Assembly: GCA_019117305.1 (NCBI GenBank)
Contig: DWZZ01000128.1
Span: 1-42,683, forward strand
Length of the DNA: 42,683 nt
Direction of reading: 5' to 3'
Source of the DNA: Candidatus Mediterraneibacter merdigallinarum
Lineage (GTDB): Bacteria > Bacillota > Clostridia > Lachnospirales > Lachnospiraceae
This document shows positions 1-42,683 of the stretch, piece after piece; within the stretch, counting starts at the first letter, position 1, and every line of letters begins with the position of its first letter. Below the pieces are notes generated by a model. That model was not told the origin of the DNA and ran no database searches. It saw nothing but the letters and a program-made list of their open reading frames with translations. Made by a program: the position numbers and the translations under genes.

Positions 1-40
1 CAGGCCTGTCATCAGAGTTTCAGAAATAAGGAGATTACAG

Positions 41-1675
41 ATGATTAGTGCAAATAATGTAACACTGCGCGTAGGAAAAAAAGCGCTTTTTGAAGATGTC
101 AATATCAAGTTTACTGAAGGAAACTGCTATGGGCTGATCGGGGCCAACGGCGCCGGGAAGTCAACCTTTCTCAAGATTTTGTCCGGCCAGCTTGAACCTA
201 CGAAAGGAGAAGTGGCCATTACACCGGGCGAACGTCTCTCCTTCCTGCAGCAGGATCAGTATAAGTATGATGAATATCTTGTCCTTGACACGGTAATTAT
301 GGGAAACGCCCGTCTCTATGAGATTATGAAAGAAAAAGAAGTGATATATGCCAAAGAAGACTTTACCGACGAAGACGGTATACGGGCAAGTGAACTGGAA
401 GCAGAATTCGCCACCATGAACGGCTGGGAGGCCGAATCAGACGCCGCTTCTCTTTTAAACGGCCTGGGCATTGAAACAGAGCTTCACGGAAAGTATGTAA
501 AAGACCTGACCGGACCGGAAAAAGTCAAAGTACTTCTGGCCCAGGCTCTTTTCGGCAATCCGGATATTCTGCTCCTGGACGAGCCCACCAATCACCTGGA
601 TCTGGACGCCATCGCATGGCTGGAAGAGTTTCTCATCAACTTTGAAAATACGGTTATTGTTGTATCTCATGACCGTTATTTTCTCAACAAAGTCTGCACG
701 CAGATTGCGGACATTGACTATGGAAAAATTCAGCTTTATGCCGGAAATTATGATTTCTGGTATGAGTCCAGCCAGCTTCTGATCCGTCAGATGAAGGAGG
801 CAAATAAGAAAAAGGAAGAAAAGATTAAAGAGCTGCAGGAATTTATCTCCCGTTTCAGCGCCAACGCATCCAAATCCAAGCAGGCTACATCAAGGAAACG
901 CGCCCTGGAAAAGATTCAGCTGGAGGAAATCAAGCCTTCCAGCAGAAAGTATCCCTATATTGACTTTCGTCCGAACCGGGAAATTGGAAATGAAGTGCTG
1001 ACTGTAGAGGGAATTTCCAAAACAATTGACGGAGAAAAAATCCTGGATAATATCAGCTTTACTCTGGGGCATGATGATAAAGTTGCCTTTGTCGGCGGAA
1101 ATGAACTTGCAAAGACAACACTTTTCAAAATCCTGATCGGTGAGATGGAGCCGGATGAAGGCACTTACAAATGGGGTGTTACTACCTCTCAGGCCTACTT
1201 CCCGAAAGATTTCGGCGGAGAATTTGATAGCGACTACAATATTACAGAATGGCTTACTCAGTACTCTGAAGAAAAGGACGTTACTTATGTGCGCGGTTTC
1301 CTTGGAAGAATGCTCTTCTCCGGAGAAGACGGCGTAAAAAAACTGAAAGTTCTCTCCGGAGGTGAAAAAGTCCGCTGCCTGCTGTCCAAGATGATGATAT
1401 CCGGCGCTAATGTACTGATTCTGGACGAGCCCACCAACCATCTGGATATGGAAGCAATTACTGCACTGAATAACGGAATGATCAAATTCCCGGGCGTAAT
1501 TCTGTTCAGTTCCAGAGATCATCAGATCGTTCAGACAACTGCCAACCGCATTATGGAAATTGTTCCAGGAGGACAGCTGATCGACAAAATCACCACATAT
1601 GATGAATATCTGGAAAATGACGAGATGGCCAGAAAACGCCAGACTTATTCTGTACAGACGGAAGAAAATGACTAA
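41..1675 (+). CDS. ABC-F family ATPase (YbiT/YkpA-like)
   Basis: A 544-residue soluble protein with two ABC ATPase domains and no membrane segments, as in ABC-F proteins that act on ribosomes. Domain 1 has Walker A GANGAGKS (about residues 34-41), Walker B LLLDEP (177-182) and switch SHDR (209-212), but its signature is LTGPEK (156-161) instead of LSGGQ/E. A charged linker (about 250-300) joins domain 2, whose signature LSGGEK (438-443) and Walker B (459-464) are good while Walker A reads GGNELAKTT (352-360) and the switch is SRDH. Because ABC dimers pair Walker A of one half with the signature of the other, one ATP site is canonical and one degenerate. The pattern and length fit the YbiT/YkpA subgroup rather than antibiotic-resistance ABC-Fs. 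The start is set by AAGGAG at 28-33. It is the only gene on this strand in the first 6 kb. Confidence 0.93.
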   Translation: MISANNVTLRVGKKALFEDVNIKFTEGNCYGLIGANGAGKSTFLKILSGQLEPTKGEVAITPGERLSFLQQDQYKYDEYLVLDTVIMGNARLYEIMKEKEVIYAKEDFTDEDGIRASELEAEFATMNGWEAESDAASLLNGLGIETELHGKYVKDLTGPEKVKVLLAQALFGNPDILLLDEPTNHLDLDAIAWLEEFLINFENTVIVVSHDRYFLNKVCTQIADIDYGKIQLYAGNYDFWYESSQLLIRQMKEANKKKEEKIKELQEFISRFSANASKSKQATSRKRALEKIQLEEIKPSSRKYPYIDFRPNREIGNEVLTVEGISKTIDGEKILDNISFTLGHDDKVAFVGGNELAKTTLFKILIGEMEPDEGTYKWGVTTSQAYFPKDFGGEFDSDYNITEWLTQYSEEKDVTYVRGFLGRMLFSGEDGVKKLKVLSGGEKVRCLLSKMMISGANVLILDEPTNHLDMEAITALNNGMIKFPGVILFSSRDHQIVQTTANRIMEIVPGGQLIDKITTYDEYLENDEMARKRQTYSVQTEEND

Positions 1676-1683
1676 AGCAAAAC

Positions 1684-1717
1684 GGGATGAACCGCAGCGG
1701 TTCATCCTGTTTTTTGT
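1684..1717 (+). terminator. Rho-independent terminator after the ABC-F gene
   Basis: An inverted repeat of about 12 bp (GGGATGAACCGC paired with GCGGTTCATCCT, one G-T pair) is followed by a run of T. It lies between two convergent genes and may also stop transcription of the histidine phosphatase operon, although the T run on that side is weaker. Confidence 0.85.
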
Positions 1718-2362
1718 TTAACATGCTTTCCATGGCTTTACTTTTTCTTTATAGTAGATAACGCCTTCTTTTTTAATAACCGGCGTTCCTTCTGCAACCT
1801 CTACAATTGTAACAGCACAGTTCGGAGGCACTTCATCCCGCCAGAATCCGGCGACAGAAAGGTTGCCTTTGATTCTGTTGAGAAGCGCGGTCATTGCAGC
1901 ACCGTGAGTAGAGACAAGAATACTTTTGTCCTGAAGCTCTTCTTTTTTACACAGCCATGCCAGAAAATCGCCGGTTCTCTCATAAAGATGAGGAATCGAC
2001 TCTCCGTCTGAAGGCGGGATATAATTCTCTGTATCTGTGAAAAAACGGTTGAAATCCGCACTCTTCGGATCCTTATTGTCTCCTCCGCAGTACATGCCTT
2101 CATAATTTCCGAAAGAGAACTCTTCAATCCGACTGTCCTCGATAAGAGGAATATTTCTTCCGGCAAGTATAATTTCAGCTGTTTCTTTTGCTCTTGAAAG
2201 AGGGCTTGTATATGCCAGATCGATTTTCAGGTTTTTCATTCCCTCCGCAGTCTCACGGGCCAGATGCCGGCCATAGTTATTAAGTGGAATATCTGTATGT
2301 CCCTGAACCTTATGTGCCCGGTTCCAGTCCGTCTCTCCATGCCGTACAACGTACAATATCAT
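1718..2362 (-). CDS. Histidine phosphatase family protein (phosphoglycerate-mutase-like)
   Basis: A 214-residue cytosolic enzyme of the histidine phosphatase superfamily. The N-terminal RHGETDWN (residues 8-15) carries the phospho-accepting His, and the second catalytic His lies in VSTHGAAM near residue 155. SPLSRAKETAEII is the usual substrate-side motif. The size fits GpmB/CobC-type phosphatases, but the substrate cannot be read from the sequence. It is the last gene of the run that starts at the sugar-binding lipoprotein, 15 bases downstream of luxS, so it is probably cotranscribed with it. Alternatives are a cofactor-dependent phosphoglycerate mutase or an alpha-ribazole phosphatase; no cobalamin genes are nearby. 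Confidence 0.88.
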   Translation of the reverse strand: MILYVVRHGETDWNRAHKVQGHTDIPLNNYGRHLARETAEGMKNLKIDLAYTSPLSRAKETAEIILAGRNIPLIEDSRIEEFSFGNYEGMYCGGDNKDPKSADFNRFFTDTENYIPPSDGESIPHLYERTGDFLAWLCKKEELQDKSILVSTHGAAMTALLNRIKGNLSVAGFWRDEVPPNCAVTIVEVAEGTPVIKKEGVIYYKEKVKPWKAC

Positions 2363-2377
2363 AAGTATTTTCTCCTT

Positions 2378-2857
2378 CTATTCCGGATAATTCAGCTGGA
2401 AATCCTGTATATTTTCAAGTACATCCGTCAGATATTTCTTCGCCAGATACCCGGCCATCGGAAGATTCATATCCAGATAATTGCCACAATCCTTTGCGCA
2501 TGCTCCCGGCACATCCCCCTCAAAAGAAGCGATAAAAGAAAACATTTCCCGCATCAGCGGCACAATATCAGCTGAAGTATAGTCTCCCGCAAGCAGCAGA
2601 TAAAATCCGGTCCGGCATCCCATTGGTCCGAAATAAATAACCCGCTCCTTATATTCTTCATGATTTCTCAGAAATGTAGCTCCCAGATGTTCAATCGTAT
2701 GCACCTCTGCCGTATTCATAACCGGTTCATCATTTGGACTGGTCATACGGATATCAAAGGTTGTAATTACCGCATCTTTTACTTTATCCTTTCTGGATAC
2801 ATAAATCCCCGGCACAAGCCGGATGTGATCTACTGTAAAACTTGCTATTTTATTCAT
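2378..2857 (-). CDS. luxS: S-ribosylhomocysteine lyase LuxS
   Basis: LuxS cleaves S-ribosylhomocysteine to homocysteine and 4,5-dihydroxy-2,3-pentanedione, the precursor of autoinducer-2, within the activated methyl cycle. The 159 residues cover the usual full length. The metal-binding HTIEHLGATFLR motif (near residues 53-64) supplies two His ligands, the third ligand is Cys in GACAKDCGNYLDM near residue 125, and the FGPMGCRTGFYLL segment carries the catalytic Cys. The ATG overlaps the stop of the upstream DUF5662 gene by four bases (ATGA), a sign of translational coupling. No Pfs nucleosidase or methyl-cycle gene is next to it; the neighbours are a sugar-binding lipoprotein and a GH13-like protein. 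Confidence 0.97.
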   Translation of the reverse strand: MNKIASFTVDHIRLVPGIYVSRKDKVKDAVITTFDIRMTSPNDEPVMNTAEVHTIEHLGATFLRNHEEYKERVIYFGPMGCRTGFYLLLAGDYTSADIVPLMREMFSFIASFEGDVPGACAKDCGNYLDMNLPMAGYLAKKYLTDVLENIQDFQLNYPE

Positions 2858-3393
2858 TTCTTCAATACTTCCTTTCTAATATACCGGAAAGTCTGTTCCT
2901 CCCCTTCCTCTGCCAGCATGATAAGCAGTTTTTCCAGGAGTTCCTTTGTTGCTTTATGCATCAGTTCTCCCGCTTTCCCGTGAAGATAATACTCCAGGGG
3001 TGATCTGTCTGTATAACTGGCGCCTTTGTATACCCTGCTGGCGGCAATCCGATCCATAAACATCTCAACAACATACCGGACCGGCATCCTCATTCCTGCC
3101 AGAATTCCGCTGCCGTCCAGGCTGTAGTCAATCCAGTACTCATAATGATGCTTATTTCTTCCCTTATGATGCAGCCAGGCGGTGGAACATCCTTTATCTT
3201 CCCGCTCTGCATTGTTCGGGCTCCGGTTGCCCTGATAATATCTGCAGCCTATCCGGAATTCTGTCCAGCTGTATTTGGAAAGATCATGCAGCAGCCCCTG
3301 CCGGTACAGCCCCACCCGGAAGCAATATTTCATTACAAGGAATTTATGCTTTGTGATCGTGCAGAAGTGTCCCGCTGCCTTCATCATTGTCAT
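2854..3393 (-). CDS. DUF5662 family protein
   Basis: A protein of 179 residues that I recognise as DUF5662, a family without a known function. Conserved-looking stretches are GLLHDLSKYSWTEF (near 33-46), rich in His and Asp, and LHHKGRNKHHYEYW (near 74-87), which together could bind a metal. No signal peptide or membrane segment is visible. The gene overlaps the 3' end of the GH13-like gene by 50 bases in another frame and overlaps luxS by four. The family-like region GHFCTITKHKFLVMKYC begins near residue 8, so the overlapping start appears real; ATG codons at residues 1, 3 and 4 are all possible. The tight coupling suggests coexpression with luxS, but no function can be inferred from that alone. 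Confidence 0.85.
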   Translation of the reverse strand: MTMMKAAGHFCTITKHKFLVMKYCFRVGLYRQGLLHDLSKYSWTEFRIGCRYYQGNRSPNNAEREDKGCSTAWLHHKGRNKHHYEYWIDYSLDGSGILAGMRMPVRYVVEMFMDRIAASRVYKGASYTDRSPLEYYLHGKAGELMHKATKELLEKLLIMLAEEGEEQTFRYIRKEVLKK

Positions 3394-5221
3394 CCCTGCC
3401 TTTTAGCGCCGGCGCCGCCGGAGATTTCTTCTCTGCAGATACAGCTTTGTCCTTTTCTGCCGGCGCCGCTGCTGTTTTCTTCTTTTCTGCCGGTTTTCGG
3501 TCTTTCAAAGTTTCCTCTGTCTTTCTTGTAACAAACAGTGCAATACTTCTTTCTTTCAGTTCTATATTTTTCTGATCCTCGACAAATTCCGGGGTTTCCA
3601 GAACCCCTCTGCATGTATCGGCGGCCAGATACCATTTCTTTCCTTTTCCCGGAGACGGAAGTGCATACGTATGAGAAATCCAGTGCATATTGTACGCCGC
3701 GAAACAGTCCTCATCTCCGGAGATCAGGCCGCAGTACAGCACACCGAGCTGACGGCTGGACACTTCGGCCTTTACCTGCCAGGCGCTTTCTCCGTGATAG
3801 GATACATCAGGCATGCCGCAGGCAGTTCTGTCCAGACCGTTTAATTCTTCTTTTCTGTGCAGACAGGGGTGCGCCTTGCGGAATGCGATCAGCTTTTTCA
3901 CATATCGGAACAAAGAATCATCACTTTTGAGCCTGTTCCAGTTTACCCAGCCCACTTCATTGTCCTGACAGTATACATTGTTATTTCCCTTCTGGCTGTT
4001 ATAAAACTCATCTCCCGCCAGGATACAGGGTGTACCCTGAGCTGTCAGCAAAAGCAGAAAAGCATTTCTGACCTGGTTTCTGCGCAGCTCCATTACAGCT
4101 TTCTTTCTGCTTGGGCCTTCAGCTCCGCAGTTCCAGCTGTAATTATAATCCGGGCCGTCTGTATTATTTTCTCCGTTTTCGTCATTATGCTTGCTGTCAT
4201 AAGATACAAGATCCCAGAGCGTAAATCCGGTATGTGTCGTGATATAATTGCATGCGTCATCATATGCAGAATTATGCCGCAACGCCCATATCACATCATT
4301 TATCATATTTTCGTCCCCTTTCAGGAAACGACGCATTACATTCTGGAATCCTTCTTCTCTGCGCATCAGTTTGATGTCCTTCAGAAGAGGATCTTCTTTT
4401 AACAGTTCCCAGGAAACTGTATAAGGATTTACAATAAAGCCGTCCACATGATATTCCAGCATATAAAATCTCAGACATTCCAGAACGGTCTGATTTGGAA
4501 TTCCCTGCGTGAAAGGCATTTCGAGAACCACTTCCATTCCTTCTCTGTGGCAGGCTTTTATCATATCCTTCAGTTCATTTACCGCACTTTTTCCTGCGGC
4601 ATAGGATTCCTTTGGCGCAAAATAATATGCCGGTCCATATCCCCAGTAATTGATCTTTCTCCCCGTACATTCGTCAAATTCATAGACCGGCATACACTGA
4701 ATCTGGTTAATCCCCAGTTCTTTCAGATATGGGAGTTTTTCGATTACACCTCTGTAAGTTCCTTTATAAGGCACCTTCGAGGAGCTGTGTTTTGTAAATC
4801 CTCTTACATGAAAAGTATAAGCTATAACCTGATGCCAAGGAATATGAAGTCTTTTATCACCTTCCCAGTCATACTCACGTGATATCAGTTTCCCCCGCAC
4901 CTGATGGTTCTGCACATCCCTGCTGCGGCCGAAAACTTCCCGCCCGGCCAGCTCTTTCACATAAGGGTCCACGCAGATCCTGTCCGCTATTCTGAAATTA
5001 TATTCATACTTTGATGCATGCATATCCTCAACGGCAAGGAACCTGACCTCACCGATTCCTTCCTCCTCTGGCATGTCAAAACTGTATTCCGGTGATTCTT
5101 CACCTGCTTTATACAGTAAAAGCTCACAGCTTTTTCCTGCAGGCACCTGCACAGCAAAATTCACCTTATTGTTTTCTACAGCCGTCCCGAAAGGCTGAGG
5201 ACTTCCTTTGATTTTTTTCAT
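3344..5221 (-). CDS. GlgX/isoamylase-like GH13 protein lacking catalytic residues
   Basis: A 625-residue relative of glycogen debranching enzymes: an N-terminal CBM48-like beta domain (about 5-110), a GH13 barrel (about 130-450) and a C-terminal beta domain (about 475-565). Homology is clear from WGYGPAYYFAPKESYA (193-208), FTLWDLVSYDSKHNDENGE (333-351), NYSWNCGAEG and GNNNVYCQDNEVGWVNW. In active GlgX the nucleophile lies in FRFDLA, the acid/base in IAEPWD and the third acid in AHDGFT. Here these read FIVNPY (N265), LMRREE (R288 aligned with the Glu) and THTGFT (T331), and the first conserved region reads EVVLEMPF. I therefore predict no debranching activity, perhaps glucan binding or regulation. 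Residues 568-610 form a Lys/Ala/Pro-rich tail. There is no signal peptide. It sits 13 bases after the sugar-binding lipoprotein gene. Confidence 0.85.
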   Translation of the reverse strand: MKKIKGSPQPFGTAVENNKVNFAVQVPAGKSCELLLYKAGEESPEYSFDMPEEEGIGEVRFLAVEDMHASKYEYNFRIADRICVDPYVKELAGREVFGRSRDVQNHQVRGKLISREYDWEGDKRLHIPWHQVIAYTFHVRGFTKHSSSKVPYKGTYRGVIEKLPYLKELGINQIQCMPVYEFDECTGRKINYWGYGPAYYFAPKESYAAGKSAVNELKDMIKACHREGMEVVLEMPFTQGIPNQTVLECLRFYMLEYHVDGFIVNPYTVSWELLKEDPLLKDIKLMRREEGFQNVMRRFLKGDENMINDVIWALRHNSAYDDACNYITTHTGFTLWDLVSYDSKHNDENGENNTDGPDYNYSWNCGAEGPSRKKAVMELRRNQVRNAFLLLLTAQGTPCILAGDEFYNSQKGNNNVYCQDNEVGWVNWNRLKSDDSLFRYVKKLIAFRKAHPCLHRKEELNGLDRTACGMPDVSYHGESAWQVKAEVSSRQLGVLYCGLISGDEDCFAAYNMHWISHTYALPSPGKGKKWYLAADTCRGVLETPEFVEDQKNIELKERSIALFVTRKTEETLKDRKPAEKKKTAAAPAEKDKAVSAEKKSPAAPALKGRDDNDEGSGTLLHDHKA

Positions 5222-5234
5222 ATTTTATTCCTTT

Positions 5235-6224
5235 CTACTGCCAGCCATCCGTTCCATACATATCGACATTTTCTCTGTTAATAAAAAACGTCTCCGCATA
5301 AATCTCTTTTTCGTATCTGTCCCTGTTCAGTATGGCTACAGCTGTCTTCGCGGCAGTCTTCCCCATTGTAATCGGGGACTGGGCTCCGATTCCTGTCATA
5401 GGACTGTCCGGATCCAGAAGCGCGCTCTTCGTATCCGGAGAGCCGTCCACACTGTATACAAGAATATCCTGTTTCTTTGTCTGTTTCAGCAATTCAAGCA
5501 CCTGAATAGCCATCACGTCATTGCCGCACATAATGGCATCAATTTCCTCTCCGTCAAGGAGCGTACGCAACACAGCTCCGATTTGCTCACTGCCTGCATC
5601 AATCCGCCGCACAACCTCAAATCCCCCGTTTAAGATAGCTTCCTCAAAACCTGTGATACGCTCATTGATGGAATTAATGCCGGAGCTTTCCACTATAACA
5701 ATTCTTCCCCCTTCCGGCATGCGTGAAACAAGATCTTCTCCGCAGACATATCCTGCATTCCGGTTATCTGAACCTACAAAAGCCTTTACAAGACCGGTTT
5801 CCTTGACCTCTGTGTCGAGATTAACCACTGGAATTCCCACCTCATTAAGGGCCTCAAGAGCCGGTGTTATTTTTTCCCAGTCTGCCGGACATAAAAAGAC
5901 ACATTCCACTTCCTGTTCAATCAGTTCATCTATCTGCTGAATCTGAGTATCCACATCCGCTTCTGCATCCCGTACGATAAGACGGATCCCCTCTTCTTCC
6001 AGAGAAGACTGAACCGCTTCTCTTAAAACCGTATAAAATGGATTGGACAGATCGCTGCAGCTGAATCCAAACGCATGTTCTGTCGCCTCTGCATCATCCT
6101 CTGTATTATCCTGGCCGTCTACCACTGCATTGTCCTCCGGTGAGCCCACATTCTGTTTGCAGCCTGACAACAGAGCAGCAGCCAGAACAACCATCAGAAA
6201 AACCGCAGTAATTCTCTTTTTCAT
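5235..6224 (-). CDS. RbsB-like sugar-binding lipoprotein (orphan substrate-binding protein)
   Basis: A 329-residue lipoprotein with a Lys-Arg start, a hydrophobic segment and a lipobox ending in LLSGC (Cys22), followed by an acidic linker and a periplasmic-binding fold of the ribose/galactose class. The pocket resembles E. coli RbsB: SNPFY at the start of the mature domain, Arg in NERITGF, Asn in CGNDVMA, Asp in SVDGSP and Gln in GAQSP are kept, while the RbsB LDR motif is LDT. It should bind a small sugar-like ligand at the outer face of the membrane. No permease or ATPase gene is adjacent, so it may feed a distant transporter or act as a sensor. It is the first gene of the operon that contains luxS; AI-2 is known to bind LsrB and some RbsB proteins, so AI-2 is a possible ligand, which is inference. 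Confidence 0.9.
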   Translation of the reverse strand: MKKRITAVFLMVVLAAALLSGCKQNVGSPEDNAVVDGQDNTEDDAEATEHAFGFSCSDLSNPFYTVLREAVQSSLEEEGIRLIVRDAEADVDTQIQQIDELIEQEVECVFLCPADWEKITPALEALNEVGIPVVNLDTEVKETGLVKAFVGSDNRNAGYVCGEDLVSRMPEGGRIVIVESSGINSINERITGFEEAILNGGFEVVRRIDAGSEQIGAVLRTLLDGEEIDAIMCGNDVMAIQVLELLKQTKKQDILVYSVDGSPDTKSALLDPDSPMTGIGAQSPITMGKTAAKTAVAILNRDRYEKEIYAETFFINRENVDMYGTDGWQ

Positions 6225-6275
6225 TTGTCATTTACCTCTTCTGCTCAATTCATGGATATAATTATCCACTCTTTC

Positions 6276-6303
6276 ATTCTACCTTGTTTCAGGGGAATGT
6301 CAA
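6276..6303 (-). promoter_or_regulatory. Promoter of the lipoprotein-luxS operon
   Basis: On the minus strand TTGACA (6298-6303) and TAGAAT (6276-6281) are 16 bases apart, about 50 bases before the lipoprotein start. It is the only strong promoter seen ahead of the five genes down to the histidine phosphatase. Confidence 0.75.
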
Positions 6304-6358
6304 TAGAGAGTGCGTCTTGCTTTTTTCCTGTCTTTTTGATACCCTGTATACAGAATAA

Positions 6359-6387
6359 CATCTGCCCGGCCTGACAGGCGGCAGATG
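6359..6387 (+). promoter_or_regulatory. Stem-loop in the leader of the DUF1292 gene
   Basis: CATCTGCC pairs perfectly with GGCAGATG, with an inner GCCTG/CAGGC pair and almost no loop. It ends a few bases before the ribosome site (AAGGAG) of the DUF1292 gene and has no T run, so it is not a terminator. It could protect the transcript or tune translation; no known riboswitch was recognised. Confidence 0.5.
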
Positions 6388-6403
6388 CAGAAGGAGAAAG
6401 CAT

Positions 6404-6709
6404 ATGAATGAAAATGAAACACTCACCGTAACACTGACACTTGACAATGATGAGGAGCTGGAATGCGCCGTTCTCTCCATATTTGAGGCAGAAGGCCAGG
6501 AATACATCGCTCTTCTTCCGCTTAATGAAGACGGAAATAGTGATGACGGACAGGTATACCTGTACCGCTTTATTAACAACGGCGAAGATGAAGAACCTGA
6601 CCTTGAAAACATTGTAGATGACGCGGAGTTTGACCGCGTTTCTGAAGCCTTTAATGAATGGATGGAGGAGCAGGACTTCGGAGATATTGATTTAGACGAC
6701 ATCCAGTAA
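6404..6709 (+). CDS. DUF1292 domain protein
   Basis: A very acidic 101-residue protein matching the DUF1292 pattern: a beta-rich core TLTLDNDEELECAVLSIFE, then EYIALLPL and VYLYRF, followed by an Asp/Glu-rich helix. The family is common in Firmicutes and has no established function. The ribosome site AAGGAGAAAG lies just before the ATG. The gene stands alone on the plus strand between two minus-strand units, and its last 18 bases overlap the 3' end of the helicase gene in a convergent arrangement. No signal peptide or membrane segment is visible. Confidence 0.88.
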   Translation: MNENETLTVTLTLDNDEELECAVLSIFEAEGQEYIALLPLNEDGNSDDGQVYLYRFINNGEDEEPDLENIVDDAEFDRVSEAFNEWMEEQDFGDIDLDDIQ

Positions 6710-8518
6710 TTCGTCTACAAAGCGGGAAGGAGCCGTTTCCTTTCCGCTTTTTGTTTTCACGTAGCAGACCGTCAGTTTTTCTCTGGCCCGGGTCATGGCC
6801 ACATAAAAAAGCCTTCTTTCTTCCTCTGTCTGTGCGTCTGTTCTTGCTTTTTTATATGGAATTCTTCCCTCGTTTGCATCCAGAATAAATACTGTATGAA
6901 ACTCCAGGCCCTTAGCGGCATGAATCGTCATAAGCCTTACACCCTCCGGATTATCTTTCTTTTGTTTCTCCTGCAGAATATGTGTATATTCTTCCACATG
7001 CCGAAACCATTCTTCCAGGGTTCTGTAAGGCCTGGCGGCTTCTGCGATTTCCTCAATCACTTCCGTAAGATCGGTTCTTGGAATATTATGTGAAAATGCA
7101 TAATCTCTAAGGAAATCATCATATCCGATTCGCTTCCTTATATACTGAATTGCCGCATACGGCGCCATTTTTGCCAGCATCTTTACATCCCACTCAAACT
7201 GGTCAATCCGATCCATCATCCATTCTTTATCACAATAATGATTCCGGATATCTTCAAAGGATACTGCTCTCCCTGCCAGACTGTCTCTTCCGATATACCG
7301 CTTCGGCCGGTTCATAACCTGAAGAAAATCCTGTCTTCTTCTCTCTCCCATGGCGAGACGAAAATAAGCCTGAATATCTTTCCCGATAAAATGATTGTAA
7401 ATATTGGGCAGATGTTCCTTCATCTGGAAAGGGATCCGCCGTTCAACCAGCGCTTCCGCCACCGGCCCCGCATCTGTGTGGATGCGGAAAAGAACGGCTA
7501 TATCCTCCGGACGCACCCCGTCCGAAATGCATTTTTCTATTTCATCCAGAATATATTCTGCCTCTTCTGCCGGGTCAGCAAGTTCCTGAACATGAAGGCA
7601 GGCACCGCCCTTTCTGTATGCCTCCAGCTGTTTTTCAAACCTTCTCTCATTGTGGCGGATCACTTTCAGGGAATTTCGGACAATATACTCTGTAGAACGG
7701 TAATTCATACCCAGCAGGATCTGGTCTGCCTGGGGATAATCTTTCCGGAACTGAAACATCAGCTCACTGTCAGCTCCGCGGAACCCATAGATTGCCTGAT
7801 CATCATCTCCCACCACAAAAAGATTATTCTGGGGCAGAGCAAGGAGCCGGATCACATCATACTGAATCCGGTTAATGTCCTGAAACTCATCAATCAGAAT
7901 ATAGCGGAACTTTCTCTGCCATCCTTCCAGCACCTCAGGCCGTGAAGACAGCAGATTATAACAGAGAACAAGCATATCGTCAAAATCAATCTTCCTTCTC
8001 TGCTTTCTCTCCTCCTCATACCGGCTGTAGATCTCCCGGAATGTTTCTATACTGCATTTTTCCGGGACATACTCCTCCACATCCAGGCGGTTATTTTTGA
8101 TTTTTCCGATCTCCGCGGCAATATCTAAGATAAAATCCTCCTCATCAGAAACTTCCGCTTCCTGTCTGCTGATCACTTCTCTCAGCAGCTGATATTTTTC
8201 TTCTTCAGAGAGAATATTCTGTCCGCTCATCCGATAGGTACATCTCAGAATTCCGTAAAAGATCCCGTGAAATGTTCCCGCCGTAACCGGAAGATTTTTC
8301 TTTCCCATGAGCGAACATAGCCTGTTTTTCATCTCCTGGGCCGCAAAACGGGTAAAAGTAACGACCAGAATTTCTTCTGGTCTTACATTGCATTTTTCAA
8401 TCAGATATTTGATTCTGTTCACAATGGTAAGCGTTTTTCCTGATCCCGGTCCTGCAAGGACCAGGCAGGGGCCGTCTTTGTGAGAGACGGCTTTCGCCTG
8501 CGTCTTATTTAAACTCAT
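6692..8518 (-). CDS. UvrD/PcrA-type ATP-dependent DNA helicase (short form)
   Basis: A 608-residue superfamily 1A helicase that would translocate 3' to 5' on DNA in repair or replication restart. All core motifs are visible: NKTQAKAV, GPGSGKT (about 23-29), TFTRFAAQEM, DEFQDIN (near 211-217), GDDDQAIYGFRGA, MNYRST, TIHAAKGLEF and VAMTRAREKL near the end. PcrA and UvrD are usually above 700 residues; this one stops shortly after motif VI and lacks the C-terminal extension that includes the RNA-polymerase-contacting Tudor-like region. It therefore looks like a paralogue rather than the main PcrA. It lies 16 bases downstream of gltX and probably shares its transcript. Confidence 0.92.
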   Translation of the reverse strand: MSLNKTQAKAVSHKDGPCLVLAGPGSGKTLTIVNRIKYLIEKCNVRPEEILVVTFTRFAAQEMKNRLCSLMGKKNLPVTAGTFHGIFYGILRCTYRMSGQNILSEEEKYQLLREVISRQEAEVSDEEDFILDIAAEIGKIKNNRLDVEEYVPEKCSIETFREIYSRYEEERKQRRKIDFDDMLVLCYNLLSSRPEVLEGWQRKFRYILIDEFQDINRIQYDVIRLLALPQNNLFVVGDDDQAIYGFRGADSELMFQFRKDYPQADQILLGMNYRSTEYIVRNSLKVIRHNERRFEKQLEAYRKGGACLHVQELADPAEEAEYILDEIEKCISDGVRPEDIAVLFRIHTDAGPVAEALVERRIPFQMKEHLPNIYNHFIGKDIQAYFRLAMGERRRQDFLQVMNRPKRYIGRDSLAGRAVSFEDIRNHYCDKEWMMDRIDQFEWDVKMLAKMAPYAAIQYIRKRIGYDDFLRDYAFSHNIPRTDLTEVIEEIAEAARPYRTLEEWFRHVEEYTHILQEKQKKDNPEGVRLMTIHAAKGLEFHTVFILDANEGRIPYKKARTDAQTEEERRLFYVAMTRAREKLTVCYVKTKSGKETAPSRFVDELLDVV

Positions 8519-8534
8519 ACGTTCCTTTCCTGTG

Positions 8535-10004
8535 TTACTGCTGCTGTTCGGTCAGCTTCCGGATTCCGCAGCGGATCCGTTTAAGAGTCTCCTCTTTCTG
8601 AAGCACTTCCATAATCTCTGTTGCTCCGCCCGGTGTATTCTGTTTTCCTGACACTGCGGTCCGGATGGGCCACATCACATACCCGATCTTGTACCCTTTC
8701 TCTCCCGCAAACGCTTTCAGCGTCTCGAAAAGGGCGTCGTTGCTGTAGTCCTCCTGGGCCTCCAGAACGGGAAGCACTTCCTGAAGAAGCGCCAGTCCTT
8801 TCTGCGCGTCTGTTTTCATCTTTTTATGTGTATACAGCGCCGTATCATATTCCGGCAATTCCTCAAAGAAGTCGATCTGCTCCGCAATGTCCGGGAAAAT
8901 CTCAATTCTTGTCTTTACAAGAGCCGCGATCTTTTTCAAATCAAAGTCCTTTGTAATTACTTTGCGGATATAGGGCTCAGCCAGCTCATAGAATTCTTCG
9001 AAGTCCATTGCCTTTAAATATTCCCCGTTCATCCATTTCAGCTTCACCGTGTCAAATACAGCTGGAGATTTACTCATATGCCGGTAATCGAACTCTTTCA
9101 CCAGCTCCTCCAGAGAGAAGATCTCCCGGTTATCCTCCGGGCACCAGCCGAGGAGAGCCACATAATTAACAACAGCCCGGGATACAAATCCCTGGTCTAT
9201 CAGATCTTCATAAGAGGAGTGACCGCTTCTCTTGCTCAGTTTCTTGTGATTTTCGTCCGTAATCAGCGGACAGTGTACATATACCGGAACTTCCCAGCCG
9301 AATGCTTCATAAAGACGGTTGTACTTCGGAGCTGAGGAAAGGTATTCATTTCCCCTTACGACATGGGTAATCTCCATCAGATGATCATCTACTACATTTG
9401 CAAAATTATAAGTAGGAAAGCCGTCAGACTTAATCAGAATCATATCGTCCAGCTCCGCGTTCGGAACTGTAATGTCTCCATAAATTTCATCATGGAAAGT
9501 AGTCTCTCCCTCATTTGGCACGTTCAGCCGTATTACCCATGGTTTGCCCGCGGCCAGATTGGCCTCGACTTCTTCCCGGCTCAGACCCAGGCAGTGTTTA
9601 TCATACACTACGATATCTGTCCCGTCATCTGAAACTGTCGTCTTCAGAGAATCCAGTCTTTCTTTATCACAGAAGCAGTAATATGCATCTCCCTGTTCCA
9701 CAAGCTGCTTTGCATAATCCAGATAAATGCCGCGGGCCTGTCTTTCACTCTGTACATATGGTCCGTATCCTCCGTCTTTATCGGGACCTTCATCATGAAC
9801 CAGTCCTGTCTTTTCCAGAGTTCTGTATATAATATCAAGAGCCTCTTCCACATATCTCTCCTGATCTGTATCTTCAATCCGCAGTACAAAGTCTCCTCCC
9901 TCATGTTTCGCGATCAGATACGCATAAAGTGCTGTACGCAGATTTCCTACATGCATCCGGCCCGTAGGACTGGGTGCGAATCTTGTTCTAACTTTCTTAT
10001 TCAT
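8535..10004 (-). CDS. gltX: Glutamate--tRNA ligase
   Basis: A full-length (489 residues) class I aminoacyl-tRNA synthetase that charges tRNA-Glu, and tRNA-Gln where GatCAB is used. The HIGH-type motif is in [19 protein letters not shown] (about 9-27), EDTDQERY follows, and the KMSKS-type motif is KLSKRSG near residue 255. The C-terminal helical anticodon-binding domain is present. The gene begins 24 bases after the Sir2-like gene and is followed within 16 bases by the helicase, so the three seem to form one transcriptional unit. No T-box or other leader is visible before it. Confidence 0.97.
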
Positions 10005-10028
10005 GTCTTCTCTCCAATTTCAGTTTTA

Positions 10029-10784
10029 TTACCTGTTTGTTCTGGATTCATATTCTGAAACCAGTTTTTCAAGGAATTCGTCACATCTGCCATAAACAAT
10101 CTCATCTGCATGCTGATCAGAATAATGTTCCGAATCCGTTACGAGAATCAGGTTTGTCCCCGTATAATACTGAAGCAGCTGACTGCACAGCGGGGAATGC
10201 AGGCTTGCCCCCAGAACAATAAGCGCCTCTGCTCTGGAAACTTCCTCTGCCGCTCTTGTCATAAGAGCATTGTTGACCATCTCGCCGAACAGGCAGACCT
10301 GGGGGCGGATCGCCACAAGGCACTGTTCACACAGCGGCACTCCTTTGGCTGCCATAATATATTCTATAGAATATTGTTTTCCACAGTTCGGGCAAATATT
10401 ATCCATAATGGAACCCTTCATTTCGACCACACCGGTACACCCGGCTCTTTTTTCCAGCCCGGCGATCCGACGGGTAACTATGGACTGAACTTTACCATAG
10501 TCCTGAAGTTTTTTCAGATATATATAACCTTTTCCGGGCGGAGTTATCTGGGCTTTACTAAGCATGACTTCTTTATACATCCGGAAGAACAGTTCCTTCC
10601 GGGCCGAATAAAATCCGCTGCTGAATATTTCCTCATAAGAATACCCGTATTTATTTTCAATTTCATACGATTCCTCTCCGTCTCTTAACAGGGGATACCC
10701 GCTCTCCAGCAGCATCCCCGACCCTGTAAGAACCACTGTATACCTGCTATTTTCCAGAATCTGAAGTATGCCATTCTCTCTCAT
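10029..10784 (-). CDS. Sir2-like protein with altered catalytic residues
   Basis: A 251-residue sirtuin-fold protein. Matches to sirtuins are VLTGSGMLLESGYPLLRD (TGAGISAESG...FR), zinc Cys pairs C131/C134 and C152/C155, IRPQVCLFGEM and VLGASLHSPL. The catalytic positions differ: the TQNID motif reads TRRIA (R105, R106, A108) and the catalytic HG reads KG (K123 in EMKGS). Known sirtuins need this His and the Asn/Asp of NID for NAD-dependent deacylation, so this protein is probably not a deacylase, though it may still bind NAD or ADP-ribose. The start is residue 10 of the longest reading frame, because AAGGAGGG lies at the right distance only from this ATG. It heads the unit with gltX and the helicase. 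Confidence 0.85.
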   Translation of the reverse strand: MRENGILQILENSRYTVVLTGSGMLLESGYPLLRDGEESYEIENKYGYSYEEIFSSGFYSARKELFFRMYKEVMLSKAQITPPGKGYIYLKKLQDYGKVQSIVTRRIAGLEKRAGCTGVVEMKGSIMDNICPNCGKQYSIEYIMAAKGVPLCEQCLVAIRPQVCLFGEMVNNALMTRAAEEVSRAEALIVLGASLHSPLCSQLLQYYTGTNLILVTDSEHYSDQHADEIVYGRCDEFLEKLVSEYESRTNR

Positions 10785-10838
10785 AAAGAACCCTCCTTCC
10801 CATTGCCGCACATATAGATCAGACGGCCGGCGTTCATC

Positions 10839-10869
10839 CTTGTTTTATAATTAAATATTATAAAACAAG
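10839..10869. repeat. Perfect 13-bp palindrome over the Sir2-like promoter
   Basis: The arms CTTGTTTTATAAT and ATTATAAAACAAG are perfect inverted repeats around a 5-base centre. The palindrome contains the -10 box of the Sir2-like gene and the probable transcription start, which is typical of an operator. It is not followed by T residues and so does not look like a terminator. Confidence 0.7.
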
Positions 10870-10885
10870 TCGGGTTATTCTTCAA
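10857..10885 (-). promoter_or_regulatory. Promoter of the Sir2-like gene and gltX
   Basis: On the minus strand TTGAAG (10880-10885) and TATAAT (10857-10862) are 17 bases apart, about 75 bases before the start codon. The -10 box lies inside the 10839-10869 palindrome, so a dimeric repressor bound there would block initiation. Confidence 0.7.
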
Positions 10886-10908
10886 CAAAGAAAACCGGCA
10901 TTCTCTTT

Positions 10909-11994
10909 TTATAATCTTTTCAGTATCTCAATTTCTTCCGGGACGTTTCCCACATCTTCCAACACGCATCCTCTGGCATCCAGTTTGGAAAGCGCAGCGC
11001 CCTTAAATGCATCCGATGCAAAGCGGACTACCTCAGAAGGTACTCTGTATATTCCGATTCTGGCAGACGGAAATGCGAAAAGACATGTGCCTCCGTCAGA
11101 GAAAAGGACTCCATCTGCGGACACATAGTTTCCGGAAGATTCTACACTGAACCACTCCAGCTGACAGAGTCCCGCAAACGCGCCTTCTTCAATATGTGTA
11201 ATATTGGCAGGGATATGTATCTCACGAATCCCCTCGGGCGCAGACAGAAACGCTCCGGAAGCAATTGCCGTACAGCCCTCCGACGGCAGAGTCAGACGGC
11301 TGCCTTCCATAACGGATTCCGGTTCCGCAATACCGCAGATTGTCCCGGTCTCATCTACAAGAAATCCTTCTACTATTGTGCCTTCGTAAGATCCGGACGG
11401 GGAAGGAGGAAGGGAATCCGCAGGAATATCCCCGGGCTTCGCAGGAATTTCTTCTTGTATTTCCTCCGGAATATCGACTGCAATATCACTGGTTTCCTCT
11501 TTCATGCTGCCGGAAGTATCCGGAAATTTGTCCGGAATTATCAAAGCCGGCAGATCGGCGGTGCTGTTTTCTGACAGTATATTTTCCCGTACTGTGCTTC
11601 CGCCTGATATCTTCTTCGTTTCTTCTGAATTACCCGTAAAGCGATTCGTACCTGCCGCAGATAATGCATGTTCCATATCTGCGGCGGCTTCTGCAGCCAG
11701 CCCGGAAAGTACACCGCACATATTCTTTACATCCGCAGTATATCTGCCTGATCCCAGGATTCTGTATCCGATTTCAAATGCTTCCGTTATTCTGGTATCC
11801 GAAAGATCCGTCTTATAAAAATTCTCACTTTCTGTTTCCCGCCCCGGCGTCCCGGCCGGCGGCACAACATTGTGGGAACTCACAACTGTGCCCAGCAGCA
11901 GACACAGCAGGATACCGACCGCAAGAAATTCTGTAAATCGATGAATGTATTTCTCCGGATTTTCACCTGCATAAAATTTTGCGCACCATTCCAT
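10909..11994 (-). CDS. Membrane-anchored leucine-rich repeat (LRR_5/BspA-like) protein
   Basis: A 361-residue protein with a short cytosolic N-terminus, one membrane segment (about 25-42) and a large outer part. After a low-complexity Glu/Ser/Pro-rich stalk (about 120-205), the region 205-355 has LRR_5-type repeats: IASGAFLSAPEGIREIHIP, ITHIEEGAFAGLCQLEWFSV and VRFASDAFKGAALSKLDARG, the spaced xxAFxGxxxLxxIxIP pattern seen in BspA-like surface proteins. The part between the repeats (NYVSADGVLFSDGGTCLFAFP) is also typical. The role is unknown; family members often serve in surface adhesion. It lies between the purB terminator and the Sir2-like promoter and seems monocistronic. Confidence 0.8.
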   Translation of the reverse strand: MEWCAKFYAGENPEKYIHRFTEFLAVGILLCLLLGTVVSSHNVVPPAGTPGRETESENFYKTDLSDTRITEAFEIGYRILGSGRYTADVKNMCGVLSGLAAEAAADMEHALSAAGTNRFTGNSEETKKISGGSTVRENILSENSTADLPALIIPDKFPDTSGSMKEETSDIAVDIPEEIQEEIPAKPGDIPADSLPPSPSGSYEGTIVEGFLVDETGTICGIAEPESVMEGSRLTLPSEGCTAIASGAFLSAPEGIREIHIPANITHIEEGAFAGLCQLEWFSVESSGNYVSADGVLFSDGGTCLFAFPSARIGIYRVPSEVVRFASDAFKGAALSKLDARGCVLEDVGNVPEEIEILKRL

Positions 11995-12105
11995 AATCTC
12001 AATCCCTGTCCTTTCTTTTTTACGGAAACAGGATATGTAAAGCTGTCCCGTTTATACACCACATGGAAAAAAATACCATTCATATTTCGAAGATAAGGTA
12101 TCAGA

Positions 12106-12140
12106 GAAAAAGGAATGCCGCAATTCTTTGCAACATTCCT
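12106..12140 (-). terminator. Terminator after purB
   Basis: Read on the minus strand, AGGAATG-TT-GCAA pairs with TTGC-GG-CATTCCT around an AGAA loop and is followed by TTTTT. It lies about 40 bases after the purB stop and ends the purF-purB unit. Confidence 0.8.
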
Positions 12141-12178
12141 TTGCATTTTTAATAATTGCATCTGTCCGTAGCGGATTT

Positions 12179-13612
12179 TTATACCTGAATTTCTGCTTTA
12201 ATTCCGAGTACATCCTTATTTTCTTCCAGAAGAGGAGAAATTACATCCCGGAGATACTTTTCTACCTGTTCTTTGGCGCGTCCTACATATTTTGACGGAT
12301 CCATTGTCTTTTTCAGATCATCATAACTCAGATTGAAAGCCGGATCCTGAGCGATCAGCTCCAGAAGATTATTGTCAAGTCCTTTTTCTTTCACGTTTCT
12401 GCCGGCTTCCATGGAAAGCTCCCTGATTCTCTCATGCAGTTCCTGCCTGTCTCCGCCTGCTTTTACCGCATCCATCATAATATTTTCTGTTGCCATAAAC
12501 GGAAGCTCAGACATCAGTCTTTTTTCTATAACTTTCGGATATACAACCAGTCCGTCCACTACATTCAGGCACAGATCCAGTATTCCGTCAATTGCAAGAA
12601 AGCCTTCCGGTACGCTCAGACGCTTGTTTGCAGAATCATCCAGCGTTCTTTCAAACCACTGTGAAGCAGAAGTTATGGCCGGATTCAGAGCATCAATCAT
12701 AACATATCTGGAAAGAGACGCAATTCTCTCGCTTCTCATAGGGTTTCTCTTATATGCCATGGCAGAAGAACCAATCTGAGTCTTTTCAAAGGGTTCCTCC
12801 ACTTCCTTCAGATGCTGAAGCAGACGGATGTCATTCGAAAACTTGTGCGCGCTGGCAGCAATTCCTGCAAGCACATTCAGCACTCTTGTATCCACCTTTC
12901 TGGAATAGGTCTGTCCGGATACAGGATAACATGCTGAAAATCCCATTTTCTCCGCAATCATGGGATCAATTTTATCAATTGTCTCCTGATCTCCGTCAAA
13001 AAGCTCCAGGAAGCTGGCCTGCGTCCCTGTAGTTCCTTTTGAACCAAGAAGTTTCAAACTGCCCAGAACATAGTCCAGATCTTCCAGATCCATTGTGAAC
13101 TCATGCATCCACAGGGTTGCTCTTTTTCCAACCGTGGTAGGCTGGGCCGGCTGAAAATGCGTAAATGCAAGTGTAGGCTGAGCTTTCTGCTTTTCCGCGA
13201 AATCCGCCAGTTCCGCGATTACGTTAATCAGTTTTTTTCGTACAAGCTTCAGGGCATCTGCCATCAGTATAATATCCGTATTATCTCCTACATAGCAGGA
13301 TGTAGCTCCCAGATGAATAATTCCTTTGGCCTTCGGGCACTGTACTCCATAAGCATATACATGAGACATAACATCGTGACGCACAACTTTTTCTCTCTCT
13401 TTTGCCACGTCATAATTAATGTCATCAGCATGCGCCTTCAGTTCCTCAATCTGCTCGTCCGTAATATTTAACCCAAGCTCTTTTTCAGTCTCCGCAAGAG
13501 CTATCCATAATTTTCTCCATGTCCGGAACTTTTTGTCCGGAGAGAAAATGTACTGCATCTCTCTGCTGGCATAGCGCTCTGAAAGCGGGCTGACATAACG
13601 GTCATTTGACAT
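12179..13612 (-). CDS. purB: Adenylosuccinate lyase
   Basis: PurB catalyses two fumarate-releasing steps: SAICAR to AICAR and adenylosuccinate to AMP. The 477-residue protein has the fumarase/aspartase-superfamily signature SSAMAYKRNPMRSE (near 280-293), TSCYVGDNTDII near 108-119 and the His-containing THFQPAQPTT. The start was moved in from the longest frame to MSNDRYVSPLSERYAS because AAGGAGGAAG lies just before that ATG. It follows purF by about 60 bases on the same strand, so purine synthesis steps are coexpressed, and a strong terminator follows. Length and motifs are complete. Confidence 0.96.
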   Translation of the reverse strand: MSNDRYVSPLSERYASREMQYIFSPDKKFRTWRKLWIALAETEKELGLNITDEQIEELKAHADDINYDVAKEREKVVRHDVMSHVYAYGVQCPKAKGIIHLGATSCYVGDNTDIILMADALKLVRKKLINVIAELADFAEKQKAQPTLAFTHFQPAQPTTVGKRATLWMHEFTMDLEDLDYVLGSLKLLGSKGTTGTQASFLELFDGDQETIDKIDPMIAEKMGFSACYPVSGQTYSRKVDTRVLNVLAGIAASAHKFSNDIRLLQHLKEVEEPFEKTQIGSSAMAYKRNPMRSERIASLSRYVMIDALNPAITSASQWFERTLDDSANKRLSVPEGFLAIDGILDLCLNVVDGLVVYPKVIEKRLMSELPFMATENIMMDAVKAGGDRQELHERIRELSMEAGRNVKEKGLDNNLLELIAQDPAFNLSYDDLKKTMDPSKYVGRAKEQVEKYLRDVISPLLEENKDVLGIKAEIQV

Positions 13613-13674
13613 AATTTCTTCCTCCTTAAACTTTAGTTTGCATTGCCTGCGGTAACATTTCAGCACCGGGTGTT

Positions 13675-15102
13675 TTACTCAAATGCATGACTGATATCTC
13701 TGTCAGGTACCTTCATCGGATACCTGCCGGTAAAACATGCGTCACAGTATTTTAAATCTCCGACCATGTCTTTGAGTTTTTCAATCTCCATATATCCCAG
13801 TGAATCCGCGCCAATCATCTTTCTGATTTCCTCTGTCGTGTGTGAATGGGCAATCAGCTGCTCATTGGAAGGCACATCCGTCCCAAAATAACAGGGGTAC
13901 AGAAACGGCGGGGAACTGATTCTGACATGTACCTCCTTCGCCCCTGCAGCTTTCAGCATTTTTATAATATTTGCACATGTAGTTCCCCGGACAATCGAAT
14001 CATCTACCATAATAATACGTTTTCCCCGTACGACTTCAGGGATTACGCTCAGCTTAATCTTTACACTGGACACACGTTCACTCTGGCTTGGCTTAATAAA
14101 CGTCCTTCCCACATAACTGTTTTTATGGAATGCCATACCATAGGGGATTCCGGAATGCTCTGAATATCCTTTCGCGGCTACCAGACCGGAATCCGGCACC
14201 CCTACGACAAGGTCGGCATCCACAGGATAGGATTCTGCAAGAGCTTTTCCGGCAAGAATACGGGAATGATATACATTCACACCATCAATGGTACTGTCTG
14301 TCCGGGCAAAATAGATATACTCAAAAATGCATCTGGCCTGTTTTTCCTCAGGAACTGCCATACTCATATCGGACTCGATTCCGTTCTTTGTGATGGTCAC
14401 AATCTCGCCGGGACGGACATCACGTATAAATTCTGCATCCACAGCCGCAATCGCGCAGCTCTCCGACGCCAGGAAATAGGTATTATCTTTTTTTCCGATG
14501 CACAGAGGCTTCAGACCGAACGGATCTCTTGCTCCGATCATCTTTCTGGGACTGTTTACCACAAGGGCATAGGCTCCCCTGATCTTCTGCATTGCATTCT
14601 TTACGGCAATTTCCGCCTTATGGGCATTCAGCCGCTCCCTGGCAATATGGTAGGCAATTACTTCAGAGTCAATAGTCGTCTGAAAAATCGCCCCTGTACA
14701 TTCCAGCTCCCTGCGCAGCTCAATGGCATTAACCAGATTTCCATTATGTGCAATGGCAAGAGTCCCCTTTACATAGTTGATTACCAGCGGCTGGGCATTT
14801 TCCACACGGGTTCCTCCGGCAGTAGAATAGCGGACATGACCCACTCCCAGGTTTCCTTTCAGTTTTGAAAGAGTTTCCTGGTCAAACACATCATCAACAT
14901 GTCCCAGTCCTTTTTCCGAAATCACTTTTCTCTGTCCAAAAGTATCCGTAACAGCAATCCCGCAGCTTTCCTGCCCTCTGTGCTGAAGCGCAAACAGTCC
15001 GTAATAAATCGAAGGGACAACGTCACCGCCGTCCACATCATAAGCGCCGAACACTCCGCATTCTTCACCGAGTCCGGTAGTTACTTTTTCAAAATCACTC
15101 AT
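13675..15102 (-). CDS. purF: Amidophosphoribosyltransferase
   Basis: PurF makes phosphoribosylamine from PRPP and glutamine, the first committed step of purine synthesis. The 475-residue protein has an N-terminal glutaminase domain whose nucleophilic Cys lies in EECGVFGAYD after a short propeptide, as in the B. subtilis enzyme. The C-terminal phosphoribosyltransferase domain has the PRPP loop IIMVDDSIVRGTTCANII. Cys residues near the end (YCDACFTGRYPM) and an internal Cys fit the Fe-S cluster type. The ribosome site is AAGGAG. A strong promoter and a leader of about 140 bases with two hairpins precede it, suggesting control of expression at the RNA level or by a repressor. Confidence 0.97.
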   Translation of the reverse strand: MSDFEKVTTGLGEECGVFGAYDVDGGDVVPSIYYGLFALQHRGQESCGIAVTDTFGQRKVISEKGLGHVDDVFDQETLSKLKGNLGVGHVRYSTAGGTRVENAQPLVINYVKGTLAIAHNGNLVNAIELRRELECTGAIFQTTIDSEVIAYHIARERLNAHKAEIAVKNAMQKIRGAYALVVNSPRKMIGARDPFGLKPLCIGKKDNTYFLASESCAIAAVDAEFIRDVRPGEIVTITKNGIESDMSMAVPEEKQARCIFEYIYFARTDSTIDGVNVYHSRILAGKALAESYPVDADLVVGVPDSGLVAAKGYSEHSGIPYGMAFHKNSYVGRTFIKPSQSERVSSVKIKLSVIPEVVRGKRIIMVDDSIVRGTTCANIIKMLKAAGAKEVHVRISSPPFLYPCYFGTDVPSNEQLIAHSHTTEEIRKMIGADSLGYMEIEKLKDMVGDLKYCDACFTGRYPMKVPDRDISHAFE

Positions 15103-15246
15103 GTAAAATTCGCTCCTTATCAGTTCTGTATGCCGAACACCTGATTTTCAGCTATTCTCAGGCATCCCCCAATCGGCACATTCGTGTATTCAAGTATGTA
15201 ATCAGCTGAACCGGCATTTCATTCCCCTGTAAACGCCGGTTCCGCA
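15103..15246 (-). promoter_or_regulatory. Structured leader of purF, type unassigned
   Basis: The leader of about 140 bases contains two clear stem-loops on the minus strand. One pairs GAACCGGC with GCCGGTTC (15208-15242). The other pairs TGCCGA with TCGGCA and, inside, CCTGA with TCAGG (15131-15178), ending about 30 bases before the start codon. I could not match it to the purine, PRPP, ZTP, THF or TPP riboswitch consensus. It may be an unrecognised regulatory RNA or simple secondary structure. Confidence 0.45.
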
Positions 15247-15252
15247 GACTTG

Positions 15253-15281
15253 ATTATAATATAAGGCAGAGGGAAAATCAA
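15253..15281 (-). promoter_or_regulatory. Promoter of purF-purB
   Basis: On the minus strand TTGATT (15276-15281) and TATAAT (15253-15258) are 17 bases apart. The -35 box lies in the loop of the hairpin that follows the upstream transporter gene. Confidence 0.7.
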
Positions 15282-15298
15282 CATCCACTCTGCCTTAT
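15261..15298 (-). terminator. Probable terminator after the amino-acid transporter operon
   Basis: A perfect 11-bp inverted repeat (ATAAGGCAGAG / CTCTGCCTTAT) directly follows the stop codon of the ATPase gene. The sequence after the stem is only moderately T-rich (ATTATAAT), so termination may be partial. It overlaps the purF promoter. Confidence 0.5.
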
Positions 15299-15299
15299 T

Positions 15300-16085
15300 T
15301 TACCCCTGTGTATACCGGGACAAAAACTGCTTTGTCCTTTCTTCTGACGGATGTTCAAAAACCTGTTCCGGAGTCCCATGCTCAAGAATCCGGCCTCCAT
15401 CCATAAAAATCACCTGACTGGACACATCCCTTGCAAAAGCCATCTCATGGGTAACAATCACCATAGTTGTCTCCTGATCCGCCAGCCCTTTTATTACTTT
15501 TAATACCTCACCGGTCAGCTCCGGGTCAAGAGCTGATGTTGGTTCATCGAAACAGAGAATATCCGGCTTCAGCGCCAGTGCACGGGCGATAGCCACACGC
15601 TGGCACTGTCCTCCGGAGAGCTGATGAGGGTAATTATTCATCCGGTCAGCGAGGCCCATCTGCTTAAGAAGACTTTCTGCCTCAGCCTCAATCTCTCCGT
15701 GAATATCCTTTTTCCTTGATTTGTAATCCGGCCGTTCTTTTGCCAGAAGCTCTTTTGCCAGCATAACATTTCCCAGAGCCGTATACTGTGGGAACAGGTT
15801 AAAGGACTGGAAAACAAGCCCGAAATGCAGACGCTTTCTCCTGATTTCGCTCTCCTGGGTCGTCCTGGAATCCTCTGCGTCAAAAAGAGTCTCCCCGTTT
15901 ACCCGTATCACTCCTCCGTCAGGTCTCTCCAGAAAATTAAGGCACCGGAGAAGAGTTGTTTTACCGCTGCCTGAAGAACCTATAATAGAAAGAACCTGTC
16001 CTTTTTCCAGTGAAAAGCTGATATCGCTGAGCACTTCTGTGCGTTCAAAGCTTTTTCTCAAATGCATTACTTCCAAGATTGCCAT
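15300..16085 (-). CDS. Polar amino-acid ABC transporter, ATP-binding protein
   Basis: A 261-residue ATPase of the GlnQ/HisP class that powers amino-acid uptake. Walker A is GSSGSGKTT, the Q-loop is FQSFNLFP, the signature [16 protein letters not shown], Walker [14 protein letters not shown] and the switch [11 protein letters not shown]. The start was set at the ATG eight bases after AGGAGGT; a GTG three codons upstream lies inside that ribosome site. It is 12 bases downstream of the permease gene and is the last gene of the unit. There is an unusual insertion of about 20 charged residues ([17 protein letters not shown]) ahead of the signature. The substrate is not readable; cystine or glutamine-type substrates are possible. 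Confidence 0.95.
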
Positions 16086-16097
16086 ATGTACCACCTC

Positions 16098-16781
16098 CTA
16101 CCTGAAATACTCCAGTTTCTTTTCCAGCCGTCCCAGAAGAACGGTCAGAATACCACTGAATACCAGATAATATACAGCAGTGAAGAACAACGGCCAGATC
16201 TGGCCCGCAATTCCCTGGGAGCCTTTCAGGAAAGACTGTCCTGCCCATATAATCTCCTGAAGCGCGATAACCCGCGCAAGAGACGTATCTTTTACAAGTG
16301 TAATAATCTCATTGGACATGGGCGGCACAATGCGCTTAATCATCTGAAGAAGCGTAATCTTAAAAAAGATCTGGCTCTTCGTCATGCCCAGCACAAGTCC
16401 TGCCTCCTCCTGACCATGAGGTACACCCTGGATGCCCCCGCGGTAAATCTCGGAAAAATAGCATGCATAATTAAAAATAAAGGCAACAGACGCCGCAAGA
16501 AAACGGCCGCCTTCATCACCGCCCCAGATATTATTCTTAAATACAATTCCAGGGAAATAGAAGATAATCAAAAGCTGAATCATCAGAGGGGTTCCTCTGA
16601 TGATCCATACAATGATTTTCACAAGATAACTTAATGGTTTGAACCGCGACATAGATCCGAAGGAAATAATAAGCCCCAGAGGCACCGCTCCCAGAAGCGT
16701 TACAAAGAAAAGCCTCAGAGTCTGCAGAAATCCTTCGTTCAATGCCTGAAAAACAATTGGAAACTGTTCTGAAAAACTCAT
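16098..16781 (-). CDS. Polar amino-acid ABC transporter, permease
   Basis: A 227-residue membrane protein of the HisM/GlnP family. Hydrophobic segments fall at about 16-40, 52-75, 88-106 and 190-215, and the EAA-type loop that contacts the ATPase is EEAGLVLGMTKSQIFFKITL (near 125-145). A single permease gene suggests it acts as a homodimer. It lies between the binding lipoprotein (21 bases upstream) and the ATPase, in the order binding protein, permease, ATPase that is common for glutamine and cystine systems. Confidence 0.94.
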   Translation of the reverse strand: MSFSEQFPIVFQALNEGFLQTLRLFFVTLLGAVPLGLIISFGSMSRFKPLSYLVKIIVWIIRGTPLMIQLLIIFYFPGIVFKNNIWGGDEGGRFLAASVAFIFNYACYFSEIYRGGIQGVPHGQEEAGLVLGMTKSQIFFKITLLQMIKRIVPPMSNEIITLVKDTSLARVIALQEIIWAGQSFLKGSQGIAGQIWPLFFTAVYYLVFSGILTVLLGRLEKKLEYFR

Positions 16782-16802
16782 CTCACAACTCCGTTATCAT
16801 TA

Positions 16803-17597
16803 TTACTGCTCAATCAGTGCAGCCTGCACGCCATATGTCTCTGCGCATTTCTGAATACTTCCGTCCTCATAGCTCTCGGCAAAGAACTTGTTCAGCTCTT
16901 CAGCCAGATCAGATCCTTTACGGAAACCGACACCGTACTCTTCACTGTTTAAGCTGACTGTATAAGTAAGGTTCGAATAGCTGGTGCCTTCACCGATCAT
17001 AGCTGCCGCCATCAGAAGATCAATAACTGCCGCGTCGGAAGTTCCGGCCTCAACTTCCATAAGAGCATCCGCCTGCGCCGTTACAGAGTTAAACGCAAGA
17101 TCTCTCGCCTCAACCTCATCTTCTCCTGCACTGCCTGCTTCTACAGCAAATGTCAGATCACCCAGACTCTCCTCATCCTGATACTGATCTGCCACATCCT
17201 GAGGAACAACAACAACCTGCGCGTTCTGAAGATATGCGTCTGTACATTCCATCGCGCTGGTTACATCTTCTGTCAGGGTCATACCGTTCCAGACACAGTC
17301 AATCGTGTTGCTGTCAAGCTCCATAATCTTATTGTCCCAGTCAATTTCCACGAACTCTACATCTACACCAAGACTTTCTCCGAATGCTCTTGCCATATCC
17401 GCATCAAAGCCAATCCATTCGCCGTTCTCATCCTGATAATCCATAGGTTCAAAATTCGTGATGCCTACAATCAGGGTGCCTTTGTCTTTCACATATTCCA
17501 TATCGCTGTCAGATCCGCCCGAACCGGAACCGCAGCCTGCCATCATGGAAACAGCAAGAACTGTACATAACAATACGCTTACTACTCTTCTTTTCAT
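16803..17597 (-). CDS. Amino-acid-binding lipoprotein of the ABC transporter
   Basis: A 264-residue family 3 solute-binding protein. The signal peptide ends in MMAGC (Cys22), followed by a Gly/Ser/Asp linker. The fold begins with TLIVGITNFEPMDYQDENG and IGFDADMARAFGESLGV, the classical region of amino-acid-binding proteins, followed by EFVEIDWDNKIMELDSNTID. NFEPMDY replaces the more usual FPPF form, and the Arg often used to bind the alpha-carboxylate is not obvious, so specificity stays open. It is the first gene of the three-gene unit and is expressed from a strong promoter 80-110 bases upstream. Confidence 0.94.
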   Translation of the reverse strand: MKRRVVSVLLCTVLAVSMMAGCGSGSGGSDSDMEYVKDKGTLIVGITNFEPMDYQDENGEWIGFDADMARAFGESLGVDVEFVEIDWDNKIMELDSNTIDCVWNGMTLTEDVTSAMECTDAYLQNAQVVVVPQDVADQYQDEESLGDLTFAVEAGSAGEDEVEARDLAFNSVTAQADALMEVEAGTSDAAVIDLLMAAAMIGEGTSYSNLTYTVSLNSEEYGVGFRKGSDLAEELNKFFAESYEDGSIQKCAETYGVQAALIEQ

Positions 17598-17678
17598 TTT
17601 TTCCTCCCGCCACCGCAGATTCGGTGTTACTTTTTTTCTCTACCAATGAGTCACTGTGCCATAGTAAAGTACCGTTGT

Positions 17679-17707
17679 ATTCTACCACACGGTATCTTTG
17701 CTGTCAA
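17679..17707 (-). promoter_or_regulatory. Promoter of the amino-acid transporter operon
   Basis: On the minus strand TTGACA (17702-17707) and TAGAAT (17679-17684) are 17 bases apart. The -35 box overlaps the stop codon of the preceding TPR-like gene, so the two units are packed without a gap. No terminator for the upstream unit was seen here. Confidence 0.8.
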
Positions 17708-18471
17708 CTATGACTCCTGCGGTGCTGTCTCTTCCATTTTTCAAGAAGCTCCTCGTCCGGTTCAACTTGAAGCCCTTCTCTGACATCATCGATTTCCCGG
17801 CGCATTTCGGCATTAATCCTCATGTAATCATCGTGTTTTGTAATCAGAATATGATATTCCTCCAGAGACAGATATTTATACGAGGCATAAAGATACGGCT
17901 TCAGCAATGTCTCGTCTCCGCATATCTGGTATGCTCTGTCATACATGCGGGCAGATTCCTGATAAAGAAACAGCCGCCCGTATGCCGCCCCGAGTCCCGC
18001 ATAAATCTTGCCGTAAAACTTTTCATCTACACTTTCGTCTTTCTCCTGATTGAGGATTGCCTGATATACAAGTATGGCTTCTTCTACTTCCCCGCTTTCC
18101 AGCAGATTATCTCCTTTGTACTTCTGGCGCTCGATATCTTTCTGATTTTTCAGATGTTCCAGGACATTCTGAATCCGGATCATCTCCGGCTCACGATATA
18201 TTCTTGACGCTTTCAGTATAGTAAGCACAAATTTCTCCACGGAACCATGAAGTCTCAGCACGTCTCTTAACCCCTCTGCCAGACTGTTCATTCCCAGCTC
18301 ATCATCCAGCCATGTACAGAGCTGTTCGTTCATAATCGTATAATCAATCAGATAGAGATTATTACAAAGGTAATAACAAAGCTCCTCTATTGTGAAAATT
18401 CTGCAGTGAATCCTGGTTATCTCATAGGGATGCGCCGCATGCCTGTCATGACAAAGAATTAAACTTCCCAT
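17704..18471 (-). CDS. TPR-like helical protein of unknown function
   Basis: A soluble protein of 255 residues with no signal peptide. I do not recognise a named family. Residues 1-45 (MGSLILCHDRHAAHPYEITR onward, with FTIEELCYYLCNN) seem to form a conserved head; residues 100-225 look like tetratricopeptide helices, for example LLESGEVEEAILVYQAIL, KIYAGLGAAYGRLFLYQESA and MYDRAYQICGDETLLKPYLY. The C-terminus is charged. The start is the second of two adjacent ATG codons, five bases after AGGAGG. It overlaps the end of the Hsp70-like gene by 26 bases and so is translationally coupled to it. It is the last of three genes of unknown function; a protein-binding adaptor role is inferred from the TPR-like pattern only. 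Confidence 0.75.
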   Translation of the reverse strand: MGSLILCHDRHAAHPYEITRIHCRIFTIEELCYYLCNNLYLIDYTIMNEQLCTWLDDELGMNSLAEGLRDVLRLHGSVEKFVLTILKASRIYREPEMIRIQNVLEHLKNQKDIERQKYKGDNLLESGEVEEAILVYQAILNQEKDESVDEKFYGKIYAGLGAAYGRLFLYQESARMYDRAYQICGDETLLKPYLYASYKYLSLEEYHILITKHDDYMRINAEMRREIDDVREGLQVEPDEELLEKWKRQHRRSHS

Positions 18472-19729
18472 CATTGCCTCCTAAGTGAATTATCTTCTCT
18501 TCCCGGAAATCCGTAGCCGGGAAAAAATCTCCGAATCCGGCATCTCTCACTGTAATTTTACACGTCTTTTCATCCAGAAAGAGAGTTTCTATCTGAAGCC
18601 GCATGGAGTATTCCGCCCGCTTCGGAAATTTCTCCAGAGAAATTTTTTCCGTCCTCACATTTCCCTGAATCAGGGACTCAATATGAAACTCAATGTCCTC
18701 CACATTCTCAAGAATGACCTCCCACTGGTTGTTGGACTCATACCAGTGGGCGCCCCAGGATACAATCGGATACCACATTTCCTGGCCGTCCACACGCATA
18801 TTTACTGTAATCTGATCTGTCAGTTTGTCCTCGGAAAGATATACCGGATTTTCAATATGCATGAACAGCTTCCGGTAAGCCGTGTAACAGGCTCCTTTGC
18901 TGTACAGATTGTTTCCGATAAAAGCCCTGCGTCCGTTGCAGAGCACCCGCAGCGCTTTTGGATACCAGTTGTTTTCAAAACCTTCACCTGTTAAAAAGAC
19001 GGAAGAAACAATCCTTTTATCAAAAACGCTCTGAATAAACTGGCAGAACATGGCATCTGCCTCTTTTGCCTTATCCTCATTCAGGACGGGATAGACCATA
19101 GCCAGTTCTTTCATATGCGCGCTGGCCACTTCATCAACCGTCACAAACGTTGTTTTTCCGCCCCCCAGTCCCGGCTTGAGTCTGCGAAGCATAAAAGCTC
19201 TGATCTCATTTCTGTCGCAGCAAAACAGAGCCGCGTCATACTGCCACAGCTCCTTCGGCTGATAGAACAGGTAATTGCAGAAACTTTCCTTATAGTCCTG
19301 TATAAAAACATGCCGTTTATCGATATTCATCCGGACAGCGATTCCTCTGAGCATCTGCGCAAGTTCTTCTGTCAGGGACGGTACTGTAAACACAATCCCC
19401 TCTATTACAGGAAACGACTGAAGGGACATCTGAATAAACTGGGACAAAAGCCATACCGCATCGTATGTTTCTTCGCCAAATTCAATCTTGTCTCCCTCCA
19501 GACTTTTACTTAAAAGGCGGGTAACCGTAAATCCTTCTTTAATAGAAACGAGTCTTTTTGCCTCTTTTCCATACGCCCAGGTATCCCGGAGTTTTCCGAT
19601 GATCAGCGGAATCTGGTAATTATCCGTATCCACTTCAAGCGTATCCGGTTCAAGCTGCTGATCATTATAATAACTGATCTGGCACGTCTTTTCGTTTATT
19701 TCATATCCAATAATGCTGCCCTGCCCCAT
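18446..19729 (-). CDS. Hsp70/actin-fold-like protein (DUF5716-like)
   Basis: A 427-residue soluble protein that I place, from memory, near DUF5716. The order of motifs follows the Hsp70 ATPase domain: SIIGYEINEKTCQISYY at the phosphate-1 position (5-21), GIVFTVPSLTEELAQMLRG (111-129) like the Hsp70 ITVPAYF...R segment, VFIQDYKESFCNYLFY (141-156) like the EPTAAAL helix, DAALFCCDRNEIRAFML (165-181) at phosphate-2, and SVFLTGEGFENNW (243-255) at the adenosine motif. The Asp/Gly/Thr residues of phosphate-1 (DxGTT) and phosphate-2 (DxGGGT) are not kept, so ATP hydrolysis is doubtful. The C-terminal 120 residues are beta-rich. It follows the large protein by 15 bases and overlaps the TPR-like gene. 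Confidence 0.72.
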   Translation of the reverse strand: MGQGSIIGYEINEKTCQISYYNDQQLEPDTLEVDTDNYQIPLIIGKLRDTWAYGKEAKRLVSIKEGFTVTRLLSKSLEGDKIEFGEETYDAVWLLSQFIQMSLQSFPVIEGIVFTVPSLTEELAQMLRGIAVRMNIDKRHVFIQDYKESFCNYLFYQPKELWQYDAALFCCDRNEIRAFMLRRLKPGLGGGKTTFVTVDEVASAHMKELAMVYPVLNEDKAKEADAMFCQFIQSVFDKRIVSSVFLTGEGFENNWYPKALRVLCNGRRAFIGNNLYSKGACYTAYRKLFMHIENPVYLSEDKLTDQITVNMRVDGQEMWYPIVSWGAHWYESNNQWEVILENVEDIEFHIESLIQGNVRTEKISLEKFPKRAEYSMRLQIETLFLDEKTCKITVRDAGFGDFFPATDFREEKIIHLGGNDGKFNSLS

Positions 19730-19744
19730 GAGAAGACAACCTCC

Positions 19745-22700
19745 TTAATACTGTACAAATATCCTTGCCGCACATGCATCTTCCAGTGCATAATCCTTCA
19801 TCCTTTTTTCCCGTTTTTTCTTATCCGTTTCAAGCAGGATATCATTGATTCTGCCAAATCTTCCCTGCTCCCCTGTCTCTGACTGTCTGACACATGTCTC
19901 TTTATCACTCCGGTAAGAATTTCCGTCTATCGTTTCCTTAAAATAATATTTCAGCTTTTCATTGGCAAAGAGAACGAATTTCTTTACATACAGATTCTCA
20001 TACATCGGCGATAAAACCTCTGTTGAATAATCCGCCTGCTCAGCTTCACCTTTCTGAAGCTGATAGTAAAGCATGACTCTGCTGCCTTTCTGCCCTTTAT
20101 ACTCAATTAAAGTCTTATCCCAGAGCTGAAGTTCAATAAGCCAGTCCTTTTCGTAAGACAGGAAGAACGGGAAATAAATCTGCTTGCCGCACAGATCCTG
20201 CAGGAACTTTTTAAGCGTTTTCCGGGTCTGTGAATTATACTCTTTGTCCGCATAATACTTCAGAACCGCAATTTTACAGATGTCTATCGTATCCTCGCCC
20301 TTTTCGTATTCTCTGCAGATTATGTCAATCACGCTGCGGCCGATTTTTCTTGACTCCACCACATACTCCCTGGACACATAAACCAGATAAGCCTGCTGAA
20401 GCCGGAAATAGGCGCCTTCTGCATAATACTGTTCAAAAATCTGCGCCTCCTGAAACAGTTCTTCTGAAAACAGCATCTGTGTAAGAATACGCTCTGCCAG
20501 TTTATGCGTGTGAACTTCGTAATCTTTTGCTTCTCTCCATAAAAGCTTCATGTCGGATGTAGCGCCGCAGTAATAATTGGCCAGATATGTAAGAATCACC
20601 TTATCATACTGCTGTTTCAGGAAAAGATCGAAGCATATATATGTGAGGAAATCGTCATTTTCATAATTATTCTCGCGAATTGTCCTGCTGCACAGCGCAA
20701 AAATTTCTTCTTCTTTAAAATTCTCAAGTCCTTTTTCCCGAACCCGCTCAAGAGTAAGCTCCTCCTCTTCCTCCTCGGCCCGGTTTCTGCGAAGTCCGTT
20801 CAGATATTTTCTGCACATATCCATATAGCGGAGTTCGTAAAACATTCTCCGGCTCTCATAGGGAATAGAATCTGTATAATGTCTTCCATCTCTTGCCTCC
20901 CAGACAAGCCTGTCCGTCTTGGAATACAGGAATACCCGCGCTCCGTTTTCTGTATACGGCGCTTTCTGAGTAATTGTCCCGTCTTCCGCAATTACATGAA
21001 CATATTTCATGTTCGGCACTTTTGTTGTAATCTGATATGCATGGCAGATATCATATAGCGCTTTTATTCTTTCCGAAGTCATCTGCGATTCGGAAATAAA
21101 TCTTTTATAAATAATTCTCAGCTGATTATCTACATTTCTCCGGTCAAGCTGATTCCAGGCAAAAGCTTCCATCTCGTCCCGGTAATGGGCATATATTTCA
21201 CTGGTCTCATCCTCATATGTAATAAGATTGGAATACAGGAACGCGCATTTCTGGTAATTCAGTGAATTGCCGTGCATAAAATACAAATATACCGAACGGG
21301 GAAGCGCTTTGTGGAACCGGTCGGGAATCACCGCAGCCATATAATATTCATAGAGCTGCGCAATCTTCAGCTCAGACTCAACTGCTTTCTGATACCATTT
21401 AAAATAAATGCTGTCCACACAGTTTCCTTTAATAAGGAGCGTACAGATTGCCGTAAGTATCATAGACTCCCGGTACATACTGTATGACTGAACAAGTACA
21501 TTATACAAATGTCTGTCAAACACTTTCATCTGGCTGGCCAGATTTGCCGTGTACAATGCAAGTTCACGGGTCATAAGTTTATGTTTGACCGCAAACAGCA
21601 GTACCCGCACTTCAAACATCCCCAGTTTTTTCAGAGAAGAACTCTTTTCCCTGAAACAGCGGAACGCCTGGAGATAAAACCAGATACTATGAGATTTATC
21701 TTCGTAAAACTGTTTTTCAAGAGCCCGAAGCCTTTCGCTGTAAATCTTATATTCCGAGTCCACTTCAACAAGCATGCAGAGAATTTTCCAGCTGTCGGGA
21801 TGTTTCATAAATGATTTTGACAACTCTTCGGCAACTCTTCGCTGTCCGATTGTATCATTACTTAAAAGTGTGGTCAGGTAAAGATAGTAAGAGCTCAGCT
21901 CCACGTCCTTTCCTATGGCAAAACGATTATAGTTATAAGATTCCAGAAGCCATTTTGCCTCATCATTTCTTCTGCCGATCAGACAGATATGTGCATGTAC
22001 AAGAAGATATAATTCATTCCTCGGATCTGCATCTCTTAAATGGCTGATTCGTTTGACTGCCTCATCCACCCATGAATTCAGATCAGTTTTTCCGCCTTCA
22101 TATTTGAGATAATTTTTTATGATACCCGTGAATTCCCTGTCATTTGCCCGGTGGTCTTCTTCTCTTCTGATATCTTTTTCTACGACAATCTCATATGTCA
22201 GAGTTTCATAAGGGGTCTCCAGTATAATCCGTCCGAAATTGCTTCCCCTGTGAAGCTTTTCCATCGTAATGAAATACTCAAGCCGGTAGGAATTGCCGAT
22301 GAACTCTTCCGTCGTAATGCGGGTATGCTCTACATAAAGGAAATCTCCTTCTGTACGCACATCAATTTCCAGATATCCCCACGTATTCTTCTTTATTGTA
22401 AAAGTTTCCTTGCGCGCCTCTGTAAGTGAAATAAACGCCCGGCTTTCCTCCTCCAGTGTAAGGAAAATCTTTTCCTTCTGTTTACAGCCCACAAGGAATT
22501 CTTCCAGGGCATGCTGATCCAGCTCCCATCTGCGCATATTGTCATAAAGGGCCTGAATACGCTTGTCTTCATATTTCAGAATCTCATAAAAATCTCTGGA
22601 GCGGAACAATTTTACAGCTTCCGCAGCATCCCGGAAAGAAAGCTTTTTGAAATCTTCCAGACTCTGGACTTTCCCATAGCTTGTCATTACATAAGGCTTT

Positions 22701-23038
22701 TCGATAATCGCGGTAAAGGCAATATCATACTCACCGCCGTTACACACAATCGTAAACTTTCCATGCTCTACATGTCCCGGCACAAGTCCTGTTCCATCGT
22801 ATGTATAATAAATATTCACCGGGTTACCGTCAAATCCCTGTTCATCACAGACAACACGATAGGAAGAAGGATATACAAGGCCGCGTATTGTTCCTTCTCC
22901 CTGATTCTGAAGTGAAAAACTTCCTCTGTATTTTTCTCCCTCGCCTACCCGCATTACAATCCGGGTTTCCGGAAAAATAATATCCGGCTGTGGGATATGA
23001 AAATCTCCTTTGGCAAAACGCTTGATCTTATTCTTCAA
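19745..23038 (-). CDS. Large helical-repeat protein of unknown function (DUF5717-like)
   Basis: A protein of about 1097 residues with no signal peptide or membrane segment, near DUF5717 as I recall that family. The N-terminal third has two beta-sandwich-like parts (about 20-115, with MRVGEGEKYRGSFSLQN, and about 210-300, with ETLTYEIVVEK) separated by helices (FKKLSFRDAAEAVKLF). From about residue 310 to the end it is a series of aromatic-rich helices that look like TPR/HEAT-type repeats. The start is taken as TTG, five bases after AGGTGA; a GTG three codons upstream is the alternative. It is first in a three-gene unit with the Hsp70-like and TPR-like proteins. The architecture suggests a scaffold; the function is unknown. 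Confidence 0.75.
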   Translation of the reverse strand: MKNKIKRFAKGDFHIPQPDIIFPETRIVMRVGEGEKYRGSFSLQNQGEGTIRGLVYPSSYRVVCDEQGFDGNPVNIYYTYDGTGLVPGHVEHGKFTIVCNGGEYDIAFTAIIEKPYVMTSYGKVQSLEDFKKLSFRDAAEAVKLFRSRDFYEILKYEDKRIQALYDNMRRWELDQHALEEFLVGCKQKEKIFLTLEEESRAFISLTEARKETFTIKKNTWGYLEIDVRTEGDFLYVEHTRITTEEFIGNSYRLEYFITMEKLHRGSNFGRIILETPYETLTYEIVVEKDIRREEDHRANDREFTGIIKNYLKYEGGKTDLNSWVDEAVKRISHLRDADPRNELYLLVHAHICLIGRRNDEAKWLLESYNYNRFAIGKDVELSSYYLYLTTLLSNDTIGQRRVAEELSKSFMKHPDSWKILCMLVEVDSEYKIYSERLRALEKQFYEDKSHSIWFYLQAFRCFREKSSSLKKLGMFEVRVLLFAVKHKLMTRELALYTANLASQMKVFDRHLYNVLVQSYSMYRESMILTAICTLLIKGNCVDSIYFKWYQKAVESELKIAQLYEYYMAAVIPDRFHKALPRSVYLYFMHGNSLNYQKCAFLYSNLITYEDETSEIYAHYRDEMEAFAWNQLDRRNVDNQLRIIYKRFISESQMTSERIKALYDICHAYQITTKVPNMKYVHVIAEDGTITQKAPYTENGARVFLYSKTDRLVWEARDGRHYTDSIPYESRRMFYELRYMDMCRKYLNGLRRNRAEEEEEELTLERVREKGLENFKEEEIFALCSRTIRENNYENDDFLTYICFDLFLKQQYDKVILTYLANYYCGATSDMKLLWREAKDYEVHTHKLAERILTQMLFSEELFQEAQIFEQYYAEGAYFRLQQAYLVYVSREYVVESRKIGRSVIDIICREYEKGEDTIDICKIAVLKYYADKEYNSQTRKTLKKFLQDLCGKQIYFPFFLSYEKDWLIELQLWDKTLIEYKGQKGSRVMLYYQLQKGEAEQADYSTEVLSPMYENLYVKKFVLFANEKLKYYFKETIDGNSYRSDKETCVRQSETGEQGRFGRINDILLETDKKKREKRMKDYALEDACAARIFVQY

Positions 23039-23098
23039 AACAGTCACCTACTCACAATTCTTGTTTCTGCCCCAAAAGGCGAAAAACCGCTACTATGA

Positions 23099-23128
23099 AT
23101 TATATCATTATTACTGTATCTCTTGCAA
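23099..23128 (-). promoter_or_regulatory. Promoter of the three-gene unknown operon
   Basis: On the minus strand TTGCAA (23123-23128) and TATAAT (23099-23104) are 18 bases apart, about 60 bases before the large protein's start. No other candidate was found in the AT-rich gap 23039-23217. Confidence 0.6.
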
Positions 23129-23217
23129 TGGTAGAATCAAAGAATTTGAATCAGAATTGTATACACGTATTCTTTTTTTCGGAAGGAAAAAAATCTGCTG
23201 AAAAAAAGCCTGCTCCG

Positions 23218-23658
23218 TCAAAAATCCTTGATCATCTGTACATAATCCAGCACTTCATACCCAAGCTGTCTGTAAAGAGACTTTGCTCTCTCATTCTTCT
23301 CTTCTACCTCCAGACGAATCCGCACTGTATCCCTGTCCTTTTCCTTTTCTATATAGTTAAAATACTCTCTTCCAAGGCCTTTGGAACGGTACGGTTCCCG
23401 AATGTAAATTTCTTCAATCCAGACAACGAATCCTCCTGCTTCCTGCGAAAAACTTCTTGCCGTCAGCGCGTATCCGGCCGGCGCAGAATCATATTCCAGA
23501 ATATAAATTTCCGCGCATCTGCTGCCGTTCAAAGACTCGGCAGCTGTTTTTTCAAAATGAGAATCCGGCACCGGATGAAGCACTGCATCCGAATGATAGA
23601 ATTCCCTCGCCATCTCTATATACAACTGTCTGTCCTTTTCTTCCAGTTTTCGTATCAT
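23218..23658 (-). CDS. GNAT family N-acetyltransferase
   Basis: A 146-residue acetyl-CoA-dependent acyltransferase. The start MIRKLEEKDRQLYIEMAREF is typical of the fold, the core strand is GGFVVWIEEIYIREPYRSKG, and the acetyl-CoA loop (motif A, R/Q-x-x-G-x-G/A) is RSKGLGREYF near residue 92. NERAKSLYRQLGYEVLDY forms the C-terminal helix and strand. The longest frame would start 24 codons earlier, but GAGAGG is placed for this ATG and the earlier residues do not resemble the family. The substrate is unknown. It is about 80 bases downstream of the transglutaminase gene on the same strand and may share its transcript. Confidence 0.88.
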   Translation of the reverse strand: MIRKLEEKDRQLYIEMAREFYHSDAVLHPVPDSHFEKTAAESLNGSRCAEIYILEYDSAPAGYALTARSFSQEAGGFVVWIEEIYIREPYRSKGLGREYFNYIEKEKDRDTVRIRLEVEEKNERAKSLYRQLGYEVLDYVQMIKDF

Positions 23659-23739
23659 AATATTGTCCTCTCTTTCTGATGTTTTTATATAAAGATAACC
23701 TCCGTTTTGTCGTGCCCTGTCTCCCGGCATGGAAAGAAA

Positions 23740-25767
23740 TTACTGGCACCGGATATACCTGAACCGCCATTTTTCTCCGGGTTTCATACGGCTGTACGCA
23801 GCCCTTCTGAAGCGGATATAAAGTTTTTTCATATTCTGCCATTTTTCCTTCTCGCGTTCCTGAAGATAAAACATATTTTCCATCACGCACCGGTACATCC
23901 AGGCCCATTCCTCACTGCCCAGTTCCGGATACATTTTCCCCAGCCTCTCCGCCATATTCTCCGCCAGAGGTTCTTTTACTTCCATTCCCTGGAATTCCGC
24001 TGTTTTTATAATCTCCCGGTACATCTCACGAATTCCCCGGCCTCTGTCTTTTCCGAAGAGCCGGCGCTTTCTCCCGGCTGACCGGACTGCCGCCTGACCA
24101 AAAAAGACAAAAAAGCCCAGAATGACAACACCTGCTGCCGCCGCAGTCCATACCGGCAGACTGCGGAGCCATGTATTCGCCCCTTCCGGTTCATTCCGGA
24201 CAGTTCCCTCTCTCACAGAATCCGACGCAGGCGGCTGAATGTCTGCTCCTTCCGGCGCAGGCGGCGTATGCTCCATATCCATCCATTCTCCTGTCTGTTC
24301 CTCATACACCTGACACCAAGCATGGCCCATGCTTCCGGTTATCTGCGCCGAATATCCGCCGGAATTATTTCTGTGAAACGCGGATGCGGGCACAGCGTAC
24401 CCTTCTGCATACCTGGCAGTATATCCGCAGTAACGGTACATCAATGTAGCCGCTGTGGCAAAGTGGACGCAAAATCCCTTATGATTTTCCAGAAGAAAAT
24501 ACTCCACAAAATCCTCCCCTGCCGGTGGCGCCCCGGGATTGGTATTATATACTGCTCTTTCAGACAGCTCTCTGCTGATTTCCAGGCTCACTTCCCGAAA
24601 AGAATTCACATTCCAGCCCCCGCACAGCATTTCCAGCGTATCTCTGAGTTTCTCCGGATAATCTCTGTATGCCTCCGGAGACGTCAAAACAGATTTTGTC
24701 ATATCCTCCTCCGTCCATGAATTATCGGCATAGGAAACTCCCCATCTTTGCAGAACATATACGGTTCCCTCAGGCTTTTCTTCTACCTCGATAGAAGATA
24801 CCTGGCCGGACTCAGGCTGAAAATAAGCAAGACTGCCCAGATCATCCATCCCGCTGTCCTGCGTTGTAATGGAAAAATCATAGGAATCTCCGACATTCTC
24901 CTCTGCCCGATTTTCCTGCTCCACAGGAGTATTTTCTTCTTCCGTATGCCTCTCTTCTTCCGGCTGCCCTTCTCTTCCGCTTCTCTCCAGCATATCCTGC
25001 ACGCGGCCGATTACTTCTGCGCGGATCACGCTGCGGGTCTGAAGATAGTATCCGTTCTCGGCACTCCGCTGTACATCCAGAAGTTTACCGGCCTGGAATG
25101 AAATCAAAGCTATAGCCGCCGAAAACAGCACGGCAAGCGCCCCGTGTTTCCACACAAAAAACCTTTTTCCTTTTACCGCTCTTCCCGCTTCCAGACCTGC
25201 TGAAGCAAAATAAACTGCCATGCCGGCGATCAGCAGCCATGCCGGCAGAGCCGGCTGGAAATACCCGGCAGCGGCAGCAGCGAAAAAGGGTGCCGCGAGA
25301 ACAATCCCCGCCCAGCATTTTCCTCTGTCCTTTCTTTGTACCGCCAGCAGAATTTCAAGAAGCGGAACACTGGCCAGTACCGCCATGCCACTGAAGGCAG
25401 CTTTTCCCTCCGGCTGTCCGGACAGCACAGACGAAGCATTCTGCACCATCCACTCATATAACCGGAAAACCGTGTCTTTGTAAAACCATAAAATCAGCGC
25501 TGCTACTGCCAGTCCGGCTGCCGATGCCTTCCACCGGAACTTTCTGTCGCTCCATCCAAGCAGAAAAATCACGGCGCATGTGCCTCCGTACAGCCATCGA
25601 TGGTCAAAAGGCATATGAAAAACCGACAGAACAGCATTCCACCATAAAATCATAAGTATACACATAACTGTCATCTGCAGACAGAACAATGGAAATATAT
25701 CTTGATTTTTCTGCCTTTTTTCCGGTACGGCCCGGTATATTTTTATTCCCGAATGAGTGTTTTTCAT
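23740..25767 (-). CDS. Transglutaminase-like membrane protein (TgpA type)
   Basis: A 675-residue protein with about seven N-terminal membrane segments (about 24-48, 58-73, 82-96, 124-143, 150-170, 174-192, 207-227), an outer part with a transglutaminase/protease-like domain (about 400-510), one further membrane segment (about 550-575) and a cytosolic DUF4129-like tail. The catalytic Cys is in KGFCVHFATAATLMYR (C433), the His in GSMGHAWCQVYEE (H482) and the acid in GEWMDMEHTPP (D497 or E499). TgpA-type proteins occur with MoxR and DUF58 genes, as here, and are thought to act on cell-surface proteins. An acidic stretch (260-295) precedes the outer domain. The first membrane helices begin only after 23 charged residues. 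Confidence 0.9.
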   Translation of the reverse strand: MKNTHSGIKIYRAVPEKRQKNQDIFPLFCLQMTVMCILMILWWNAVLSVFHMPFDHRWLYGGTCAVIFLLGWSDRKFRWKASAAGLAVAALILWFYKDTVFRLYEWMVQNASSVLSGQPEGKAAFSGMAVLASVPLLEILLAVQRKDRGKCWAGIVLAAPFFAAAAAGYFQPALPAWLLIAGMAVYFASAGLEAGRAVKGKRFFVWKHGALAVLFSAAIALISFQAGKLLDVQRSAENGYYLQTRSVIRAEVIGRVQDMLERSGREGQPEEERHTEEENTPVEQENRAEENVGDSYDFSITTQDSGMDDLGSLAYFQPESGQVSSIEVEEKPEGTVYVLQRWGVSYADNSWTEEDMTKSVLTSPEAYRDYPEKLRDTLEMLCGGWNVNSFREVSLEISRELSERAVYNTNPGAPPAGEDFVEYFLLENHKGFCVHFATAATLMYRYCGYTARYAEGYAVPASAFHRNNSGGYSAQITGSMGHAWCQVYEEQTGEWMDMEHTPPAPEGADIQPPASDSVREGTVRNEPEGANTWLRSLPVWTAAAAGVVILGFFVFFGQAAVRSAGRKRRLFGKDRGRGIREMYREIIKTAEFQGMEVKEPLAENMAERLGKMYPELGSEEWAWMYRCVMENMFYLQEREKEKWQNMKKLYIRFRRAAYSRMKPGEKWRFRYIRCQ

Positions 25768-25798
25768 CCCTGTTCCTCTTTCTTTATATGGCTCTGTG

Positions 25799-26854
25799 TT
25801 ACAGCCTCAGAAAACCAAAAGTTTCCCCATCCTTTTTCATCTTTCCTTTTCCGTCAACCGTTATAATAGCGCTGAACTCCTGACCGCGGAATGTATCTTT
25901 ATAACAGATTTCCGCCTTTTTTTCATTCTGGCAGGGCTCAATTTCCATCAGGTTCCAGATCATTTCGCAGGCGCTCTCCTCATCAGAGATCCTCCATCGG
26001 GCAATTTTTTCATTTTTCTCCTCATACCAGGCCGCCATATGAATACATTTTTCTTCCACAAGCGTAATAGAAAGAGAAGCCACTGTCTCCAGAAGATCTG
26101 AAAATCCCGCTTCTGACTGTTCTTTCTTCCGATAGTCAATATAGATAAGCACGACACATCCCAGAGGAAAACTCCGCTCTTTTACCATCAATTCTTCTTC
26201 TCTTGCACTCAGTTTCCAGTGGATATCTTTCAGAGAATCTTTTTCCCTGTACTCTCTGACCTGATAAATCTCAGACGGATCATCTCCCCGCCGCTGCTGG
26301 GAAAATTCCTCGGCATCTGCCTGGAATTCTCTTGTTTTCCTGGTAATCTCCAGAGGCATAAGTTCGAATCCGGGCATTACCTTCACCTGAGCGTTCCTGT
26401 TCCACTTTACTTTTCTGTAAAAAATCCCCAGAAAGTCGTAAACTTTTATGCTGTCCAGACAGATCTCCATAATCCCGCAGCAACCTGCTTTGAACACACA
26501 CCACAGCGTCTCTTCACCGGCAGGGGAAAGCACACCCCTCAGCCGTCTTTTTCCCGCTTTCTTTCCTCCTCTGTTTCCGACGCGCAGAAACGCTTCATAC
26601 CGCAGACTCACTCGGGATGACATGTTTTTCACAGTAACTCCCGCTTTTACCTGTTTTTCCACCTCTCCGACAGGAGGTACTCTGTACAGATCCGGAACTG
26701 CTTTTCTGCCCACAACTCCCAGATAAACGGCAGAAAGCAGCGGATAAAGAAATATTAATACAAGTATTCCGGAAAGTACTGTGTCATCGTACATAAAAAA
26801 CAAATACCCTGTGACAAGCAGTACTGCCAGATACCCTGCTGTTCTTCCTATCAT
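25799..26854 (-). CDS. DUF58 domain protein
   Basis: A 351-residue protein with two N-terminal membrane helices (about 6-24 and 27-47), a beta-rich region and the DUF58 motif YREKDSLKDIHWKLSAREEE (near 203-222), with LMVKERSFPL just after. DUF58 proteins have a vWA-like C-terminal fold, seen here as GCVVLIYIDYRK and LLETVASLSITLV. They accompany MoxR ATPases, which are thought to remodel or activate them. The gene lies between moxR-like (4 bases upstream) and the transglutaminase gene (31 bases downstream), which is the standard order. Confidence 0.92.
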   Translation of the reverse strand: MIGRTAGYLAVLLVTGYLFFMYDDTVLSGILVLIFLYPLLSAVYLGVVGRKAVPDLYRVPPVGEVEKQVKAGVTVKNMSSRVSLRYEAFLRVGNRGGKKAGKRRLRGVLSPAGEETLWCVFKAGCCGIMEICLDSIKVYDFLGIFYRKVKWNRNAQVKVMPGFELMPLEITRKTREFQADAEEFSQQRRGDDPSEIYQVREYREKDSLKDIHWKLSAREEELMVKERSFPLGCVVLIYIDYRKKEQSEAGFSDLLETVASLSITLVEEKCIHMAAWYEEKNEKIARWRISDEESACEMIWNLMEIEPCQNEKKAEICYKDTFRGQEFSAIITVDGKGKMKKDGETFGFLRL

Positions 26855-26858
26855 TTTC

Positions 26859-27809
26859 CTACCGCCTTATTCTCAATGACGGTTTCTCTACTTCTTCCAG
26901 AATCCGCCGGACTACCTCTTCCGTTTTCACATGCCCCACCTTTGCTTTCATGCTCAGAATTATTCTGTGAGAAACCACACAGGAAAACACTTCCTCCACA
27001 TCGGCCGGAACTACATAAACTCTTCCTTTCAGATATGCACATGCTTTTGCCATGGCTGTCAGCGCTACGGTACCTCTTGGACTTAATCCCAGCTCTGTCC
27101 ATGAATTTTCCCGGGTCGCCTTTGCCAGTTCCGCAATATACCTGCAGATCCTCTCATGCACAAAAATCTCCCTGGCCTCATTCTTCATCTCCAGCAGAAC
27201 GGACGCATCAAGAATCGGCCGGATTGCGGCTGTCCGGTCTTCCTCCTGACTTCTCCGCATAATCTCCATCTCTTCCTCCACAGACGGATAGCCCATGCTG
27301 ACACAGATCATAAAACGATCCAGCTGAGATTCAGGAAGAAGCTGGGTTCCGGCAGAGCCCGCCGGATTTTCTGTGGCAATCACAATAAAAGGCTGCCCGG
27401 TCCTCCTGGTTACTCCGTCTACTGTAACCTGCTGTTCCTCCATTACTTCCAGCAGAGCTGACTGGGTCTTCGGAGATGTTCTGTTGATCTCGTCTGCCAG
27501 CAGAAGATTACACATAACCGCCCCGGGCTGATATACAAATTTCCCTGTCTCTTTCTGGTAAATATTAAATCCAGTCAGATCAGCCGGAAGTACATCCGGT
27601 GTAAACTGTACCCTCCGGGCTCTCAGCCCCATTGCTTTTGAAAAGGCAAGAGCCATTGTCGTCTTGCCGGTTCCCGGTATATCTTCGATCAGGATATGCC
27701 CCCCTGCCAGTATTGCCGTCATAATTTTCGTGAGAACATCTTTCTTTCCCACCACTGTCTTCTCCACTTCTTCGATCACAAGCTGTGCATTATATTCCAG
27801 TCCCGCCAT
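26859..27809 (-). CDS. MoxR-type AAA+ ATPase
   Basis: A 316-residue AAA+ ATPase of the MoxR family, acting in the cytosol as a chaperone-like remodeller of vWA-domain partners. Walker A is DIPGTGKTTMA, Walker B LLADEINRTSPKTQSALLE, sensor 1 FIVIATENPAGSAGTQLLPE, the Arg finger region ESQLDRFMI and sensor 2 GLSPRGTVAL. The start was moved to MAGLEYNAQLV because GGAGG lies five bases before that ATG; an ATG four codons upstream has no such site. It is the first gene of the MoxR-DUF58-transglutaminase unit. The 160-base gap upstream holds no promoter that I could assign with confidence. Confidence 0.95.
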   Translation of the reverse strand: MAGLEYNAQLVIEEVEKTVVGKKDVLTKIMTAILAGGHILIEDIPGTGKTTMALAFSKAMGLRARRVQFTPDVLPADLTGFNIYQKETGKFVYQPGAVMCNLLLADEINRTSPKTQSALLEVMEEQQVTVDGVTRRTGQPFIVIATENPAGSAGTQLLPESQLDRFMICVSMGYPSVEEEMEIMRRSQEEDRTAAIRPILDASVLLEMKNEAREIFVHERICRYIAELAKATRENSWTELGLSPRGTVALTAMAKACAYLKGRVYVVPADVEEVFSCVVSHRIILSMKAKVGHVKTEEVVRRILEEVEKPSLRIRR

Positions 27810-27968
27810 ATCTTCCTCCATTATTTCCGCATTACAGCAAACATACCAAATCTCAGTTTTTTCTCTGCAACTGTTTGCTTTTTTATCTTTCGATCTGCCT
27901 GAACCGTTCTGTTTTTTTCTCCCGGGGTGAAATCAAGCCGCCCGGATCCCCGTCCATCGATATGAAAT

Positions 27969-28319
27969 TCAGCCCAGAAGCTCCTCCCACTCCTTTTCTC
28001 TGAACCCCGTCAGCACAGCAGTATCTGTCACAAGAACCGGCCTTTTAACCAGCATTCCGTCCTGGGCCAGAAGATGAATCTGTTCCTCTTCAGTCATTTG
28101 AGGCAGCCTGTCCTTAAGCTTCATACTTTTATAAAGATTTCCACTCGTATTAAAAAACTTCTTAAGGGGAAGACCGCTTCTCTCCCACCATTCTTTCAGT
28201 TCTGCGGCATTTGGGTTCTCCGTTTTGATATCCCTCATTAAATATTCGATTCCTTTTTCATCAAGCCATTTTTTTGCTTTCATACATGTACTGCATTTCG
28301 GATAACATACAAACAACAT
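27969..28319 (-). CDS. ArsC/Spx family protein
   Basis: A 116-residue thioredoxin-fold protein of the ArsC/Spx/YffB group. It has CYPKCSTCMKAKKWLDEKGI at the N-terminus, with a CxxC pair (Cys9 and Cys12), EYLMRDIKTENP, and the cis-Pro segment KRPVLVTD near the C-terminus. Length fits both the glutaredoxin-linked arsenate reductase relatives and Spx; the group carrying CxxC with KRPVLV is usually annotated as arsenate reductase family without proof of arsenate activity. No ars genes are adjacent. The ribosome site is AGGAGAGGG. It is divergent from the cytidylate-kinase-like gene. Confidence 0.9.
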   Translation of the reverse strand: MLFVCYPKCSTCMKAKKWLDEKGIEYLMRDIKTENPNAAELKEWWERSGLPLKKFFNTSGNLYKSMKLKDRLPQMTEEEQIHLLAQDGMLVKRPVLVTDTAVLTGFREKEWEELLG

Positions 28320-28360
28320 TTCATCCCTCTCCTTTTTGCTATGATCTGCTTTTATAATTC

Positions 28361-28388
28361 ATTTTATCAGAAAGATAAACAGAAGCAA
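28361..28388 (-). promoter_or_regulatory. Possible promoter of the ArsC-like gene
   Basis: On the minus strand TTGCTT (28383-28388) and TAAAAT (28361-28366) are 16 bases apart, about 45 bases before the start codon. Its -35 box overlaps that of the divergent promoter. Confidence 0.4.
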
Positions 28389-28415
28389 GACAAAACAGAA
28401 AAGAAGTGCTATAAT
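28387..28415 (+). promoter_or_regulatory. Possible promoter of the cytidylate-kinase-like gene
   Basis: AAGACA (28387-28392) and TATAAT (28410-28415) are 17 bases apart, about 40 bases before the start codon. The -10 box is perfect and the -35 box weak. Confidence 0.5.
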
Positions 28416-28456
28416 AGGAAACAGCCTACATTTTTGTCTACAAAGGAGGAGTTCTT

Positions 28457-28942
28457 ATGAAATTAGTAATCACCATGAGCCGTCGTTTCGGAACGGGGGC
28501 AAGCATTATTGCAAAAGAGCTTTCTGAAAGGCTTGACATCCCTGTTTATGATAAGGCATACATTGAAGAGCAGATCCATGACCACATGTATGAAAGTGAG
28601 GCTGAGGCAATCCGCAAGCTGGCTGAAAAGCCCTGCATTATTCTGGGCCGGTGCGCATCTGACATTCTGAAAGACCGGATGAACGTGCTGAACATCTTCG
28701 TCTGCGCCGACAAAGAAGACCGCATCCACAGAATTATGGAGAAAGATAACCTCAGCTATGACGATGCAAAGGAAAAGGTGGAACGCACAGACGAAGAAAG
28801 AGCTTCTTACTATTATGAGCATACAGGAAAAACATGGGGTGATGTTAATGATTACCACATGATTATGGACACAAGCGAACTGGGAGTAGAAAACTGTGCT
28901 GATATTCTGATGCACTATTTTGAAAAACTGGAATATATCTGA
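28457..28942 (+). CDS. Cytidylate kinase-like protein
   Basis: A 161-residue protein of the cytidylate-kinase-like group (Cytidylate_kin2 in my recollection). The start KLVITMSRRFGTGASIIAKE corresponds to the family's ITISREYGSGGREIA loop, then LDIPVYDKAYIEEQIHDH. CIILGRCASDIL, FVCADKEDRIHRIMEKDNLS and DDAKEKVERTDEERASYY match the family's middle part, and WGDVNDYHMIMDTSELG its end. Family members are usually about 200 residues; this one is missing roughly 40 in the region after the first helix. Whether it phosphorylates a nucleotide is not known. The ribosome site AAAGGAGGAG is excellent, and a strong terminator follows. Confidence 0.87.
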   Translation: MKLVITMSRRFGTGASIIAKELSERLDIPVYDKAYIEEQIHDHMYESEAEAIRKLAEKPCIILGRCASDILKDRMNVLNIFVCADKEDRIHRIMEKDNLSYDDAKEKVERTDEERASYYYEHTGKTWGDVNDYHMIMDTSELGVENCADILMHYFEKLEYI

Positions 28943-28986
28943 CAACGGAAAATACGACTCTTTTTATCCCGGAGGATATGAAAACA

Positions 28987-29036
28987 AGGGTGAGGAAAAT
29001 CTGTTTTTCCGAACAGATTTTCCTCACCCTTTTCTT
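28987..29036 (+). terminator. Strong terminator between convergent genes
   Basis: A perfect 18-bp stem (GGGTGAGGAAAATCTGTT with AACAGATTTTCCTCACCC) around a 6-base loop is followed by TTTTCTTTCT. It terminates the cytidylate-kinase-like gene and probably also the dihydropyrimidinase gene, which ends right beside it. Confidence 0.93.
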
Positions 29037-29037
29037 T

Positions 29038-30441
29038 CTAAGGACAGACAGTCTGGCGCGCCAGAATACTTCTTGAACGTTTCAGATACCTTCCGTCTCC
29101 TTTTTTTCCGAGAAATACATTTTCTTTTACAATCACCTTTCCCCTCTGCATAACCAGATCAATATCCCCTTTTACGGTCATTCCCTCATAACAGGTATAG
29201 TCCACTGCACTGTGCATATCTTTATGGGTCAGCACCCGCTCTTTCTCCGGATCAAAGAGTACCAGATCAGCATCGCTTCCCGGAAGAAGAGTTCCTTTTT
29301 CAGGATACAGACCATACATCCGGCAAGGATTTGTACAAAGATATTTCACAAGCTGTGGAAGAGTAATCCGTTTTTTTGCTACTCCTTCCGAAAACATAAC
29401 CCGAAGCCGCTCCTCAACCCCCGGTGCCCCATTCGGACATGCGGTGAAATCATGAGCTCCGGCCTGCTTTTCAATGCTGTAATTAAAGGGACAGTGATCC
29501 GTTGCCACTACATCCAGTACATCATCAGAAAGTGCCTGCCACAGTGCTTCCTGATCGTCTTTTTTTCGAAGAGGCGGGGACATAATTGCTTTCAGTCCTT
29601 CCTGATCGTCCTGATACATGCTGTCTGTCAGCGTAAGATACTGGGTACATGTCTCCACCGCAAAGTTTTTCTGCCCGGAGGCCTTTGCCTTCATTATCTC
29701 CTGCAGTCCATCTTTGCTTGACAGGTGGACAATGTACAGCGGAGCGTCGCCTGCCATTGCTGCCAGATGAAGCATCCTGTCCACCGCTTCCGCCTCACAC
29801 CTGGCCGGACGGCTTAACGGATGATATTTCGGCTGCGTACAGCCTTCTTCTGCATATTTTTTTCGAAGATAATTGATCACACCGTCATTTTCACAGTGAA
29901 CCGCAATTACAAGTCCGTCTTTTTTTGCCTGTGTCAGCACCTGAAAAAGCTGATCATCCTTCAGCATAAAATCATAAGTCATATATACTTTAAAACTGGT
30001 GATTCCTTCCTTTTCGGCAATTTCTTTCATTTCTTTCAAAACAGACTCATCCACATGCTGAATAACCCCATGGAAGCCATAGTCAATCACCGCTTTTCCG
30101 TCCGCCAGCCTGTGGTACTCTTCCACCTGATGCCATAGGCTGCATCCTTCCGGTCCAAATGCCATGTGATCTACAATGGTAGTTGTTCCGCCGCAGACTG
30201 CTGCCACCGTTCCGTCATAAAAATCATCTACCGCTCTGTATTTACCGGCCTGCAGATCCATATGAGTATGCACATCCACTGCTCCGGGAAGCACATATTT
30301 GCCGGAAGCATCGATCTCTTCTGCCTCATCATCATCGATCTCTGCCCCGATACTTTTTATTATCTCATCTTCAATCAGAATATCTCCCTGAAAAACCTGT
30401 GATTCTGTAACAATCATCCCGTTTTTTATCAGTTTTTTCAA
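29038..30441 (-). CDS. hydA: Dihydropyrimidinase / D-hydantoinase family amidohydrolase
   Basis: A 467-residue zinc amidohydrolase that opens dihydropyrimidine or hydantoin rings. Metal ligands are visible in VDVHTHMD (HxH), the carboxylated Lys in SFKVYMTYDF, His in IAVHCEND and IVHLSS, and Asp in VVATDHCPFN. The substrate-loop motif TACPNGAPGVEERL is typical of dihydropyrimidinases and not of dihydroorotases. The start is TTG, placed by GGAGGCGG; no ATG lies at a better position. No pyrimidine transport or beta-ureidopropionase gene is adjacent, so it stands alone. The 270 bases upstream to 30711 are AT-rich; apart from the terminator at 30670-30697 I see nothing assignable there. Confidence 0.92.
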   Translation of the reverse strand: MKKLIKNGMIVTESQVFQGDILIEDEIIKSIGAEIDDDEAEEIDASGKYVLPGAVDVHTHMDLQAGKYRAVDDFYDGTVAAVCGGTTTIVDHMAFGPEGCSLWHQVEEYHRLADGKAVIDYGFHGVIQHVDESVLKEMKEIAEKEGITSFKVYMTYDFMLKDDQLFQVLTQAKKDGLVIAVHCENDGVINYLRKKYAEEGCTQPKYHPLSRPARCEAEAVDRMLHLAAMAGDAPLYIVHLSSKDGLQEIMKAKASGQKNFAVETCTQYLTLTDSMYQDDQEGLKAIMSPPLRKKDDQEALWQALSDDVLDVVATDHCPFNYSIEKQAGAHDFTACPNGAPGVEERLRVMFSEGVAKKRITLPQLVKYLCTNPCRMYGLYPEKGTLLPGSDADLVLFDPEKERVLTHKDMHSAVDYTCYEGMTVKGDIDLVMQRGKVIVKENVFLGKKGDGRYLKRSRSILARQTVCP

Positions 30442-30669
30442 ATTGCCGCCTCCTTTTCCCTCAAAAACATTTTATCCGGCACATCTGATAATACAATTGC
30501 CGAAATTTTCCCGATCTTTTATTGTAATCAACTTCGTCATTTTTACCAGTTTTTCTGTCTTGTTTTTTATACTATCACTAATTATTTACAATTACAATGC
30601 TGAATTACATAAGTACGCATGCCCCGAGGGCTGAGGATAATATGTGCTTTGTCCGCTTTCAGGCGGCAT

Positions 30670-30697
30670 AAAAATACCGGCAGAAATAATCTGCCGG
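30670..30697 (-). terminator. Terminator after the small membrane protein gene
   Basis: Read on the minus strand, CCGGCAGA pairs with TCTGCCGG around a 5-base loop and is followed by TATTTTTAT. It lies 15 bases after the stop of the gene at 30712. Confidence 0.82.
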
Positions 30698-30711
30698 CAC
30701 AAATAATCTGA

Positions 30712-31206
30712 CTAATGTATTCTTAACGCATCAATCTGACGGAAAGCTTCTTCCGGTCTGGGGCATGCTATTTTATAAGCCCTTCCTCCACTTAAAACAG
30801 TTACATACCCGGTCTTACTGTTAAAAGAAACCGATGCTATCTGACTTACGGGAATAGAGAGCGTCTCTTTTTTCAGTCCCAGGCTGACAGGCTGACATTC
30901 GATATGGTCCGGATATACTTTGAGCCAGCATCTTGCCTCCCCCGCAGCAAGGTCTGCACACAGAGCACCGATCAGGACGCAGACCAGACTGACAATTTTC
31001 AGCATATTCTGTCCTTCCTCTGTAAACATCGGACCACCGCCCAGTCTTCCTGTTGTTCCGCTGATTGTTACCTGAACCCCTTCATGTTCTGCACCGCTCA
31101 GGACAAAAAAGTAAATTGCCGCGACAATCAATATAACAGCTAATACAAGAAGCAGAATAACTCTGCTTTTGTTCCCCCCTTTTGAATCGTATACCGGTCT
31201 ATTCAT
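30712..31206 (-). CDS. Small two-helix membrane protein of unknown function
   Basis: A 164-residue protein with two membrane segments (about 15-38 and 68-88) and a cytosolic C-terminal part (95-164) whose strand pattern, LKVYPDHIECQPVS, TLSIPVSQIASVSFNS, TGYVTVLSGGRAYKIACP and a final helix EEAFRQIDALRIH, resembles a bacterial PH-like domain. I do not recognise a named family. The short outer loop between the helices is Gly/Thr-rich. It is 32 bases downstream of a zinc-ribbon lipoprotein gene, with which it probably forms a two-gene unit ending at the terminator 30670-30697. Confidence 0.75.
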   Translation of the reverse strand: MNRPVYDSKGGNKSRVILLLVLAVILIVAAIYFFVLSGAEHEGVQVTISGTTGRLGGGPMFTEEGQNMLKIVSLVCVLIGALCADLAAGEARCWLKVYPDHIECQPVSLGLKKETLSIPVSQIASVSFNSKTGYVTVLSGGRAYKIACPRPEEAFRQIDALRIH

Positions 31207-31238
31207 TTCTTCTCATTTCCTCCTGTCTCATCATCCAA

Positions 31239-31508
31239 CTATTCCTGCGTAACCGAATCATAGCAGTCATCGCAGACAAACATTTCTCCCAGAACCGCAG
31301 AATAATGCCTGGTTGCAGGATCCCCGCAGAACATGCATGTACTGCTGCACTCCTCACACACATACACCTTCTCGCCGGAAGACGACTCATATTCCACAGA
31401 CGGGCTGTTCCCACACCATGCACATGGTTCGTCCACTGTTTTGGAACATCCGGCAGAGACCCATAATACCGCCGCAATAACTGCAAGTACTTTCGCTCTT
31501 CTTTTCAT
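31239..31508 (-). CDS. Lipoprotein with duplicated CxxC zinc-ribbon-like units
   Basis: An 89-residue lipoprotein: Lys-Arg start, hydrophobic segment, lipobox VSAGC (Cys21). The mature part has eight more Cys in four CxxC pairs (29/32, 51/54, 58/61, 79/82) that form two tandem copies of one unit, CxxCGxxP followed by a strand pair and a closing VCEEC or VCDDC. Each copy resembles a zinc ribbon or LIM-like half. Such domains are usually cytosolic; here the signal places them outside the membrane. No named family is recognised. The ribosome site AAAAGGAGGAG is strong. It precedes the small PH-like membrane protein gene by 32 bases. Confidence 0.8.
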   Translation of the reverse strand: MKRRAKVLAVIAAVLWVSAGCSKTVDEPCAWCGNSPSVEYESSSGEKVYVCEECSSTCMFCGDPATRHYSAVLGEMFVCDDCYDSVTQE

Positions 31509-31527
31509 AGTTTCTCCTCCTTTTGCC

Positions 31528-31556
31528 GGGTGTAAAGGTTTTTCGCAACTTTACCC
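31528..31556 (-). promoter_or_regulatory. Stem-loop before the zinc-ribbon lipoprotein gene
   Basis: On the minus strand GGGTAAAG pairs with CTTTACACCC (one bulged base) around an 11-base loop, ending just before the ribosome site. It may affect translation; there is no T run on this strand. Confidence 0.35.
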
Positions 31557-31643
31557 TTTTTTATTATAGGGAAAATATAATAATTATGCATTATCACAAG
31601 ATAACATACATAACAATTGCATATAAAAATTTGGGCTGAAAAT

Positions 31644-31672
31644 CTGACTCTTTTTTTTCTTTGTGATATAAT
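31644..31672 (+). promoter_or_regulatory. Promoter of the YheO-like regulator gene
   Basis: CTGACT (31644-31649) and TATAAT (31667-31672) are 17 bases apart, about 50 bases before the start codon. The flanking sequence is very AT-rich. Confidence 0.6.
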
Positions 31673-31721
31673 TTAACTGTATTTCCGAAGCAATCAGAAA
31701 AACACCAGGGGGGGATGATAA

Positions 31722-32360
31722 ATGGATGATTTAAAGAATCTGCTTATCCAATTTGCCAAAGGACTGTCTGCACATTTCGGTGAAAACTGTGAAATAGTCA
31801 TTCATGATGTAACAAAAGGGCTGGAAAATACAATTATCTATATTGAAAACGGCCATGTGACCCAAAGAAAAGAAGGGGGAAGCGGCTCAAAAGTTGTCTT
31901 TGATGCATTGAATACTGATCCGGCCGATCTCCGGGATCATCTGGCGTACCTTACCAGAACAGAAGATGGAAGACTGCTGAAATCCAGTACCCTTTACATT
32001 AAACACCCGGACGGGAGCCTGGCTTATATCTTTTCTGTAAATTATGATATATCCGCCCTTTCCGCTGCCGGTGAAGTACTGCACACACTGCTTCTGACCG
32101 AAAAAGAGCAGAAACAGGAGGAAAAAACAGAAGGTCTTCCTCAGATTACACACAGTGTCAGTGAACTCCTTGATTCACTGATTGAGCAGGCTCTTGCCGA
32201 GATAGGAAAACCGGTTGCAATGATGACAAAAGAGGAAAAAATCCGGGTAGTTCATTATCTGAACAACGCAGGCGCTTTTCTGATCACTAAATCAGGAGAC
32301 AAGATAGCCTCAGTACTTGGAATATCCAAATTTACATTATACAAGTATATGGACAGTTAA
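31722..32360 (+). CDS. YheO-like PAS/helix-turn-helix transcriptional regulator
   Basis: A 212-residue regulator with an N-terminal YheO-type PAS domain: FAKGLSAHFGENCEIVIHDV (near 10-29), SSTLYIKHPDGSLAYIFSVN (near 87-106). Its C-terminal helix-turn-helix includes MTKEEKIRVVHYLNNAGAFL and SVLGISKFTLYKYMDS. The family includes E. coli YheO and DauR, sensors of small molecules; the ligand here is unknown. It is the only plus-strand gene between 29 and 43 kb. The ribosome site GGGGGG is strong. It faces the PrsA-like gene, and the terminator at 32374-32406 serves both. Confidence 0.9.
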   Translation: MDDLKNLLIQFAKGLSAHFGENCEIVIHDVTKGLENTIIYIENGHVTQRKEGGSGSKVVFDALNTDPADLRDHLAYLTRTEDGRLLKSSTLYIKHPDGSLAYIFSVNYDISALSAAGEVLHTLLLTEKEQKQEEKTEGLPQITHSVSELLDSLIEQALAEIGKPVAMMTKEEKIRVVHYLNNAGAFLITKSGDKIASVLGISKFTLYKYMDS

Positions 32361-32373
32361 AAGCGGCAAAATT

Positions 32374-32406
32374 AAAAACTGACAAATTGAAAAATCAATT
32401 TGTCAG
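32374..32406 (-). terminator. Terminator between the YheO-like and PrsA-like genes
   Basis: A perfect 11-bp stem (CTGACAAATTG / CAATTTGTCAG) has a T run on the minus-strand side (TTTTTAATTTT), so it best serves the PrsA-like gene; on the plus side the downstream sequence is only weakly T-rich. Confidence 0.8.
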
Positions 32407-32430
32407 TCTGTCATATTTTCTGTATTTTTT

Positions 32431-33570
32431 CTATTCAGACGTATCATCGGAAGTTCCGCTGTCTGTTGAAGAGCTGCCGTCCGTTGTACTGTTATCTGTT
32501 GTGCTGTTGTCTGTCGTGCTTTCATCCGTTGATGTATCTTCTTCAGTCGTTGTGATTGTCACGCCCTGATCAATGAAATCAATCTTATCCCAGGCTTTTT
32601 CATCAACATCAATTTCTGTAGCATCTCTCCATTCTTCGAGAAGAGAATTATACTGATCCTGTCTTCTCTCTTCAACAATCTCTTCCTTTTTTGTATCCGT
32701 AGCGTCCCGGTCAAGGAGGCTGGTAAGCTGGGCAACATAAAGGCCACTGTCTGTCTCAATAACATCTGTCACATCGCCTACCTCTGCCAGAGCATCAGCT
32801 GCTGCAATCAGATCAGTATCATATGTGGTACTTTCTGAATCAAACGTTGCCTCCTGTGCAGTTGTAGATGACTCTTCCGCAACATCCGCCATGTCTTCCC
32901 CGGCTTTTACTCTCTCGGAAAGATTCTGTGCCGCAGTCTTTAACGCAGTCTTTTCATCCTCGGAAAGTTCTGTGGTATTTCCGGAATCATCGGTTGTTGT
33001 GTATGAGAAAAATACATAATTCATTGCTTTCTGCGCGGCTTCCTCATCAGATACCTCCTCATCAACTCCTTCTCTCATAACACTGTACATTTTGTTCTGA
33101 ATTGTGGCAAGCTCCAGATATTTTTCAATATCCTTTTTATATCCGGAAACTACTTCTTTCGCTTCTTCCGTATTATCCGCATCAAATTGAGCTGCGGCTT
33201 CGCTGATTGCCTCTTCTTCTTCCTCGGTAAGACTGATGTCATAATCTCCTGCATGCTGAGAAATCAGGTACATGTTCTGAAGGCTTTCCAACAGACCGTC
33301 TTTTGTAGTTTTTTCCGTTGTCTCCCCCTCATATTCCTGACTCCACATATCCTCAGCCGTCATACCGCTCATCATGCTGAGATAATATGTCTCATACTGT
33401 GCCTGTGTCATTCTGGCATAGAAATTAGCCACTCCAAGTGTAACCTCTTCATCTCCTACTGTCATGACTACCGCTTCTGTATCCAGAGAGCCGCTGCAGC
33501 CTGTAACTGACATTGCCGCCAGTACACCGGCAGCGGCAGCCAGTGCTGCTCCTTTTCTTAATCGCATCAT
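32431..33570 (-). CDS. PrsA/SurA-like foldase lipoprotein
   Basis: A 379-residue lipoprotein with lipobox SVTGC (Cys25). The N-terminal part (VVMTVGDEEVTLGVANFYAR) begins like SurA/PrsA chaperones, which help secreted proteins fold outside the membrane. The middle part (about 185-300) has a parvulin-like layout, LSERVKAGEDMADVAEESST and VTDVIETDSGLYVAQLTSL, but is shorter and more degenerate than active parvulins, so isomerase activity is doubtful. The C-terminal 45 residues are Ser/Thr/Asp-rich with a TTDNS repeat. The protein is very acidic. The ribosome site AGGAGG is seven bases before the first of two ATG codons. It has its own promoter and terminator. Confidence 0.85.
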   Translation of the reverse strand: MMRLRKGAALAAAAGVLAAMSVTGCSGSLDTEAVVMTVGDEEVTLGVANFYARMTQAQYETYYLSMMSGMTAEDMWSQEYEGETTEKTTKDGLLESLQNMYLISQHAGDYDISLTEEEEEAISEAAAQFDADNTEEAKEVVSGYKKDIEKYLELATIQNKMYSVMREGVDEEVSDEEAAQKAMNYVFFSYTTTDDSGNTTELSEDEKTALKTAAQNLSERVKAGEDMADVAEESSTTAQEATFDSESTTYDTDLIAAADALAEVGDVTDVIETDSGLYVAQLTSLLDRDATDTKKEEIVEERRQDQYNSLLEEWRDATEIDVDEKAWDKIDFIDQGVTITTTEEDTSTDESTTDNSTTDNSTTDGSSSTDSGTSDDTSE

Positions 33571-33677
33571 GTATAAGCCTCCTCTTCTTACGCCGAAAGC
33601 TGTATTCTGTTGTTTTCGTATCCTTACTCCGGCGCCGGGTCTGTATTATAAAATCTAATGCCCACATATACTGATAC

Positions 33678-33706
33678 ATTATAACGTGTTTTTTTGTTTC
33701 TAACAA
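33678..33706 (-). promoter_or_regulatory. Promoter of the PrsA-like gene
   Basis: On the minus strand TTGTTA (33701-33706) and TATAAT (33678-33683) are 17 bases apart, leaving a leader of about 100 bases. No terminator for the upstream zinc-ribbon operon was found between 33707 and 33767, so read-through is possible. Confidence 0.7.
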
Positions 33707-33767
33707 GTAGAAAACACAAAACAAACATGAATTCCCGAGTCGTCTGTACTCTCCGCCTGCTTCCGGC

Positions 33768-34388
33768 CTAAAAAGCCACGTACCATTTTAGTCCCGACTT
33801 AAATACAGTAAGCTCAGTATCATTACTTTCTCCCATAAAGCTGACCTTCAGTTCAAGATTTTTTGCCGCATCCACCTTAATGCCGTCTCCCCCTATATCC
33901 TGATACGATTCTTCCAGGTCTGCCACATCTGAAGCGCTCAGATTTTCTACATCCGTTATTTCATAATCAATGTTTATGCTGCCAAAGCTGCCCAGGCCGC
34001 CAAACATTGACTGTATCTGATCTGCGGCCTCTGCCCTGCTGATTCCTTCTTCCTCCAGCATTGCGTCGAGCATATCCGGGTGAATCGCTGAAAGAAGTTT
34101 GTCTCCGTCCTGTTTTTCAACTCCCTGGATAAGTGCCCTGACCGGTCTGTCATAACTGGTTATTCTGACAAAAAAGAAAATCCCTATACCTACCGCTGCT
34201 GCCGCAAGTACTCCGATCACAATAAATATCCATGCTTTGCTTCCTGATTTTTTCGGAGCCGGCCCGGGATTTTCAATAGGCGGCCTGTTCACTGTCCGTC
34301 CGTCTGCAGCGTCTGTGGCTCTTGCTCCGCAAAATGTACAAAAACTATCTCCTTCAAAAATCGGTTTCCTGCAATTTCTGCAAAACAT
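33768..34388 (-). CDS. Zinc-ribbon membrane protein with an outer domain
   Basis: A 206-residue protein with an N-terminal zinc ribbon (C3, C6, C17, C20 in FCRNCRK and FCTFCGA), a Pro-rich linker, one membrane helix (about 50-73) and an outer domain of about 130 residues. The outer part resembles the DUF4878/NTF2-like lipoprotein fold (RALIQGVEKQDGDKLLSAIH, then strands ending in ELTVFKSGLKWYVAF), but that is a weak guess. The zinc ribbon is predicted inside the cell, so the protein could relay information across the membrane. It is the last gene of the kinase/phosphatase operon, 17 bases after the small zinc-ribbon gene. Confidence 0.82.
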   Translation of the reverse strand: MFCRNCRKPIFEGDSFCTFCGARATDAADGRTVNRPPIENPGPAPKKSGSKAWIFIVIGVLAAAAVGIGIFFFVRITSYDRPVRALIQGVEKQDGDKLLSAIHPDMLDAMLEEEGISRAEAADQIQSMFGGLGSFGSINIDYEITDVENLSASDVADLEESYQDIGGDGIKVDAAKNLELKVSFMGESNDTELTVFKSGLKWYVAF

Positions 34389-34405
34389 CTTCTTTCCTCC
34401 CCCTA

Positions 34406-34759
34406 TTACAGATCACCCGGTGTATCAAAATATTCTTTGAACTCCGGCGTTTCTTTTTTAGTATTGATTACCAGCTTTGGCGATTCCGACTCCGGTGCAG
34501 ACTTAGGCACCAGATTTTCCGTTTCAGGTTCTGTTCCCGGAATCTTCTCTGTCGGATACGCCGGCCCGGTCTTCTTCACTATTGTTTCCGTCCTCCTTAC
34601 GGGATCATCTGCCGGATTCACCGCCGGCACTCTCCCCGTCGCCCTCAGCCATGCCTGCTCATCCTCGTCTGTCCACGGTCTTACTTTTGTTCCGCACGCC
34701 GCACAGTAGACTCCGCCTTCCTCTATCCTGCATCCGCATTTTCCGCAAAATCTCTGCAT
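34406..34759 (-). CDS. Small zinc-ribbon protein with a conserved C-terminal tail
   Basis: A 117-residue cytosolic protein. The N-terminus is a zinc ribbon (C5, C8, C19, C22 in FCGKCGC and YCAACGT); the rest is a Pro/Glu/Thr-rich region that looks disordered. The last residues, EFKEYFDTPGDL, match the tail of the kinase two genes upstream, TFEQYFQTPGNL, and both proteins also have a KL[VI]I segment further in (KLVINT here). This suggests a common binding partner or phosphorylation site. The start was set at MQRFCGKCG because AAGGAGGAG lies before that ATG; a longer frame starts ten codons earlier. It is 33 bases downstream of the vWA gene. Confidence 0.82.
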   Translation of the reverse strand: MQRFCGKCGCRIEEGGVYCAACGTKVRPWTDEDEQAWLRATGRVPAVNPADDPVRRTETIVKKTGPAYPTEKIPGTEPETENLVPKSAPESESPKLVINTKKETPEFKEYFDTPGDL

Positions 34760-34792
34760 ATTCCACTCCTCCTTCAAGACATTTCCCATTCA

Positions 34793-35479
34793 CTAAAAGC
34801 TGTTGCATATTGCGTCTACAATCTCACGGTATGTATATTCTTCCAGGCCTTTGCCGGCTGTAGACGGATAATGAATCACATTGTTCCATGTATTTGTAAT
34901 CTGCTCCCAGTACGGCTTCTGAGGAGCGAAAAGTACCAGACGCTTTCCGGAATTGGAGATAAACGTCTCAGTCTGCTCGTCACCCCACCAGCTTGTAAGC
35001 TCCGCAAAGGACTGGGGCATTCCCTTCGGATAGTTGGACGCTGTCTTTCCAAATCCGATTTCATGGGTTGAAGCGTCCGTCCACACAACAATGACATTCC
35101 TTCTTTTTGTTCCTTCTTTGCTCCAGTCTGATTTTATGGCATATGCAAGCGCTTCCAAAGCGTCTTCCGGCTCATCTCCGCCGCCTTTTGCACTGATACT
35201 CTTTATACAGGTTTCAAACTCTCTTGCCTGAGCGGGAAGGTCAAAGAAATTGGTTGCAAACATTGCTCTGTCCCCGTCTGCCAGATAGTCCCTAAAAGCA
35301 ATCACACGGATCCGCAGCCGGTCAATACTTTTTTGTTTCTCATTCATAACTTTGGTCACATCATCATAAAAATTAAGCGCATTCTGCTTCACTGTTTCAA
35401 GGACAGGAGACATGCTTCCCGTCGCATCGATACAGAATACCATATCTACATTGTACTTCATTGTCATAAAATCCGTCAT
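34793..35479 (-). CDS. von Willebrand factor type A domain protein (TerY-like)
   Basis: A 228-residue protein that consists of one vWA domain. The metal-binding MIDAS motif DxSxS appears as CIDATGSMSPVLETVKQNAL (near 15-34), with the Thr at the NFFDLPAQ region and Asp in VVWTDASTHEIG. KGGGDEPEDALEALAYAI is typical of the TerY type. In TerY-P systems a vWA protein occurs with a PP2C phosphatase and a protein kinase, as here. The start was set at the second ATG, eight bases after GGAGG; the first ATG lies only two bases from it. No signal peptide is visible, so it acts in the cytosol, probably as an adaptor. Confidence 0.9.
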   Translation of the reverse strand: MTDFMTMKYNVDMVFCIDATGSMSPVLETVKQNALNFYDDVTKVMNEKQKSIDRLRIRVIAFRDYLADGDRAMFATNFFDLPAQAREFETCIKSISAKGGGDEPEDALEALAYAIKSDWSKEGTKRRNVIVVWTDASTHEIGFGKTASNYPKGMPQSFAELTSWWGDEQTETFISNSGKRLVLFAPQKPYWEQITNTWNNVIHYPSTAGKGLEEYTYREIVDAICNSF

Positions 35480-35511
35480 TTTCATTTCCTCCTCTGTCTT
35501 AACTGTACTTT

Positions 35512-36684
35512 TTATAAATTACCGGGCGTCTGAAAATATTGCTCAAAGGTGCTTTTTGGTTTTTTCCCATTTTCTGTGCCGCTTACGCTCCCTGCGTTCT
35601 CCGTTTCCTTCAAATCCTTCCTGTCCTCCGGTCTGAGTCCTATGGTAATAATCAGTTTTGAGTGCCGCCTTGGTCCGTCTGTCGGTTTTTCTTTTCCCGG
35701 TAAAATATCTCTGTTATTTTCTATACCCGGATTTTCCGTACTCCCGGGTACCGGCTTCTTTTCGGGTGTTTCTGGTTTCTTTACAGGTTTAGCCGGCTTC
35801 TCCGGCGGTTTCACTACCGTTTTCTTCACCGGATTCTTTTCAAAATAACGCCACCAGGCGTCTTCCAGTTTTATCCTCTTTTTCGGATCACTCTCCAGCA
35901 TGGATACCAGCAGTTCCTGCAGTTCCTCCGGAACTGATCTGTCACAGTACAAGTCCTCCCCATTCAGAAGAGCTTCAAAGGGGTAGGAATACTTATTTGC
36001 GTCAAATCCCACTCTTTTCCCCGTCAGAATCTGATGAAATACAAGCCCCAGAGCGAACACATCCATTGCAGAATCCGGTTTTCCTTTTTCTTCCGCAATA
36101 ATCCGGAACACTTCCGGTGCTATATACCAATAGTCTCCGTGAATTTCCTCCACATCTGCCGGAGGCTCACTCTCACGGAAACAAGTGTCAAAATCAATCA
36201 GTTTGGCCGTTATCGCCCCGGAATCAAGTCTTTTATACAGTATATTCTCCGCTTTTATATCGCTGTGGACAATTCCCGCTCTGTGAAGCTGCAGAACCGT
36301 ATGCAGAAGCACCCGGCAGAGCCGCACTTTTACAGTTACGGGCTGCTCATAAACCACAGCCTCGTCTACAGCTTCTATCTGTTCTGTTGTAATATAGTAC
36401 TTACTTCCGTATCGAAAAAACTGTTCTATCCGTACAAGATTTCCGTCAGAGCAATTATTTATATCGGAATACAGCTTTTTCATTTTTTCTTCATATTTTC
36501 TGCATCCCGCCTTTTTCCGCTCTACCTGTTCTTTCGTCAGAAGTTCTGTATATACGGGATATACAGGCGACAGAAACTCTTTGATAAAATAGCGGCGTCC
36601 GTTTTTCCTTGCGAATCCCCATTTTGAAAATCCGCTGTTATCGGCAGTCAGACTGCCTTCCAGCTCATATTCATTGATTTTCAT
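35512..36684 (-). CDS. Serine/threonine protein kinase with a C-terminal tail motif
   Basis: A 390-residue cytosolic kinase. Visible motifs: the Lys of FIKEF (K35), catalytic loop GIVHSDIKAENILY (H140, D142, K144, N147), metal loop LIDFDTC (D164, DFD in place of DFG) and APE (189-191). The Gly-rich loop is poor, as in some bacterial atypical kinases, but the catalytic Lys and Asp residues are in place, so activity is likely. The kinase domain ends near 305; the tail (306-390) is Pro/Lys-rich and ends in TFEQYFQTPGNL, shared with the zinc-ribbon protein encoded at 34406-34759. There is no membrane segment. It overlaps the phosphatase gene by four bases, so the two are coupled. Confidence 0.9.
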   Translation of the reverse strand: MKINEYELEGSLTADNSGFSKWGFARKNGRRYFIKEFLSPVYPVYTELLTKEQVERKKAGCRKYEEKMKKLYSDINNCSDGNLVRIEQFFRYGSKYYITTEQIEAVDEAVVYEQPVTVKVRLCRVLLHTVLQLHRAGIVHSDIKAENILYKRLDSGAITAKLIDFDTCFRESEPPADVEEIHGDYWYIAPEVFRIIAEEKGKPDSAMDVFALGLVFHQILTGKRVGFDANKYSYPFEALLNGEDLYCDRSVPEELQELLVSMLESDPKKRIKLEDAWWRYFEKNPVKKTVVKPPEKPAKPVKKPETPEKKPVPGSTENPGIENNRDILPGKEKPTDGPRRHSKLIITIGLRPEDRKDLKETENAGSVSGTENGKKPKSTFEQYFQTPGNL

Positions 36685-37646
36685 GTCTCATCCCTCTTCT
36701 GATATATTTCATAATCCGGGCGGTAAACTGCCCACTGGCGGAAAAGTTCCTGTTCGGACGTATCCGGAAGAAGCGGATACACACGTTCCATATACCGGTA
36801 TCTTTTTTCACAGGATTCTTTCAGTTTCCTGAAACTGCCATACCCCACGCTCATCAGGCTCATGGTATAGTCGTCTCCCGCGATATTCCTAAACTGTTCG
36901 TCCAGCGCGTTCTGCCACTGCACAATACTCTCGCTTGACAGAAGGGTGCTCAGCAGCAGCTTTTCAAACTCCATAGGAGTTCTCAGATAGCCAAAACATC
37001 CGTCTGTCGCCGCAAATATGATACATGGCTGATCCAGTTTTAACTTTCTTACGTTGATCTGATACGGGTGGGAAGCCGATACCACATTGTTCATCCCGGC
37101 ATCCTGCCTCAGATTTTCCATTGCGTCTGTTACCGGAAGATCATCCACCGACACCTGTTTCAGTCCCTGTTCGTCCAGTACATATACTCTGGAATCGCCG
37201 CTCCACAGAAAGTCTGCCAGCAGTCCTTTCCCGCCGGGCTGCACTATTGCCGCGGCCAGAGTAGACGGGAATTCTTTTGTCATGCTTCCTTTCAGCATGG
37301 TTCCTGTCCCGCTTTTCTGCTTCAGGCCGGCAAGCCTGGCATCAATCGCGTTTTTCAGTGTGGCGCCGGAAATCCTGTATATCTGCTCTTTTTCATCCCA
37401 GCTGCTGTCAAACCAGCTGCCGGTCACCTCTGAGAGTACTCTGGAGGCAATAAATGCCCCGGTTTTTTCGCCGAACATCTTATATATTTTTGCTCCGCTT
37501 CCTCCGCATCCGTCAAATACCCCTGCAAGTCCTGCCCTTTCATTGACAGAAATCAGAAAGCTGTCTTCACCTTTCTGCTCAATTTTCTCTCCGTGGACCA
37601 CAAAAAACTGATCAATTATTTCTAAGAAATTATTTTTTTTCTGCAT
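36681..37646 (-). CDS. PP2C-family protein phosphatase
   Basis: A 321-residue metal-dependent Ser/Thr phosphatase without membrane segments. Motifs in order are the acid in KGEDSFLIS, GVFDGCGGSGAKIY, the ADFLWSGDSRVYVLDEQGL core strands, IIFAATDGCFGY and GDDYTMSLM; these supply the metal-binding Asp residues. It is the natural opponent of the kinase with which it overlaps by four bases (ATGA). The start was set at MQKKNNFLEII, which follows GGAG; the longest frame begins 23 codons earlier inside a region that would otherwise overlap the upstream gene. GVFDGCGG has Cys where most PP2C have His or Met. Confidence 0.9.
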   Translation of the reverse strand: MQKKNNFLEIIDQFFVVHGEKIEQKGEDSFLISVNERAGLAGVFDGCGGSGAKIYKMFGEKTGAFIASRVLSEVTGSWFDSSWDEKEQIYRISGATLKNAIDARLAGLKQKSGTGTMLKGSMTKEFPSTLAAAIVQPGGKGLLADFLWSGDSRVYVLDEQGLKQVSVDDLPVTDAMENLRQDAGMNNVVSASHPYQINVRKLKLDQPCIIFAATDGCFGYLRTPMEFEKLLLSTLLSSESIVQWQNALDEQFRNIAGDDYTMSLMSVGYGSFRKLKESCEKRYRYMERVYPLLPDTSEQELFRQWAVYRPDYEIYQKRDET

Positions 37647-37669
37647 CCTGATAATCTCCGCTTTCCTTC

Positions 37670-38347
37670 TTATATCTGGTCCGAACTGCCGTCGTTCTGA
37701 CCGTCTCCCGGCCATGAATCCAGAGAATCCTCACGGGACGGATCAGCAGTATCATCTGTATTTTCGTCAGAACCGTTTCCTTCATTCAGGCTGCCATCCT
37801 GCTCAGAATCACTGCTTTGATCCTGCTCACCGTCCTGCTCATTTCCACCGTCCCAGTTCTGCTGGCTTTCCTGGTCTTCCAGTTCCTGCTGCCTTTTTTC
37901 TTCTTCCTCCTGACGGAGTCTTTCCGCTTCTTCCTGCTCGTCTTTCTCTGTCTGCTCTTCCCAGGCGGATCTGTAATCCTGTACAGACTGTTCCGTACTG
38001 TTCAGTCTGAGATTCAGCCGGATACAGGACAGGAGCAGCACAATGTTTATTATAATTACAATAAAGAAGCATACAAACATTTTTCTCCGGAAAGATCTGC
38101 TGCGTTTCTGCTCTTCCCGAACGGAATGAAACAGCATATTCCACTCCTGTTCCGGGAACATGCAGCTCTGGATAATCCGACTTTCCGGTCCGTCCGTTCC
38201 ATTCCCGCTTTCTCCATAAGGGATCTGAGCCGTGTACATTTCATCATTGAATCTTTCCATCTGTACCATACTGTCCTGCTGTTTCCCGCATTTTCTGCAT
38301 ACAGTCTCTCCGGGTTTCAGCCGGCTTCCGCAATACTTGCATATCAT
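37670..38347 (-). CDS. Zinc-ribbon membrane protein with an acidic tail
   Basis: A 225-residue protein: N-terminal zinc ribbon (C3, C6, C17, C20 in ICKYCGS and VCRKCGK), a linker, one membrane helix (about 88-110), a short coiled-coil-like stretch rich in Glu/Gln/Lys (about 125-160) and a very acidic Asp/Glu/Ser/Asn tail to the end. The N-terminus is predicted inside and the tail outside. No named family is recognised beyond the zinc ribbon. It lies between the RanBP2-finger gene (18 bases upstream) and the phosphatase gene, and by position belongs to the same operon. Confidence 0.8.
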   Translation of the reverse strand: MICKYCGSRLKPGETVCRKCGKQQDSMVQMERFNDEMYTAQIPYGESGNGTDGPESRIIQSCMFPEQEWNMLFHSVREEQKRSRSFRRKMFVCFFIVIIINIVLLLSCIRLNLRLNSTEQSVQDYRSAWEEQTEKDEQEEAERLRQEEEEKRQQELEDQESQQNWDGGNEQDGEQDQSSDSEQDGSLNEGNGSDENTDDTADPSREDSLDSWPGDGQNDGSSDQI

Positions 38348-38365
38348 TCCTCATTCCTCCTGTAT

Positions 38366-38824
38366 CTATTTCTGTCTCTGTCTTTTCTTTCCACATACCT
38401 GACAGTATTCCTCCGACACCGGATTTTCCCCGTCACAGTATATGCAGCGCCAGATATCATGTCTGGCACTATATGAATAAACAATAACAGACTCCCATTT
38501 CTTTTCCTTTGTCCGCTCAGTTTTTTTCTTTGTCATTCCCCTGCCATATGACAGTTCTGCCGCCTTTTTCTTGCCGATCTCCCGCGACTCTTCTTCTGAT
38601 TCTTTTCTTTTTACATCCCTTTTCTCTTCTTCTTTTTCAATTTCCTTCTTTTTTTCAGCCTCAGACAGAACCCAGCTGTCTTCTTCCGGCTCTTCATAGC
38701 CGCCTCCGTCGTCTTTTTTTCTGACCGCCAGCCAAATCAGTACTGCCGCGGCAATAATTACAATCAGGACAACGATTATCGTTGTCATATCTGCTCCGCC
38801 GTATGTAGTTCCGCTATATCCCAT
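38366..38824 (-). CDS. Membrane-anchored protein with a RanBP2-type zinc finger
   Basis: A 152-residue protein: short outer N-terminus, membrane helix (13-34), a Lys/Glu-rich linker (55-115) that may form a long helix, and a C-terminal finger. The finger has W125, C127, C130, N134, C141 and C144, which fits the RanBP2/NZF spacing W-x-C-x2-C-x3-N-x6-C-x2-C exactly. In eukaryotes such fingers bind ubiquitin or single-stranded RNA; in bacteria their role is little known. It is the first gene of the kinase/phosphatase operon, preceded by a strong promoter and the site GGAGGG. The finger faces the cytosol, where the kinase and phosphatase act. Confidence 0.82.
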   Translation of the reverse strand: MGYSGTTYGGADMTTIIVVLIVIIAAAVLIWLAVRKKDDGGGYEEPEEDSWVLSEAEKKKEIEKEEEKRDVKRKESEEESREIGKKKAAELSYGRGMTKKKTERTKEKKWESVIVYSYSARHDIWRCIYCDGENPVSEEYCQVCGKKRQRQK

Positions 38825-38872
38825 TCATTTTCCCTCCAGCATCATATCTCTTCAGAGCCTTATAACAACAAA

Positions 38873-38901
38873 ATTATACAAAAAAACAGTACGGAGGTCA
38901 A
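38873..38901 (-). promoter_or_regulatory. Promoter of the kinase/phosphatase operon
   Basis: On the minus strand TTGACC (38896-38901) and TATAAT (38873-38878) are 17 bases apart, about 50 bases before the first start codon. It appears to drive all seven genes down to 33768, since no other promoter or terminator was found between them. Confidence 0.8.
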
Positions 38902-38990
38902 CCGACGGGACCTTTCCGCACTGAAAAACTGCATAAAAATATATGATTCTGCATAGAAGGGAGAGAAAACCGGTTTGCCAAAACTTTCCC

Positions 38991-41900
38991 TTAAAAACAG
39001 AGACTTTTTATATCTTCCAGAATTTTCCGGATTGTCTCCAGAATATCTGTTCCGTTTTCTTTCACGTTCTTTCCTTTTTTCTCATAAAGGAAACAGGGAG
39101 GCTCTTCCGCCCGGAATCCAAGGTTGTTTCCATATCTTTTAAGGAGCCCCGGGATTTTCTGAGGATCAATTTTCGCCCGCTCATACATAATAAAACGTAT
39201 CTGACGTCCTTTCTGCTCCACGGCAGTCACATAAGCCGAATGAGCCAGACCTTTCAGAAGAGCAATATGCAGAAGCTGCTGCACCTTCTTTGGAATGTCT
39301 CCGAACCGGTCGATCAGTTCTTCCATCATATCGTCCATCTCTTCCTCTGTTTCGATAGCGGCGATTCTCTTGTAAATATCCAGTTTCTGGTACTCATTTT
39401 TAATATAGGATCCGGGAATATAAGCATCTACATTCAGATCCATTGTAGTTGTATAGATTTCCTCTTGCTCTCCGCCTTTAAGTTCTTTTACCGCTTCTCC
39501 CAGCATTTTGCAGTACAGATCATATCCCACCGCTTCCATATGGCCGCTCTGGGCTTCCCCAAGAAGATTTCCGGCGCCCCGGATCTCCAGATCCCGCATG
39601 GCTATTTTAATTCCCGACCCCAGATCAGTAAACTCCCGGATGGCCGCGAGCCGCTTTTCCGCTACTTCTTTGAGGAGCTTATCCCTTCGGTAAAGAAGAA
39701 AAGCATAAGCCATACGGCTGGATCGTCCCACCCGGCCACGAAGCTGGTAAAGCTGAGCCAGACCGAACCGGTCCGCATCCTGAATAATCATAGTATTGGC
39801 ATTCGGGATATCCAGCCCCGTTTCAATGATGGTTGTAGAAACAAGAACATCAATATCCCCGTTGATAAAGTCATACATGATGTCTTCCAGCTGTCTTTCA
39901 TTCATCTGACCGTGAGCGAAAGCCACATTGGCCTCCGGGAGCATTTTCTGGATCTTTCCCGCTACATCCGCAATATCGCTGACCCGGTTATATACATAAT
40001 ACACCTGCCCACCCCGGGAGAGTTCTCTTTCAATAGCTTCCCGGACCATCTCATCATTGTATTCCAGAACATATGTCTGAATCGGCATGCGATCCTGAGG
40101 CGCCTCCTCCAGTACGCTCATATCACGGATTCCGATCAGGCTCATATGAAGAGTCCGGGGAATGGGCGTGGCTGTCAGAGTCATTACATCTATATTTTCT
40201 CTGAGCTTTTTGATTTTTTCCTTATGTGTCACGCCAAACCGCTGCTCCTCGTCAATAATCAGAAGTCCCAGATCTTTATATCTTACATCTTTGGACAGCA
40301 CACGGTGAGTTCCGATTACAATATCAACCAGGCCCTTCTTCAGATCTTCCACCGTCTTTTTCTGCTGCTGCGCGCCTCGGAACCGGCACAGCAGATCGAT
40401 ACGAACAGGATAATCTTTCATCCGCTGGACAAAGGTATTGTAATGCTGCTGAGCCAGAATTGTCGTTGGAACCAGGTACACAACCTGCTTTCCTTCCTGA
40501 ACTGCCTTAAACGCTGCCCGGATAGCTATCTCTGTCTTTCCGTATCCCACATCTCCGCAGATCAGCCGGTCCATAATTTTCGTGCTTTCCATATCCCGCT
40601 TTGTATCCGCAATTGCCTGCATCTGATCTTCCGTCTCCTCAAAAGGAAACATTTCTTCAAATTCTTTCTGCCATACCGTATCCGGACCATATACAAAGCC
40701 CTCTGACTGCTGCCTTACGGCGTACAGTTCTACCAGATCTTTCGCCACCGCCTGTACAGCTTTTTTCACCTGGCTCTTTGTTTTTCCCCACTGGGCCGTT
40801 CCCAGTTTGTTCAGCTTTGGCTTCCTGCCGTCCGCTCCCGAATATTTCTGAATCAGGTCCATCTGCGCCACGGGAATATAGAGCACACCGCCTTCGGCGT
40901 AGGATATTTTCAGATAGTCCTTAACAACTTTGTCTACCTCTACCTTCTCAATCCCCTGATAAACGCCCACGCCGTGGTTTTCATGCACCACATAGTCGCC
41001 GGGTCTGAGTTCCGTAAAATCCTGAATCTTCTGCCCGTCATACCGTCTGCGCCGCTTCTTTTTCTTCTTTCTTCCAAAAATATCCGTCTCGGAAATCACG
41101 ACAAACTTCAGCATGGGATATTCATATCCTTCTGCCGCGTAGCCGTAGGAAACCATAATTTCACCGGGATTAACACACCGTTCCATATCTTCGCTGTAAA
41201 AACTGCTCAGATCATAATCCCGCAGATCTTCTGCCAGCCTCCTGGCCCGCGTCCTGGAACCGGACAGAAGCACCACCCGGCTGCCGCTGCGCTTCAAACG
41301 CTTCAGATCCCTTGTCAGCAGCTCAAAGCTGTTGTTGTACGGATTCACGCTCTTAGTCTGAATACTGTATGTCCGACTAATATGGAATTCCCCGCACTTT
41401 GACTCCAGCGTAGTACAGGCGATCCCTGAATACCGGTTCATTTTTTCTATAATCTCCCTGACCGGATATACAGTGAGAGCGCCTCCACCCGGATTCATCC
41501 CTGCCTCTTCCCGGTTCTGTCTGCTGTGAACATACTCTTCTTCCACATCATCCGCCTTTTCTTTCAGACGAATTGGCTCATCCAGGAAAAGCAGAGTTTT
41601 CTTTACGGGAAAATAATCCAAAAAGGAGACAGTTTTCATCTCTTCAGTCCAGTTTTCTGATGCGGGATAAATCTCTATTTCCTCCAGATTTTCCACAGAG
41701 CGCTGACTCTCCACATCAAAACTCCGGATGGAATCAATCTCATCCCCCCACAGTTCAATCCGCACCGGCATCTCTTCGGTCAACGGATAAATATCCAGAA
41801 TTCCGCCTCTTACCGCAAACTGTCCCGGGCCCTCGACCAGGCTTTCACGCTCATATCCCATGCCTGCAAGTCTGGTCTGAAGATCTGCATAATCTACCGT

Positions 41901-42338
41901 CTGTCCGTTCACCAGACGAATTTTCTGCTGCCGCACCGCTTCCGGGGCGGGAAGTCCGTCCAGAAAGGCGTCTATGGTAGTAATTACCGTAAGTTCCTCT
42001 CCCTCGTCTTTTTCAATCAGCGCGCGCAGAACTTCCATCCGCCGGCTGGTCAGCAGTTTTCCTTTAATATCCGCATAATAAAAGAGAAAATCCCGGGCCG
42101 GATACAGACAGACATTCTCATTTAAAAACCGATATTCTTCAAAAGCCTTTTTTGCTTTCTCCTCACCGGAAAAAGCGATGACCCGGTATTCCCAGCCATC
42201 GCAGAGCGCATACATCAGATGGGTTTTCTGCGAATTCACACATCCCGCAATCTGTATAAAACCTTCTTCTTTTCCTCTGTTTTTTACAATTTCCTGATAA
42301 TCCGCAAGCTCTGTCAGCGGAGATAGTAACGCCTGCAT
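38991..42338 (-). CDS. mfd: Transcription-repair coupling factor Mfd
   Basis: An 1115-residue protein that releases RNA polymerase stalled at DNA damage and recruits UvrA. The N-terminal UvrB-like region includes GYERESLVEGPGQFAVRGG; the CarD-like RNA-polymerase-binding domain is LRPGDYVVHENHGVGVYQG (near 455-473). The RecG-type translocase has GDVGYGKTEIAIRAAF (Walker A), LLIIDEEQRFG (Walker B), MTLTATPIPRTL and QLRGRVGRSSRMAYAFLLY; the C-terminal domain is intact. The start was set at MQALLSPLTELADY, preceded by AGAGGA and close to the usual Mfd beginning; the longest frame adds 19 charged residues. It follows pth by about 90 bases on the same strand. Confidence 0.97.
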   Translation of the reverse strand: MQALLSPLTELADYQEIVKNRGKEEGFIQIAGCVNSQKTHLMYALCDGWEYRVIAFSGEEKAKKAFEEYRFLNENVCLYPARDFLFYYADIKGKLLTSRRMEVLRALIEKDEGEELTVITTIDAFLDGLPAPEAVRQQKIRLVNGQTVDYADLQTRLAGMGYERESLVEGPGQFAVRGGILDIYPLTEEMPVRIELWGDEIDSIRSFDVESQRSVENLEEIEIYPASENWTEEMKTVSFLDYFPVKKTLLFLDEPIRLKEKADDVEEEYVHSRQNREEAGMNPGGGALTVYPVREIIEKMNRYSGIACTTLESKCGEFHISRTYSIQTKSVNPYNNSFELLTRDLKRLKRSGSRVVLLSGSRTRARRLAEDLRDYDLSSFYSEDMERCVNPGEIMVSYGYAAEGYEYPMLKFVVISETDIFGRKKKKKRRRRYDGQKIQDFTELRPGDYVVHENHGVGVYQGIEKVEVDKVVKDYLKISYAEGGVLYIPVAQMDLIQKYSGADGRKPKLNKLGTAQWGKTKSQVKKAVQAVAKDLVELYAVRQQSEGFVYGPDTVWQKEFEEMFPFEETEDQMQAIADTKRDMESTKIMDRLICGDVGYGKTEIAIRAAFKAVQEGKQVVYLVPTTILAQQHYNTFVQRMKDYPVRIDLLCRFRGAQQQKKTVEDLKKGLVDIVIGTHRVLSKDVRYKDLGLLIIDEEQRFGVTHKEKIKKLRENIDVMTLTATPIPRTLHMSLIGIRDMSVLEEAPQDRMPIQTYVLEYNDEMVREAIERELSRGGQVYYVYNRVSDIADVAGKIQKMLPEANVAFAHGQMNERQLEDIMYDFINGDIDVLVSTTIIETGLDIPNANTMIIQDADRFGLAQLYQLRGRVGRSSRMAYAFLLYRRDKLLKEVAEKRLAAIREFTDLGSGIKIAMRDLEIRGAGNLLGEAQSGHMEAVGYDLYCKMLGEAVKELKGGEQEEIYTTTMDLNVDAYIPGSYIKNEYQKLDIYKRIAAIETEEEMDDMMEELIDRFGDIPKKVQQLLHIALLKGLAHSAYVTAVEQKGRQIRFIMYERAKIDPQKIPGLLKRYGNNLGFRAEEPPCFLYEKKGKNVKENGTDILETIRKILEDIKSLCF

Positions 42339-42430
42339 ACTGATTCCTCTCTCCTGTTTTTCTTCTTCCTGTCCTTTCCGGACAAATCTTTTCAAAAATA
42401 TATTCCCGAACCGCCTTTTTCCCGGCCAGG

Positions 42431-42683
42431 TTATTCCATCTTCCGGTTATACCTGCTCATGGCGCCGCCAATATCTCCGGCGACAATCATCCGGGCTGCG
42501 TCAGCTGCCCGGTCAAATCCATCCTCCATCTGTGACTGTTCGGCTTTGCTGAAATGTCCCAGAACATAATCCGCCAGATCATATCCCGGCGGCTTCTCTC
42601 CAACTCCTACCCTGATCCTGGGGAATACCTGAGTTCCAAGATGTGCAATAATATTTTTTATCCCGTTGTGTCCCCCTGCACTT
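42431..42683 (-). CDS. pth: Peptidyl-tRNA hydrolase, 3' part (truncated by the window edge)
   Basis: The last 83 codons of pth run off the end of the window. The visible protein begins SAGGHNGIKNIIAHLGTQ, the conserved core region of Pth, followed by PRIRVGVGEKPPGYDLADYV and LGHFSKAEQ, and ends SRYNRKME. Pth frees tRNA from peptidyl-tRNA released by stalled ribosomes. The N-terminal half with the catalytic His lies outside the window. A pth-mfd order is common in Firmicutes and fits here. Confidence 0.95.
   Translation of the reverse strand, partial: SAGGHNGIKNIIAHLGTQVFPRIRVGVGEKPPGYDLADYVLGHFSKAEQSQMEDGFDRAADAARMIVAGDIGGAMSRYNRKME

Follow-up and report, generated by a model that had tools for sequence, protein, structure and literature searches.

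A C-terminal tag common to the kinase and non-homologous neighbours of TerY-P-like operons: a candidate docking peptide

Introduction

To our knowledge, how bacterial Ser/Thr kinases choose their partners is largely an open question. One setting in which the question arises is the TerY-P triad, reportedly treated by Anantharaman and colleagues in 2012. In excerpts of two accounts, the triad consists of a vWA protein, a PP2C phosphatase, and a Ser/Thr kinase (PMC11090510; PMC7699616), and in the excerpted text of the first of these a zinc ribbon is fused to the C-terminus of the kinase (PMC11090510). The nearest concept to the tag reported herein is the coupling of effector-associated domains (EADs) in bacterial conflict systems. 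In the excerpted text, these small domains are proposed to self-associate, and one such module recurs on a core component and on otherwise unrelated proteins encoded nearby, with copies in some cases at other sites of the genome (PMC7159879). The short linear motifs through which eukaryotic kinases and phosphatases dock are likewise short, lie off the catalytic site, and select partners (cf. PMC8786283).

The locus described here lies in a window of 42,683 nucleotides (the whole stretch of DNA analysed, contig DWZZ01000128.1 of Candidatus Mediterraneibacter merdigallinarum). As in TerY-P, stand-alone vWA, PP2C, and kinase genes adjoin one another and are accompanied by zinc ribbons; the locus differs in that its kinase has no CxxC, its zinc ribbons are separate genes, and a C-terminal tag is common to the kinase and its partners. 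The triad is TerY-P-like and as such already known, whereas no description of the tag was found, either in the literature searched by tag strings or in titles and abstract openings, in agreement with the sequence-only reading that first noticed it. Where an EAD is a small self-associating domain, the tag spans 7-10 residues, mostly follows a low-complexity linker, is accompanied by an upstream box, and is expected to be bound by a different partner; the EAD-like arrangement, in which a core component and the product of a neighbouring gene bear the same module, was found in 12 of the 15 loci with a tagged kinase. Compared with eukaryotic docking motifs, the tag is bacterial, mostly C-terminal, and common to the kinase itself and its partners.

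The Operon and Its Shared Tail

Seven genes, all on the minus strand of the window, make up the run from 33768 to 38824, with the following features:

35512..36684, minus strand: Ser/Thr protein kinase with C-terminal tag (Pfam Pkinase 1.9e-26; HSDIK and DFD residues; end TFEQYFQTPGNL)
35515..35550, minus strand: kinase tail TFEQYFQTPGNL with tag YFQTPGNL (sequence)
35638..35661, minus strand: putative kinase upstream box SKLIITIG (position and resemblance to the [LIV][KR]xTMR / L[RK]ISS boxes)
34406..34759, minus strand: small soluble zinc-ribbon protein with C-terminal tag (two CxxC pairs; end EFKEYFDTPGDL)
34409..34444, minus strand: zinc-ribbon tail EFKEYFDTPGDL with tag YFDTPGDL (sequence)
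34460..34477, minus strand: putative zinc-ribbon upstream box KLVINT (pattern search)
34793..35485, minus strand: stand-alone vWA protein, candidate hub and tag reader (Pfam VWA_4 3.2e-11)
36681..37715, minus strand: PP2C-type phosphatase (Pfam PP2C_2 1.3e-7)
37670..38347, minus strand: N-terminal zinc ribbon and one hydrophobic helix, no tag
38366..38824, minus strand: hydrophobic helix and C-terminal zinc finger, no tag
33768..34388, minus strand: zinc ribbon, hydrophobic helix, and further domain, no tag

The full-length ORFs end in ...STFEQYFQTPGNL (35512-36684, minus strand) and ...PEFKEYFDTPGDL (34406-34789, minus strand); for the latter, the start at 34759 adopted by the sequence-only reading is preferred over the ORF start at 34789, as AAGGAGG lies just 5' of its ATG and the ortholog has an identical start. 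The small zinc-ribbon protein matches Zn_Ribbon_1 of Pfam under the curated cut-off, and the DxTxS and GGGD residues of the vWA protein are unchanged across eight aligned rows. No PADLOC model matches the window vWA protein or PP2C, and the models hit by the kinase were built for kinases of other systems, with mad6 scoring best (5.2e-27). A sequence search of the PDB at an E-value of 0.01 returned no relatives of the vWA protein or PP2C, and an AlphaFold2 model of the kinase built from a two-row alignment (mean pLDDT 34) was not used. The operon is flanked, both in the window and in Candidatus Mediterraneibacter avicola, by what we take to be an mfd-like gene on one side and a foldase-like lipoprotein gene on the other.

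That the kinase and the zinc-ribbon protein end alike is borne out, with QYFQTPGNL and EYFDTPGDL each at the exact C-terminus, and the KL[VI]I segments noticed alongside them are present in both proteins (SKLIITIG in the kinase, PKLVINT in the zinc ribbon). The pattern FxxYFxTPG has two matches in the window assembly (2.41 Mb, 88.76% complete), both of them the operon tails, and none in the reversed control. Across 397 family genomes, 18 have a match, the window genome two and 17 others one each; with 15 matches of the reversed control in the same genomes (raw matches, in a gene or not), the idea of a common Lachnospiraceae feature was rejected. Only 25 of the last 39 bases of the two window tails are identical, stop included, so a recent DNA duplication of the tail is not supported. 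The tail is kept in M. avicola (zinc ribbon EHYFNTPGDL, kinase DQFFQKTGDL), though its kinase is without the Thr-Pro. FxxYFxTPGxL, as initially proposed, is real in the window and is the local form of a broader motif, [W/F/Y]F-x-x-[A/P/T/G]-G-D-L.

Related Operons

Related vWA/PP2C/kinase operons, mostly from Clostridia, were gathered with the vWA protein as bait. Since matches were obtained in two of 58 genomes of the genus, the operon is sporadic there; the family, class, and order samples yielded 6/397, 11/311, and 2/392 (one partial), respectively, the window genome being included in each of these four counts. Samples centred on genomes already known to be positive gave matches in 4/21 and 4/16 genomes of two other families and in 1/8 and 1/1 genomes of two genera. 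A GTDB scan with the vWA protein recovered M. avicola, at 93% identity, and a Ruminococcus MAG whose genes are broken. Sixteen plasmid records match the vWA protein, two of them over most of its length (Herpetosiphon, Calothrix), as do two phage records, one being a faecal contig at 60%. In IMG/VR, no close relatives of the kinase and one distant relative of the vWA protein were detected. A human faecal record labelled Bacteriophage sp. (L062, MT836186.1) contains the triad together with an ORF that, by eye, is integrase-like; the record could represent bacterial DNA or a mobile element.

The Tag on Related Kinases

A strict tag was defined as the end F-x-x-[AGPT]-G-[DN]-L, and a looser rule was applied beside it. 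Fifteen of 21 unbroken kinases, the window kinase included, are tagged: nine by the strict rule (window QYFQTPGNL, M. avicola QFFQKTGDL, L076 DWFNSAGDL, L077 GWFSMAGDL, L079 NWFKPAGDL, L081 EWFSTGGDL, L082 NWFKMAGDL, L083 AWFHHAGDL, and L119 DWFKPAGDL), five by the loose rule (L050 FFFRAGEDDL, L051 KYFSVASDL, L075 DFFKKADEL, L078 KHFKKAEDIF, and L120 KHFMKADDLS), and one, L062 EKFKQAGSLF, scored loose by eye and missed by the written rule. Left out of the 21 were the frameshifted L043 kinase, whose end (KRLSELD) shows no tag, and L080, L085, and L086, whose stretches contain no kinase. The sequence-only reading had named two outcomes as fatal to it, orthologous operons in which the two tails are not conserved and a tail that is common in unrelated proteins. 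Neither was observed in that form, though six of the 21 kinases have no tag (L052, L053, L054, L060, L061, and L084). Together with L043, these show that triads occur without a tag. On the tree of vWA proteins, L054, L060, L061, and L084 group together and apart from the tagged set (97/96), on long branches that leave the grouping unsure. L052 and L053 lie closer to the tagged set than the other untagged loci and argue against a universal tag. A strictly C-terminal reading is not certain either, because five kinase or partner tags carry an extra last residue and an FtsW-type protein carries an internal copy.

Tagged Partner Proteins

A second tagged protein, non-homologous to the kinase and encoded on the same strand, occurs in 12 of the 15 tagged-kinase loci under the strict or loose rule. 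These partners are soluble zinc ribbons, membrane proteins, a TetR-like regulator, and a BspA-type leucine-rich-repeat protein. Strict partners comprise the zinc ribbons of the window and M. avicola, a zinc ribbon with helices in L077 (DWFTSAGDL), a zinc ribbon in L081 (GFFKTGGDL), one protein each in L079 (ERFKQAGDL), L082 (SRFTQAGDL), and L083 (EHFQQAGDL), and four in L119. Loose partners are the zinc ribbons of L075 (KFFSAPEDI) and L120 (GFLNKANDLD), two proteins in L119, and a second partner in both L079 (GFNSDREL) and L083 (DLMERAGDL); the weakest are those of L050 (EFFHTDTDDLA) and L051 (GLIRKAGDL, without Phe).

The richest locus, L119 (genome G1083), has seven tagged proteins in a single gene run, namely a TetR-like regulator (SSWFSVGNDL), the kinase, a BspA-type leucine-rich-repeat protein with a helix (DWFKSAGDL), and four proteins with hydrophobic helices (DKFKPAGDL, DRFKPAGDL, DRFNPAGDLQ, and DWFKSAGDL). 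The genes adjoining this run (L119:225-4453) are presumably those of a PP2C, a membrane Ser/Thr kinase, an RsgA-like GTPase, and an Rpe-like protein, as in a prpC-prkC type locus. Two tagged proteins match established families, LRR_5 (4.6e-66) and FTSW_RODA_SPOVE (4.5e-57) in Pfam, and differ from the BspA-type leucine-rich-repeat and FtsW/RodA families by their tag-ending tails. Three tagged-kinase loci have no partner: L076, L062, whose contig begins at the PP2C gene, and L078, where none was seen. The L076 genome (G826) carries the tag on an FtsW/RodA-type protein encoded on a different contig, both C-terminally (EFFTGGGDL) and as an internal FFRGGDL; in the stretch L123:3067-7232, the gene for this protein adjoins, by eye, two genes resembling penicillin-binding proteins.

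Controls and Co-variation

Across 24 loci, the gene runs hold 208 non-kinase ORFs with a length of 90 aa or more, of which 19 end in a loose and 11 in a strict tag, as against one loose and no strict among 94 non-operon ORFs of at least 100 aa at the same loci, and three loose and no strict among 452 antisense ORFs within the gene runs. At the DNA level, a search of 32 genomes for F-x-x-[AGPR]-G-D-[LF] with TRR (stop or TGG) directly after it gave 37 matches (reversed control, 6). Twenty-one of the 37 are in-frame ORF ends, of which 18 fall in triad gene runs and three lie off the operon in operon-positive genomes. Of those three, the FtsW/RodA protein of G826 is the one clear case of a tag outside the triad; the other two are doubtful, an ABC-transporter end in G121 being probably chance and a 59-aa ORF in G1050 being possibly a tagged regulator, or chance. 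The latter (L122:4244-4423) has an XRE-like start and the end CFRTAGDL. A further match (G1066:C44) lies at a contig edge where the frame is unreadable, with letters the same as the kinase end; of the remaining six in operon-positive genomes, five are not ORF ends and one (G1050:C72:20028) falls outside this frame count. The 16 operon-negative genomes account for nine matches, none of which is an in-frame ORF end. In IMG/VR, WFxxAGDL-stop gave four matches; phage-borne mimics of the tag were rejected, as 0/4 are in-frame ORF ends.

In the analysis of INDEPENDENCE and co-variation, 20 tagged non-kinase proteins minus their last 20 residues gave no match to the four kinases compared. Where the trimmed proteins resemble one another, they do so mostly along the zinc-ribbon stretch and as orthologs or neighbours, with one wider match (L077 and L083, 24% over 116 residues). 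Within 12 operons, the tags of kinase and partner are more similar (mean score 23.8) than in shuffled pairings (17.2), in a test made slightly circular by the choice of partners through the motif rule. No shuffle out of 20000 attained the observed score; with shuffling confined to two clades 44 out of 20000 did, and with M. avicola omitted one out of 20000.

An Upstream Box

The KL[VI]I segment probably represents a second box that lies 24-52 residues ahead of the end. Box patterns, picked after the tails had been viewed, were searched in 91,599 residues of same-strand ORFs. All six occurrences of [LIV][KR]xTMR belong to tagged proteins (two each in L075 and L119, one each in L079 and L120) and begin 26-42 residues before the C-terminus; both occurrences of L[RK]ISS likewise belong to tagged proteins (L081, L082). 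Of five occurrences of [SP]K[LV][IV][IVF], four belong to the window and M. avicola tagged proteins, and the fifth is in a zinc-finger protein of L051 that has no tag. Most tagged proteins have none of the three patterns. These are read as variants of one box, among which the window KL[VI]I is placed by position and resemblance, and the Thr/Ser of the box may be suited to phosphorylation as a putative phospho-acceptor.

Discussion

The tag ends the triad kinase and one to six further non-homologous proteins of the same gene run, it co-varies between them, and none of its matches in the 16 operon-negative genomes is an in-frame ORF end; the view of the tail as a recognition peptide is accordingly well supported, its Thr-Pro component apart. 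Judging from sequence, the tail probably serves a TerY-P-like phosphosignalling triad as a docking, or assembly, peptide by which sensors, adaptors, and the kinase are joined to a hub. The tails would sit in the cytoplasm, where the tag would be bound by one shared core subunit, for which the vWA protein is the likeliest candidate; sensors, adaptors, and kinase would thereby be brought together. The kinase would then modify its neighbours as well as itself, with the Thr/Ser of the upstream box as possible phosphorylation sites, PP2C would reverse the modification, and different sensors could join the same hub by gaining the tail. An extended form of this proposal, which may well hold or fail with equal chance, envisages a bacterial docking code: a bipartite cytoplasmic tail, made of a [LIV][KR]xTMR box and a C-terminal WFxxAGDL, could be acquired by any protein to join the hub of vWA protein, PP2C, and kinase. 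One kinase would then be wired to membrane sensors, leucine-rich-repeat proteins among them, as well as to zinc-ribbon adaptors, a TetR-like transcription factor, and an FtsW/RodA enzyme of the cell wall. A short tag marking the members of a kinase system would make sensors and targets predictable from sequence alone and could itself be tested with one peptide.

As to the reader of the tag, the vWA protein is tentatively favoured over PP2C, the kinase, and other readers, at somewhat less than even confidence, because it has no other evident task, its metal-site residues are kept, and a peptide-binding role has, in excerpted text, been proposed for vWA domains of other systems (PMC7159879). Its metal site could accept an acidic or free-carboxylate peptide, and holding tagged proteins together is a suggested role for the stand-alone vWA protein of TerY-P-like triads. 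Co-occurrence does not separate it from PP2C, as both adjoin all 15 tagged kinases alike. Were PP2C the reader, the tag would be a phosphatase docking motif marking proteins for dephosphorylation and the tagged proteins, an autophosphorylating kinase included, would be its substrates; this seems rather unlikely, given that the six untagged triads also have a PP2C and that no PP2C feature is linked to the tag. A head-to-tail arrangement, wherein the kinase domain binds the tag for auto-inhibition and substrate recruitment, would suit the presence of the tag in cis on the kinase and the plausibility of the tagged partners as substrates, and is considered distinctly unlikely.

Little credence is given to a C-terminal degron or a protease or chaperone handle that sets the stability of operon proteins: the mostly C-terminal position and hydrophobic last residue would fit, but the tag resides on the kinase and neighbours of one system, co-varies, and shows an internal copy and some trailing residues. 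The Thr-Pro of the tail, which had been put forward as a phosphorylation site of the kinase, occurs in the two window tails as well as the zinc-ribbon tail of M. avicola; the M. avicola kinase, however, has KT, no position of the tags is consistently Ser/Thr, and the window kinase is the only one of the 15 tagged kinases with TP, the other 14 having, for example, MAG, PAG, HAG, SAG, TGG, KTG, or VAS there. Contradicted by orthologs, the phosphosite was rejected as very improbable. Chance or low-complexity convergence, for which one might cite the low-complexity linkers ahead of the tails and the few loose matches among background and antisense ORFs, is scarcely credible in view of the recurrence across genera and families, the absence of strict tags from both control sets, and the lack of in-frame ends in the 16 operon-negative genomes; it is contradicted for the strict tag, and single loose cases could still be chance.

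The docking reading aside, a few minor features of these loci were noted. At L051:3627-6944 in G121, the genes that come after the triad read by eye as those of another kinase, another PP2C, and an FHA-looking protein, and an FHA-looking protein also comes after the L050 triad. A YGRG[MF] motif is common to untagged helix and zinc-finger proteins of the window (38366-38824), L041 (9942-10394), and L050 (1014-1415), and a similar FGRGI is found in the M. avicola kinase tail.
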